Assembly: GCA_902547825.1 (NCBI GenBank)
Contig: CACCPE010000003.1
Location: forward strand, 24,239-88,238
Length of the DNA stretch: 64,000 nucleotides
Source: an uncultured Pelagibacteraceae bacterium
GTDB taxonomy: Bacteria > Pseudomonadota > Alphaproteobacteria > Pelagibacterales > Pelagibacteraceae
Direction: 5' to 3'
Shown here: positions 1 through 64,000 of the stretch, one piece after another
Numbering within the stretch: the stretch's first letter is position 1
Layout of the letters: every line of letters starts with the position of its first letter
Position numbers and translations under genes: made by a program
Notes under the pieces: model-generated
Told to the model about the DNA's origin: nothing
Databases searched by the model: none
The model's input: only the letters and a program-made list of their open reading frames with translations

Positions 1-1
1 A

Positions 2-1096
2 TCTGAAGATCTTAGTGGGGACACACTTTTTGTTGAAGTCTCAGCATTAAAAAAAGTGAATTTAGATAAATTAAAGGAAAATATTCTTCTCCAATCTGAA
101 ATGCTAGACTTGAAGGCTTCATACTCAGATAAAGCAAGAGGAGTGGTAATCGAGTCAAAAATAGATAAAGGAAAAGGTCCAGTTTCAACAGTTTTAATCA
201 ACAACGGTAAACTTATTAAGGGAGACTATTTTATTTGTGGAAACACTTGGGGAAAAATAAGAGCGATGATTAGTTATGATGGAAAAAATATTGAAGAGGC
301 TGTTCCTTCTATGCCGGTTGAAATTTTAGGAATGAATGACTCAGTTTTTTCTGGAGCAGAATTTATTGTAACAAAAAACGAAGATGAAGCTAAAGAAATG
401 TCAAAATTTAAGAAAAAAGAGTCTTCAAAAAATCAAATAATCTCAAAAGACAAGACTATGTTATTTGATAATTCAAAAAATAAAGATGAATTAAATATAA
501 TTATAAAATCTGATGTTCATGGTTCAAGTGAAGCACTAAAAATTGCAATAAATAAGATTGAACATAAAGAAGTACAAGCTAAAATAATTCTTTCAGATAT
601 TGGAATGATAAATGAAACCGATGTTTCATTAGCAAAAGCTTCAAATGCAATTTTAATTGGATTTAATGTTAAACCCAGCAGAGAAGCAAAGAAGTTAGCT
701 GAGGATCAAAAAATTCAAATAAATTTCTTTAACATAATTTATGAAGCGCTTGATTATGTAGAAAAATCCTTGTCCGGTCTATTAGAACCGGATATAAAAG
801 AGACAGTACTAGGTAGTGCAGAAATTCAGAAAATCTTTAAAGTTTCAAATGCAGGAAAAATAGCTGGTTCGAAAGTTTTAAGCGGTGAAATTAAAAGTAA
901 ATCTAAAGCAAGAATTATTAGGGACGGAGTTGTTGTTCATAATGGAGAAATACTTTCAATATATAGGGAAAAGAACCAAGTCAAAGAAGTTGGTGTAGGA
1001 TTAGAGTGCGGAATAAGTATCAAAGATTTTATAGATTTTAAGGAAAAAGATTTAATCGAATCATATTTAGCAGAAGAAGTTAGAAGGTCTATATAG
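2..1096 (+). CDS. infB: Translation initiation factor IF-2, C-terminal part (gene truncated by window start)
   Basis: Frame open from base 2 (SEDLSGDTLFVEVSALKKVNLDKLKENILLQSEMLDLKA...), IF-2 G-domain end and C-terminal domains; ORF-track start at 56 is internal. Confidence 0.95.
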   Translation, partial: SEDLSGDTLFVEVSALKKVNLDKLKENILLQSEMLDLKASYSDKARGVVIESKIDKGKGPVSTVLINNGKLIKGDYFICGNTWGKIRAMISYDGKNIEEAVPSMPVEILGMNDSVFSGAEFIVTKNEDEAKEMSKFKKKESSKNQIISKDKTMLFDNSKNKDELNIIIKSDVHGSSEALKIAINKIEHKEVQAKIILSDIGMINETDVSLAKASNAILIGFNVKPSREAKKLAEDQKIQINFFNIIYEALDYVEKSLSGLLEPDIKETVLGSAEIQKIFKVSNAGKIAGSKVLSGEIKSKSKARIIRDGVVVHNGEILSIYREKNQVKEVGVGLECGISIKDFIDFKEKDLIESYLAEEVRRSI

Positions 1097-1491
1097 TGAA
1101 TAATCAAATTTCTCAACAGCCGTTTAGTCAAAGGCAACTCCGAGTAGGAGAATTAGTTAAACAAAATATAGGTGAAATTTTTATACGCAACGAGGCAAAA
1201 ATATCATCCATTGACTCTAAATTAGTTACCGTAACTGAAGTCAGAATGACACCGGATCTTAAAACGGCTAGAGTCTACGTTATTCCATTAGGAGGTGTAG
1301 ATACAAAAGAAACAGTAAAAATCTTGACGGAATACTCTCATCTTGTTAGAAAAGCTCTGTCAAAAAGGCTAGATATAAAGTTTCTTCCTAAACTCACATT
1401 TGTTGAAGATAACTCTTTTGAATATGCTGAAAAGATTGAAAAAATTATAAAGAAAAATAAAGATAATGATGAAAAAAAAAGACGTAATTAA
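1096..1491 (+). CDS. rbfA: Ribosome-binding factor A
   Basis: RbfA-like sequence (RVGELVKQNIGEIF...VTEVRMTPDLKTARVYVIPLGG), follows infB. Confidence 0.93.
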   Translation: MNNQISQQPFSQRQLRVGELVKQNIGEIFIRNEAKISSIDSKLVTVTEVRMTPDLKTARVYVIPLGGVDTKETVKILTEYSHLVRKALSKRLDIKFLPKLTFVEDNSFEYAEKIEKIIKKNKDNDEKKRRN

Positions 1492-1723
1492 ATCACTTGC
1501 CCAACACAGCAAAGATGTTGGTTCTACAGAAATTCAGATTGGATTATTAACCGATAAAATCTCAAAGTTATCTGATCATTTTAAAAAATCTAAAAAAGAT
1601 AAACACTCTACTTTGGGATTGAATAAATCAGTAAATAAAAGAAAAAAACTTTTGGTTTATCTTAAAAAGAAAAATCCTGAGTCTTATCTCAAAGTAATAA
1701 AACAATTAAATTTAAGGAAATAA
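1466..1723 (+). CDS. rpsO: 30S ribosomal protein S15
   Basis: [51 protein letters not shown]; overlaps rbfA 3' end. Confidence 0.95.
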
Positions 1724-3795
1724 TGTTCAAAATTTTTAAAGAAGAAATAAATATTAATGGTAAAAAATTAATTTTAGAAACTGGTAAAATAGCGCGTCAA
1801 GCTGATGGAGCTATAATTGCATCAATGGGAGATACAGTTGTAATGGCAACAGCAGTAGGTGCAAAAAAAGTAGCTGATGGTCAAGATTATTTTCCGCTAT
1901 CAGTTAATTATCAAGAAAAATATTATGCTGCAGGTAAAATTCCTGGTGGTTATTTCAAGCGAGAAGCGCGACCTACTGAGGCTGAAACTTTAATTTCTAG
2001 ATTAATAGATAGGCCTATTAGACCTCTTTTCCCATCTAGTTTTATGAATGAGGTACAAGTGCTTCCGACGGTTTTATCTTATGATAGCGAAAATCAACCA
2101 GATATTTTATCAATAATAGCCTCTTCTGCAGCTCTGGCAATTTCAGGATTACCTTTTTTAGGGCCAATAGCAGCTAGTAGAGTTGGGTATAAAGACGGAA
2201 AATATTTATTAAATCCCTCTATAGAAGAATTAAAAGAATCCCAATTAGACTTGGTGGTAGCTGGAACTAAAGATGCGGTTCTAATGGTTGAATCTGAAAC
2301 TTCAGGGTTATCTGAAAAAGTAATGCTTGATGCAGTAAAATTTGGCCATGAAAAATTTGTACCCATAATAGAGGTTATTGAAAAGTTAGCAAAAAAGGCT
2401 GGTAAACCAAAATGGGAAGTAGAAGAAGTCGATCATTCTGAAATTAAAAATAAAATTATTGAAAAATATGAAAAAAATTTAAGAAGCGCTTTTAAAGAAA
2501 TTGATAAAAAAAAGAGATCAACAGCAATATCTGAAATAGAGTCTCAATGTAAAGAAATGTTTTCTGAAGATGAGAATATAACTGACAATCAAGTAATGTC
2601 TCAATTAAAATCTTTAGAAAAAGATATTGTTAGAACGGCAATTTTGAAAGAGAAGAAGAGAATAGATGGAAGAGGATTAGCAGATGTAAGACAGATAAAA
2701 TGTGAGGTTGGAGTCTTGCCCAGAAGTCACGGATCTGCAATTTTTACTAGAGGAGAAACGCAAGCTTTAGTAGTTACTACTCTTGGAATGTCCGATGATG
2801 AACAAAGATTAGAAAGCCTAGAAGGAATGCAAAGATCAAATTTCATGTTGCACTATAATTTTCCTCCTTTTTCTGTAGGAGAATGTGGTAGAATTGGCAC
2901 AGGTAGAAGAGAAATTGGACACGGTAAACTTGCTTGGAGAGCAATAAATTCATCACTACCATCCAAAGAAAATTTTCCATATACTTTAAGAGTAGTTTCT
3001 GAAATTACAGAGTCTAATGGTTCCTCATCAATGGCTACAGTTTGTGGAACTTCTTTATCATTAATGGATGCGGGTGTACCGATTAAGGAGCCAGTAGCAG
3101 GAATAGCTATGGGGTTAATTAAAGAGGGTGAAGATTTTTCAGTATTATCAGACATTTTAGGAGACGAAGATCATTTAGGTGATATGGATTTTAAAGTAGC
3201 TGGTACAAAAAATGGTATTACTTCACTTCAGATGGATATTAAGATAACAGGTATAACTTTTGAGATTATGGAAAAAGCTTTAAATCAAGCAAAAGCGGGA
3301 AGAGAACAGATTTTGGAAGAAATGAATAAAGCTATTAAAACTTCCAGAAAAGAATTATCAAAGCACACTCCAAAAATGGAAACAATTAAAGTTGATAAAA
3401 AAGATATAGCAACAGTTATTGGTAAAGGAGGCGCAACCATTAGAGAGATTGTTGAGACATCAGGTGCTAAAGTTGATGTAAAAGATACAGGAGAAGTAAC
3501 AGTAGCTGCACCAGATGAAGCTTCAAGAAATAAAGCTATTGAATTTATTAAAAATTTAATTGCAAAGCCTGAAATGGGTAAGACCTATAAAGGAAAAGTT
3601 GTAAAAATTATGGAGTTTGGTGCTTTTGTTAATTTTTTAGGAAAACAAGACGGTCTTGTTCATATTTCAGAGCTAGCTGACAAACGTGTAGCTAAAGTTG
3701 GTGATGTGGTAAAAGAAGGTGATGAAGTATCAGTAAAAGTCGTTGGATTTGATAGAGGAAAAGTAAAACTATCAATGAAACAAGCTTCTGCTTAA
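1723..3795 (+). CDS. pnp: Polyribonucleotide nucleotidyltransferase
   Basis: Full-length PNPase with KH ([12 protein letters not shown]) and S1 domains. Confidence 0.98.
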
Positions 3796-4577
3796 CTCAT
3801 ATTTTTAGGATCAGGCATTCCTACTTTGTTATATCCTGCATCAACATAATGTATTTCTCCAGTTACACCTGCAGCTAAATTGCTGAGTAAATATAAAGCT
3901 GAATTTCCTACATCGTTGATATCAACATTTCTTTTCAAAAACGAATGATCTTCATTCCATTTATACAAAAATTTTGCATCTCCAATTGCAGAAGCTGCAA
4001 GGGTTTTAATAGGGCCTGCACTAATAGCGTTAACTCTAATTTTTTTTCTACCCAAGTCTCTCGCCAAATATTTTACACTTGCTTCTAAAGCAGATTTGCA
4101 AACACCCATTACATTATAATTAGGAATTGCTTTAGAAGATTCATATGTGAGTGTAAGTAGACTTCCACCATCCTTTATTATTTTAGAAGCCTCTTTAGAT
4201 ACTTCAGTAAATGAAAAACATGAAATAAGCATACTTTTTAAAAAATTTTCTCTTGTAGTGTTTAAATATTCTCCAGATAATTCAGATTTATCTGAAAATG
4301 CCACAGCATGAACTACAAAGTCGATTTCTCCCCACTTTGATTTTAAATCTTCAAAAAGTTTTACAACTTCCTCTTTTTTTTCGACATCACAGCTAAAAGT
4401 AACATTTGAATTTAACTTTTCTGCTAAAGGTATTACTCTTTTTTTTAAAGCTTCACCTAAATAAGTAAAAGCTAATTCAGCTCCAGATTCTGCAAGTTTT
4501 TGAGATATTCCCCAAGCTATTGATCGTTCGTTAGCAACACCCATTACCAAACCTTTTTTACCCTTCATTAAACTCAT
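3792..4577 (-). CDS. fabI: Enoyl-ACP reductase
   Basis: FabI SDR motifs ([39 protein letters not shown]). Confidence 0.95.
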
Positions 4578-5791
4578 TGCTTTACCTTTTCAAATACTAA
4601 AGTAGCATTAGTCCCACCGAAACCAAAACTATTAGACATTATAGAATTTAAATTTACATCTTTTTCAACGTTAGTAACGATTGGATATTTTTTTGCCTCT
4701 TCATCCATATCATTTATATTCGCTGATGCTGCTATAAAATTATTTTTCATCATAATTAAACTGTAAACAGCTTCATGAACAGAGGTAGCTCCAAGGGAAT
4801 GGCCAGCAAGTGATTTAGTTGAACTGATTTTCGGTTTGTAACTATCAAACACGTGTCCAACAGCTTTTAATTCAGTTATATCTCCAACAGGTGTAGATGT
4901 GCCATGAGTGTTAATGTAATCAATTTTATTTTTTGCAGTGCTTAATGCCATTTTCATGCACCTAATTGCTCCTTCTCCTGAAGGGGCGACCATGTCATAA
5001 CCATCTGATGTAGCTCCGTAGCCTGTTAATTCTGCATAAATTTTCGCACCTCTCGATTTAGCGTGTTCATATTCCTCTAAAACTAAAACTCCACCACCAC
5101 CTGATATAACAAATCCATCTCGTGTTTTATCATAAGGTCTAGAAGCTTTTTCAGGAGTATCATTATACTTCGAAGAGAGAGCAGTCATCGCATCAAACAT
5201 CGCTGTCATTGCAAAATGTACTTCATCGCTTCCACCTGCAAAAATAATTTTTTGTTTACCTAATTGGATTAGTTCCATCGCATTACCAATACAATGCCCA
5301 CTTGTTGCACATGCTGAACTAATTGTGTAATTAACACCTTTTATTTTAAATGGTACTGCAAGAGTTGCTGATGCTGTACTAGACATAGTTCTTGGAACAA
5401 CAAAAGGACCCATTCTTTTGGGGTTCTTTTCTCTAGTCTTGTCCGCTGCTAATATAACATTTTCTATTGAAGGGCCGCCTGATCCCATAATCATACCAGT
5501 CGATACATTACTTACCTCCTTTTCTTCAAGTCCAGAGTCTTTAACTGCTTCATTCATTGAAACGTAATTATAGGCAGAGCCAGGTCCCATGAATCTAATA
5601 AATTTTCTATCAACATGATCTTCTAGTTTTATTTTTGGTTTTCCGTGTACATGACTTTTTAAATTGTATTCTCTGTATTCCTCAGAAAATGTTATTCCAG
5701 ATTTTGCGTTGATTAATGAATTATAAACTTCATCTTGATTATTTCCTAAACAAGATACTACCCCTATTCCAGTAACTACAACTCTTTTCAT
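4574..5791 (-). CDS. fabB: Beta-ketoacyl-ACP synthase I
   Basis: KAS motifs ([37 protein letters not shown]). Confidence 0.95.
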
Positions 5792-6291
5792 GATTTAAAT
5801 AACCCCACTTTTAGATTTTCTGCAGTGTAAATTATTTTTCCATCTGCGCTCAAAATACCATTAGCTAACCCCACAGCAGTACCTTCTTTTTTTAAAATTC
5901 TTTTCATATTTATTTCGTAAGTTGCCATTTTAATATTTTTTAATACCTCACCTGTAAATTTTACAGAATTTACACCTAAAGCTCTACCCTTTCCTGGTTC
6001 GCCAATCCATCCTAAATAAAACCCAACTAACTGCCACATAGCATCTAATCCAAGACAACCTGGCATAACTGGATCTTTTTTAAAATGACAGTCAAAAAAC
6101 CATAGGTTGTCTTTAATATCAAGCTCCGCTTTAATAAAACCTTTTTTAAATTGACCTGTATCTTTTTTTATTTCCGTAATTCTATCAAACATCAACATTG
6201 GAGGTAATGGTAGTTTAGCATTTCCTTCACCAAATAGTTTTCCCTCTCCACACGAAATTAGCTCATCGTAATTGTAATTGTTTTTTTGCAT
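5788..6291 (-). CDS. fabA: 3-hydroxydecanoyl-ACP dehydratase/isomerase
   Basis: FabA family ([31 protein letters not shown]). Confidence 0.95.
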
Positions 6292-6341
6292 GATTTAGAA
6301 CTGTTTTACTTGATTTAGCAAACGTTTCATATATATTTGTA

Positions 6342-6358
6342 TTTAGAATGATTATAAA
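6342..6358. promoter_or_regulatory. Iron-control-element-like site upstream of irr
   Basis: TTTAGAA-TGA-TTATAAA; one mismatch from the palindrome TTTAGAA-N3-TTCTAAA. Confidence 0.55.
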
Positions 6359-6382
6359 GTAGGTATAAAAGCGAATTAAAAC

Positions 6383-6790
6383 GTGAAAAAAATAGACATT
6401 TATAAAAAATTAAGATCTTCAGGGTTAAGACCAACTAAACAAAGAGTTGAAATAGCTAAATTTTTATTCGAAAGAGAGAAAACATTTCATTTTACAGTTG
6501 AAAGCTTAAACAAACTTCTAACAAAAAAAATTAATTCTAAATTTGCTTTAGCCACAATTTACAACACAGTTCACTCCTTTAAAGCTGCTGGGCACTTAAG
6601 TGAAGTTGAAGTGAGAGGTAACAAAACTTATTTCGATACTAACGTTTCTAACCATCATCACTTTTATGATAGTGAAACTTCTGAACTAATCGATATAGAC
6701 GCAAGTGATATAGTCATTCAAAAAATTCCGAAAGCACCTAATGGTAAAAAAATTAAAAATGTAGAGGTATTTATAAATTTGAAAAATTGA
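6383..6790 (+). CDS. irr: Fur-family iron/heme-responsive regulator, Irr-like
   Basis: Fur fold (LRPTKQRVEIAKFLF, FALATIYNTVHSFKAAG, HHHFY); divergent from fabA as in many alphaproteobacteria. Confidence 0.85.
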   Translation: MKKIDIYKKLRSSGLRPTKQRVEIAKFLFEREKTFHFTVESLNKLLTKKINSKFALATIYNTVHSFKAAGHLSEVEVRGNKTYFDTNVSNHHHFYDSETSELIDIDASDIVIQKIPKAPNGKKIKNVEVFINLKN

Positions 6791-6812
6791 CAGTTTGTCG
6801 CTTGTTTTTCAC

Positions 6813-9009
<2,197 letters not shown>

Positions 9010-9010
9010 T

Positions 9011-9655
9011 ATGGAAATTGTTAAAACGCCAAATTTAGAAACATTACATCAAAATATAAAAGATGATTTTTATATTGTTCCAAATTTAAAATTCAATATT
9101 GATAAATTGAGAGCTGATTTAAATACTGTACTTAAAAAGAAGAGATTTAGTACATTAGGTATTAAAAACTTTGGAGCGATCTCTTTAAACCAGATACCAG
9201 GCGACAAAAGTTCTACAGAGGGCCACAATGTTAGAGGTACATACTGGACCATACCCGATGAAAAAGGTAAAGAAATTGAGAGAGATAAACCTATCGATGA
9301 GTCAAAATATACTGAAATAGTTTCTGAATTTAAAGGGACATATTTTGAGGAAGTTTATAATACTTTGAGAAAACACTTTAAACTTGGAAGAGTAAGAATA
9401 TTATTAAAAGAACCTAGATCTACTCTTAGCTGGCATAGAGATCCAGAACCAAGACTTCATATTCCCATAATCACAAATAAAGGTTGTAGAATGGTAATTG
9501 AAGATGTTTGTAAGCATATGCCAGCAGATGGATCAGTAACTATTACAAATAATACTAAATACCACAATTTTTTTAATGGAGGGGAACAAGACAGAATACA
9601 TCTAGTTGCATGTGTTTTAGAAAATCCTTTTAAAGAAAATGGCAGAATTCAATAA
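9011..9655 (+). CDS. Aspartyl/asparaginyl beta-hydroxylase-like 2OG-Fe(II) oxygenase
   Basis: LSWHRDPEPRLHIPI ... KYHNFFNGGEQDRIHLV (HxD...H with downstream Arg). Confidence 0.65.
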   Translation: MEIVKTPNLETLHQNIKDDFYIVPNLKFNIDKLRADLNTVLKKKRFSTLGIKNFGAISLNQIPGDKSSTEGHNVRGTYWTIPDEKGKEIERDKPIDESKYTEIVSEFKGTYFEEVYNTLRKHFKLGRVRILLKEPRSTLSWHRDPEPRLHIPIITNKGCRMVIEDVCKHMPADGSVTITNNTKYHNFFNGGEQDRIHLVACVLENPFKENGRIQ

Positions 9656-9881
9656 AGGAATATACGTAACAGCAAAAGATATTTACGAAAATAATAAAGG
9701 TTCTTTATTAAGAACTTTAATTTATACCATAGGACACTTCGCGATTGCTATAACTGTCTTGATGCTAATTGCTGAAGTTCCATTTTTGATTGCATTAACC
9801 GACGCGATAGTTGAACCGATTGCCAACGCGGTTTGGTATTTTGTGCTAGATAAAGTTTGGACAGCTAAGTACAAAAAATAG
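9639..9881 (+). CDS. DUF2061-like small membrane protein
   Basis: 80 aa, two hydrophobic segments, ends ...ANAVWYFVLDKVWTAKYKK. Confidence 0.6.
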   Translation: MAEFNKGIYVTAKDIYENNKGSLLRTLIYTIGHFAIAITVLMLIAEVPFLIALTDAIVEPIANAVWYFVLDKVWTAKYKK

Positions 9882-9882
9882 T

Positions 9883-10326
9883 TTACAACAGACCCCACAA
9901 AATATCTTTTTTGACCCAACCTTTATATTTCGCAACACTTATCTTACACCAATCATCTTTGCATTTATGAACCTTGCATAATCTACCCTTTTTAATAATA
10001 GCAAAAGGTTTGGAATAAATAGAAGGTTTATTAAAAATTAATTTATCATCTTCAATTGTGATTGCCGCTTTTTTTTTTGATAATTGTGAAATATGAATCC
10101 AACCAGTATTATTTTCATGATCTCTTATTTTTCTAAAATTTTCAAATTTGTCTTGAATTAAAACAGGCAAAAATTTTTTTTTATAAAATAATTTGATAGG
10201 ATATTCTAAAGATGGACCTTGTCTAAGATTTACTTTGTCATTTCTCAATGTTAAAAAATATTCATTTGCGAAAAGACTTTGGGATGAAAAACAAAAAAAT
10301 AAAGCAATATAAATAATTTTTAACAT
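9883..10326 (-). CDS. Secreted bacterial SH3-domain protein
   Basis: Signal peptide, two SH3b-like units (LRNDKVNLRQGPSLEYPIKLFYKKKFLPV; CKVHKCKDDWCKISVAKYKGWVKKDILWG). Confidence 0.75.
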   Translation of the reverse strand: MLKIIYIALFFCFSSQSLFANEYFLTLRNDKVNLRQGPSLEYPIKLFYKKKFLPVLIQDKFENFRKIRDHENNTGWIHISQLSKKKAAITIEDDKLIFNKPSIYSKPFAIIKKGRLCKVHKCKDDWCKISVAKYKGWVKKDILWGLL

Positions 10327-11063
10327 TTGTTTTTACATTCAGGATTTAGAGATAATTTTACTTTTCTTAAATTTATTTGAATTGAATTAAAAATCATCAT
10401 CTGGTTATCTAAACCATTCTTTAATCCTAAAATTGATTTTAAAACTTCATTAGCTTGTAGTGATCCCAAAATTCCAGCTACTGGTGAGAAAATCCCATCT
10501 GTTTCACAATTTTTTTCTAAAACAGGCTTATCTGGCATAAAGCATCTATAACAAGATGTTTTTTTTTTAAAATTAAATTTGTATAAATGACCGTCAAATT
10601 TACTGATTGCTGCAGAGATGAGTATTTTTTTCATTTTTTTACACTCATCATTAATCAAGTACCTTGTCTCAAAGTTATCAGTTCCATCACAAATTATGTC
10701 AAAATTTCTTATTGTTGATTTAATATTCTTTAGAGTTACTTTTTTTTTAAAAGTTTTAATTTTAATTTCTTTATTTATTCTATAAATACTAGATTTAGCC
10801 TGATCGACTTTGTATTTACCTATATCATTAGTAGTAAATAACGTCTGTCTATTTAAATTACTTATTTCAACTTTATCTGGATCTGCAATTCCTATCGTTC
10901 CAACCCCAGATGCTGCTAAGTACGTCAAAAGTGGACAACCCAAACCACCAATACCGATTATTAATACTTTAGCGTTAATTATTTTTTTTTGTCCAGCTAC
11001 TCCAACATTTTTAAGAATAATTTGTTTCTCAAACCTTTTAAAATCTTTCATTCCTAATTGCAT
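10320..11063 (-). CDS. ThiF/MoeB family adenylyltransferase
   Basis: KVLIIGIGGLGCPLLTYLAASGVGTIGIADPDKVEISNLNRQ; CYRCFMPDKP. Confidence 0.88.
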   Translation of the reverse strand: MQLGMKDFKRFEKQIILKNVGVAGQKKIINAKVLIIGIGGLGCPLLTYLAASGVGTIGIADPDKVEISNLNRQTLFTTNDIGKYKVDQAKSSIYRINKEIKIKTFKKKVTLKNIKSTIRNFDIICDGTDNFETRYLINDECKKMKKILISAAISKFDGHLYKFNFKKKTSCYRCFMPDKPVLEKNCETDGIFSPVAGILGSLQANEVLKSILGLKNGLDNQMMIFNSIQINLRKVKLSLNPECKNKC

Positions 11064-11066
11064 ATA

Positions 11067-11507
11067 TTATTTCAACCCAGTAGATCCAAAGCCACCAACA
11101 CCTCTGTCCGTGTCATCCAGGTTATCTACTTCCTTTAACTTGGCTTTAACTATAGGGCATAATACCATTTGAGCAATACGTGTGCCTCTCTCAACAACAA
11201 AAGTTTTATTACTCAAGTTTATTAATATCACTTTTAATTCACCTCTATAATCAGCATCTATTGTCCCGGGTGAATTAAGAACTGATATTTGACTTTTAGC
11301 AGCTAATCCTGATCTTGATCTAATTTGTATTTCAAAATTTTTAGGTATGGACACTGATATACCAGTTGGAATTATTGATGTTTTTCCTGGTTCTATTTTT
11401 AACTGTTTTTCAATATTAGCTGAAAGATCCATTCCCGATGAACTATTCGTCTCGTATTTCGGTAGCTCAATATTTTTTGATAATCTTTTAATTAAAACTT
11501 CTGTCAT
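11067..11507 (-). CDS. dut: dUTP diphosphatase
   Basis: dUTPase motifs (SSGMDLSA, RSGLAAKSQISVLNSPGTIDADYRGE, RGVGGFGSTG). Confidence 0.96.
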   Translation of the reverse strand: MTEVLIKRLSKNIELPKYETNSSSGMDLSANIEKQLKIEPGKTSIIPTGISVSIPKNFEIQIRSRSGLAAKSQISVLNSPGTIDADYRGELKVILINLSNKTFVVERGTRIAQMVLCPIVKAKLKEVDNLDDTDRGVGGFGSTGLK

Positions 11508-12717
11508 TAGTTAAGATTTTATCTAAGACGATTTCTGCGATTGTGTTAGCTATAAAACTTTTTTTATTTTTTCTAATTACTTTTATTTTTCCTGAACCAT
11601 CGATTATTGACACTCTATTATAATCTGAGTTGAGACCACTATCTTTTTTGGAAATATCATTTGCAATTATAAGATCGCAATTTTTTTCCTTTAATTTAGA
11701 AAATGCATTGCTGCTTAAATTTTCAGTTTCAGCTGCAAAACCGATAACTAAATTTGGTCTATGTTTATTATTTTTACTAAGAAATTCAAGAATATCTTTA
11801 TTTTTTTCTAATTCAATAGATTTGAATTTAACATTATTTTTTTTAATTTTAGCTTTATTTTTTTTTACAGGCTTAAAGTCTGAAACAGCAGCTGCGCATA
11901 TAGCAATATCGACAGGCAAACATTTCTTTACTTCTTCAAACATTTCATTTGCTGTAATTATTTTTTTTGTTTTAATATCTTTTTTGGAAATAAGATTTGA
12001 AGGTCCAGTAATTAAAGTTGTTTTTATGCCCAATCTACTTAATGCTTCTGCTATCTCGTATCCTTGCTTACCACTAGAATCGTTTGAAATATACCTAACT
12101 GGATCCAAATATTCTTTTGTTGGACCAGCCGTTACTAAGGCTTTTAGATTTTTTTTCTTAACGATATTTTTTTTATTAAAGTATTTGTTTATAAAAGAAA
12201 AAATTTGTCTTGGACTTGACATTTTTCCTTCACCATATTCTCCACAGGCCATCTCACCTTTATCTGGACCTATAAAAAGATAGCCATAATCCTTTAAAAC
12301 TTTTACATTTTGTTGTGTTGCTTTGTGTATCCACATTCTTACATTCATAGCAGGAACTAATAAAATATCTTTGTTTGATGCTAAAATTACTGTTGTCGCC
12401 AAATCTTCCGCTTTTCCTTGACTTATCTTTGTCATAAAGTTTGCAGTTGTAGGCAACACAATTATTAAGTCAGCCCATCTAGATAATGTAATATGATCTA
12501 TTTCAACCTCAGAATCCTTGTCAAAAATATTCTCAAAAGTCTTACTTTTCGCGAGAGTAGAAACAGATAGAGGAGTGATGAATTCTCTACCACTTTTTGT
12601 AAGTATAGTTTTAACTTCATTATTATTTTTTTTAAGCAATCTTATCAAATCTAAGGATTTGTAGGCTGCAATACCGCCACCAATGATTATAAGGATTTTT
12701 TTATTTTTTACAGTCAT
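11488..12717 (-). CDS. coaBC: Bifunctional phosphopantothenoylcysteine decarboxylase/synthase
   Basis: CoaC flavoprotein (GGGIAAYKSLDLIRLLKK, PAMNVRMW) plus CoaB (VTAGPTKEYLDPVRYISNDSSGKQGYEIA). Confidence 0.95.
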   Translation of the reverse strand: MTVKNKKILIIIGGGIAAYKSLDLIRLLKKNNNEVKTILTKSGREFITPLSVSTLAKSKTFENIFDKDSEVEIDHITLSRWADLIIVLPTTANFMTKISQGKAEDLATTVILASNKDILLVPAMNVRMWIHKATQQNVKVLKDYGYLFIGPDKGEMACGEYGEGKMSSPRQIFSFINKYFNKKNIVKKKNLKALVTAGPTKEYLDPVRYISNDSSGKQGYEIAEALSRLGIKTTLITGPSNLISKKDIKTKKIITANEMFEEVKKCLPVDIAICAAAVSDFKPVKKNKAKIKKNNVKFKSIELEKNKDILEFLSKNNKHRPNLVIGFAAETENLSSNAFSKLKEKNCDLIIANDISKKDSGLNSDYNRVSIIDGSGKIKVIRKNKKSFIANTIAEIVLDKILTNDRSFN

Positions 12718-12723
12718 AGGTAA

Positions 12724-14289
12724 TTAAAATACTAATAGAAAGATAATTACAACACCAAAAAAACTAATAACTATATTATTTCTAAAGTTTTTAATCTTCA
12801 TTTGTTCTAGTTCTAAATTTTTATTTGCTCCAATTGCCAAATTTAAATTTCCATCAGCCATTAACTTAAGAGCATAATCAGCTCTATCCATTAATTTTGG
12901 AAGATCCGGTATTCTTTTTAAAATTTCAGATGAAGTATTGATTGCTGTATCGATAGTAGATTTTGGACTTTTTATATTTTTCAGCCAATTTTCTAGAACT
13001 GGCCTAGACACTTCCCAAATATTTGTTTCGGGATATAATCTCCTTGCAACCCCTTCAACTACCACCATTGTTTTTTGTAATAGAAGAAGGGGGGGTTGCG
13101 TAGGCATATTAAACTTCTCTGTGATCTCAAATAACTGAGCCAATAGGTTCCCACCCGAAATGTCTTTAATAGATTGTCCAAAAATCGGCTCTCCAACGGA
13201 TCTTAAAGCCTGAGCAAACTCTTCTTTCGAGGCATCCTTAGGCACAAGGCCAGCCTGAAAATGGACTTCAGCAACTTTAACATAATCTCTCTTTATAAAA
13301 CCATATAAAATTTCAGCCAAAAATTTTCTATTATTTTTATCTAATCGTCCCATAATACCAAAGTCCACTGGGATTATATTTCCTTTCGGATCAACAAATA
13401 AATTTCCTTGATGCATATCACCATGAAAAAAACCATCTCTTACAGCCTGTGTTAAAAATAATTGAATTAAATTTTCTGCTAGTTTTTTAAGATCTACTCC
13501 TAAATTATTAATTTTTTGTATTTCACGTATAGAAACACCTTCAACTTTATCTAAGGTTAATATTTTTTTAGTTGTATAATTCCAATAAATTTTTGGTACA
13601 ATAAACCCTTGATCATTTTTAGTATTTTCATAAAGTTCATTAGCCGCAGCAGCTTCAAATCTTAAATCCATTTCTATATTAGTTATTTCTCTCAACAAAT
13701 GGACAACTTCAACCAATTTTAATCTCTTTGCTTTAGAAATAGTATTTTCGACTATATAAGCAAATAACATTAAAGCATCTAATTCTTCATTAAATAATTT
13801 TTCTATATCAGGTCTTAATATCTTAATTGCAACTTGTTTTTCTTGATCTTCATACATAATTTTAGCTAAATGAACTTGAGCTATAGATGCTGCTGCGATC
13901 GGTTCACTTAACTCCTGAATATCCTTAAAATAGTTTTCTCCGATTTCTTTTTTTATTATTTTTTTTGCATCGTGCAGATCAAAAGCAGGAACCTTGTCTT
14001 GTAACTTTTCAAGAGATTTTGCAAGTTGCTCGCCTATGATATCAGGCCTTGTAGCCAGAAATTGACCTAATTTTATAAAAGTCGTACCCATTCCCTGAAG
14101 GGCAGCGCAAAGCTTCTCACCTGAGGATCTATTTTTATCGTGTAGATTTGAACTTGCACCAATCGAAATAAAATTAAAAAATAAATTAATAATTGTTGGT
14201 AATTGATGTATTTCATTGATTGTAGCTACCGCTCCAGAGGTAGAAAATTTTCTAGCTATTTGGAATAATTTAAAAACTCTTTTTAACAT
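12724..14289 (-). CDS. ubiB: UbiB-family protein kinase-like, ubiquinone biosynthesis
   Basis: ABC1/UbiB motifs (GMGTTFIKLGQFLATRPDIIG, FFHGDMHQGNLFV), C-terminal TM. Confidence 0.92.
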   Translation of the reverse strand: MLKRVFKLFQIARKFSTSGAVATINEIHQLPTIINLFFNFISIGASSNLHDKNRSSGEKLCAALQGMGTTFIKLGQFLATRPDIIGEQLAKSLEKLQDKVPAFDLHDAKKIIKKEIGENYFKDIQELSEPIAAASIAQVHLAKIMYEDQEKQVAIKILRPDIEKLFNEELDALMLFAYIVENTISKAKRLKLVEVVHLLREITNIEMDLRFEAAAANELYENTKNDQGFIVPKIYWNYTTKKILTLDKVEGVSIREIQKINNLGVDLKKLAENLIQLFLTQAVRDGFFHGDMHQGNLFVDPKGNIIPVDFGIMGRLDKNNRKFLAEILYGFIKRDYVKVAEVHFQAGLVPKDASKEEFAQALRSVGEPIFGQSIKDISGGNLLAQLFEITEKFNMPTQPPLLLLQKTMVVVEGVARRLYPETNIWEVSRPVLENWLKNIKSPKSTIDTAINTSSEILKRIPDLPKLMDRADYALKLMADGNLNLAIGANKNLELEQMKIKNFRNNIVISFFGVVIIFLLVF

Positions 14290-14994
14290 TTAAACTTTCC
14301 AACCTGAGTGAATTGCTGATATTCCGTTAGAAAGATTTCTATATTCTACATTTGAAAAACCGTTACCTAAAATTAATTCAGCTAATTGTTCTTGATTATA
14401 AAACTTCTTAATACTTTCTATCAGATATTTATAAGGCTTATCTGAGCCAACTATCAATTTTCCAATAAGCGGAATAGTTTTTGAATATTGACTGTAAAGA
14501 TAATTTAGCAGTTCATTATCAATTTTCGAAAATTCTAGGCACATAAAACGACCCCCTGGCTTTAATACCCTCAAAGCCTCTTTTAAAACAGTATTAATAT
14601 CTGAAACATTCCTTATTCCGTAGCTTATAGAGTAATAGTCGAAAGTATTATCTTCAATTGGAATTTTCTCAGCTGGAGCGTTTATCCATTTTATATTTTC
14701 ATATTTTTTCAACTTTTTCTTACCTTGATTTAACATTTGAATATTAGGTTCCACACATGTGATTGGTCCAGTATTTTTAGTTTCTTCTGAAAAAAGTTTT
14801 GCAATATCCCCGGTTCCAGAAGCAACATCAATCAATTTTGATCCGGGCTGAGGATTCATCCAATTAATTAATTTTTCTTTCCAAGCTCTGTGTATCCCAA
14901 GAGACATAATATCATTCATTAAATCATATTTTTTATGAACATCTGAAAATACAGAATTGACTAACTTATTTTTATCTTGAATAGTACTTTTCAT
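14290..14994 (-). CDS. ubiE: Demethylmenaquinone/ubiquinone C-methyltransferase
   Basis: KYDLMNDIMSLGIHRAWK, DVASGTGDIA, YGIRNVSD. Confidence 0.95.
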   Translation of the reverse strand: MKSTIQDKNKLVNSVFSDVHKKYDLMNDIMSLGIHRAWKEKLINWMNPQPGSKLIDVASGTGDIAKLFSEETKNTGPITCVEPNIQMLNQGKKKLKKYENIKWINAPAEKIPIEDNTFDYYSISYGIRNVSDINTVLKEALRVLKPGGRFMCLEFSKIDNELLNYLYSQYSKTIPLIGKLIVGSDKPYKYLIESIKKFYNQEQLAELILGNGFSNVEYRNLSNGISAIHSGWKV

Positions 14995-15005
14995 ATAAGA
15001 ATTAT

Positions 15006-15875
15006 ATGCCAGAATTACCAGAAGTTGAAGTTGTTAAAAGGTCCTTAGAGAGGAATATAATAAATTTAATTATCAAAAAAGTAAAAATCAATGATGGTAA
15101 CCTTCGATACAAGGTAGACAAAATAAGATTATCAAAATTAAAAGGAAAAAAAATCACAAAAATCAAAAGAAGATCAAAATTTTTGATTTTTGAAATAGGA
15201 AAGACCTATAAAATGTTAGTACATCTTGGAATGACAGGTAAATTTTTTTTCACCGATAATAAAGATAATAAATTTAAAACAAGCTTTTATTATTTTTTAA
15301 ATTATAAAAAAGATCGAAAACACGATCGGGTAATATTTATATTAAATAAAAAACGAAAATTAATTTATAACGATGTAAGAAAATTTGGTTTTATTAAGAT
15401 ATATAGTTCGAGTTTATTAACAAAATCGAAGCATCTTACACATTTAGGACCTGAACCTTTGGAAAAAAATTGGAATTATTTATATTTAAAAAATTATATC
15501 TGTGGAAAAAAAAGATCAATAAAGAATATTCTGATGGATCAAAGATGCGTTTCTGGTTTAGGAAACATATACGTAAACGAAATTTTGTTTTTTTCAGGGA
15601 TAAAACCAGCCCGTGAGGCCACTAAACTTAAAAATTTTGAAATAGAAAAAATTATTAAATTTTCGAAGAGAATTTTAAAAAATTCAATAAAACTTGGCGG
15701 ATCTACAATTAAAGACTTTTCTAGTGAAAATGGAAAAAAAGGATTATTTCAACAAAAATTCAAAGTTTACGGAAGAGAAAATCAAGAATGTTCTAATGTG
15801 GATTGTAAGTTAAGAATAATTAGAACAGTTATATCTAATCGAGCAACATATCTATGTAAAAAATGCCAAATATAA
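15006..15875 (+). CDS. mutM: Formamidopyrimidine-DNA glycosylase
   Basis: MPELPEVEVVKRSLE, helix-two-turn-helix, zinc finger (CSNVDCKLRIIRTVISNRATYLCKKCQ). Confidence 0.95.
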   Translation: MPELPEVEVVKRSLERNIINLIIKKVKINDGNLRYKVDKIRLSKLKGKKITKIKRRSKFLIFEIGKTYKMLVHLGMTGKFFFTDNKDNKFKTSFYYFLNYKKDRKHDRVIFILNKKRKLIYNDVRKFGFIKIYSSSLLTKSKHLTHLGPEPLEKNWNYLYLKNYICGKKRSIKNILMDQRCVSGLGNIYVNEILFFSGIKPAREATKLKNFEIEKIIKFSKRILKNSIKLGGSTIKDFSSENGKKGLFQQKFKVYGRENQECSNVDCKLRIIRTVISNRATYLCKKCQI

Positions 15876-15880
15876 TAAAG

Positions 15881-15909
15881 TTGACCGCTATAATACCTCA
15901 ATATATATA
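15881..15909 (+). promoter_or_regulatory. Putative sigma70 promoter for rpsT
   Basis: TTGACC-N17-TATATA, just upstream of rpsT. Confidence 0.5.
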
Positions 15910-15918
15910 GTTTTAAAA

Positions 15919-16173
15919 ATGCCAAATACAAAATCAGCAATTAGAAGAGTGAGACGGGTAAAAAAACAGACCCAGATTAATAGAATTAGAAAAAGTAAGT
16001 ATAAAAACGCCATAAAGCAAATGGAACTGTTGCTTAGATCAAAAGATAAAGAGAAATTAAAAAAATATTTTTCAAAATTTCAATCAATTCTAATGCAGGT
16101 TGCTAAAACAAAAATTATAAGCAAAAAAACTGCAGCAAGAAAAATTTCAAGAATTTCAAAAATAATTAGCTAA
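15919..16173 (+). CDS. rpsT: 30S ribosomal protein S20
   Basis: MPNTKSAIRRVRRVKKQTQINR...KKTAARKISRISK. Confidence 0.95.
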   Translation: MPNTKSAIRRVRRVKKQTQINRIRKSKYKNAIKQMELLLRSKDKEKLKKYFSKFQSILMQVAKTKIISKKTAARKISRISKIIS

Positions 16174-16382
16174 ATTTACATTTCATAGTTGTTACTTTTT
16201 TAACTACATTTTGATTTTAAAAACTAAATATAGTTTCTTACTCAAGTTGCAAATTATTTATTTTTTTCCATCGCTACGATTATTCTACAACCGATCTTAA
16301 ATTTTTTTTTTAATTACAACCTCCGAATAGTTGCAAAGAAGTTAAAAAGAAGATTAAAAAGAATCTCTTAGTAAATAATTAC

Positions 16383-17771
16383 ATGGATAAAATAATTAAA
16401 AAACAAAACGTTTATGTTTCAGAAGAGGAAAAAACATTAAACTGGGTTGAAATCCAAAATTCATTTAAAAAAACTTTTGGAAATGAAATATACAATAGCT
16501 GGCTGCAAAAAATTTCTTTAATTAAAGAATATAACGATTTTTTAGTGCTAGGTGTTCCCACAAGATTTTTCAGAGATTGGATTGTTTCTAGATATTTAGA
16601 TAAGATTTTAGAACAGGTAAAAAGCTTCAAGTTAAGCCTAAACAGGATAGAATTTAAAATAATAGAGGAGACAAAGCAAAATCAAGAGATAATCAAAATC
16701 AATGAGCTCAATAAAGTAACCGAAATCAAGGACTCAATACTTAATTACAATAGACTAAACCCTAGTTTAAATTTTAACAACTTTATTAAAGGCAGCAGTA
16801 ATGAAATTGCATTGTCTTATTCAAAAAAAGTTTGTGAGCAATTATCCCGTTATAATCCATTATATCTTTGTGGTGGAGTTGGTTTAGGAAAAACTCACCT
16901 CTTAAATGCTATAGGGTTAGAATTACAAAATGAGAATAATGTTATGTTTATATCTGCTGAAAGATTTATGTATCACTTTATCAAATCAATTAAAAAAAAC
17001 GACATGGTCAATTTTAAAGATTTTTTTAGAAAATCTTCTGTATTTATTATTGATGATATTCAATTTATTAGTGGAAAAGAGAGCCTACAAGAAGAGTTTT
17101 TTCACACATTTAACAGCCTTATGGACAAAGGCTCACAAATAATCATATCATCTGATAGAGCTCCCATGAAGCTTGAGAGAATTCAAGAGAGAATTAAATC
17201 AAGACTAGCCGGAGGACTGGTGGTTGATATTGAAACTCCTGACCTAGATTTAAAGATAAAAATTATCAAAAAAAAGATTGAGGAAATTGAAAATCAATTT
17301 AAAGAAAATATAAATTTAAACGATGAAGTAATTAGCTATATAGCTAGTGAAAGCAAAACTAACATTAGAGAATTGATAGGTGTTTTGAACCGAGTTATAG
17401 CTTTTAGTAGAGTTCATAATAAAATTCTGAATATAAGTGATTGCAAGAATATTTTAAAAGATGCTTTTAATCAAATAAGAATTATCACCGTAGATAAAAT
17501 TCAAACTATAGTTTCTAATTACTACAATATTCCTTTAAGTGAAATGCTTTCTCAAAGAAGATCGCGCCCGTTAGCAAGACCTAGGCAAGTAGCTATGTAT
17601 TTAGCAAAAAAATTAACAACAAGATCATTACCAGAAATTGGAAGAAGATTTGCGAACCGTGACCATACAACAGTGATACATGCTGTAAAAACTATCACTC
17701 GACTTTCAGATCAAGACGACGAAATGAAAAAAAATATAAATCAGATAAAAAGTCTTTTGTTAGAACAATAA
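16383..17771 (+). CDS. dnaA: Chromosomal replication initiator DnaA
   Basis: AAA+ (LYLCGGVGLGKTHLLNAIG), C-terminal DnaA box-binding motif (RFANRDHTTVIHAV). Confidence 0.97.
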   Translation: MDKIIKKQNVYVSEEEKTLNWVEIQNSFKKTFGNEIYNSWLQKISLIKEYNDFLVLGVPTRFFRDWIVSRYLDKILEQVKSFKLSLNRIEFKIIEETKQNQEIIKINELNKVTEIKDSILNYNRLNPSLNFNNFIKGSSNEIALSYSKKVCEQLSRYNPLYLCGGVGLGKTHLLNAIGLELQNENNVMFISAERFMYHFIKSIKKNDMVNFKDFFRKSSVFIIDDIQFISGKESLQEEFFHTFNSLMDKGSQIIISSDRAPMKLERIQERIKSRLAGGLVVDIETPDLDLKIKIIKKKIEEIENQFKENINLNDEVISYIASESKTNIRELIGVLNRVIAFSRVHNKILNISDCKNILKDAFNQIRIITVDKIQTIVSNYYNIPLSEMLSQRRSRPLARPRQVAMYLAKKLTTRSLPEIGRRFANRDHTTVIHAVKTITRLSDQDDEMKKNINQIKSLLLEQ

Positions 17772-17774
17772 GAC

Positions 17775-18890
17775 ATGCAATTTGTAATTAAAAGAGACAC
17801 TTTATTAAAATCACTAAATTTTGTTCAAGGCATAGTTGAAAAGAAAAATACTTTACCAATTCTATCAAATGTTTTAATTCAACTCAAAAATAAGAAACTT
17901 TCAATTATAGCGACAGACTTAGACATAATTTTTTATGACGAGATAACAGATGTTAAAGTCTTAAATGAAGGTAGCACCACAACCTCTGCAGCAATACTTT
18001 ATGACATATTAAGAAAAATCTCATCAAACTCAGAACTTAATTTCGATTTGAAGTCTGAAAATAAATTAAGTCTTAAAAGTCAAAACTCAGATTTTAATTT
18101 ATTATGTTTGCCAACTGATAATTTTCCCACTTTTACGGACGAATTTGAAGATCAAGAGATATTAATAGATAATAAGAAATTTCTAAAATTATTAAATAAA
18201 ACAAGAATTTCAATTTCAAATGACGATACAAGACATTATCTAAATGGAATCTTTATACATTTAACAGAGGCCCATGGAAGAAATTTTTTGACAGGGGTGG
18301 CGACTGACAGTCATAGATTATCCTCATGTAGTTTAGAAGTAGAAAATATAGATAACTTTTCACCCTTAATTCTTCCAAGAAAAACAGTGTTTCAGTTGTG
18401 CTCGTTGTTAACTGAGAATAGTGATAAATTAGTAATCCAAACCAGTGAGAATAAAATTAGATTTTCACTAGGAAAAATGAAATTAATTTCTAAAGTTATA
18501 GATGGTAAATTTCCAGATTACAAAAAAGTTGTTCCAGTTAACAACGATAAAGTTTTAACAGTTTCATCGAAAGATTTTATCAGCTCAATAGAGAGAGTAG
18601 CAAGTGTATCTTTAGATGGAAAAGAGGGTGTAAAACTATCTATAAACAAAGATAATGTTCAACTTTCTGTGAATAGTGCAAATTCAGGAGAAGGAAATGA
18701 AATTATCAAAGCAGATTTTAATTCAGGAAAATTAAACATTAGTTTTAATTCAAAATATTTAATTGATATTGCTTCTGAAGTTGAAGATAAAAAACTTAAA
18801 ATAAATTTAAAAGATTCTGTTTCCCCTGTGTTAATAGAGGATTTTTCTGATAAGAATAGCTATTATGTTATAATGCCAATGAAAATCTAA
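17775..18890 (+). CDS. dnaN: DNA polymerase III beta clamp
   Basis: Full-length clamp, ends ...NSYYVIMPMKI. Confidence 0.95.
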   Translation: MQFVIKRDTLLKSLNFVQGIVEKKNTLPILSNVLIQLKNKKLSIIATDLDIIFYDEITDVKVLNEGSTTTSAAILYDILRKISSNSELNFDLKSENKLSLKSQNSDFNLLCLPTDNFPTFTDEFEDQEILIDNKKFLKLLNKTRISISNDDTRHYLNGIFIHLTEAHGRNFLTGVATDSHRLSSCSLEVENIDNFSPLILPRKTVFQLCSLLTENSDKLVIQTSENKIRFSLGKMKLISKVIDGKFPDYKKVVPVNNDKVLTVSSKDFISSIERVASVSLDGKEGVKLSINKDNVQLSVNSANSGEGNEIIKADFNSGKLNISFNSKYLIDIASEVEDKKLKINLKDSVSPVLIEDFSDKNSYYVIMPMKI

Positions 18891-19020
18891 TTTTAGTTAA
18901 AAATAGATTTTTTTTTTATTTTGAGCTCAAAACTGTTGCTATTAAATAATTCTGGGCCCTCAAGCTATAGATACGTTTTATCTTGTATTAAAAAAATGGT
19001 ATATTTGTTTGTCCTTATAA

Positions 19021-21087
<2,067 letters not shown>

Positions 21088-21092
21088 ATATA

Positions 21093-22376
21093 ATGAATTT
21101 TTCTACTCTTTTCCGCACAAAAGAGAACTTAAACTTAGATAAAAATACTCTCACAATTTTAAGATATATAGCTATTTTTGGCCAGTTTTTAGCAATAGGT
21201 ATTGTTTATTATTTTTTAAATTTGCCATTTCCGATTATTGAGAGTTATATAATTATTTCACTTGGTTTAGTCACAAATTTGTATCTTCAATTTGGTGTTA
21301 AAATTAATCAACTTAAAGATTTCTACGCAGCCCCTTTTCTGCTATACGATTTGATACAGTTAAGTGCACTTCTTTATCTAACAGGGGGAATATTTAATCC
21401 TTTCTCTTTTTTATTGGTAATTCCAGCTATAGTTTCATCAACATTTTTAAGTATGGGAACCACAATTATTTTAGGTTTTATTACATCAATACTTTTATTA
21501 ACTATCTCATTTTTTCATTTACCTCTTCCAGGAGAGGATATGAATTTGTTACATTTTCCAAATTTTTATAAGAATGGAATTATAATCTCTATTTTAATTG
21601 GTTTAATATTTTTAAGTTATTTCGGTATTCGATTTTCGGGAGAAAAAAAAAAGACAGAGGAAGCTTTTAAAAAACTTCAAGAAGTGATTTATAAAGAATA
21701 TGAATTAGAGTCCCTAGGAGGTCAAGCAGCAGCAGCAGCACATTCACTTGGAACACCCTTAGCTACAATCAGTGTTGTTGCGAAAGAATTAAAAAAAGAA
21801 ATCGGAAATGATAGTGATTTTTCAAAAGATATTGATCTACTGATAAGTCAATCAAAAAGATGTAGTGAAATTTTGAAAAGAATTTCGAAAAAACAGATAG
21901 AAGAAGATAAATTTTTTAGCTCAACTAAATTGGAACATTTACTCGAAGAAATCATCAGTTCTTTTAAAGAAACTTCCTCTAAAAAAATTAATTTAGTATC
22001 TAATAATGATAAAAATAAAATTGATATCCAGAGGTCAGCAGAAATGATCTATGGCTTAAGAAATTTTATAGGTAATGCGATTAAATTTTCGAAAAGCAAA
22101 GTTAATATTTTTCTTTCGAGTGATGAGAAAGAAATCAAAATTACAGTTAACGATGACGGTCCAGGATTTCCAAAGGATATAGTCAAGAAATTAGGAGAAC
22201 CTTATATAAAATCTAGATCATTGGAATTAAATACGAACTCAGGTCTTGGTCTTGGAACTTTCTTGGGTAAAACTTTATTAGAGAGGCAAAATGCTAAACT
22301 AATATTTAAAGATGATAAGAATTTAGGTGGAGCTTCTGTTGTAATTAGGTGGTCTCCTAAAAATATTTTAGTATAA
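21093..22376 (+). CDS. regB: Redox-responsive sensor histidine kinase RegB/PrrB-like
   Basis: Six TM, GGIFNPF quinone-site heptad, AAAAAHSLGTPLATISVV H-box, conserved-region Cys (SQSKRCSEIL). Confidence 0.87.
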   Translation: MNFSTLFRTKENLNLDKNTLTILRYIAIFGQFLAIGIVYYFLNLPFPIIESYIIISLGLVTNLYLQFGVKINQLKDFYAAPFLLYDLIQLSALLYLTGGIFNPFSFLLVIPAIVSSTFLSMGTTIILGFITSILLLTISFFHLPLPGEDMNLLHFPNFYKNGIIISILIGLIFLSYFGIRFSGEKKKTEEAFKKLQEVIYKEYELESLGGQAAAAAHSLGTPLATISVVAKELKKEIGNDSDFSKDIDLLISQSKRCSEILKRISKKQIEEDKFFSSTKLEHLLEEIISSFKETSSKKINLVSNNDKNKIDIQRSAEMIYGLRNFIGNAIKFSKSKVNIFLSSDEKEIKITVNDDGPGFPKDIVKKLGEPYIKSRSLELNTNSGLGLGTFLGKTLLERQNAKLIFKDDKNLGGASVVIRWSPKNILV

Positions 22377-22384
22377 AATAAAAA

Positions 22385-23431
22385 TTATTTTGGTTCTTGT
22401 TGTGTTAAACAATGAATTGCCCCAAAACCCCAAATTAATTCAGAACAATCTATTGGAACAATTTTCCTATTTTTAAATTCCTTTTTAAAAATTTTTATTA
22501 CTATTTTATCATTCGGGTCATTAAAAGTAGGTAACAAAACGCAATTATTCAGGATATAAAAGTTAAGGTATGATGCCGGTACTCTCACTTTATTTATGTA
22601 AATAGGTCTAGGCATTGGAATTTTTCTAATTTTTATTTGTGATAATTTAATTTTGATCTTTTTTAAAATTTTAAAGTTTTCATCGAGATTTTTGTAATTT
22701 TTGTCTTTTTTATTATTTTCGTAAGCAAGAAAAACCTTATTAGTATTAACAAATCTAGCAATATCATCAACGTGACCATGAGTGTCATCTCCTTCGATAC
22801 CTTTATTAAGCCAAATAACCTTTTTTGTCCCAAAAAATTTTCTAAAAATGTAATTATAATCTTTTATTTTTAAGAAAGAATTTCTTTGTTGAATTTTACT
22901 TAATAAGCATTCTTTTGTTGTAAGTAGTAAACCTTTACCATTAACATCAATCGATCCCCCCTCAAGAACTATTGATTTTTTTTTAAATTTAGGACTTATT
23001 GTATTTACTTTGTAATGTTTTTTTATTCTTAAAGTGACTTTGTTATCTGCTCTATAATTTTTGTATTTAGCCCAACCATTAAATTTCCAATTTAATATTA
23101 CATTTCGATTGTTTTTATCTTTAATAAATATCGGTCCTGTATCTCTCATCCATACTCTATTTGTTTTACAAATTATGAATTTTATATTATTTAATTTTGC
23201 ATTATTTTTTTTTAGTAATTTTTTAATTGTTTTCTTAGATTTAAAATTTTTTATTAAAAGATTTAACTCTTGATACTCTGAGATTTTAGAAATTATTTGA
23301 GCAAATACTCTAGGAATATATTTAAATTTGCCTGGCCAATCACTTTTATTATAAGGCCACCCTATTAATGTAGATTGTTGTTTTTCCCACTCAGCTGGCA
23401 TCCTGAAAAAGGAATTAATTTTTCTAGGCAT
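22385..23431 (-). CDS. aguA: Agmatine deiminase family (peptidyl-arginine deiminase fold)
   Basis: MPAEWEKQQSTLIGWPYNKSDWPG; WMRDTGPIF; EGDDTHGHVDD; GFGAIHCLTQQEP. Confidence 0.9.
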   Translation of the reverse strand: MPRKINSFFRMPAEWEKQQSTLIGWPYNKSDWPGKFKYIPRVFAQIISKISEYQELNLLIKNFKSKKTIKKLLKKNNAKLNNIKFIICKTNRVWMRDTGPIFIKDKNNRNVILNWKFNGWAKYKNYRADNKVTLRIKKHYKVNTISPKFKKKSIVLEGGSIDVNGKGLLLTTKECLLSKIQQRNSFLKIKDYNYIFRKFFGTKKVIWLNKGIEGDDTHGHVDDIARFVNTNKVFLAYENNKKDKNYKNLDENFKILKKIKIKLSQIKIRKIPMPRPIYINKVRVPASYLNFYILNNCVLLPTFNDPNDKIVIKIFKKEFKNRKIVPIDCSELIWGFGAIHCLTQQEPK

Positions 23432-24299
23432 CTATTGGATTTTTGAGTAGTCCTTTATAATAGTCTATTCTTCTATCTCTAAAAAAAGGCCAATGTTGCC
23501 TTGAGTTTTCTACTTTTCTAAAATCAATTTCACAAATTAAAATGTTTTCTTTTAAATTGGCTTTTTTAACAACTTTACCACTTGGATCAAATATTACACT
23601 ATTGCCCCAGAACTCTATCTTTTTATTACCTTGTTTTTCAATTCCAACTCTATTTATTGCGGCAACATAAATACCATTAGCTATGGCATGAGATCTCTGA
23701 ATAGAAAGCCATGATTGGAGTTGTGCTTTACCAAATTTTTTTTTTTCTTTTGGGTGCCATCCAATAGCAGTTGGATAAAAAATAATTTCTGCTCCTTTAA
23801 GTGCAGTTAATCTTGCTGCCTCAGGAAACCATTGATCCCAGCAAATTAAAGTTCCTAAATTTCCTTCTGAAGTTTTAAAAGATTTAAAACCTAAATCTCC
23901 AGGAGTAAAATAAAACTTCTCGTAAAATTGTGGATCATCAGGAATATGCATCTTTCTATATTTTCCCAAAATTTTACCTTTCTCGTTAATTACAATAATA
24001 CTATTGTGATAAAGCCCAGAAGTTTTCTTTTCAAATAACGAAATTATTAAAATTATTTTGAGTTTTTTAGCAAGAGTAGAAAATAAATTACTACTAGGCC
24101 CTGGTATTTTCTCAGCGAAATTAAAGTTTTTATGATTTTCAGTTTGACAAAAATATTTTGTTAAAAATAACTCAGGTAAGCAAATAATTTTTGCACCTCT
24201 TTTTGCCGACATATTAATTTTATTGATAGCATTACGAATATTTTTTTTCGGATCAAATGACATTTTCATCTGAACTAATGCTATCTTTGTTTTACCCAT
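23424..24299 (-). CDS. aguB: N-carbamoylputrescine amidase (nitrilase superfamily)
   Basis: CLPELFLTKYFCQTE; GTLICWDQWFPEAARL; NRVG. Confidence 0.9.
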   Translation of the reverse strand: MGKTKIALVQMKMSFDPKKNIRNAINKINMSAKRGAKIICLPELFLTKYFCQTENHKNFNFAEKIPGPSSNLFSTLAKKLKIILIISLFEKKTSGLYHNSIIVINEKGKILGKYRKMHIPDDPQFYEKFYFTPGDLGFKSFKTSEGNLGTLICWDQWFPEAARLTALKGAEIIFYPTAIGWHPKEKKKFGKAQLQSWLSIQRSHAIANGIYVAAINRVGIEKQGNKKIEFWGNSVIFDPSGKVVKKANLKENILICEIDFRKVENSRQHWPFFRDRRIDYYKGLLKNPIDA

Positions 24300-24304
24300 T
24301 GTAT

Positions 24305-25351
24305 TTAATTAAATAAATTTTGAAAATTTCTTTTTTGCCTTGCTTGCCAATGTTTACGATGATAGGCATCGCTTGCTATTAGGGGCAATACACTTGTAGC
24401 CTCAGCGAATACCATTTGCTCCTTCGTAACATCCACTTTTCCCCATGAGCTTGCTTCTTTTAGAGTAGAACTACTACAAGCTCCATCTCTCGTATCAGCC
24501 ACAGTTATTTGAATAGCATATTTATGCATATCTACTTTTTTACCTAATAATTCCGCACAAACTACGGTATCCTGAATAAAATTTTTGGGCACCCCACCTC
24601 CAACCATTAACAATCCCGATTGTTTTGATTTGAGTTTAATTTCAGTTAATTCTCTGAACTCTCTAATAGAGTCTATAGTTATATGATTTTTAGGATTCTG
24701 TTCTTGGTGCATAACTAGACCAAATCCTGCTGAACTATCTGTAAAAGCTGGGCAAAAAATTGGAACATTGTTGTCATAAGCTGATTCTATTAATGACTCT
24801 TTTTTTTTTGAATTTTTCTTTAAATATTTTCCAAGTTCTTTTATAAACTCTCTTGATGTAAATGGCTTTGGTTCAAGTGAATTCGCAATTTCACAAATAG
24901 TCTTATCACATGCTTGTAGCTCCTCTTCATCTATGTAGGTGTCATATATTCTATCAATATAGTTATTTCTTAATTCAGTATCATCTTGAAATTGAGATCC
25001 TTGATAATGTTTAAATCCTAGAGCCTCAAAAAAATCCATATCTATAATAGAGGCGCCTGTTGCAACTATAGCATCGATCATATTATGTTTTACTAAATCA
25101 GTGTACAGGTCCATACATCCTCCTGCCGATGTAGATCCTGCTAATGTTAAAAAAATTGAACAATCCTTGTCCGCAAGCATCTCATTATAAATACCTGCTG
25201 CTCTGGCTGTATCCCTAGAAGTAAAAGACATTTTGCTCATACCTTCAATAATTTTACGAGCATCGAAAGATTTTATGTCAATATGTTCAACCGGAGAATT
25301 AAGTAGAGATTTTTTATTGTGTCCGATATTCGGAACATTTTTTTTACTCAT
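24305..25351 (-). CDS. Deoxyhypusine synthase-like protein
   Basis: DHS family (TLAGSTSAGG, GSIIDMDFFEALG-like, GGGVPKNFIQDTV, SSWGKV with the catalytic-type Lys). Confidence 0.87.
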   Translation of the reverse strand: MSKKNVPNIGHNKKSLLNSPVEHIDIKSFDARKIIEGMSKMSFTSRDTARAAGIYNEMLADKDCSIFLTLAGSTSAGGCMDLYTDLVKHNMIDAIVATGASIIDMDFFEALGFKHYQGSQFQDDTELRNNYIDRIYDTYIDEEELQACDKTICEIANSLEPKPFTSREFIKELGKYLKKNSKKKESLIESAYDNNVPIFCPAFTDSSAGFGLVMHQEQNPKNHITIDSIREFRELTEIKLKSKQSGLLMVGGGVPKNFIQDTVVCAELLGKKVDMHKYAIQITVADTRDGACSSSTLKEASSWGKVDVTKEQMVFAEATSVLPLIASDAYHRKHWQARQKRNFQNLFN

Positions 25352-26532
25352 TAAGCTACTAAAGAACCAACCTTATCATTCATACTATCGTACATAGATA
25401 TGATTGGTTTGTCACTTAATTCATGAATTTCATTTGAGTAAAAACCATTGAAGTTTGTTCTAAAGGTAAGACTGTAAGCACCTAACTGACCTAGTTCTAT
25501 ATAATCTCCTTCTTTAATATTATTTGGTAACAAAAAAGGACCTTTCATATAATCTAACCCATCACAAGTAGGTCCAAAAAAACTGAAGGCAGTAAGCTTT
25601 TTTGACTGAACTCTTCCATCTGTAATCATTTTTGACGGTAAAATAAAATTTGGTGCACCTGCATCAAATAAAGATCCATAAGTTCCATCATTGATATAAA
25701 GATTATTTTTTTTTCTTAAAATAACTTTAACAATTGTAGACCCGCTCTCCGCTACAAGAGACCTTCCTGGCTCACAGATTATTTCAGGCAATTTTTTAAG
25801 TTTTAAATTGATAAGTTCTCTTTTAATTTCATCCATGTAATTAATTAATGGTTCAGGATTTAGATCTGGATAAACAGAAGGGAAACCACCACCGACATTG
25901 ATTGTGTTTGGGATTATCTTTGTCTTTTTAATGATATTTCCTATTTCACGTATACCCTTTGAGTAAGAAATTTTATGCATACATTGAGAACCAACGTGAA
26001 AACTTATTCCAAGTTTTCTTGAATGCTCATTACATAATCTCACTAAGCCCAAAGCTTCAGATGGAAGAGCACCAAATTTTCTTGATAAATCAATTTCTGC
26101 ATGTTCATTCGAAATGGCAATTCTTACGAATAATTCTAAATCTTTAGCCTGTTTAGTTGCATCTAAAATCTTTCTTAACTCATCTTTACTATCCAGAGAG
26201 AAACTTTTGACACCGTAGTCAAAGTAAGCTGAAGAAATACTATTTTTACTTTTAATAGTATGCATGAAGTGTAACTTAGAATCTGATTTAATTTTTTTAA
26301 TAATCTTAATTTCATTTAAAGAAGCGACATCAAACTCATTAATGCCATTATTAATTATTTGTTTAATAATTTTTTCGTTTGGATTTGTTTTTACGGCATA
26401 GAGTATTTTTCCAGGAAAATTCTCTTTAAAAAATTTTACAGATTTTTTAATCTCGTTTAGCCGTATGCAGTATACGGGGTAATCTGGTTGTAATGAGTTA
26501 ACTAATTCGTTAACTGTTTTAAATTTTCCCAT
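25351..26532 (-). CDS. Alanine-racemase-fold ornithine/lysine-type decarboxylase
   Basis: YAVKTNPNEKIIKQIINNG (PLP Lys), SFHVGSQC, GGGFPSVYPD, GPTCDGLDYM. Confidence 0.85.
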   Translation of the reverse strand: MGKFKTVNELVNSLQPDYPVYCIRLNEIKKSVKFFKENFPGKILYAVKTNPNEKIIKQIINNGINEFDVASLNEIKIIKKIKSDSKLHFMHTIKSKNSISSAYFDYGVKSFSLDSKDELRKILDATKQAKDLELFVRIAISNEHAEIDLSRKFGALPSEALGLVRLCNEHSRKLGISFHVGSQCMHKISYSKGIREIGNIIKKTKIIPNTINVGGGFPSVYPDLNPEPLINYMDEIKRELINLKLKKLPEIICEPGRSLVAESGSTIVKVILRKKNNLYINDGTYGSLFDAGAPNFILPSKMITDGRVQSKKLTAFSFFGPTCDGLDYMKGPFLLPNNIKEGDYIELGQLGAYSLTFRTNFNGFYSNEIHELSDKPIISMYDSMNDKVGSLVA

Positions 26533-26692
26533 TTCATGTGTCCCTCACGTTAAATTACACAAAGATTTTTTAAAAAATTTAATAAAAAAAACCTTATTAT
26601 TTGGCATATAGGGCTATTTTTACTTTATGTAAAGAAAAAAAGGACATATTTGTCGTGTTGAAATTCTTTCAATAGTGCTTATATGAACTTCT

Positions 26693-27265
26693 ATGAGAGC
26701 TCAAAAAAACGTACCTGAACAGCTAAAATTAGCAGACTTTGCTGATAAATCGTTGCTATTAGTTGATGATGACGATCCTTTAAGAGGGCGTTTAGCACGA
26801 GCTATGGAGAAGAAAGGTTTTCAGGTTAAAGAAGCCAAATCTGTTGCAGAAGGCCTAAATATTGCCAAGACAGCGCCTACAGCCTTTGCAGTCGTTGATT
26901 TAAGGTTAGAGGACGGTAATGGATTAGATGTGGTTAAGGAATTAGCTAAAACTAATAAAGAGAGCAGAATAGTAATGTTAACCGGATACGGGAATCTACC
27001 TACAGCTGTAGCGGCGGTCAAAGTTGGAGCGATAGATTATATTGCTAAACCTGTAGATGCTGACGATGTTGAAGCTGCTTTATTGGCATCTCCTGAGTCT
27101 AAAGCTAAACCACCTGAAAATCCAATGTCAGCTGATAGAGTAAAATGGGAACATATTCATCGAGTATTTGAACTTTGCAATAGAAATGTATCAGAAACAG
27201 CAAGAAGATTAAAAATGCACAGGAGAACTCTACAGAGAATTCTTTCTAAAAGATCCCCACGGTAA
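26693..27265 (+). CDS. regA: Response regulator RegA/ActR-like
   Basis: Receiver + Fis-type HTH (GNLPTAVAAVKVGAIDYIAKPVDADDVEAALL; ETARRLKMHRRTLQRILSKRSPR). Confidence 0.92.
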   Translation: MRAQKNVPEQLKLADFADKSLLLVDDDDPLRGRLARAMEKKGFQVKEAKSVAEGLNIAKTAPTAFAVVDLRLEDGNGLDVVKELAKTNKESRIVMLTGYGNLPTAVAAVKVGAIDYIAKPVDADDVEAALLASPESKAKPPENPMSADRVKWEHIHRVFELCNRNVSETARRLKMHRRTLQRILSKRSPR

Positions 27266-27267
27266 TA

Positions 27268-27819
27268 TTAAATTAATTTTCTAAATTTTTTTATTTGGTT
27301 TATTGCTAATGTAGCAATTAAAATTTTAAATAATTCTGCCATTAAAAAAGGTTGAGCTCCTAATTTAAATATTGGTTTTTCCCAGCCAATTAGACTTCCT
27401 AACCAAAGCATTCCAAAAATATAAATAAAACTTATTGCAAATGTCAATTTAAAGAAATTTTTTATTAAGTTATTATCAAATACAAATTTTCCAGCTAAAT
27501 ATACTGTTATAATAAACCCAATTAAGTAACCCATAGTTGGTCCTGCAAAATAAACCATTCCCACTCCCTTTTCAGGTGTTCCCGAAAACACAGGTAGTCC
27601 CATAATGCCTTCCAACAAGTATAAAGATATTGTAGCTACACCAAGTTTCCAACCAAAAGCTATTCCAATAAATAAAACAACAAAAGTTTGCATTGTCATT
27701 GGTACTGGGTAAAAAGGTATCTTAATTTTAGAGGAAATCGCTAATAAAATCGATCCCAATAGAGCTACAAAAATATATTTTACTAACTTTGTATAATTAA
27801 AACTTTTAACAAATTCCAT
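27268..27819 (-). CDS. bioY: BioY-family biotin transporter
   Basis: PFYPVPMTMQTFVVLFIG; GPTMGYLIGF. Confidence 0.9.
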   Translation of the reverse strand: MEFVKSFNYTKLVKYIFVALLGSILLAISSKIKIPFYPVPMTMQTFVVLFIGIAFGWKLGVATISLYLLEGIMGLPVFSGTPEKGVGMVYFAGPTMGYLIGFIITVYLAGKFVFDNNLIKNFFKLTFAISFIYIFGMLWLGSLIGWEKPIFKLGAQPFLMAELFKILIATLAINQIKKFRKLI

Positions 27820-27850
27820 AAAGATAATTTAACTTTTTTTTTATTAAAAT

Positions 27851-28780
27851 CTAGTGTTTTGTTAATTGAACAAAAACATCTTCTAAGTCACCGTCCTCCG
27901 TTGAAATATCCTCTATTTTAATATTATTTTGGTTCAAATAATTCACAATTTCTCCAAAATTTAACAAATTTTTCTCGTAAGTTACAGAAATAGAATTTTT
28001 TGATCTTATACTGAAATTTATATTTCTCATAAATAAATTCTTATTTAGATCAACATCTTTTACTTTGAAATTAATTTTTTTTGTTTTTATACGATCAAGT
28101 AATTTTTTTGTAGTATCTAATGCAACTAAATTTCCTTTGCTAATAATAGCGATCCGATCACACATTTCTTGTGCCTCGATAAGATAATGTGTTGTTAAAA
28201 TTATAGTAACTCCTTCCTTATTAAGCTGTTTTACATTTTTCCATAAGTTATTCCTCAATTCTACGTCAACTCCTGCAGTAGGTTCATCTAAAATTAAAAT
28301 TGGTGGTTGATGAACCATTGCTTTAGCAATTAGTAGGCGTCTCTTCATCCCTCCAGATAAACTTCTTGAATAAGCCTCCGCTTGATCTTCTAAAGATACC
28401 ATATTTAAAATTAGATCAGTAATCCTGTCATTTTTTGTTATACCGTATAACCCAGCTTGAAGATCTAAAAGTTTTTTAGGACTAAAAAAAGCATCTAAAT
28501 TAACTTCTTGAGGAACTATTCCTAAGGAAGCTCTTGCTTGACGTGGGTTTTGGTCTAGATCAAAACCCCATACATTTACTTTACCACTAGTTTTAATAAC
28601 TGTTCCCCCTAAGATACTCAAAAATGTTGTTTTGCCTGCACCATTGGGACCAAGCAAACCAAACACTTCACCTTGTTTAACTTTGAAATTTAATTCATTC
28701 AAAGCCCTGTTTTGTTTTTTATTTTTATAGTTAGAGTAAATCTTTGTTAGATTTTCAACAGATAGGGCAAATTTATTCAT
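27851..28780 (-). CDS. ABC transporter ATP-binding protein (multidrug/daunorubicin-type)
   Basis: Walker A GPNGAGKTT, signature RSLSGGMKRRLLIAKAM, Walker B ILILDEPTAGVD. Confidence 0.9.
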   Translation of the reverse strand: MNKFALSVENLTKIYSNYKNKKQNRALNELNFKVKQGEVFGLLGPNGAGKTTFLSILGGTVIKTSGKVNVWGFDLDQNPRQARASLGIVPQEVNLDAFFSPKKLLDLQAGLYGITKNDRITDLILNMVSLEDQAEAYSRSLSGGMKRRLLIAKAMVHQPPILILDEPTAGVDVELRNNLWKNVKQLNKEGVTIILTTHYLIEAQEMCDRIAIISKGNLVALDTTKKLLDRIKTKKINFKVKDVDLNKNLFMRNINFSIRSKNSISVTYEKNLLNFGEIVNYLNQNNIKIEDISTEDGDLEDVFVQLTKH

Positions 28781-28822
28781 ACTTTTTTATTAATCAATAA
28801 GAATTCAATGTAATATGTATAT

Positions 28823-31585
28823 ATGAGTTCAATAAAAAAAACAGATCATTTTTATCTAGTTGATGGTTCAGGATATATTTTTAGAGCGTATTATGCACTA
28901 CCTCCGTTATCAAGAAAAAGTGATGGTCTTCCAACAGGGGCTGTTAGTGGTTTCTGCTCTATGTTATTTAAATTATTGGAAGATGTGAGATCCGATGACT
29001 CCAAAAATAAGCCTACTCATTTTGCAGTAATATTTGACTCCGCTAGAAAAAATTTTAGAAATGAAATTTATAGTGATTACAAAGCTAATAGAGATGAAGC
29101 GCCAGATGATCTTGCTCCACAATTTGAATATATAAGAAAATCTGTAGAGGCTTTTAATTTACCGTCAATAGAACTTTTAAATTATGAAGCGGACGATTTA
29201 ATAGCTACTTATTCAAAAATAATTACTGAAGTCGGTGCAAAAGTTACAGTGATATCTTCAGACAAAGATTTGATGCAATTAGTTTCGAATAAAGTTAGAA
29301 TGTTTGATCCAATGAAAAGTAAAATAATTGGAGAAAAAGAAGTTGTAGAAAAATTTGGTGTGAAGCCAGAACAAGTAATAGATGTTCAGTCGTTAGCTGG
29401 AGACACATCTGATAACATACCTGGAGTGCCCGGAATAGGTATCAAAACAGCCTCAGAACTTATCAATAAATATAGAAATTTAGATAACTTAATTAAAAAA
29501 GCCACAGAAATAACTCAAAAAAAAAGAAGAGAAACTTTAATAGAAAATAAGGATAAAGCATATCTAAGTAAGAAATTAGTTACTTTAAAAGATGATGTGC
29601 CAATAAAAAATAATCCAGCAGAATTTATAATAAAATCGATTAATAAAGAAAAACTTTATAATTTTTTAAGAGAAATGGAGTTTAATAGATTGCTAAGCCA
29701 GGCAATCAGTTTTTATGGAGAGCCGGGAAAAAAAATTTTAAATACTGGCACGAAAATTAATAATTTTTCAAAAATTGATACCAAAAAATATAAAAAAATT
29801 ATTCAAGAAAAAGATTTAGATAAATTAATCAATGTTTTAAACGAAAAGAGCATTATCTCAGTAGACACTGAAACTTCCTCTTTAAACCCACAAGAAGCAG
29901 AAATAATTGGTATATCACTTAGCTATGATCAAAGTGCTTCTTTTTATATTCCTATTGCACATAAAAATACAACAAACTTGAAATTAGATATAGTTATTAC
30001 TAAGTTAAAAAAAATTTTTGAAGATCCTAGTATTAAAAAAGTCGGTCAAAACATAAAGTACGATTACATTATTCTAAAAAAATATGGGGTCGAACTTGAA
30101 TCAATTGAAGATACAATGCTTCTCTCATACACACTTGATGCAGGAAATAATCGGCATAATATGGATACATTAGCAGAATTACACCTAGGACATAATACAA
30201 TCAAATATAAAGACTTGGTAGGTTCAGGAAAAAAACAATTGAAATTCGCTGAAGTTGATTTGGATAAAGCAACAGCTTACGCTGCAGAAGATGCAGATGT
30301 AACTTTAAGACTGTATGAAATTCTTTCTAAAAGAGTTGAAAATGAGAAACTTAACAAAATCTACGAAATTTTTGAAAAACCAATGATCAAAATATTATCA
30401 AAATTAGAGACCAATGGTATTAAAGTTGATGATAATTATTTAAAGACATTATCAAAAAAATTCCAAACTAGATTGGTAAAAATAGAAAAAGAAATCTATA
30501 AGATATCTGGAAAAGATTTCAATATTGGTTCTCCAAAACAACTTGGTGAAATTATTTATAACGATTTAAAAATTGCTAAATTAAAGAAAACTAAAAAAGG
30601 CAGTTTAGCTACAAACGCAAAAATATTGGAGGATCTTGCTCTTTCCGGTCATAAGTTTCCTAATTTAATTTTAGAGTGGAGGCAGGTTTCTAAATTAAAA
30701 AGTACTTATACTGATGCACTTCAAGATCATATTAGTAAAAAAACCAAAAGAGTTCATACTTCATTTCTTTTAGCAGCAACAAATACTGGTAGATTAGCAT
30801 CTAGTGATCCAAATCTACAAAACATTCCAATAAAAACACTCGATGGAAAAGAAATAAGGAAAGCTTTTATTGCTGAAAAGAATAGTGTCCTTATTTCAGC
30901 AGATTACAATCAGATAGAAATGAGAATTCTTGCAGATATAGCAGATGTGAAAGAGTTAAAAAAAGCTTTTAAAAACAATCAAGATATTCATAGCCTCACC
31001 GCTAGCCAAGTTTTTGATATACCAATTAATAAAGTTTCTGAAGATCAAAGAAGAAAAGCAAAAGCAATAAATTTTGGTATAATTTATGGTATTACACAAT
31101 ATGGACTAGCTAAACAAATATCAGTTTCTAATGAAGATGCTCAAGAATTTATTAATTCATATTTTAAAAAATTCCCTGAGATAAAAGATTATATGCAAAC
31201 AACTGTAAAAAGTTGCAGGAAACAAGGTTATGTTACAAATATTTTTGGAAGAAGAATACATTTAAGAGGTATTAATGATAAAAATTTTAGTGTTAGAAGT
31301 TTCCAAGAAAGAGCTGCTATTAATGCACCAATACAAGGATCTGCAGCTGATATAATTAGGTTGGCAATGATAAAAATTGACAATACTTTAAAAAAAAAAC
31401 AGGCAAATATGTTGCTTCAAATTCATGACGAATTAATTTTTGAGTGCTTAAAAGCTAATGAAAACAATGTAAAGAAAATTATCAAAGAAGCGATGGTATC
31501 TGTTTCAACCTCAGAACATCACATGTTTTCAATTCCTTTAGAGGTAAATATAAGCTCTGGAAATAACTGGGGAGAGGCTCATTAA
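28823..31585 (+). CDS. polA: DNA polymerase I with 5' nuclease, 3'-5' exonuclease and polymerase domains
   Basis: SVDTETSSLNP exo motif; SADYNQIEMRILA; QIHDELIFE. Confidence 0.97.
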   Translation: MSSIKKTDHFYLVDGSGYIFRAYYALPPLSRKSDGLPTGAVSGFCSMLFKLLEDVRSDDSKNKPTHFAVIFDSARKNFRNEIYSDYKANRDEAPDDLAPQFEYIRKSVEAFNLPSIELLNYEADDLIATYSKIITEVGAKVTVISSDKDLMQLVSNKVRMFDPMKSKIIGEKEVVEKFGVKPEQVIDVQSLAGDTSDNIPGVPGIGIKTASELINKYRNLDNLIKKATEITQKKRRETLIENKDKAYLSKKLVTLKDDVPIKNNPAEFIIKSINKEKLYNFLREMEFNRLLSQAISFYGEPGKKILNTGTKINNFSKIDTKKYKKIIQEKDLDKLINVLNEKSIISVDTETSSLNPQEAEIIGISLSYDQSASFYIPIAHKNTTNLKLDIVITKLKKIFEDPSIKKVGQNIKYDYIILKKYGVELESIEDTMLLSYTLDAGNNRHNMDTLAELHLGHNTIKYKDLVGSGKKQLKFAEVDLDKATAYAAEDADVTLRLYEILSKRVENEKLNKIYEIFEKPMIKILSKLETNGIKVDDNYLKTLSKKFQTRLVKIEKEIYKISGKDFNIGSPKQLGEIIYNDLKIAKLKKTKKGSLATNAKILEDLALSGHKFPNLILEWRQVSKLKSTYTDALQDHISKKTKRVHTSFLLAATNTGRLASSDPNLQNIPIKTLDGKEIRKAFIAEKNSVLISADYNQIEMRILADIADVKELKKAFKNNQDIHSLTASQVFDIPINKVSEDQRRKAKAINFGIIYGITQYGLAKQISVSNEDAQEFINSYFKKFPEIKDYMQTTVKSCRKQGYVTNIFGRRIHLRGINDKNFSVRSFQERAAINAPIQGSAADIIRLAMIKIDNTLKKKQANMLLQIHDELIFECLKANENNVKKIIKEAMVSVSTSEHHMFSIPLEVNISSGNNWGEAH

Positions 31586-31623
31586 CGCCTAAATTTTGAC
31601 ATTAATATCTTGAAAATAAAATT

Positions 31624-32322
31624 ATGGTACACACAATAGCTTTAGTCGATGACGACAGAAACATACTTACTGGAATAAGTATGGCTTTAGAGAGAGAAGG
31701 TTTCAAAGTTCAGACTTACATTGATGGAGAGTCTGCTTTAGTTGGTCTTTCCAGAAACCCGCCTGATTTAGCAGTTCTAGATATCAAAATGCCAAGAATG
31801 GATGGAGAAGAACTTTTAAAAAAATTAAAAAAGAAAATGTCTATTCCAATTATATTTTTGACATCAAAGGACGAGGAAGTAGATGAATTATTAGGATTGA
31901 AATTAGGCGCTGATGACTTTGTAAAAAAATCAGGGGGCTTTTCAACAAAAGTTTTGATTGAAAGAATCAGAGTTCAATTAAGAAAAAAAACAAATGTAAT
32001 TGATGATACAAAAAATATTATTTCTCATGGAAAGCTGAAGTTAGATCCAGCTCAGCTTGAGTGTGAATGGAATGGTAAATCTTTGCCGGATAAGTTAACA
32101 ACTACGGAATTTTTGATAGTAAAGGAATTGGCGAAAAGACCTGGAGTTATTAAGGAAAGAGCTCATCTTATGGATATAGCATATAAGGAAAATACAGAAA
32201 TTGAGGACAGAACGATTGACAGTCATGTGAAAAGGATAAGAAAAAAGTTCAAAAAGGTAGATGAAAAATTTTCAGCGATTGAAACTAGATATGGAAGCGG
32301 GTATAGATGGAATGTTAGTTAA
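31624..32322 (+). CDS. chvI: Response regulator ChvI-like
   Basis: Receiver + OmpR winged helix; adjacent to ChvG-type kinase. Confidence 0.85.
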   Translation: MVHTIALVDDDRNILTGISMALEREGFKVQTYIDGESALVGLSRNPPDLAVLDIKMPRMDGEELLKKLKKKMSIPIIFLTSKDEEVDELLGLKLGADDFVKKSGGFSTKVLIERIRVQLRKKTNVIDDTKNIISHGKLKLDPAQLECEWNGKSLPDKLTTTEFLIVKELAKRPGVIKERAHLMDIAYKENTEIEDRTIDSHVKRIRKKFKKVDEKFSAIETRYGSGYRWNVS

Positions 32323-33845
32323 TGAAACCGAGAAAAACAGCATCAATATTAAAAAAATTCTTACTATTTAATTTAACAACTTTTTCTATATTAGGCTTAT
32401 TTACTATATTTTATTTAAAAGCTATTCAACCAAATCTAATCAAAGATAGAGCAGAAGATCATAAAATTATAATTAGCAATACAATTGATCATTTAAAGAG
32501 GCTTAATGTAGATTATAGCGCAGATGGCATTAGAACCTTTTTACTTTCAACAAGATTTTTATTTCAAAGTTTAGATAGAGTCCAATTTTATGACCTTTCT
32601 GGTAAACTCATAGGAGATACGAATATTTTAGATTTAGATCAAAGTGTCTTTTCAAAATCTGATGAAATCATCGAGGAAAGCATAGACGGTACGAAATCAA
32701 AAATTGATACTGATCTAATGGTTAGAGATAAAAAAGAAATTAATAATATTAAAAAAATATTAGATGAAAAATACGAAAATAAACCGCTAACACTCTCAGA
32801 AACTGATAAAAATAATTTTTTTGTCAAAACTTTAAGCGATGTAAATCTAGAGGATGAAAAAATTGGTTACATCCTAGTTTCAGAGCAAGCAAATGATATA
32901 TTAAACGCAGTAAAAGAAAGAAAAGATTTCATCCTAAGAACAGTTTTTGCTGTTGCTCTAGTAATTTTGATTTTTTCAATGTTTCTCAACAAGTATATTC
33001 TTAAACCAATAGGCTTACTAGTAAAATACAGTGACTCAATTAAAAGTAAATCTTCAGAAAGTATAAACATAAAAAAAGCTTTTATTAGGGATGATGAAAT
33101 TGGAAAATTAACAACGTCTATAGATGAGATGACAAAAGATTTACAACACAGAACGAATAGGGCTGAAACATTTTCTAACGATTTAGCACACGAAATAAGG
33201 AATCCGCTAGCCTCTTTAAAAAGCGCGTCTGAATTACTAGACAAGACAACAGAGAAAAGCGAAAGTGAAAAGCTACTTAAAATTATTAACCACGATGTAG
33301 AAAGAATAGAAAGATTAATTACTGACTACTCACAAATGCTAAAAGATGAGGCCTCACTATCGAGAGAGAAAATGAGCAAGATTAATTTAATAGAAGTTAT
33401 AAATAATGTTGTGGATGATTTTAAACAAGACCTAAGTAATCAGAACAAAAACATAGAAATAAATATTAAAGAAAAAATAAGTTCTAAAAATGGAAAATAT
33501 ATATTAGGTATCGAAAATAGATTAGAGCAAGTAATTGCAAACTTATTAGACAATTCTATTTCATTTAGTCAAGATGACCAAAAAATTGAAATAAGCATTG
33601 AGGAAACAACAAAAAACCTTGTAATGACAGTAAAAGATGAGGGACCAGGATTTTCAGAAACGTCGCCACAAAAGATCTTCAAGCGTTTTTACAGTAATAG
33701 GCCAAAAAGCTTTGGAAAGCACTCAGGTTTAGGTCTTAATATAGTCAAAAATATTGTTGAACTTCATAAAGGTACCATAGCAGCTTCAAATAGACTAAAT
33801 ACTAAAGGTGCTCAAGTGGAAGTGCTACTTCCTAAATTTTCTTAG
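32322..33845 (+). CDS. chvG: Sensor histidine kinase ChvG-like
   Basis: Two TM, HAMP, LAHEIRNPLASLKSASELL, HATPase (FYSNRPKSFGKHSGLGLNIVKNIV). Confidence 0.87.
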   Translation: MKPRKTASILKKFLLFNLTTFSILGLFTIFYLKAIQPNLIKDRAEDHKIIISNTIDHLKRLNVDYSADGIRTFLLSTRFLFQSLDRVQFYDLSGKLIGDTNILDLDQSVFSKSDEIIEESIDGTKSKIDTDLMVRDKKEINNIKKILDEKYENKPLTLSETDKNNFFVKTLSDVNLEDEKIGYILVSEQANDILNAVKERKDFILRTVFAVALVILIFSMFLNKYILKPIGLLVKYSDSIKSKSSESINIKKAFIRDDEIGKLTTSIDEMTKDLQHRTNRAETFSNDLAHEIRNPLASLKSASELLDKTTEKSESEKLLKIINHDVERIERLITDYSQMLKDEASLSREKMSKINLIEVINNVVDDFKQDLSNQNKNIEINIKEKISSKNGKYILGIENRLEQVIANLLDNSISFSQDDQKIEISIEETTKNLVMTVKDEGPGFSETSPQKIFKRFYSNRPKSFGKHSGLGLNIVKNIVELHKGTIAASNRLNTKGAQVEVLLPKFS

Positions 33846-33893
33846 TGTTCTTTCTTGATAAGATAAGCTTATATTGATATTAACAAACTCAAA

Positions 33894-35183
33894 ATGGGAG
33901 AAGATTATAAAGTAAAAGATATAAGCCTAGCTGACTTTGGTAGAAAGGAAATTTCTATAGCTGAGTCAGAAATGCCAGGGTTAATGGCGCTTAGAAAAGA
34001 ATATAAAGGAAAAAAACCTTTAAAAGGTGCCAAAATCTTAGGTTGTTTGCATATGACAATCCAAACTGCGGTTTTAATTGAGACTCTCGTTGATCTAGGA
34101 GCAGAGGTAAGGTGGTCATCTTGTAATATTTTTTCTACTCAAGATCATGCTGCGGCAGCTATAGCTAAAGCAGGTATACCGGTGTTTGCTTGGAAAGGCG
34201 AAACCGAGGAAGAGTATTGGTGGTGTGTAAAACAAACTATAGAGGGTAAAAAAGATTGGAAACCTAACATGATTTTGGATGATGGAGGAGATCTTACTGG
34301 TTTAATGCATAAAGATTATAAAGATATGTTAAAGGGTGTTAAAGGAATTTCAGAGGAGACAACGACTGGAGTGTTAGCGCTTAAAAAAATGGAGTCAAAT
34401 AAACAATTAATGGTTCCTGCATTCAATGTAAATGATTCAGTGACTAAATCAAAATTTGACAATTTATACGGATGCAGAGAGAGTTTAGTCGATGGAATTA
34501 AGAGAGCCACGGATGTAATGATGTCAGGAAAAGTAGCAGTTGTTGCAGGTTTTGGAGATGTTGGTAAAGGCAGTGCCGCTTCCTTACGTCAAGCAGGCGC
34601 AAGAGTGATGGTAACAGAAACAGACCCTATTTGTGCATTACAAGCAGCAATGGAAGGCTATGAAGTAGTTTTGATGGATGACGCAATAAAAGATGCAGAT
34701 ATTGTTGTAACCGCTACTGGAAATAAAGACATAGTAACAGCAGATCATATGAGAAACATGAAAGATAGAGCCATCTTATGTAATATAGGTCATTTTGATA
34801 ACGAGATTCAAGTTGAGGCATTAAAAAATTACAAATGGGATGAAATAAAACCGCAAGTACACGAAATAGAATTACCTAGTAAAAAAAGAATAATTCTTTT
34901 AGCAGAAGGAAGACTAGTTAATTTAGGATGTGCTACAGGGCATCCTAGTTTTGTTATGAGTGCTTCATTTACAAATCAAGTAATAGCCCAAATTGAATTA
35001 TGGAACAACTCAGATAAGTATGAGAAGAAAGTTTATGTGCTTCCAAAACATCTTGATGAAAAAGTTGCCATGCTTCATTTAGAGAAAGTAGGAGCAAAAT
35101 TAACAAAAATGTCAAAAGAGCAAGCAGATTATATTAGCGTTAAACCATCAGGACCTTTTAAACCAGATACTTACCGCTACTAA
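33894..35183 (+). CDS. ahcY: Adenosylhomocysteinase
   Basis: Full-length SAHase ([19 protein letters not shown]-terminal KPDTYRY). Confidence 0.97.
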
Positions 35184-35194
35184 AACAGTAGCTA

Positions 35195-35644
35195 ATGATT
35201 GTTAAATCCTTAGAACATTTAAACTCTTTATCAAAAAAAGTTGCAGATCAACTAATAAAAAACGACTGTATTTTTTTAATTGGTGAAATTGGTGTAGGAA
35301 AAACTACCTTTACAAGATATTTGATAAATTACTTACAAGAAAAAAATGGAAAAAAGATAACAGAAGTACTCAGCCCTACTTTTAATTTACTTTATGAGTA
35401 TGATTTAAGAAACATTAAAATTATGCATTATGATCTTTACAGAATAGTAGATACAAAAGAATTAAAACATTTAGGCATCTTTTCAGATAAACAAGAAGCA
35501 ATTAAAATTATAGAGTGGCCACAACTTATTAATATTCCATTAATTGATAAGTTAGAAGTACATTTAGATTACGTTAAAAATGAAAATGAAAGAGAGATAA
35601 AATTCAAGGGTGCAGACAGGTGGAAAATTTTAAATGAATTATAA
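35195..35644 (+). CDS. tsaE: tRNA t6A biosynthesis ATPase TsaE
   Basis: GEIGVGKTTFTRYL; SPTFNLLYEY; HYDLYR; IIEWPQ. Confidence 0.92.
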   Translation: MIVKSLEHLNSLSKKVADQLIKNDCIFLIGEIGVGKTTFTRYLINYLQEKNGKKITEVLSPTFNLLYEYDLRNIKIMHYDLYRIVDTKELKHLGIFSDKQEAIKIIEWPQLINIPLIDKLEVHLDYVKNENEREIKFKGADRWKILNEL

Positions 35645-36596
35645 ACTTAAAAAGATCTCAGGAGATGCTTCGTTTCGGGAATTTTATAGATTACAAAAAG
35701 GCAAAAAAACCTCCATTATTGTTCAAGCTAGAAAAGAAAAATTTAAAAACTTAATTATATATTCTGCAGTAAACAACATTTTGAGAAAACATAAAATTTA
35801 TGCGCCAAAATTACTCCAAAATTATTATGAGGATAACATAATTGAGATAACTGATTTAGGAAAAAAATCATTTTATGATCTTGTAATCAAGAAAAAAAAT
35901 AAACTGAATTATTACAAAGATTTAATTAAGTTAATCATAAAATTACAAAACATAAAGCTTAAGAAAACTTATCGTTTAGAAAAATTTAAAGTCACTTTTG
36001 ATACATATACATTGAAAAATCTTCATAAAGAATCAGATTTATTTTTCGATTGGTATTTAAAATATTCTTTGAAAAGAGCAAAAATTAAAAAATTAAAAAA
36101 TATTTTAAAAAAAGAATTAAATGAAATATACAAAAAGATTTATTTTACAAAAAATGTTTTCGTTCATAGAGATTTTCATGCTTCAAATATTATGGTTTAT
36201 AAAGATAATTACTGGTTAATAGATAGCCAAGATATGATAATCGGTAATCCTTTATATGATGTCGCTTCTTTAATAGATGATGTTAGAATTAAATTACCTT
36301 CACACATTCAGGAAAAATTATTCAATTATTATTATAGAACTTCAAAGATAAAAAAAGAAAAATATGAAAATTTAAAAAACGATTTTGATATATTATCTGT
36401 TCAAAGAAATTTAAAAATTTTAGGAATCTTCGTGAGACTTTATATAAGAGATGGTAAATCTAATTATCTCAAATATTTACCCTACACTTGGAGCTTAATT
36501 GAGAAACGGCTTAAAAATCCTGTGTTTGGAAATTTAAATTATTTATTCAAAAAATATTTAAAAATCAAAACTTTAAAAAGAATTCGTAATTTATGA
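35634..36596 (+). CDS. Sugar (cell-wall recycling) kinase, AmgK-like phosphotransferase
   Basis: FVHRDFHASNIMV and LIDSQDMIIGNPLYDVASL; followed by MurU-like gene. Confidence 0.75.
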   Translation: MNYKLKKISGDASFREFYRLQKGKKTSIIVQARKEKFKNLIIYSAVNNILRKHKIYAPKLLQNYYEDNIIEITDLGKKSFYDLVIKKKNKLNYYKDLIKLIIKLQNIKLKKTYRLEKFKVTFDTYTLKNLHKESDLFFDWYLKYSLKRAKIKKLKNILKKELNEIYKKIYFTKNVFVHRDFHASNIMVYKDNYWLIDSQDMIIGNPLYDVASLIDDVRIKLPSHIQEKLFNYYYRTSKIKKEKYENLKNDFDILSVQRNLKILGIFVRLYIRDGKSNYLKYLPYTWSLIEKRLKNPVFGNLNYLFKKYLKIKTLKRIRNL

Positions 36597-37282
36597 AAAT
36601 AAAACATGGAATGATATTGGCAGCTGGCATAGGGAAAAGAATGCAACCTTTAACTTTAAAGACACCTAAGCCTCTTTTAGAGATACAGGGAGAAACACTT
36701 CTAGAAAGAGCTCTAAACCTTTTAATAAATAATGGTGTGGAGGAAGTATGCATTAACACTCATCATCTTAGTGACCAAATTAGGGAATATCTTTCAAGAT
36801 TTAAATTTAAAGCGAATATTGAAATTTCAAGTGAAGAAGATTTACTATTAGATACTGGAGGTGGAGCAGAAAAAGCAACAAAAGAATTTAAAAAAAATCC
36901 ATTTTTCATAATAAATCCAGATACACTTTGGAGCGATAAGTATTATAAGGAAGTCCAATTTTTGGAAAAAGTATATATCGAAAATAAGAAACCATGCTTG
37001 TTGTTAGTGAATAAAGATTTATCTCTAGATAAATCTTTCGAAGGAGATTTTAATTTAGATGGCAAATTAGTTTCTAAAGACGAAAAGAATAAATACATTT
37101 TTACAGGTCTTCAAATAATAACAAGAGATAGTCTTAATTTAATAAATAAGAAAGTATTTTCTATGAATGAAGTTTGGAATAAATTAATCAACGAAAAAAA
37201 CTTGTACGGAGTAGAAAGTAATCAAAAATTTTATCACTTAAATACATTTGAAATGTATAAAAAAATATCAAAAATGAATTAA
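36593..37282 (+). CDS. MurU-like sugar-1-phosphate nucleotidyltransferase
   Basis: MILAAGIGKRMQPLTLKTPKPLLEIQGETLLERAL. Confidence 0.82.
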   Translation: MKIKHGMILAAGIGKRMQPLTLKTPKPLLEIQGETLLERALNLLINNGVEEVCINTHHLSDQIREYLSRFKFKANIEISSEEDLLLDTGGGAEKATKEFKKNPFFIINPDTLWSDKYYKEVQFLEKVYIENKKPCLLLVNKDLSLDKSFEGDFNLDGKLVSKDEKNKYIFTGLQIITRDSLNLINKKVFSMNEVWNKLINEKNLYGVESNQKFYHLNTFEMYKKISKMN

Positions 37283-37356
37283 GGTTCAAAACCAAGAATA
37301 TTTTACACAAAAATAGGGATTAATTTACTATTCAAAAAAAATATAATTTATCTAAT

Positions 37357-39666
37357 ATGCAAAAAATTATGAATTCTGTTAAAAGATTAATATTTTTGAT
37401 ATTTTTATTTTTTCCAGCAGCAAACTGTTTTGCAGGCATGGTAACTAGTGTGCAAAACGAAACATTTAGTGATAATAGCTCTCGTGAATTAAAAGGTATT
37501 GCATTTAATGAAGATGGAACCAAATTGTTTACTAGTTACCAATTCAAAGCAAACCCTGGAGGTGAAGAGGAGGCTACTTACAAGTTAAATGAATATAATC
37601 TATCTACTCCATACGATATCTCTACCAGAACTTATGCTGGAAATGACGAAAGATGTGAATTGAATACTGAGTCTGATGGTAGTGGTAATGGACCGTCATC
37701 TGACAGGATATTTGATATAGAATTTAGTAATGATGGAATGAAAGTATTTGTAGTAGAAGGAATACGTAATAGCTCAATGGACGATGATAAAGTATTTAGA
37801 TTTGATTTAACCTCACCTTATGATATTTCAACCTGTTTTTATGTGAGTGAAACTACGAATCTTGACAGCATGGCACTTCAAAACGGAAGTAAAGCTGGGT
37901 CAAGAGGTAGCGGAGATACTCCTGCTAATAAAAAAGAAAACCGTGTTCAAGGAATTGAATTTAATGAGACTGGTACAAAACTTTTTTTAATTTTCCATGG
38001 TCAAAGCACTCTTCCAGAGGATGATGGAGGTGGACCCAGACTAACTAGACTTTTAGAGTATAAACTCTCAACTCCCTATGACATAACTGATCTAACACTT
38101 GTTACTACAGCAGGAATTGAATTAGAAGATGAGGTCAGTAACCCACAAACAATGAAATTTAGCGCAAATGGTAAAAGAATTTTTATTGTTGACCACCTAG
38201 GTAATGCGAATGGTCGCGAAGTTCATCAAGTTTCACTTTCCAATCCATACGATACATCTTCATTTACTATAGATGGACGTGTTAGAGTGGCTGATCTAGA
38301 TAGTGATCATACTGAACCAGGGGGAATTGCGTTTAGTAAATCTGGTTTAAAAATGTATGTCGGTGATGATGGTCAACAAAGTATTTATGAATTTGATTTA
38401 GTTTGTCCATTTAATATTATTGCTGGAAAATGCCCTCCAATTACAGAAAATAAAGATAGAACTGGTATAGCAGAAGCACAAATCGAGATGGCTAAAAGAA
38501 CAATGCAATATTCAACAGACAGCGCTTTAAATCGTCTGAAATGGATTAGACGAAATAAAGAAAGACAAAATTTAACAAATCATAATATTGATTTTAATTT
38601 TTCAAATCCTAGAATTGCTCAATTAACCAAAAAAATTAGTAGTTTAAATACTAAAGAAAAAAACACTGATGATAAACAGGATATATTTTTTTGGAGTGAG
38701 GGAAGTATTGCAGTTGGCAAAGTTGGTGATTCTAGCATATCTTCGGCAAAAAATATCGATACAAACTCAATAACATTCGGAGCAGATAGTTTAACTGAAA
38801 ATAATGGTATCAAAGGTTTTGCAGTCAGTGTAGGAAAAGATGATGTTGATGTAGGTTCTGCGGGGAGTAATTTAGACACTGATACGTTTAATTTAACTTA
38901 TTATTCAACTTCTCAAATCGATGACGACACAAAACTTCTTGATACTGTGTTAGGATTTGGAAGATTAAATTCAGATATTCTAACAGTTATCGATGGACAA
39001 AAAAAAGAAGCTGATAGGTCTGGGAACCAATTATATGGAGCTTTTAAAATAAAAGACGAAATTAAAAATGGAAATTTAACCATAATCCCCTCAGGACAAT
39101 TTGATTTTGGCCATACAATATTGAATGCATATAAAGAAACTGGCAAAGGAGCGATAAAGGTTGAAGATCAACATGTCAGTACAAGAAAATTAAGAACTGC
39201 AATGGCGATGGTTCAAGATTTATCAAAAGACAATTATACATTTAAAACTCATAGTAAATTAGAATATTTAGCTGATTTAGAGCGCTCATCAAATTTTAAA
39301 TATACTTATCTTTCTGACCAATCACTTAAGTATGCAGAGAATTTAAGTACTGGGGCTTTACATAATTTAAATGGGGAAATTGGTTTAGATTTTGTTATGC
39401 CAAATAGTTTTAGTTTATTTTTAATTTATGAACGTAAGCAAGCATTAAAAGACGGATATACTGACAAAATTCACGTTGCGCTTGGTTATTTACCTAATAA
39501 AGATACTAATTATGCTTTTACAGTCGACGCAAAAGATAACTTAAGATCAAAGGTTTTAGTCAGTAAAAAAATAGGGAACTATAAGCTAAGCTTTGATCAT
39601 TCCCATGATTTCTTAAGTGAAGAAGATAATTATTTAAGTTCAATTAATCTAAGGAAAGATTTTTAA
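37357..39666 (+). CDS. Secreted beta-propeller-like passenger fused to autotransporter-like beta-barrel
   Basis: Signal peptide; recurring L(S/T)xPYDIS units; C-terminal beta-barrel-like region ending in F (SSINLRKDF). Confidence 0.7.
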   Translation: MQKIMNSVKRLIFLIFLFFPAANCFAGMVTSVQNETFSDNSSRELKGIAFNEDGTKLFTSYQFKANPGGEEEATYKLNEYNLSTPYDISTRTYAGNDERCELNTESDGSGNGPSSDRIFDIEFSNDGMKVFVVEGIRNSSMDDDKVFRFDLTSPYDISTCFYVSETTNLDSMALQNGSKAGSRGSGDTPANKKENRVQGIEFNETGTKLFLIFHGQSTLPEDDGGGPRLTRLLEYKLSTPYDITDLTLVTTAGIELEDEVSNPQTMKFSANGKRIFIVDHLGNANGREVHQVSLSNPYDTSSFTIDGRVRVADLDSDHTEPGGIAFSKSGLKMYVGDDGQQSIYEFDLVCPFNIIAGKCPPITENKDRTGIAEAQIEMAKRTMQYSTDSALNRLKWIRRNKERQNLTNHNIDFNFSNPRIAQLTKKISSLNTKEKNTDDKQDIFFWSEGSIAVGKVGDSSISSAKNIDTNSITFGADSLTENNGIKGFAVSVGKDDVDVGSAGSNLDTDTFNLTYYSTSQIDDDTKLLDTVLGFGRLNSDILTVIDGQKKEADRSGNQLYGAFKIKDEIKNGNLTIIPSGQFDFGHTILNAYKETGKGAIKVEDQHVSTRKLRTAMAMVQDLSKDNYTFKTHSKLEYLADLERSSNFKYTYLSDQSLKYAENLSTGALHNLNGEIGLDFVMPNSFSLFLIYERKQALKDGYTDKIHVALGYLPNKDTNYAFTVDAKDNLRSKVLVSKKIGNYKLSFDHSHDFLSEEDNYLSSINLRKDF

Positions 39667-39712
39667 TAACAATAATATTAAGATAAAATAAATAAATTTA
39701 TGAAAAAAAAAA

Positions 39713-39928
39713 TTGATTATAACTCTCTCTTTATCCTGGTTACTAATTATAGGATACTTAACTTGGTATAATGGCTTAAAAGCCTCAGGCCGTTACAAAG
39801 GGTTTAACTGGGAAGAGTGGTTATGGTTTGGTTTAATCCCTCTCTTGGCTGTGTACATCTTTTATTTTATCTGGAAACCAGAGGCTTTTAAAGAGTTGGT
39901 GAAAGATGTAAGGTCACTATTTAATTAA
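39713..39928 (+). CDS. Small membrane protein
   Basis: 71 aa ORF with two hydrophobic segments; start ambiguous (see finding on A10 tract). Confidence 0.5.
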   Translation: MIITLSLSWLLIIGYLTWYNGLKASGRYKGFNWEEWLWFGLIPLLAVYIFYFIWKPEAFKELVKDVRSLFN

Positions 39929-39929
39929 A

Positions 39930-40043
39930 ATGGAAATTATAATTTACACTCCTAACTTAGAGATAGTTTATCAAGAAGGCTTATTCTTTCTAAATTATAT
40001 TATTGAACAGGTGATTGAAATCACTGCAAAAATAAAAATTTAA
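39930..40043 (+). CDS. Putative 37-aa small ORF upstream of pilD
   Basis: ATG...TAA: MEIIIYTPNLEIVYQEGLFFLNYIIEQVIEITAKIKI, stop 1 bp before the pilD start. Confidence 0.3.
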   Translation: MEIIIYTPNLEIVYQEGLFFLNYIIEQVIEITAKIKI

Positions 40044-40044
40044 T

Positions 40045-40803
40045 TTGCTTTTAAATAATTTTCTCTTTCTATTCATAATTGGCGCTGTTATCGGTAGTTT
40101 TTTAAATGTTTGTATATACCGGTTGCCGAAAAATTTAGATATAATATTTATAAGATCATTTTGTCCTCGATGTAAAAAAAAGATAAAGTGGTTTGATAAT
40201 ATTCCTTTAATTTCCATCTTAATTTTAAAATTTAAATGTCGTTTTTGTAAAAAAAGTATTTCAATACAGTACTTTTTGGTAGAGTTAGTTTCCGCAGTGT
40301 ATTTGTGCCTAACATTGCTTTTTATCTCGAATTTAATTGATTTAATATTACTAAGTTTAATTTTTTATATTTTCATAGTAATTTTTGTAATTGATTTAAA
40401 GCATTATATAATACCTGATAGTCTCAATTTTTCTTTAATACTTTTAGGTATAATAAAAAATTTTTTTCCAGAAACGTCATTAAATTTAAATCAGGATATG
40501 TTTCAAACTCTGATTGGAGGCGCTATAGGTTATTTTTTAATATGGATAATAATTTTCTTATACAAAAAAATTAAAAAAATTGAAGCTATGGGTCTAGGAG
40601 ACGCTAAACTTTTAGCAGGTTTCGGTTTTTTATTTGGTCTAAAATCTGTTTTCATAATCTTATTTGTAGCATCTATAATTGGACTGGTTTATTCCGTTCC
40701 TAAGTTGATTGTTGGAAAAAGCTCTCTTAATACTGCTATTCCCTTTGGACCATTTTTAATTATAAGTGCTATTGTTTATTATCTCTACTTAAGCAGTCTA
40801 TAA
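40045..40803 (+). CDS. pilD: Prepilin peptidase / N-methyltransferase
   Basis: IGSFLNVCIYRLP; CPRCKKKI...CRFCKKSIS zinc cysteines; FVIDLKHYIIPD and GLGDAKLLAGFGF aspartates. Confidence 0.93.
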   Translation: MLLNNFLFLFIIGAVIGSFLNVCIYRLPKNLDIIFIRSFCPRCKKKIKWFDNIPLISILILKFKCRFCKKSISIQYFLVELVSAVYLCLTLLFISNLIDLILLSLIFYIFIVIFVIDLKHYIIPDSLNFSLILLGIIKNFFPETSLNLNQDMFQTLIGGAIGYFLIWIIIFLYKKIKKIEAMGLGDAKLLAGFGFLFGLKSVFIILFVASIIGLVYSVPKLIVGKSSLNTAIPFGPFLIISAIVYYLYLSSL

Positions 40804-40807
40804 ATTT

Positions 40808-42922
40808 TTAAAATTCTCTGTAGGCTGAAAAGGTTAAACCGTTTTCGTGACCAAAACCGTCTTTTTCGAGTCTATTGAAAATAGATGTTATATTCCATCC
40901 ATTATCAAATATCCAATCAAAACCAGCTTCAAATCTTATACTTGAGCTAAAATGTTTTGAAATTGTTGTACTGTATTGATTTGATGGGGATGACACTAAA
41001 TTTCCTTTTAAAACAGAGTCCTCAGTTAAATCCTCATTATAATCCAGTTTTAAGTGCGGAAGAAGATCTGAATTACTTAAATTAAAACTTCTATTTATTT
41101 TCATTCCAATTGTGGCTGAAGAACTTAATAAATCTCTATCATCAAAACTCATTTTTGAGTTACTTGAACCTTTCTCGGTGTATCCATCAATTTCTGAGTA
41201 TCCAAAGTTAAATTGAGAATAATTAGATATATTGAAAATATTTAAGTCGTTTGAAAAATTATACTTAAAAGCACCAAAGAAATGTCTTGCTTGATTTAAT
41301 CCAATAACATTTAAGTCATTAGCAACATCTACTACTCGGTCTGTATGTTGATCAGTTCGTCCTAAACCAATAAAGGAGTCAAAGTAATTTTGATTATTTA
41401 TCTTTAATGTGTGATACATCATTAAATTTTGACCCCGAGAAGTTGATTTTGTACCATCTAAACTGATGGAGGTTGTAATATCATCATTTCTATAAGCAAA
41501 ACCAAATAAAGAGTTATGATCGTAGTCAATATCTGCTCCTATCACAAAACCATTAGAGTCTGTTTGTCTTCCAAGTTGATCAGATCTAAAATTAAATGAT
41601 CCTTTACTTATTGAACCAGAGGCCCACCAAACCCAATCGTTATATTTATCATCTGAATTATCACTAACCAGATTTACTAGATTTGAAGCCATGTAATCTT
41701 TAATTTTCATTTTTCCAATTATTTCTTTTGAATAGTGTTCAATCAATTTTTTCTCAATATCTTCATTATTAGATTTATCATTTAATACAAATTTTAAATC
41801 TTTCATTTTTAAACTTTGATTATTTTCAAACCTTCTATATTGCTCCATTCTTCTTAAAATTGAGTCTGTAGACTGAGACAAAGAATTTTTTATACTTTCA
41901 TTGTGAGCTTCAACAATCCCCTTTAATTGTTTGTCATCAAAGGCATTATATGTACTTTCGCTTGCCTCGATAGAGTTAATGGTTAGAGTTGTTGTACCAG
42001 AAATAGTAGCTGATTCTCCATCGAGACCTCCGTATTCTATAATGTAAGCAGTTTGAGTGGTAGTATCAGTCGACTTGCCTGGCAAATCATTCCATCTACC
42101 ACTAGCAGTATAAAATTGACCGACTTCTTCTTCACCTGAGTTGTTAGGCTCGCTACCATTCCAATTACTGTAGGAATACCCATCATCAACTGTACATCCA
42201 GCAACTTCACCATCACAAAAATAAGTTTTGCCTGCCTCTGGTCCTGTTACCCACTGCCAATGACCTTCATTTGTATCTCCTGTTGTTTGATCATTGGCGT
42301 CTGAAGACCCAATCCAAGAGTCTGCATTAACTTTTGCTTTTATAAAAGCATTTTCACCAGCACTTGTAATTGTTACTAGGTATCCTGTTAATCCTTTGTA
42401 CGTTGAAGCAGCAGCTAAAGCTTTTGCCTGTCTCCATGTTTTAGTAGCAGATACTACCTCATAATAATGTCCTGTACCTGAATAATAGTTTGTTCCCGCA
42501 GGAGTTACAGCTACCGTTACTGTTGGTGAACCTGCAGTTCCATCACCTTTAAAAGCCAAAGTTGCTAAAGCTGTATTTATATTAGCTTGCGTTCCTCTAA
42601 AACCTATTTCAGTTAAACTATTACCATTACAATCTGACGGTTCAGCAGCATTATCTGCGCTGTAGCCACAATACCCTGAAGCTTGTAATAAACTCGAGGT
42701 AGTTGTAATTTTTACATTTCCATCTGACGCTACCACCGTAACTAACAATGTTCCTGTGAAACCACTTATACTTGGCGTCGTCCCAGAGTCAGCAAGAGTG
42801 ACAAAGTCTGAAGTATCAGCCGTTAAACTTGATGGCATCGTAACGGTTTCTGCCAACAAAAACTTAGGACAAATCAAAAAAGTAGCTAATACAGCTTTTA
42901 TAAAAGTATCTTTAAAATTCAT
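40808..42922 (-). CDS. C-type-lectin-like domain passenger fused to autotransporter-like beta-barrel
   Basis: CTLD (YYEVVSATKTWRQAKALAAASTYKGLTGYLVTITSAGENAF...WIGSSD...NWNGSEPNN...WNDLPG); ORF opens at 42997 but Met at 42922 gives a signal peptide; barrel ends in F. Confidence 0.78.
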   Translation of the reverse strand: MNFKDTFIKAVLATFLICPKFLLAETVTMPSSLTADTSDFVTLADSGTTPSISGFTGTLLVTVVASDGNVKITTTSSLLQASGYCGYSADNAAEPSDCNGNSLTEIGFRGTQANINTALATLAFKGDGTAGSPTVTVAVTPAGTNYYSGTGHYYEVVSATKTWRQAKALAAASTYKGLTGYLVTITSAGENAFIKAKVNADSWIGSSDANDQTTGDTNEGHWQWVTGPEAGKTYFCDGEVAGCTVDDGYSYSNWNGSEPNNSGEEEVGQFYTASGRWNDLPGKSTDTTTQTAYIIEYGGLDGESATISGTTTLTINSIEASESTYNAFDDKQLKGIVEAHNESIKNSLSQSTDSILRRMEQYRRFENNQSLKMKDLKFVLNDKSNNEDIEKKLIEHYSKEIIGKMKIKDYMASNLVNLVSDNSDDKYNDWVWWASGSISKGSFNFRSDQLGRQTDSNGFVIGADIDYDHNSLFGFAYRNDDITTSISLDGTKSTSRGQNLMMYHTLKINNQNYFDSFIGLGRTDQHTDRVVDVANDLNVIGLNQARHFFGAFKYNFSNDLNIFNISNYSQFNFGYSEIDGYTEKGSSNSKMSFDDRDLLSSSATIGMKINRSFNLSNSDLLPHLKLDYNEDLTEDSVLKGNLVSSPSNQYSTTISKHFSSSIRFEAGFDWIFDNGWNITSIFNRLEKDGFGHENGLTFSAYREF

Positions 42923-43041
42923 AAAAAAAAAATTTATAGCCATTTTTATATATTTATGAAAGAAAACAACCAAAAATTTATTAAAGTAAAACCTCAATTA
43001 TTTGTTATAAGCTGCGTTATTTAGGACTAACTGATATGATT

Positions 43042-46000
43042 TTAATCAATTTCTCTCCAGTACTCTGTTTGAACTGTACCTGTCCCCCCGCTAGCTTGTG
43101 ATTTTCCAGTAATAATATTACCAGTAGATGTAAATCCTTCACCAATATTTTCTTTTGGTTTCCCAGCAATTCCGATGTAAAGATTATCTCCTTGTACAAC
43201 TACTTTTGATAAAACTCCTTTACCCATATTTATATTAAAAATAGATTGACCACATTTTGTATCGTAAGCACCTAATATCGCCTCTCCCTGATCACATTTT
43301 TTTAGACCCATAGCTGGTTGATAAATCGGGGCGTACACTCTATCTTTATCAATTGTTGTTTCAGCTGATAATTTTCTTTCATTTAAATCCACATACCAAC
43401 CTTTGTCAGAACTTGTAGGGCAGGTTGGAAAAGTTTTACATTTTTGGACATTTATTGTCGGATTAACCTGTCTAAAATTTGGAAAATCGATGTCTTTAAT
43501 TCCATAAAGTCTATTTTGTATTCCGTTTTGTTGCTCTTGTAAATGTTGAGTGTTCCCAGTTCCAAAATATAGCCAAAGATTACCATCGTTAAATGTCATC
43601 ACCGGTCTATTATACAAATATCGTCCATTTGTTGTATTTGACTCAGAGTCAAATAATGTTGTTTTTTCAAAAAGCGTTCCTTGATCTGTGAGATTTATTT
43701 TAGTTATCTTACCCTCTAAATCAGCAACGTATGCCATCGCACCAAAATAATTTGCTTTAGAGGTTCCATCTGGAGTTATCAAACTAATGTCTGCAGGAAC
43801 AGAGTTGACGATATCGTTAACATCAACAAGATCTAGTATCAAAATTCCTTGGGGAGCAGAGTCTAAAGTCAACTTTAGATTATTTATTATATCACCATTC
43901 TCGTCACCTGTGATCGCGTATTTTATACCTCCGTGACCAGACAGACGAGGCTTTACTATTTGAGTGTTATAAGACTGCAATCCCCAGTTTGCTAGGGAAA
44001 ATTCTGTTTGAGTATTATTTGGAACTAAACCCTTAACATAACTATGAATAATATTTGCTTGATCATATAGGTCAATCACTTTTATCAGTCTTCCCTCGTT
44101 TTCAATATCCATTACAAATACTGCTGAACCTACATCGGGATTAACACCACCATTATATCCCGCCCCAAACACTGCTACCCATTTTTGTTTTCCGTTAATT
44201 TTAAGTCTAATTATCCTTGGTGTTGACCAAGTTTCTCCAAGTTTTCTATAATCCAGGTCGCTTTGAATTACTCCTCCAGCGTATCCATAACTTTGAACAT
44301 TACCTGTATTATCCCAATGATGTATTTGTTTATCGATTGGATTATTTTCAATTGCAAATAACTGTTTTGGATTATTAGCATCAGTGATATCAAGTGCAAA
44401 TATACCATGCCCCCCTGCTCCAAGACCGCTTAATAAAATTGTTCTCCATCTTGGATTATTAACGTTATCATTTGGAGTATCATCTATAAATACATCTTTA
44501 ACTACCGGTGATCCATCTACTCCATATATCGGGTTAGTAGCGTTTGCTTTATTCGATGGTATTCTCTCTAAATTACCTAACACCATTGGCGGTATAAAAC
44601 CCCAAAGTTCCTCTCCGTCGGAAGTTTTAAATGCATGGAGGATCCCATTGTTAGCACCAGCATAAAGCAACTCTGTTCTGAATGCACAAGGACCTCCACA
44701 GCTTGATCCAGTTTTAAAGTTATTATAATTATTATCTATTCTATATTTAACTTCAGTCTTGTCATAATTTGAAGCACTGCTAGCAACCGTAGATGCCTCT
44801 GGAGGACCTACCACTATTAAGTTAGAGTGATAAATATCAGCTAATTTGTGAATGGTAGTTGTTGAGCTATCAGAATCCTGATCGTAGGTATCTAAACCCC
44901 TGATAAAATTTATAAGATTGTCCGTATCGTCATCTGTTGCTGCAGGCGTATTTGGAAAAATGAGACCTTTCAATTCAGATCTATTACTTGTCACAAAATT
45001 ATTTAATCCTGTCGTTGAAAGCCCAACAGTCCATATATTTCTACTATTTGAAGATTTATTATTTAATTTTGTAGCCGCATCCCACTGTTCAGGACCAAAT
45101 TGACCGTTTGTCTCTAACTTGTATTTTTTTACGCTTCCTTTCCATTGAATATTTTTTTCATATTCGAATGTCGATTGATAAACAAAATTATTTCTTTGAA
45201 CATCTGACATTACAGCTGGAGTTGTAAATGTTAATCTTCCTGAGATAGCTCGTTTTATGGCATCAGTTAATTGTGAAAGTAATTGGGCTTCATTATCTGC
45301 AAACATCGGAGCGTTTGTTTGTCCTGCAGTAGCTAGAGATTGGTAATTTGGTTGAGCGCCACTTCCAACATTAAATCCAACGGCAAAAGTTTTTATCTTC
45401 CCAACGTTACCTTTACCATCGCTAAGTCCCGCAGCCATTTGTCTAGCACGACTATTAACTTGGCCAGGCTGCATCCATTGACCATCACTTATAACAATTA
45501 GGTAGTTTGCCGAACATTCCAAAGTCCAATCTGGAACTCTACCATTGACAAATTGATTTCGCATTTTATTTAAGGCATTTTTTAAATCTGTCCCTCCATC
45601 AGCCCTTATTCCGTCTACATTAGTGAATATTCTACTAGCACCATTGGCGCTGATTGGTACTCTTATTCTAGTTCTAGAGTTTCTTGGACTCCCCCACTCC
45701 ATTAAGCCAAAATACGCTCCAGATGTAAGATCGGTATTAGACACAATTTTCTTAATCACTCTTTTAGCTGCAGCAATTCTCGTTCCACCTCCACCTGCCT
45801 CAATTAATACGTCACCGTTAATATCAAACTTTTTGAAAACAAGATTACGAAAGTCTGCGATATAAATATTATCGTTACTATCTATCTCAATTCCACGCGG
45901 AGCTCTAAACTGAGATGATGCTTGACCAAAACCTCCTACCAAAACAGTTTCTGCACAAGTAGTCATGTTTATTTTTATTACTTGATGCCGTCTATCAGAT

Positions 46001-46794
46001 AAATAATAGGCATTGCCTGCGCTATCCCAAGCTACATCAGTAGGGAAATTTGCATTACAAGTTCTAACACGATTAGAACTGTAAGGACTGTTTTCAGCAA
46101 TTAATTGATGGCCTGATCTTTTTGCCAACCTCAATTCTCTTTGACCATTATTAGCATACAGCAATTCAGAGCCGTTATTATTAAAGCTCATTCCCCAAGA
46201 CCAGTTATTTCCTCCACCTTCATTATTGTAAACGTTTCCTCCACTATTAATACTAAGATCTTTATTATAACTTGCTATTCTAAGATCACGGCCAGCACCT
46301 GCCACCCAAATGTATCCAGCTCCAGCAGATATTGCTCTTGGCCTTTCTCGTAGAGTGCCCATAACACTTGCGGTCGCTACACAATTTCCATTTAAATCTA
46401 ATTTTACAATTCTACCGTTTTGAGTGTCAGCAACGTATACGTGTCCGTCATACACTTCGAATTGAAATGCATTATACCATTGATTGCAACCCGAACCCGT
46501 TGAACCAAATCTAGTAAGTAAATTTCCATCTGCATCAAATTTTGCGATTCGATCACGCAAATATTCTAAAACATAAATATTTCCATTACTGTCAACATTG
46601 ACATCTAAAGGTAGTTCTAAAAAAGATGTTCTATCGGCTGGATTATCCATACTCCCGGAGTTATCTAGCATAATCATAATATTTGCTGGTAAATCAGATG
46701 TACCTGTACCCGGAGGGGGATTTTTGGCATATAAATTTGAAAAAAATAAAATACCTATGAATATATGGACTATTCTTTTTGTGAGTCTTCCCAT
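43042..46794 (-). CDS. pilY1: PilY1-like pilus tip/assembly protein with N-terminal VWA and embedded NHL-like repeats
   Basis: NIMIMLDNSGSM MIDAS; GGTDLKNAL...LIVISDGQW; PilY1 C-terminal propeller (LLYAGANNGILHAFKTSDGEELWGFIPP). Confidence 0.92.
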   Translation of the reverse strand: MGRLTKRIVHIFIGILFFSNLYAKNPPPGTGTSDLPANIMIMLDNSGSMDNPADRTSFLELPLDVNVDSNGNIYVLEYLRDRIAKFDADGNLLTRFGSTGSGCNQWYNAFQFEVYDGHVYVADTQNGRIVKLDLNGNCVATASVMGTLRERPRAISAGAGYIWVAGAGRDLRIASYNKDLSINSGGNVYNNEGGGNNWSWGMSFNNNGSELLYANNGQRELRLAKRSGHQLIAENSPYSSNRVRTCNANFPTDVAWDSAGNAYYLSDRRHQVIKINMTTCAETVLVGGFGQASSQFRAPRGIEIDSNDNIYIADFRNLVFKKFDINGDVLIEAGGGGTRIAAAKRVIKKIVSNTDLTSGAYFGLMEWGSPRNSRTRIRVPISANGASRIFTNVDGIRADGGTDLKNALNKMRNQFVNGRVPDWTLECSANYLIVISDGQWMQPGQVNSRARQMAAGLSDGKGNVGKIKTFAVGFNVGSGAQPNYQSLATAGQTNAPMFADNEAQLLSQLTDAIKRAISGRLTFTTPAVMSDVQRNNFVYQSTFEYEKNIQWKGSVKKYKLETNGQFGPEQWDAATKLNNKSSNSRNIWTVGLSTTGLNNFVTSNRSELKGLIFPNTPAATDDDTDNLINFIRGLDTYDQDSDSSTTTIHKLADIYHSNLIVVGPPEASTVASSASNYDKTEVKYRIDNNYNNFKTGSSCGGPCAFRTELLYAGANNGILHAFKTSDGEELWGFIPPMVLGNLERIPSNKANATNPIYGVDGSPVVKDVFIDDTPNDNVNNPRWRTILLSGLGAGGHGIFALDITDANNPKQLFAIENNPIDKQIHHWDNTGNVQSYGYAGGVIQSDLDYRKLGETWSTPRIIRLKINGKQKWVAVFGAGYNGGVNPDVGSAVFVMDIENEGRLIKVIDLYDQANIIHSYVKGLVPNNTQTEFSLANWGLQSYNTQIVKPRLSGHGGIKYAITGDENGDIINNLKLTLDSAPQGILILDLVDVNDIVNSVPADISLITPDGTSKANYFGAMAYVADLEGKITKINLTDQGTLFEKTTLFDSESNTTNGRYLYNRPVMTFNDGNLWLYFGTGNTQHLQEQQNGIQNRLYGIKDIDFPNFRQVNPTINVQKCKTFPTCPTSSDKGWYVDLNERKLSAETTIDKDRVYAPIYQPAMGLKKCDQGEAILGAYDTKCGQSIFNINMGKGVLSKVVVQGDNLYIGIAGKPKENIGEGFTSTGNIITGKSQASGGTGTVQTEYWREID

Positions 46795-47294
46795 TTTCCT
46801 ACCTTTTCATAATAGTCAGCTATATTGTTAAAATATAACTTATTTAAAATTCTTAAATTCTCAGCGTGTCCATCTGGTATATCAAAAACTGCATATGTTA
46901 TAAGTTCATTTCCTTTTTCCCACGAATAGCTTCCTCGCCAGTCGTTTACCTGAACTTTTTTGGGTAAATCAAACTTTCCATATTTTTGCATAGCATGATC
47001 CATAAGATTTCGATCATTTTGAAGTATTCTTATTAGGTCAATTCTAACTAATTTATTCTCAATAAAAAAATATTCAAGTTTTGAAAACTTTAACTTTTCA
47101 TCGTTACAAATTTCATTAATTGGAATTATTACACTTTCTCCCCCAAACGTATCTGGAAAAGATATAGGTGGCACCTCACTTTTTGCGAAAATAGCGTCTT
47201 TTGAGTCACCAAAATTAGAAAATTCGTAATCACAAGCGTTAGCATTAACAACGCTAAAAATTAATATAGTAAATATTACACAAATTCTTCTCAT
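46770..47294 (-). CDS. Secreted protein of unknown function in pilus operon
   Basis: 174 aa, signal peptide, between pilX-like and pilY1 with overlapping ends. Confidence 0.7.
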   Translation of the reverse strand: MRRICVIFTILIFSVVNANACDYEFSNFGDSKDAIFAKSEVPPISFPDTFGGESVIIPINEICNDEKLKFSKLEYFFIENKLVRIDLIRILQNDRNLMDHAMQKYGKFDLPKKVQVNDWRGSYSWEKGNELITYAVFDIPDGHAENLRILNKLYFNNIADYYEKVGKWEDSQKE

Positions 47295-47888
47295 TTAATT
47301 TACCACTGATACAGTTGATTGTAACACTGTTATTACATTACTCTCAGAGTCTTGACCACAAGAGTAAATATTATAGAAAACAGACTCTGATGTTCCTGAG
47401 TCTTTATAAGTTGTACCCTCTGAAATATCACCACCAGTAGTTCCAGAAACGGTTGAAGTTTTAGCTGTTTGTGTATTGCCGTTTTGATCGGGTGTGTAGG
47501 TTATAAAATACTCATAGCTATAATTTGAAAGTTTGGCATCCTCGCCGGCGATCAAATCACTTAATTTCTTTTTCTCAATTTTATCTTTTATTAACTTTGC
47601 ATTTGACAGTTCTGGAAAAAAAGATGTTTTACAAAAACTTAAATTATTTGGCGCGCTACCCGGCAGAAGATTGGACTGACTAGCTAACCATTTTTTTGCC
47701 TCTGATATTCCTGTTTCTGCAGCATAAAAAGTTTGTTGTTTTATATTTAGATTTCCATTTTTTTTGTGGTCTCCAGCAGCTACAACCATTAACGTTGCAC
47801 CCATTAAAGACATCGCCACAAGCATTAATAATGCTAAAGCGATCGCAAAACCTTTTTCATTTTTTCTTTTTTTATAATTTAACGACAT
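47295..47888 (-). CDS. pilX: PilX-like minor pilin
   Basis: KGFAIALALLMLVAMSLMGATLMVVAAGDHKKNGNLNIKQQTFYAAETGISEAKKWL. Confidence 0.82.
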   Translation of the reverse strand: MSLNYKKRKNEKGFAIALALLMLVAMSLMGATLMVVAAGDHKKNGNLNIKQQTFYAAETGISEAKKWLASQSNLLPGSAPNNLSFCKTSFFPELSNAKLIKDKIEKKKLSDLIAGEDAKLSNYSYEYFITYTPDQNGNTQTAKTSTVSGTTGGDISEGTTYKDSGTSESVFYNIYSCGQDSESNVITVLQSTVSVVN

Positions 47889-48606
47889 TTCTCAAATATA
47901 CACTTATATAAAATGTTTCCCTTAAATATTTATCTCTCTTGGTAAAATTACCTGCAGTTCCACCATTTAACATCTCAAAAGAAATTGGATTTTTTAATAG
48001 TTCATTTGGTGATCTCACTGTTATATAGACCTCAGCCGTATGAACTTTTGATTGATTGTCAGAACCGACAGTAACGTTATTAACTCTATTTCCATTTTGA
48101 TCATTAAAAAATACTTGAAAATCAGTTGCTTTTGAAACAATTGTTATTGGCTCGCAATTTTTTTGCGTATCAAATCGTTGACAATTCATCCTCATTGGAT
48201 TTCGGACTGGGTTTTCTATACTTTCTCTGACTAAATAAGTTTCACCTGAATTATCCGTTTTAAGAAAGTACTGTATTTCCAATCTATCTCGAGCTGATGT
48301 ATTATACCAAATTCTAAGTTTATCCCCTTTAGTTCCACCATGAGCATCGATTTTTTCAATCCATCTATCCCAAGTTTGTCCAGTTGCGTCTTCATAATTT
48401 ATATTTTTATAACCAGCGTTTCTTAAATCTTTTGCTATCATTTGTAATGATGCTCTTCCTGCCTGGCTCATTTTCGCCTTATCCGTAATTTTTTGGTAAG
48501 TGTTATTAAAAAATATATACGAATAAGTTATAGCAAGTATTGAGATGGCACCAATGACCGTGGCCACCAAGGCTTCAATTAGAGAAAATGCTTTTGTTTT
48601 TCTCAT
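47872..48606 (-). CDS. pilW: PilW-like minor pilin
   Basis: KAFSLIEALVATVIGAISILAITYSYIFF...MSQAGRASLQMIAKDLRNAGY. Confidence 0.82.
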   Translation of the reverse strand: MRKTKAFSLIEALVATVIGAISILAITYSYIFFNNTYQKITDKAKMSQAGRASLQMIAKDLRNAGYKNINYEDATGQTWDRWIEKIDAHGGTKGDKLRIWYNTSARDRLEIQYFLKTDNSGETYLVRESIENPVRNPMRMNCQRFDTQKNCEPITIVSKATDFQVFFNDQNGNRVNNVTVGSDNQSKVHTAEVYITVRSPNELLKNPISFEMLNGGTAGNFTKRDKYLRETFYISVYLRNVVKL

Positions 48607-49064
48607 TTCACAACTACTCCGATAAACTTCTCTTTTTTACCATTGCCAGATCTAAATTTAAATTTAACCGAGGTTCTTTCAAAACTAGAATTTATAGTAG
48701 CCTCTTTAGAGTCTAACATTTCACAAGGAAGCTTCTTAAACTGATCATTAATTTTAAGTTGATTTTCTTGCATAAAATGTTTAGCCCACTTTGCTTTAGC
48801 TTTGTCTGCTAATGATCCAGCAGCACTATAATTTTTAGTACATTGTTGAGAAAAGTTGTAATTAGATGCGTTATTTGGATCCCCAATAATATCTTCTACT
48901 GCCGTTTCAGATAAAAAATTGATTTTATTTGCATCTAGAGACCTATCAATAGAAGTTGTTGCGTAACTAATCATTTGATTAACTCCAATGAAACCAATAC
49001 CAACTATGACTAGACAAACTAAAGACTCTATTAAACTAACACCCTTTATCTTGTTTTTATCCAT
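48603..49064 (-). CDS. pilV: PilV-like minor pilin
   Basis: KGVSLIESLVCLVIVGIGFIGVNQMISYA. Confidence 0.8.
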   Translation of the reverse strand: MDKNKIKGVSLIESLVCLVIVGIGFIGVNQMISYATTSIDRSLDANKINFLSETAVEDIIGDPNNASNYNFSQQCTKNYSAAGSLADKAKAKWAKHFMQENQLKINDQFKKLPCEMLDSKEATINSSFERTSVKFKFRSGNGKKEKFIGVVVK

Positions 49065-49756
49065 CTGGAAGTTGATGAGTTATATTTAAATAAATTTACA
49101 TTTAATGAACGATCCATTTGCAAAACATATCTATTATCTGCAGTTGAAGAATTGTTACATTTTGGACCGCTTCCACTACCACGATAATGATCAGATGTAT
49201 TTGATCTTGAGCAAATCATTATGAAAGCATCTTGGTTGTTTCCATTATTATCCATAACCGTAAAATGATTTGTGCCAGGATCAATTATAGCATTTTTTGA
49301 TAAAAACATCCTCGAATTCATCCAGTGCCAAGTATCTCCACTCCATTGAAATTGTCCTGAATTCTCTTTTACCCAATTGGAGTAATCAATTGTTTCCAAA
49401 CAACATGGACCCATCTTATAATGATTTAAATAACTCTTTCCGCCAGTGTTTCCATCGTTTCTTCTTGTCCAACCAGGTGCAGGAACCTTCATTTGAGTAG
49501 CATATTCTTCTTGTGTCATATGCCATAGTTCCATATTCGTGTAAAAACCAATTACAATAATAGGATATTTACCAGAATTTACTTCATCTTTTCTATCCTC
49601 GATGTATTGCACAAGTCTATTCACCTCTTTTTTCACCTCTCTTTCAGTTAACCATTGATCTACTTTTGGATAACCAAATACTGCCAAAACGGCAAAAATT
49701 GTTATAACAACTAATAATTCTATAATTGAAAATGCTTTATTGTTTCGCATCAACAT
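49046..49756 (-). CDS. GspH/FimT-like pseudopilin
   Basis: KAFSIIELLVVITIFAVLAVFGYPKVDQWLTEREVKKEVNRLVQYIEDRK. Confidence 0.8.
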   Translation of the reverse strand: MLMRNNKAFSIIELLVVITIFAVLAVFGYPKVDQWLTEREVKKEVNRLVQYIEDRKDEVNSGKYPIIVIGFYTNMELWHMTQEEYATQMKVPAPGWTRRNDGNTGGKSYLNHYKMGPCCLETIDYSNWVKENSGQFQWSGDTWHWMNSRMFLSKNAIIDPGTNHFTVMDNNGNNQDAFIMICSRSNTSDHYRGSGSGPKCNNSSTADNRYVLQMDRSLNVNLFKYNSSTSRWIKTR

Positions 49757-50747
49757 TACTTATTTTTCCTGATTGAACTAAGTTTTCAATTGATTTTTCC
49801 ATCGAGATCATACCATCACGTGTTCCTGTTTGCATAACACTTGGTATTTGATGAATTTTTTTCTCACGAATTAAATTTTTTACTGGAGAATTACAAACCA
49901 TTATTTCAAAAGCTCCAACCCTTCCTTTACCATCAGTTGTTTTGAATAATTTTTGTGTAATCACCATTCTCAAAGAGTCTGCAAGCTGAGCTTGGATCTG
50001 AGCTTGTTGTTCTGATGGAAATACGTCTATAATTCTATTTATGGTATTTGGAGCGCCACTTGTGTGCAAAGTACCAAAAACTAAATGACCTGTTTCTGCT
50101 GCTGTTAAAGCCATACTAATAGTTTCAATGTCTCTAAGTTCACCAACTAAAATAACATCTGGATCTTCTCTAAGCGCACTTTTTAAAGCTGTAGAAAAAC
50201 TTTCAGTTTGTTTACCAACTTCTCTGTGAGAGACAATACTTTTTTTATCTTTATGAATAAACTCAACAGGGTCTTCAATGGTAATAATGTTGGCTTGTCT
50301 TGTTTCATTAATTTGATTTATTATTGACGCTAAAGTTGTGGACTTACCTGAACCTGTTGGCCCGGTAACCAGCACTAAACCTTTATGCATGTCTACGATA
50401 CTGTACATTACAGGTGGTAAATTCAGAGTTTCCATATTTAAAATAGTTGTCTCTACTTTACGTAATACTACAGCGGGCCCTTGCAGTGTTTGGTAGAAAT
50501 TGGCTCTAAACCTCATGTTTTCAAGCATAAAACCACTATCTAACTCGTTTTTTTGTTTAAAAAGCTCAACATCGGATTTTGAGCAATATTTTTCTAAAAG
50601 GTTAAGAATATCGTCTTTTTTAACCTTTTCTTCCTCTAAAATGACTATTTCTCCCATTAATCTGTAGGAAAATGGACAATTCGCTCTTAAGTGGAAATCA
50701 GATACTTTTGGGTTATCTTTTACGACATTAACAATTTTACTAATCAT
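49737..50747 (-). CDS. pilT: Type IV pilus retraction ATPase
   Basis: LVTGPTGSGKSTTLASIINQIN; EDPVEFIHKDKKSIVSHREVG; LREDPDVILVGELRD; TLHTSGA. Confidence 0.93.
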   Translation of the reverse strand: MISKIVNVVKDNPKVSDFHLRANCPFSYRLMGEIVILEEEKVKKDDILNLLEKYCSKSDVELFKQKNELDSGFMLENMRFRANFYQTLQGPAVVLRKVETTILNMETLNLPPVMYSIVDMHKGLVLVTGPTGSGKSTTLASIINQINETRQANIITIEDPVEFIHKDKKSIVSHREVGKQTESFSTALKSALREDPDVILVGELRDIETISMALTAAETGHLVFGTLHTSGAPNTINRIIDVFPSEQQAQIQAQLADSLRMVITQKLFKTTDGKGRVGAFEIMVCNSPVKNLIREKKIHQIPSVMQTGTRDGMISMEKSIENLVQSGKISNVDAKQ

Positions 50748-50776
50748 TTAGCAAAAACCTCCATTTTACTTGATTT

Positions 50777-50805
50777 TTATCAAATGTTTTAAAATCATTT
50801 GATAA
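50777..50805. repeat. Perfect 10-bp inverted repeat in pilT leader
   Basis: TTATCAAATG-TTTTAAAAT-CATTTGATAA. Confidence 0.85.
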
Positions 50806-51130
50806 TTTGTGTTAGAATAATTAAATTTAGCTATTCTAACACAAAATTTATAAACTATTTATTAAATTTTATCAATATTAAAAAATTGTTGATTTTAATG
50901 ACTTTTTTAATTAAGAGTTTAAAAATTTAGTAATAATAAATTTTTAAATCTATCTAACACAAAATAAATTTTAATCTAACACAAGATTTAAGTATTCTAA
51001 CACAAAATAAGATTAAAATTTAATAACTATAACACAAAATAAAAGCTTATAATTCCATTATTTTAGAGCATTAATTATTATAACACAAAATAATTGACAA
51101 AATTGTGTTAGAATTGTATTATAACACAAA
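50806..51130. repeat. Dispersed array of nine TAACACAAA elements (extended form ATTMTAACACAAAATAA)
   Basis: Direct cores at 50837-50845, 50955-50963, 50977-50985 (TAACACAAG), 50998-51006, 51030-51038, 51081-51089, 51122-51130; inverted cores at 50806-50814 and 51102-51110 (TAACACAAT). Confidence 0.93.
51094..51122 (+). promoter_or_regulatory. Putative sigma70 promoter of the pilMN fusion operon
   Basis: TTGACA (51094-51099)-N17-TATTAT (51117-51122); AAGGAG SD at 51136-51141; ATG at 51152. Confidence 0.75.
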
Positions 51131-51151
51131 TTATTAAGGAGTGATTCGTTA

Positions 51152-53245
51152 ATGACTAATATTATTTCAACTAAAGATGGAAGATTGCACATCTATATAA
51201 GGCAAGATAAATACAAGGGAAAGTTGAAATCTGAGAACTGGGTAGGCAGAACCTTCTACAAAGGTAAACAAAAAGTTGTATCCTCAGGTACTACGGACTT
51301 AGAGGAAGCAAAAAAAATTTTAGAACAATGGTATGACGATTTAATTTCAGGAAAATTAGATAATAATACTGATAATGATTTAAATAATAATAATACTGTC
51401 CATAATCAAAATATTGAAACATCAAAAACTTCAGAAAAAGTATCAGATACTAAACCAGAAATAACAAAAGAAAATCAATTACAAAATACTTCTGTTTCTG
51501 CAACACACGAAGAAAAGAAAAAAAAGTTATTCAATTTTGATTTATCTTCTTTAAAGGATAAATTCTCTTTAAAAAAAAATAATCAAGATAATAAAGAAAA
51601 AAATAAAAATAAAAAAATTGATTTATCTAAATATAAAAAATTATTTTCAGAGAAAATAAGTAAAGCGAATGTAGCAGGAGAGGAAATAGCTGGAATAGAC
51701 ATAAGCGAAGATTCAATAAAAATAGCCCAACTAAGCAAAAAAGATAATGATTGGATATTAGAAAAAATTTCTCTGCGATTACTTGATAAAAACAAAACGG
51801 CTGACGGGGTTATTAATGCTAAAGACTATGTATCTGAAGAATTAAAATTAGCTATGGCAAACGCAAAGGTTTCAACAACTAACGTTGCTATCTCAATTCC
51901 GGTTACTAGTGCAATCATAAGAGTAGTGACAAGTCCTTTAATGTCTGATGATGAACTTCAAAAAGCTATTGAAACAGACTCTCTTTGGGAGAATTTAGTT
52001 CAGCTTACAGATGACTTGAACGAATATTCTATTTTTCATCAAGTAATTAGCAGAAATAATAAAACAAATACTATGGAGATACTTTTCGTAGCTTCAAAAC
52101 TAAGTGATGTAAATGCTTACTCATCAATAGTAAAAAAAGCTGGGCTAAATCCAGTGATAATGGATGTAAAATGTTTCACACTTAAAAACGCTTTTGATAA
52201 TTCATTTAAAATTGAAAATAAAGCTAACAACGCTCTTTTAGAAATTGGAACTGAAGATAACTATCTTATTATTGTTCATGATAATATTCCAATCATCACT
52301 GATATATTTTTAAGACCAAATGAAAAAGATCTTTTAGGCCAATTCGATGGAAGCATTCAAAATACTGACACCGAAAGTGTAGTAAGAAGATATTGTATGC
52401 AGCTTAAACAAGCATTAAGTGATTATGAGAGTAAATACTCTTCAAAAATAAATAATATGAAGATTGTGAGCTCTCTTGGAAATATTGAAGAATTAATTCC
52501 TTTATTTAAAAAAAACTTATTAAATACTGGTCTTCAAGTTTTTGATCCACTAAATGAGATACAAATACCAGCTTACAATCAAGAAAAAACAAATTTGAGA
52601 AATAGATCTATATATACCTCAGTTCTTGGTTTAGCTTATAGAAAACTAGATGTTTTTGGGTATTATAAATTTGTTACGGCAGTTAAGAATATAAACCTTT
52701 TGCCTAATCGAGAGTCGCTGAAAAGACAAAGCAAATTAAAATTCCTTTCAGGTTTTGCGATGAAAGGGTTAGTAGGCGGAATAGCTGCTTTATATTTATT
52801 TCTGATTGGATTTTCCTTTTTTCAAATCAGTACAAATAAAAGCAAACTTGCCAATGAAACAAATATACAACAAGAATTTAATCTTGTTAGCGCAGAGCAC
52901 AAAAAACTTACAAAAACAGTTAATGATATGAAAAAGGCTCTTAAACTTGGAGATATGGTAAATTCAAATCAAACTGTTTCATACAGGGCGTTGGCTCAAA
53001 TTACTAGAAGTGTTCCTCAAAGAGTTCAGTTTACAGATCTTAATTTTAATGGGAATAAAGAAATAATTATATCTGGTTTAGCTTTTTCTGACCAAGATAT
53101 AATTAACTTTATATCTAATTTGAATGGTAAGGACTTAATCGATCAAGCTTCTCTAAAAGCAATGAATGTACCAAAGGGTAAAAATGATTTACAGTCTGCA
53201 AATAACAAAAAAGGATTTACGATTTTATGTAAATTAAAGATATGA
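51152..53245 (+). CDS. Fusion protein: integrase-arm-like putative DNA-binding domain + PilM + PilN
   Basis: aa 1-70 YIRQDKYKGKLKSENWVGRTFYKGKQKVVSSGTTDLEEAKKILEQWYDDL; Asn/Lys-rich linker; PilM (IAGIDISEDSIKIAQLS...); PilN (NINLLPNRESLKRQ, TM, periplasmic domain). Confidence 0.85.
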   Translation: MTNIISTKDGRLHIYIRQDKYKGKLKSENWVGRTFYKGKQKVVSSGTTDLEEAKKILEQWYDDLISGKLDNNTDNDLNNNNTVHNQNIETSKTSEKVSDTKPEITKENQLQNTSVSATHEEKKKKLFNFDLSSLKDKFSLKKNNQDNKEKNKNKKIDLSKYKKLFSEKISKANVAGEEIAGIDISEDSIKIAQLSKKDNDWILEKISLRLLDKNKTADGVINAKDYVSEELKLAMANAKVSTTNVAISIPVTSAIIRVVTSPLMSDDELQKAIETDSLWENLVQLTDDLNEYSIFHQVISRNNKTNTMEILFVASKLSDVNAYSSIVKKAGLNPVIMDVKCFTLKNAFDNSFKIENKANNALLEIGTEDNYLIIVHDNIPIITDIFLRPNEKDLLGQFDGSIQNTDTESVVRRYCMQLKQALSDYESKYSSKINNMKIVSSLGNIEELIPLFKKNLLNTGLQVFDPLNEIQIPAYNQEKTNLRNRSIYTSVLGLAYRKLDVFGYYKFVTAVKNINLLPNRESLKRQSKLKFLSGFAMKGLVGGIAALYLFLIGFSFFQISTNKSKLANETNIQQEFNLVSAEHKKLTKTVNDMKKALKLGDMVNSNQTVSYRALAQITRSVPQRVQFTDLNFNGNKEIIISGLAFSDQDIINFISNLNGKDLIDQASLKAMNVPKGKNDLQSANNKKGFTILCKLKI

Positions 53246-53880
53246 ATTTAAGTGAATTAAAAAATATTGATCTTAAAAATATTGATGTAAAAGATTTAGT
53301 TGAAAAACTAAAAAATAGCGATCTTTTAAAGGATAAAAAATTTCTTACTAAATTTGGAATTTATTTTGGATCAATTATGCTATTTTTCATTGTTTATTAT
53401 GCTTTTGTTAGTCCAAAAGTTGAGACTCAAAAACAAAGAATTAATACAATGTTACAAAACGAACAACAAACCGCGAATTTCAAACAAGAAATTGCTGCGT
53501 TAAAAGCAAATATTGAAAAACTTCAACCTGAGTATGACAAGAAAAGTAAATTATTTCACAGTCAAAAAGAAGTTGAAGGTCTTTACCAAAATATAAGTGA
53601 TTTTGCTTCCGCAAATAGTTTAAATATAATTAACCTTAATAAAGAGAGCCCAGTTCCAATTTCTCCAGGAAAAAATGCAAAAAAGGTAGCTTATTTTAAA
53701 ATACCAGTATCTTACGAAATTACTGGAAATTATCTCGGATATTTAAAATTCAGAAGAGCACTCGCGAAATCAAATAAAGTTATCAATTTTGATAGGGAAC
53801 AGATAACAGTTGTTGAGGGCGCTGGAATTAAATCAGTAGGAACATTATCAATAGTAGGATTACCAGATGAATATAAGTAA
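53242..53880 (+). CDS. pilO: PilO-like pilus assembly protein
   Basis: One TM, coiled coil, ferredoxin-like region (VSYEITGNYLGYLKFRRALAK); follows pilN. Confidence 0.82.
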   Translation: MNLSELKNIDLKNIDVKDLVEKLKNSDLLKDKKFLTKFGIYFGSIMLFFIVYYAFVSPKVETQKQRINTMLQNEQQTANFKQEIAALKANIEKLQPEYDKKSKLFHSQKEVEGLYQNISDFASANSLNIINLNKESPVPISPGKNAKKVAYFKIPVSYEITGNYLGYLKFRRALAKSNKVINFDREQITVVEGAGIKSVGTLSIVGLPDEYK

Positions 53881-54286
53881 AAAAATTTTATTAGTTATCT
53901 TTTCGTTATTTCTTTTCACAAACCCAATCATCGCTGAAGATAAAAAAGATCTTATAGATGAAGAGCTTCCTGCAGTTAATCCGTTTCTTGGCGGTGGATC
54001 AGTTGGCGGTTCCGGTGTAGATGGTTCAGGTCCAGTTGGGGTATCTCAATCTAATAATTCGGCATCACTTAAGAATATGAAATTAAATGGTGTAGTAATA
54101 GGTGAAAGTAAAAGATTCGCAATTTTCACCTTCTCGGATGGAAGAACAGCGAGATACGAAGAGGATACAATAATCTCAAATGATTTTATGATTTTAGATA
54201 TATTCCCAGATCGCATATTTATAAAGATGAATGAAGTGGAATACTCGCTTGATTTAAAAAATAACCTTGTAAAGGCTGAGGGATGA
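53867..54286 (+). CDS. pilP: PilP-like pilus assembly protein
   Basis: Signal peptide, small beta-domain (MKLNGVVIGESKRFAIFTFSDGRTARYEEDTII), operon position. Confidence 0.75.
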   Translation: MNISKKILLVIFSLFLFTNPIIAEDKKDLIDEELPAVNPFLGGGSVGGSGVDGSGPVGVSQSNNSASLKNMKLNGVVIGESKRFAIFTFSDGRTARYEEDTIISNDFMILDIFPDRIFIKMNEVEYSLDLKNNLVKAEG

Positions 54287-54828
54287 ATTTGAAATTTTTC
54301 AACATAATATCTTTGATAGCAATTTTAATGTTAACTTCTAACTGTGCTTCAACAAAGAAAAAATCAGTTCATGGTGAGGAACCTTTAATAGATCCCTCAA
54401 AAGTTGTTGTTGAAGGAAGTAAGGATATGGAAGAAAAAGTAAAATATGGACCAAAACCTTATGAAACTGAGTTTGACCCCACGGCAAACAAAAGAAAAAC
54501 AATTACGACTGAACAAGTAAGAAACTACGTAACAATCTCTAACGAATATGAAAATTTAAAACAAAATGTAAGCATTAATTTTAACGGAGTTGACTTTAGA
54601 GACGCAATGGACTCTCTCGCCGACATAGGCGGTATTAATATTATAGTAGGCGAAGAAGTTAGCGGCACAGTCACTGCAAAACTACAAGATGTTGGGTGGG
54701 ATGTTGCCTTTCAAACTCTTTTAGACATGAAAACTCTAGGGGCAACAAAAAAAGGTTTATTTGGTTTACTAGATAAAGTTATCAAAACTTCATCAAGAAT
54801 AGCGATCACAATTTCTGAAAAAATTTAA
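54283..54828 (+). pseudogene. pilQ: Truncated PilQ-like secretin: lipoprotein N-terminus and one STN/N-domain only
   Basis: SNCASTKKK lipobox; VSINFNGVDFRDAMDSLADIGGINIIVGEEVSGTVTAKLQDVGWDVAFQTLLDMKTLGA, then stop; no secretin barrel in any frame. Confidence 0.6.
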
Positions 54829-55398
54829 TTACGGTTCTAATTCGATATCCCAATAAAGGTAGTCCATCCAACTTTCGTGTAAAAAATTAGGCGGAAAATT
54901 TCTACCATTTCGATGTAAATCTTCTACTGTTGGGGCATAAGGTTTATTAGTCAATTTTAAATCACAATCTTTATAAAGCTTTCCACCTTTTTTAACATTG
55001 CAACTTGAGCAAGCTGTAACTACATTGTTCCAATCTGTAAGACCGCCTTTAGATTTTGGAAGAAGGTGATCAAAAGTTAAATCTTTTTTGTCTCCACAAT
55101 ATTGGCAAGCAAACTTGTCTCTCAAAAAAACATTAAATCTTGTAAAGTTTGGATTTTTTGATGGTTGTATAAAATTTTTTAAAGCTATCACGCTGGGAAG
55201 ATTCATTTCAAATGATGGGCTTCTAATTTTTCTTTTGTAATTTGAAACAATGCTTACTCTATCTAAAAAAACAGATTTAACTGCATCTTGCCAGCACCAA
55301 ATAGAAAGTGGATAATAGCTCAAAGGTCTAAAATCGGCATTAAGTACTAATGCTGGACACTTTTCTAACGGAACTTTATCTATTGAAGAAATAATCAT
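54829..55398 (-). CDS. HNH endonuclease family protein
   Basis: CQYCGDKKDLTFDHLLPKSKGGLTDWNNVVTACSSCNVKKGGK. Confidence 0.9.
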   Translation of the reverse strand: MIISSIDKVPLEKCPALVLNADFRPLSYYPLSIWCWQDAVKSVFLDRVSIVSNYKRKIRSPSFEMNLPSVIALKNFIQPSKNPNFTRFNVFLRDKFACQYCGDKKDLTFDHLLPKSKGGLTDWNNVVTACSSCNVKKGGKLYKDCDLKLTNKPYAPTVEDLHRNGRNFPPNFLHESWMDYLYWDIELEP

Positions 55399-55459
55399 AC
55401 TTAAAGCTAACTGATAAGAAAAATTTTATCAAGTTATAATTATGTTACAGTAAAAATAG

Positions 55460-56116
55460 TTATAAATTAAATTGTTTTTTAATGAATTGTAGACCCAAAC
55501 TTGACCCCTCTGTTGGTATACGATGTTCACAGTGTTTAAATATTTTCATTTTAATTTCGTAATTATTTTTTCCAAAAAATTCTTTAGCTTCAAGTAGTGA
55601 TTCTATTGGAACTACTTGGTCAAGATCTCCGTGCATCAAAATAATATTAGGTCTTGAAATTATATTTTTAGATAGGTGTTCTGTGCTTATAATTCTTCCA
55701 GAGTAACCAATTATAGAATTTATTGTGTCTTTTCTCTTTATTCCAGTTTGTAAAGTTATCATACAACCTTGGCTAAAACCGCCAATGATAATTTCATTAG
55801 CTTTTAAATTATATTTTTCCTTAACTTCATCTATTAATTTATTAAGTTTATTCTCAGCTACTAAAGATTTCGATAAAATTTGTTCAGGGGTTTGGTCCAT
55901 TAAGTCGAACCATTGAAAACCTGTTGGACTTGCTGCACATTTTTCAGGTGCATCTGGGCAAATTATAATAGTGTCTTGTAAGTGTGCTCTCCAATAACTG
56001 GCTAAAATTGAAATATCTTTTCCATCTCCACCATAACCGTGGCAAAGAATTACTGCATTCTTTGGTTTTTCTTTAGAAAGCGGCTCTAAAATAATTGTAT
56101 TTAATGAAAAGGTCAT
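55460..56116 (-). CDS. Phospholipase/carboxylesterase family hydrolase
   Basis: ILCHGYGGDGKDI; GGFSQGCMITLQTG; LMHGDLDQVVP; HCEHRIPTEG. Confidence 0.88.
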   Translation of the reverse strand: MTFSLNTIILEPLSKEKPKNAVILCHGYGGDGKDISILASYWRAHLQDTIIICPDAPEKCAASPTGFQWFDLMDQTPEQILSKSLVAENKLNKLIDEVKEKYNLKANEIIIGGFSQGCMITLQTGIKRKDTINSIIGYSGRIISTEHLSKNIISRPNIILMHGDLDQVVPIESLLEAKEFFGKNNYEIKMKIFKHCEHRIPTEGSSLGLQFIKKQFNL

Positions 56117-56131
56117 ATAGATAAAATACCA

Positions 56132-56332
56132 ATGTCAGAATTTTTATTTAACTTTATAGGTTTCACTTTATTAGGTGCTGTTGCAATAGTTTTAGTAATG
56201 GGTATTTATACTTTATTTAAGGGTGGAAGTACTAGTAAAAAATATTCAAATAAACTTATGCAATTAAGAGTATTGTTACAATTTATTGCAATTATTGTTT
56301 TAGTTTTACTTGCCTATTTTTTTAAAGACTAA
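56132..56332 (+). CDS. HIG1-like two-TM protein
   Basis: 66 aa; KGGSTSKKYSNKLMQLRVLLQFIAIIVLVL. Confidence 0.7.
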   Translation: MSEFLFNFIGFTLLGAVAIVLVMGIYTLFKGGSTSKKYSNKLMQLRVLLQFIAIIVLVLLAYFFKD

Positions 56333-56856
56333 ATATATTTTCTTAAAAGTTTAATAAATTCCTCGCTAGCAAAATCGATTTCACCGATCACTTTTCCGAA
56401 TTCTTTACCCTCTTTATTAATTAATATACTTGTAGGTAAGCCTCTTAATTTGAACCCTTTGACTAATCTCAATTCAGGATCGTAGTAAATTTTTAGATCT
56501 TTTACTCCTATATCTTTAAAAAATTTATCTACTTTTATATTATTTGGTTTTTCCATATTCACTGCAAAAATATCAATTTCTGGTAACTTAGTGCCTAGTT
56601 TTTCTAAAGAGGGCATTTCTTTTCGACACGGTGCACACCATGTAGCCCAAAAATTTATTATCATGATCTTGCCTCTTTTGTTGATTAAATCAACGTCTTG
56701 AAGATTTGAATCTTTAAATTTGAGTTCGCTGATAATTTGAGGTTTTTCATGAATAATAACATTTTTTGAAAAATCTTCTGCTCCAGTAAGATTTTGGCTA
56801 ACAAGAGATAAAACTATTATGTGAATATAGATTTTAAAGGATTTACTAATTTTCAT
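56329..56856 (-). CDS. TlpA-like thiol-disulfide oxidoreductase
   Basis: INFWATWCAPCRKEMPSLEKL; LRGLPTSILINKEG. Confidence 0.9.
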   Translation of the reverse strand: MKISKSFKIYIHIIVLSLVSQNLTGAEDFSKNVIIHEKPQIISELKFKDSNLQDVDLINKRGKIMIINFWATWCAPCRKEMPSLEKLGTKLPEIDIFAVNMEKPNNIKVDKFFKDIGVKDLKIYYDPELRLVKGFKLRGLPTSILINKEGKEFGKVIGEIDFASEEFIKLLRKYI

Positions 56857-56886
56857 ATTTATTTAAATTGTAGATAACATAGTAAA

Positions 56887-58269
56887 ATGAAAAATAAAAC
56901 TGTTTGGGCGAATAGACTAAAGGGAAAGACATCACTTTCTTTTCAAAAAATAGGCTCATCTATAAGTACAGATAAAAGACTTTATGAGCAAGATATAGCT
57001 GCGTCCATTGTTCATACCAAAATGCTCGTTAAACAAAAGATTATTGGCAAAAAAGAAGGATCTAAAATTATCAATGGTCTTAAAAAAATTAAATTACAGA
57101 TTGATAAGGGAAAGTTTAAATTTCAAGAAAAATTTGAGGATATACATTTGAATATAGAAAAAAAATTATTTGAACTGATTGGTCCTTCAGCAGGCTTTTT
57201 ACACACAGCTAGATCAAGAAATGATCAAGTTGTTACAGATTTCAAATTATGGATTAAAAAATCATCAAAAGAAACTATAGCTAACATTAACTCTTTAATG
57301 AAAATTTTAATCAAAAAAGCAGAGAAAAATGTTGATTCTGTTATGCCTGGCTTGACGCATCTTAAGAATGCTCAACCTATTTCATTTGCACATTATCTTC
57401 TGTCTTACTTTGAAATGTTTAAAAGAGATAAAAAAAGATTCGAAAATAATATAAAACTTTTAGATGAGTGCCCATTAGGTTCAGCCGCACTAGCTGGAAC
57501 TTCTTATAAAATAGATAGAAATTATACTTCAAGACAACTTGGTTTTAAAAAACCAACTGATAATTCAATAGACTCTGTTGCAGACAGAGACTTTGCAGTA
57601 GATTTTTTATATGCATCTGCTATATGTGCAATGCATTTATCTAGATTAGCTGAAGACTTTATAATTTTTAATTCAAATGCATTTAATTTAATTTCATTTG
57701 ATGACAGTATGTTGACTGGTTCATCGATAATGCCACAAAAGAAAAATCCTGACCCTGCTGAATTAATCAGAGGTAGAGTTGGTTTGAACTATGGCAATTT
57801 AAATTCTATGCTTACTATAATGAAGGGACTTCCAATGTCTTATTTTAAAGATCTTCAGGATGATAAAAAACTTGTCTTTGATGGATTTGATACTTTAAAT
57901 GACTCATTGGTAATAAGTCTCGAATTAGTGAATTCAGTAAAGCCGAATAAAAAAAAAATGTTTAAAATGGCTAATGAAGGTTTTAGCACAGCTACTGATT
58001 TTGCTGATTATTTGGTAAAGGAAAAGAAACTCACTTTTAGAGAGTCTTATGCGGTTGCAGCAAAATTAGTGAATTACGCCGAAAAGAAAAATAAATTTTT
58101 GTCTGAGTTATCTTTACAAGAAATAATGAAAATTTATAAAAATTTAGATAAAAATGTACTAAAAATATTTGATGTAAATAATTCTATGAACTCAAAAAAA
58201 TCCTATGGAGGAACGTCTACTGCTAATGTTAAAGCAATGATTAAAAAATATAAAAAGGAGGAAAAATGA
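56887..58269 (+). CDS. argH: Argininosuccinate lyase
   Basis: TARSRNDQVVTDFKLW; GSSIMPQKKNPDPAELIRG. Confidence 0.96.
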   Translation: MKNKTVWANRLKGKTSLSFQKIGSSISTDKRLYEQDIAASIVHTKMLVKQKIIGKKEGSKIINGLKKIKLQIDKGKFKFQEKFEDIHLNIEKKLFELIGPSAGFLHTARSRNDQVVTDFKLWIKKSSKETIANINSLMKILIKKAEKNVDSVMPGLTHLKNAQPISFAHYLLSYFEMFKRDKKRFENNIKLLDECPLGSAALAGTSYKIDRNYTSRQLGFKKPTDNSIDSVADRDFAVDFLYASAICAMHLSRLAEDFIIFNSNAFNLISFDDSMLTGSSIMPQKKNPDPAELIRGRVGLNYGNLNSMLTIMKGLPMSYFKDLQDDKKLVFDGFDTLNDSLVISLELVNSVKPNKKKMFKMANEGFSTATDFADYLVKEKKLTFRESYAVAAKLVNYAEKKNKFLSELSLQEIMKIYKNLDKNVLKIFDVNNSMNSKKSYGGTSTANVKAMIKKYKKEEK

Positions 58270-58376
58270 AAATATTGATATTAATTTGTATAATAATTTT
58301 AACTCTATCTGGATGTGGAAAGAAATCAGAGCCAAAGTATCAAGGAAAATTTAATCAAATACAAATAATTTTATAA
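58266..58376 (+). CDS. lptM: Small lipoprotein, LptM (YifL)-like
   Basis: MKILILICIIILTLSGCGKKSEPKYQGKFNQIQIIL; lipobox LSGC; located between argH and lysA. Confidence 0.7.
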   Translation: MKILILICIIILTLSGCGKKSEPKYQGKFNQIQIIL

Positions 58377-58380
58377 TCTT

Positions 58381-59610
58381 ATGCAAAATTTAAGATATGT
58401 AGGTAAAAATTTATTTCTGGAGCGAGTGTCTATACAGAATTTTTTAAAGAAAAATAAAACTCCTTTTTATATTTATTCTGAAAATCAAATAGTTTCTAAT
58501 TATTTAAATTTTGTAAAAACATTTAAAAAAACTAATCCTTTAATATGTTTTGCTGCAAAATCTAATAGTAATACTAATATTTTAAGAATTTTAGGTAAAC
58601 TTGGTGCTGGAGCTGATGTTGTGTCTGGCGGAGAACTATTAAAAGCTCTTAAAGCAGGCATTAAACCAAAAAAAATTGTTTTTTCAGGAGTTGGTAAGTC
58701 TGAAGAAGAGTTAAAATTAGCAATTAATCAAAAAATTTTATTGATCAACTGTGAGTCTGAGAGTGAAGCGAAATTAGTTAACAAATTAGCAAAAAATTTA
58801 AGAAAAAAAGTTTCCATTGGCTTTAGGTTAAATCCTAATGTCGATGCAAAAACACATAAAAATATATCTACTGGTAAAGCAGATAATAAATTTGGTTTGT
58901 CAATAAAAAATTTTAAGTCTTTTCTAAGAGTTATAAATAAATTTAAAAATATAAAACTTGAGGCATTAAGTGTTCATATAGGGAGCCAAATTTTAAATGA
59001 TGGCCCCTTTAAAAAGACACTTAATGTAATGAATAAATTAATTAAGCAACTAAAATTAAATTTAAAGTATGTCGATTTAGGTGGAGGTTTTGGAATTAAT
59101 TATAGCGATAATGAAAAACCAATAAATTTAAATAATTACGCAAAATTAGTAAATAATTTTGCAACAAAACTTGACTGTAAAATAATTTTTGAACCTGGTA
59201 GATCCATTATTGGAAATACCGGCTTACTTATCAGTAAAGTACAATTTATAAAGAAAGGGGTAAATAAAAATTTTATAATTTTAGACGCTGGAATGAACGA
59301 TTTTATGCGACCAGCTTTATACGATGCATTCCATAAAATTATTCCTATAACTAAAAATTCATCCAAAATGAAAAGTACAATTGAATTTGTAGGGCCAATA
59401 TGTGAGAGCACTTGTAAATTTGGAGTTTATAGAAAATATCAAAAATTAATTGAGAATGACTTTGTGGCAATTACAAATGTTGGTGCGTATGGCTCTTCAT
59501 TATCATCAAATTATAATACAAGACCTTTAATCGCTGAAATTTTAATCAATAAAAATAAATTTAAATACATTAGAAAAAAACAAAATTTAAAAAAATTGAT
59601 TAATTCTTAA
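58381..59610 (+). CDS. lysA: Diaminopimelate decarboxylase
   Basis: CFAAKSNSNTNILRIL; SVHIGSQI; GGGFGINY; GPICESTCKFG. Confidence 0.94.
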   Translation: MQNLRYVGKNLFLERVSIQNFLKKNKTPFYIYSENQIVSNYLNFVKTFKKTNPLICFAAKSNSNTNILRILGKLGAGADVVSGGELLKALKAGIKPKKIVFSGVGKSEEELKLAINQKILLINCESESEAKLVNKLAKNLRKKVSIGFRLNPNVDAKTHKNISTGKADNKFGLSIKNFKSFLRVINKFKNIKLEALSVHIGSQILNDGPFKKTLNVMNKLIKQLKLNLKYVDLGGGFGINYSDNEKPINLNNYAKLVNNFATKLDCKIIFEPGRSIIGNTGLLISKVQFIKKGVNKNFIILDAGMNDFMRPALYDAFHKIIPITKNSSKMKSTIEFVGPICESTCKFGVYRKYQKLIENDFVAITNVGAYGSSLSSNYNTRPLIAEILINKNKFKYIRKKQNLKKLINS

Positions 59611-60317
59611 TGCAATTTATTAAATCTTTAATTTTTAATATCTTCCTATATTTGGGGCTTATTCTAATTTTCATATTAGCCATACCAACATTAGTTCTTC
59701 CAGAAAAATTTACCATTTTTTTTGGGAGGTTATCAGCAAAATATATTGTTTTAATTTTAAAACTTATAATGAATACTAAAGTAATTTTTCATGGTGAAGA
59801 AAATTTAAAAAAAGTTGATCAATTTTTTGTTGCCTCCGCCCATCAATCGATGTTTGAAACTTTTGCATTACAAATTCCGCTGGATAGTCCAATTTTTATT
59901 TTAAAAAAAGAACTTTTAAATATTCCTTTGTTTGGCTGGTATTTAAGAAAAATTGGTTCTATAGCAATCATTAGAGAGACTACCACTAAAGAAAATCTAA
60001 ATTTTTTTGATAAAATAAAAGAAAGATTAGAGAAAAATAAAAGACCACTTTTAATATTTCCTCAGGGGACAAGAGTAAAATTAGACGAGCAACCTCCTTT
60101 TAAAAAAGGAGTTGGTCGGATATATAAAACATTGAATTTACCCTGTATTCCAGTCGCATTGAATACAGGACAGGTTTGGCCGAAAAATAGTTTTATGAAA
60201 TTTTCAGGTGATATTCATATTTCATTTCTAGACCCTATTATGCCTGGTAAAGAAAATGATGAATTTATAAAAGAAATTGAAAACAAAATTTACTCTGAAA
60301 TAAAAAAATATTATTAA
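59610..60317 (+). CDS. plsC: 1-acyl-sn-glycerol-3-phosphate acyltransferase
   Basis: SAHQSMFETFAL (H-x4-[DE] type) and FPQGTR. Confidence 0.85.
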   Translation: MQFIKSLIFNIFLYLGLILIFILAIPTLVLPEKFTIFFGRLSAKYIVLILKLIMNTKVIFHGEENLKKVDQFFVASAHQSMFETFALQIPLDSPIFILKKELLNIPLFGWYLRKIGSIAIIRETTTKENLNFFDKIKERLEKNKRPLLIFPQGTRVKLDEQPPFKKGVGRIYKTLNLPCIPVALNTGQVWPKNSFMKFSGDIHISFLDPIMPGKENDEFIKEIENKIYSEIKKYY

Positions 60318-61214
60318 TTATTTTCTTCCAAAGTCTGGTTTCTCTGTATCTTGCCCAGCCTCAATAATTTCTTTTCTTACTTTTTTAGTTGATGAAAATA
60401 TTTCTAGAAGCTTTTCACTGTCTTTATTTTTAATAGCAATTTTAATATCATCAAGATTTTTTGAATAATTATCTAAAACTTTCAATATATTTTCACTGTT
60501 ATCAATAAAAATATCTTTCCACATCAAAGGATCTGAAGCAGCAATTCTAGTAAAATCTCTCAATCCTCCAGCGCTATATTGAATAACGTCATTTTTAAAT
60601 TTGTCCTCATTATTAATTGCAGTTTTAACAATGCTGTATGCAACTGCATGTGGAAGATGACTTGTTAAAGACAATACATAATCATGATCTTCAAATGACA
60701 TGACTTTAACTTTACTTCCTAATTTAGACCAAAATTTTCCTAGGTTTTCTATTTTATCTTTAGGAACTTGGTTATCAGCTGAAAGAATACACCATCTATT
60801 TTTAAATAAACTTGAAAATCCTGCAGCAGGTCCGCTATATTCTGTTCCAGCTATTGGATGTGAAGCTATCCAACTAATATTTTTAAGACCTAAATTGGTT
60901 ATAATTTTGTTTACTTCTTTTTTAGCGGAACCAGTATCAGTAAGAATAGATCCTTCCTTTAAGTTTGATTTTATAGAAAGCAAAATTTCTTTATAACTGC
61001 TTAATGGTGCAGAAATTATTATCAGGTCTGCTTCTTTTATTGACTCCGTCACATTAGAGCAAATATCAGCTGTAAAATTTTTTTTTAAATATTCTATGAC
61101 TTTGTTTGACTTATCGTAAACACTTATTTTTGTAGCTAATTTTTGTTCCTGCGTTGCTCTCAGAATTGAGGAGCCAATCAATCCGCAGCCTAATATAGTT
61201 ATTTTACCGAACAT
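60318..61214 (-). CDS. tyrA: Prephenate/arogenate dehydrogenase
   Basis: ITILGCGLIGSSILRA; SHPIAGTEYSGP; LTSHLPHAVAYS. Confidence 0.9.
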   Translation of the reverse strand: MFGKITILGCGLIGSSILRATQEQKLATKISVYDKSNKVIEYLKKNFTADICSNVTESIKEADLIIISAPLSSYKEILLSIKSNLKEGSILTDTGSAKKEVNKIITNLGLKNISWIASHPIAGTEYSGPAAGFSSLFKNRWCILSADNQVPKDKIENLGKFWSKLGSKVKVMSFEDHDYVLSLTSHLPHAVAYSIVKTAINNEDKFKNDVIQYSAGGLRDFTRIAASDPLMWKDIFIDNSENILKVLDNYSKNLDDIKIAIKNKDSEKLLEIFSSTKKVRKEIIEAGQDTEKPDFGRK

Positions 61215-62289
61215 TTAAAATTTTTTTCATTTTTTTCATTAATGCAATATTTTCTGATGTTTTCCCAATGGTTATACGTAAAGAATTTTTAATTCCATAA
61301 ACATCCATTTTACGGACCAGTATTCCAGATTTAGCGAGTAATCCAAATACTTTAGCAGAGTTTATTTTAGTTTTATCAAATTTTACCAACAAGAAATTAG
61401 TAAAACTTTTATTTGTTTCTATTCTCATTTTTTTGAACTCAGAATACATTTTTTTAGTCCATTTATTTACGTGTTTAATTTCTTTATTCAACCATGGACT
61501 ATCTTTTACAGCAGCAGAAGCTGCAAACAAAGCTGGTCTGCTCACATTAAATGGTGGCTTAACTTTATTTAATGCGGAAATAATTTCTTTTGATCCATAT
61601 CCCCAACCCACTCTGAGACCTGCTAAACCATATATTTTTGAAAAAGTTCTTGTCATAACGACATTTTTAAAATTTGCAAAAGTTTTTAAACCAGACAAAT
61701 AATCTTTATTTTTTACATACTCGAAATAAGCATCATCTACTACTAACAAGATATCACTTCTTAGTTTTTTTCTTAAAAATAGTAATTCTTTCTTTGGAAT
61801 ATATGTTCCAGTTGGATTATTTGGGTTAGCTAGGAAAACTATTTTAGTTTTTCTTGTAACTTTTTTGAGTATATCTTTAGTTGAAACAGTAAAATTATTC
61901 TCTTTCGAATAAATAACTTTTGCTCCATTCATTCTACTGTAAATTCGGTAAATTATAAAACTAAACTGAGGGACTATAACTTCATCTCCTTTTTTTAGGA
62001 ACGATTTACATATAAGTTCAAAAATTTGATCAGAACCTGATCCTAAGATTATTCTATTTTTATCAATCTTAAACTTCTTAGCTAGCGTATTTCTTAAAAA
62101 GGTTCCATCGGAGTCAGGGTATCTTGCAAAGTTTTTTGAAACTTCTAAGTATTGTTTTCTTGCTTTCGGGCTAGGACCAAGAGCAGACTCATTAGCAGAT
62201 AATTTAATCTTTGCTAGTTTACTCTTGAATAAGCTCATTCCAGCTACATATTTCTCTGCAACAATGTTATTTGGTTTCGGAAATCTCAT
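61204..62289 (-). CDS. hisC: Histidinol-phosphate aminotransferase
   Basis: LSANESALGPSPKA; FLANPNNPTGTYI; TRTFSKIYGLAGLRVGWG. Confidence 0.93.
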   Translation of the reverse strand: MRFPKPNNIVAEKYVAGMSLFKSKLAKIKLSANESALGPSPKARKQYLEVSKNFARYPDSDGTFLRNTLAKKFKIDKNRIILGSGSDQIFELICKSFLKKGDEVIVPQFSFIIYRIYSRMNGAKVIYSKENNFTVSTKDILKKVTRKTKIVFLANPNNPTGTYIPKKELLFLRKKLRSDILLVVDDAYFEYVKNKDYLSGLKTFANFKNVVMTRTFSKIYGLAGLRVGWGYGSKEIISALNKVKPPFNVSRPALFAASAAVKDSPWLNKEIKHVNKWTKKMYSEFKKMRIETNKSFTNFLLVKFDKTKINSAKVFGLLAKSGILVRKMDVYGIKNSLRITIGKTSENIALMKKMKKILNVR

Positions 62290-62349
62290 CTAATTAATGT
62301 AATATCTAAATTGTTTAAGTTTTTCTATAGCTCTTTATCGTATATAAAA

Positions 62350-62378
62350 TTGACAAGTTTGTGATGATTTAGTAAACA
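62350..62378 (+). promoter_or_regulatory. Putative promoter of the metX leader
   Basis: TTGACA (62350-62355)-N17-TAAACA (62373-62378), transcript predicted to begin at the riboswitch. Confidence 0.5.
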
Positions 62379-62382
62379 TTAA

Positions 62383-62435
62383 CCGCGCTGATTTAACCAT
62401 ATTGCAAGCGCATAATAAATGTAGCTAAAAAGGGG
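62383..62435 (+). ncRNA. SAM-II riboswitch (metA motif)
   Basis: CCGCGCTGATTTAACCATATTGCAAGCGCATAATAAATGTAGCTAAAAAGGGG; P1 GCGCT/AGCGC; upstream of metX. Confidence 0.93.
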
Positions 62436-62437
62436 AT

Positions 62438-62463
62438 GCCCAGTTTAGCTGGGCTTTTTTTTT
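62438..62463 (+). terminator. Intrinsic terminator in metX leader
   Basis: GCCCAG-TTTAG-CTGGGC followed by T9. Confidence 0.88.
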
Positions 62464-62465
62464 GG

Positions 62466-63605
62466 ATGAATATAAAACTTGAGAATACAAAGAAATTAAA
62501 CGTTACTAAACCGCTTAAACTTGACTGCGGAAAAACTATAAAAAATTTTCCTCTCGCTTATGAGACTTATGGAAAATTGAATGATAACAAAGACAACGCA
62601 ATACTTGTTTTTCATGCATTGACTGGAGATCAGTTCGTGACTGGAACCAATCCTATTACTAATAAGGAAGGTTGGTGGGTTACTGCGGTAGGGCCTGGGA
62701 GAGCAATAGATACGAATAAATATTTTGTTATTTGTGCGAATGTGATCGGAGGATGTATGGGTTCGATAGGTCCTAAAGATATTAATCCAGTAACAAAAAA
62801 ACCTTACGGATTGGATTTTCCAGTTATAACAATTAAAGATATGGTAAAAGCTCAGGAGTCCTTACTTGAACATTTAGGAATTAAAAAACTTTTATGTGCG
62901 ACTGGGGGTTCAATGGGTGGAATGCAACTTTTACAATTTTGTGCAACATTTCCGGATAAAGCTTTTTCAGCGGTGCCGATAGCCTGTAGCTCGAGCCATA
63001 GCGCTCAAAATATTGCTCTTAATGAATTAGCTCGTCAAGCAATTATGGCAGATCCTGTATGGGATAATGGAAAATATGTTTTGAAAAATGTTCAACCAAA
63101 AAATGGCTTAGCAGTTGCAAGAATGGTTGGGCATATAAGTTATTTATCTGAAAAAGGTATGCAAGAAAAATTTGGTAGAAAATTACAAGAGAAGGCAGAT
63201 TATGAATTTAGTTTTAATGCTGACTTCCAAGTTGAAAGTTATTTAAGACATCAAGGTTATGCATTTGTTGAAAGATTTGATGCTAATTCAGTACTATATA
63301 TAACAAGAGCGATGGATTATTTTGATCTTTCAAAACAATTTAAAGGAGGTTTGGTAGAGGCATTTAAAAATCAAAAAACTAAATTCTTAATCATATCATT
63401 TTCCTCTGATTGGCTTTACACAACAAAAGATAACAAAGATATAGTAATAGCATTAAATGCGTCAGGTGCAGATGTTTCTTACTCTGAGATAAATACAGAT
63501 AAAGGACATGACTCTTTTTTACTTAATGAACCTGAATTTTTAAAAACATTCAAAGGTTTTATAGACTCTATGTATGAAAAATTTAAAAATGAAAAAAGAA
63601 TTTAA
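62466..63605 (+). CDS. metX: Homoserine O-acetyltransferase
   Basis: AYETYGKLNDNKDNAILVFHALTGD; CATGGSMGGMQLLQF; ORF-track start at 62436 overlaps the terminator hairpin, so Met at 62466 preferred. Confidence 0.92.
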   Translation: MNIKLENTKKLNVTKPLKLDCGKTIKNFPLAYETYGKLNDNKDNAILVFHALTGDQFVTGTNPITNKEGWWVTAVGPGRAIDTNKYFVICANVIGGCMGSIGPKDINPVTKKPYGLDFPVITIKDMVKAQESLLEHLGIKKLLCATGGSMGGMQLLQFCATFPDKAFSAVPIACSSSHSAQNIALNELARQAIMADPVWDNGKYVLKNVQPKNGLAVARMVGHISYLSEKGMQEKFGRKLQEKADYEFSFNADFQVESYLRHQGYAFVERFDANSVLYITRAMDYFDLSKQFKGGLVEAFKNQKTKFLIISFSSDWLYTTKDNKDIVIALNASGADVSYSEINTDKGHDSFLLNEPEFLKTFKGFIDSMYEKFKNEKRI

Positions 63606-64000
63606 AGTAATTGCAGATTTATTACCTAAGAATACGAGGGTTCTTGATATAGGATGTGGAGACGGATCTTTAATGCATCTTCTTAGAATAGAAAAAAATA
63701 TAGAGGTACGTGGACTAGAACTTAATCAAGATAATGTTAAAGAATGTATTTATAAAGGTTTGCCAGTTATTCAGGGTAATGCAGAAACTGAATTACATCA
63801 ATTTCCTGATAAATCATTTGACTATGTTGTGCTGAGTCAAACACTACAAGCATTTTATGAGCCAGAGAAAGTTTTAAAAAATCTTTTAAGAATAGGAAAA
63901 TCGGTTATTATCTCAATACCTAATTTTGGCTTTTGGAAAGTAAGAGTAAAACTTTTACTTTTTGGTGAGATGCCGGTTACAAAGACACTCCCAAATACTT
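63589..64000 (+). CDS. metW: MetW (truncated by window end)
   Basis: MKKEFKVIADLLPKNTRVLDIGCGDGSLMHLL...FDYVVLSQTLQAFYEPEKVL; follows and overlaps metX. Confidence 0.88.
   Translation, partial: MKKEFKVIADLLPKNTRVLDIGCGDGSLMHLLRIEKNIEVRGLELNQDNVKECIYKGLPVIQGNAETELHQFPDKSFDYVVLSQTLQAFYEPEKVLKNLLRIGKSVIISIPNFGFWKVRVKLLLFGEMPVTKTLPNT

Follow-up and report, generated by a model that had tools for sequence, protein, structure and literature searches.

A putative integrase-type arm-binding domain in a SAR11 PilMN pilus platform protein and the repeat array upstream of its gene

The pilMN locus

The sequence analyzed is a stretch of 64,000 nucleotides (here, the window) from the genome of an uncultured SAR11 bacterium of the Pelagibacteraceae (0.89-Mb assembly, 71% complete). 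It contains a gene encoding a PilM-PilN fusion, with PilM_2 at aa 181 to 379 (E = 2e-23) and PilN at aa 614 to 694 (E = 2e-9) in Pfam searches of the open reading frame (ORF) 51152-53245 (Table 1). These two domains, together with the position inside a pil gene cluster, identify the product as a type IV pilus PilM/PilN protein. It resembles PilM and PilN of type IV pili in its domains, its INLLP motif (aa 514), and the gene order pilMNOPQ but differs from them in being a fusion, in carrying an extra putative DNA-binding domain plus linker, and in scoring 102.7 bits against the NCBIfam model TIGR01175 (pilM), under the model's cut-off of 133. The full-length structure model (mean pLDDT 66) consists of the N-terminal domain, a disordered stretch of ~100 residues (76% N/K/D/E/S/T/Q over aa 70 to 165), the PilM fold, a membrane helix placed after the PilN-type INLLP motif, and the PilN domain.

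Downstream, pilQ is cut at about position 54743 and continues in frame into the 3′ end of coq7 (window positions 54283 to 54828), a junction that is either an amplification/assembly chimera or a real deletion; in a close relative, a 517-aa pilQ is followed by pilB, pilC, and pilins. A PilY1-like protein (43042 to 46794, minus strand) matches NHL-repeat families in its N-terminal part (ScyF, E = 1e-20). PMC12636525 reports type IV pilus genes next to an adhesin in SAR11, in passages that make no mention of such a PilM domain or array. The open-licence literature searched yielded no paper describing the array or a DNA-binding domain in a PilM, and no SAR11 pilus regulator.

Table 1. Features of the pilMN locus (window coordinates) and of the related genomic island
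Feature	Position	Strand	Remarks
PilT-like ATPase gene, divergent	49737..50747	-	far side of array; T2SSE E 1e-48
Array site 1	50807..50817	-	TAACACAA core on minus strand
Array site 2	50834..50844	+	TAACACAA core
Second conserved element TGTTGATTTTAATGACTTTTTT	50887..50909	+	in gaps of array
Array site 3	50952..50962	+	TAACACAA core
Array site 4	50974..50984	+	TAACACAA core
Array site 5	50995..51005	+	TAACACAA core
Array site 6	51027..51037	+	TAACACAA core
Array site 7	51078..51088	+	TAACACAA core
Predicted pilMN promoter	51094..51122	+	TTGACA-17-TATTAT, 11/12; same geometry in 6/6 close relatives
Array site 8	51103..51113	-	TAACACAA core; within promoter spacer
Array site 9	51119..51129	+	TAACACAA core; over -10 box
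pilMN fusion gene	51152..53245	+	697 aa; PilM_2 and PilN domains
Putative integrase-type arm-binding domain, aa 4-66	51161..51349	+	61% identity to island integrase N terminus; AlphaFold pLDDT 86
Disordered Lys/Asn-rich linker, aa 71-173	51362..51670	+	pLDDT <50
Membrane helix, aa 539-557	52766..52822	+	hydropathy and structure model
tRNA-Leu island	L120:4425-9480 (L119: similar span)		~5 kb

The N-terminal domain

According to the original prediction, the ORF opens with about 70 residues resembling the N-terminal arm/AP2-like domains of tyrosine recombinases, and these residues, ahead of a linker and PilM, would form a sequence-specific DNA-binding module. The ORF starts with exactly the residues given there, and the Pfam matches bear out this order of parts. 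The folded portion covers aa ~4 to 66, and the end first given for the domain, 51367, falls in the linker. Pfam found no Phage_integrase catalytic domain with a Tyr nucleophile in the ORF, and the protein is not a whole tyrosine recombinase.

A PilM match was detected in 123 of 398 genomes of the order. Conservation of the segment, anticipated in the prediction, was found in ~60 of these 123 genomes; another ~55 match PilMN only from aa ~120 to 165 onward. Across 21 proteins with overall identities of 45 to 92%, 33 of the first 62 residues of the domain are invariant. AlphaFold, run with 30 relatives, confidently predicts the expected sheet-plus-helix fold, with strands followed by a C-terminal helix (E4-7, E12-21, E24-36, E39-44, H50-66). 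At L022, L027, L033, and other Pelagibacter loci the ORF extends ~70 to 110 residues upstream of the domain in acidic, low-complexity sequence, and the true start of these ORFs is uncertain.

Domain libraries returned little. The Pfam arm-binding and AP2 models matched neither PilM aa 1 to 70, where nothing was significant, nor the N terminus of the island integrase described below; NCBIfam gave nothing usable on the domain, and a PDB sequence search gave no match. With Foldseek, nothing in the PDB matched significantly (the best structure, at E = 0.19, is unrelated), and a viral library gave only weak matches, including an intron endonuclease and integrases. Because of this, the family is assigned from sequence homology, and the fold serves as supporting evidence: the proposed arm-domain homology holds by sequence and agrees with the predicted fold, and no significant match to solved arm/AP2 structures emerged.

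Integrase relatives and the tRNA-Leu islands

The domain shares 39/64 identities (61%) with the N terminus of a SAR11 island tyrosine integrase, so the recombinase-like pattern noticed originally exceeds chance. Tyrosine recombinases of 418 to 423 aa with a Phage_integrase domain (Pfam) and an N terminus ~60% identical to the PilM domain are encoded in two genomes, G108 and G244, and a search of 319 Pelagibacter genomes for further members of this integrase branch recovered the same two only. Profile searches of 387 genomes of the class and 399 of the phylum gave two weak matches outside SAR11 (E = 8e-4 and 3e-3), both tyrosine recombinase N termini; a further match in G062 (E = 0.008) was attributed to chance because it lies in a phosphoribosyltransferase-like protein. 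Phage records yielded nothing convincing for the integrase or the domain, and viral contigs yielded none. In the genome under study (71% complete) the domain is present once, and the integrase query matched only the pilMN ORF.

The tRNA-Leu island was found in 2 of ~400 SAR11 genomes and encodes the tyrosine integrase, a serine-recombinase-like ORF, and small ORFs. In both islands the boundary is a TTTTGAGT repeat within tRNA-Leu; one half of the tRNA lies at each end, and the interior contains a complete tRNA-Leu(CAA). TTGTGTAAGA(G), whose complement CTCTTACACAA is one base off the pil array word, is repeated in tandem just inside both ends, and the TAACACAA word also occurs just before the island integrase start. 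These repeats near both ends lie where arm-type sites belong, and they are probably such sites.

The upstream repeat array

The region separating pilT from pilMN contains TAACACAA as an exact match nine times within 323 bp (seven on the plus and two on the minus strand), as (C/T)TCTAACACAA-like words; the other 63.6 kb of the window contains two, compared with 3.6 in whole-window shuffles. The core letters were fixed by the search itself, but the 303 copies, from 42 non-redundant upstream regions, agree beyond the core and give an extended consensus, (C)TCTAACACAA: the base preceding the core is C in 93%, the next T in 99%, and the next C in 69%. Neighboring copies are mostly 20 to 23 bp apart, i.e., two helical turns. 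In two sets of relatives the sites are 93% and 90% identical and their flanks 52% and 49%, which indicates purifying selection on the sites.

Array and domain occur together. Among 106 pilM loci, all 51 domain-positive ones counted (those with at least 350 bp upstream) have 3 to 9 array copies, and 0 of 48 domain-negative loci have any. One genome, G350, has two pilM loci (L018 and L118) and the array only at the domain-positive one; its second locus, with neither domain nor array, has an internal stop codon. On a PilM-core tree built without the domain (a quick method, with long branches flagged), the domain history amounts to three changes: the domain is present in a basal clade and in a 45-row clade, and absent from a 40-row group except for one row (L024). 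The array follows each of these changes. Since the array adjoins the domain and may simply be gained and lost with it, without any function, we place more weight on the integrase parallel and on the selection acting on the sites.

Across 30 whole genomes, clusters of the word are confined to the pil locus where the domain is present. A genome-wide regulon was rejected, as other copies are scattered singles at about control level, as was a DNA uptake signal, because copies are not distributed genome-wide and the predicted location of the domain is the cytoplasm. The array precedes pilMN in three gene orders, the upstream neighbor being a divergent pilT, a codirectional pilY1, or other genes, and this constancy points to autoregulation.

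In the window's clade, the promoter reads TTGACA-17-TATTAT or TATTGT, with one array site fixed in the spacer (6/6) and another over the -10 box in 5/6. Across all clades, site-promoter overlap (21/38 versus 24 expected) is not above chance. The same applies to overlap with consensus promoters in Pelagibacter, where looping, a roadblock, or tethering would hence be possible. A second conserved element, in the form TGTTGATTT, was found in 31/42 regions versus 0.5 expected and may be a site for a bending protein; a strict IHF consensus, WATCAANNNNTTR, was not enriched between sites (2 found versus 4.7 expected). Written as TGTTGATTTTATTGACTTTTTT, this second element lies in the array gaps both in the window (50887 to 50909) and in relatives.

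Discussion

The explanation we favor, and consider probable, is that a captured integrase arm-binding domain and its array regulate the pilus operon from a membrane-anchored protein, most likely by repression. Its basis lies in sequence comparisons: the homology to integrase N termini, the predicted fold, the array itself and the near-identity of its word to the island repeats, the domain-array co-occurrence, the purifying selection on the sites, and the promoter overlap in the window's clade. Against it are the finding of only two related integrases, the adjacency of array and domain with only three changes on the tree, a promoter overlap no greater than chance across all clades, and the lack of a significant PDB fold match. 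The originally proposed DNA-binding module on a pilus platform protein is strengthened by the integrase homology and by a direct-repeat array that tracks the domain, and finds no backing in the Pfam arm/AP2 models.

The first ~66 residues of SAR11 PilMN would thus be a tyrosine recombinase arm-binding domain captured by a pilus platform protein, and the upstream (C)TCTAACACAA copies its cognate sites, retained as an operator array. Compared with the arm-binding domains of lambda Int, Tn916 Int, and the SAR11 island integrase, the domain shares the predicted strands-plus-helix order and the short repeated recognition words, and its sequence is close to that of the island integrase; unlike those recombinases, it is fused to a pilus platform protein, lacks a catalytic domain, and has its array at a promoter instead of an attachment site. 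A single capture may account for both parts, an integrase gene with arm words just upstream having donated domain and array by fusion to pilM; such a one-event origin would fit the island layout.

That the domain binds the array DNA is very likely, and as the sites are two helical turns apart, binding is probably cooperative. The PilN helix would anchor PilMN in the inner membrane, leaving the domain on a flexible cytoplasmic linker of ~100 residues from which it would cover its own promoter, so that unassembled or excess PilMN would lower pilMNOPQ transcription. Repression is a somewhat likely outcome. There is precedent in IntS of KplE1, which represses its own promoter via arm sites, one of them over the -10 box (PMC2951348). 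In both systems arm-type words cover the promoter from which the protein itself is expressed, including its -10 box, and a bound PilMN domain would similarly exclude RNA polymerase; here, however, the overlap is consistent in the window's clade and not across all clades, the regulated protein is a membrane-anchored structural component, and repression is predicted. Because PilMN is such a platform protein, repression would report its amount, perhaps the unassembled amount. The result would be feedback control of pilus assembly, probably a reuse of integrase autorepression.

Membrane-anchored transcription factors such as ToxR and CadC are single-pass membrane proteins whose N-terminal DNA-binding domain lies in the cytoplasm. 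PilMN likewise is a membrane protein with a putative DNA-binding domain at its cytoplasmic N terminus, but the domain is not a winged helix, and what anchors it is part of a machine rather than a dedicated sensor. The fuller proposition, that a structural component of the pilus platform is itself a sequence-specific transcription regulator, through which the PilMN pool or assembly state is read at the pil promoter from the membrane by a domain that, like the operator words, comes from a mobile-element integrase, we judge to be evenly balanced.

Membrane anchoring and the long flexible linker would also suit a protein whose binding to the array mainly holds the pil locus, or the nucleoid, at the membrane pilus platform, with a role in localization, cotranslational insertion, or segregation and little effect on transcription. 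PilM is actin-like, and an array next to an actin-like protein recalls ParMRC; moreover, 5 to 9 sites exceed the need of a simple operator, and promoter overlap is not general across clades. Nevertheless, that overlap is clear in the window's clade, and a single locus per genome, beside the gene for the protein itself, is where an operator would normally lie, which makes positioning an unlikely main function. Less likely still, some other, unnamed regulator might bind the array while the domain has a different role or is a relic. DNA binding by the domain is deduced from sequence, and related words flank only the two known integrases, both of which leave room for another binder; yet domain and array are both under selection and strictly associated (51/51 versus 0/48), the array word nearly equals that of the sister integrase, and the genome has no second copy of the domain. 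A role in element defense, with the domain competing for arm sites against incoming integrases and thereby restricting tRNA-Leu island integration, might be suggested by the one-base difference between island and array words and by the rarity of the islands. It is highly improbable, since the domain-positive genome G108 carries an island and regulation is the better explanation for an array that keeps its position and overlaps the promoter.

SAR11 bacteria, which have streamlined genomes, rank among the ocean's most abundant cells, and little is known of the way in which pili and other costly surface machines are controlled in them. Autoregulation by PilMN would supply a candidate pilus regulator, an operator word, and a testable mechanism, and would account for the conservation of an AT-rich intergenic region among dozens of species. 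It would also be a clear case of a cellular machine reusing an integrase arm-binding domain. In many SAR11 bacteria, then, the pilus machinery probably governs its own genes or is tethered to them.
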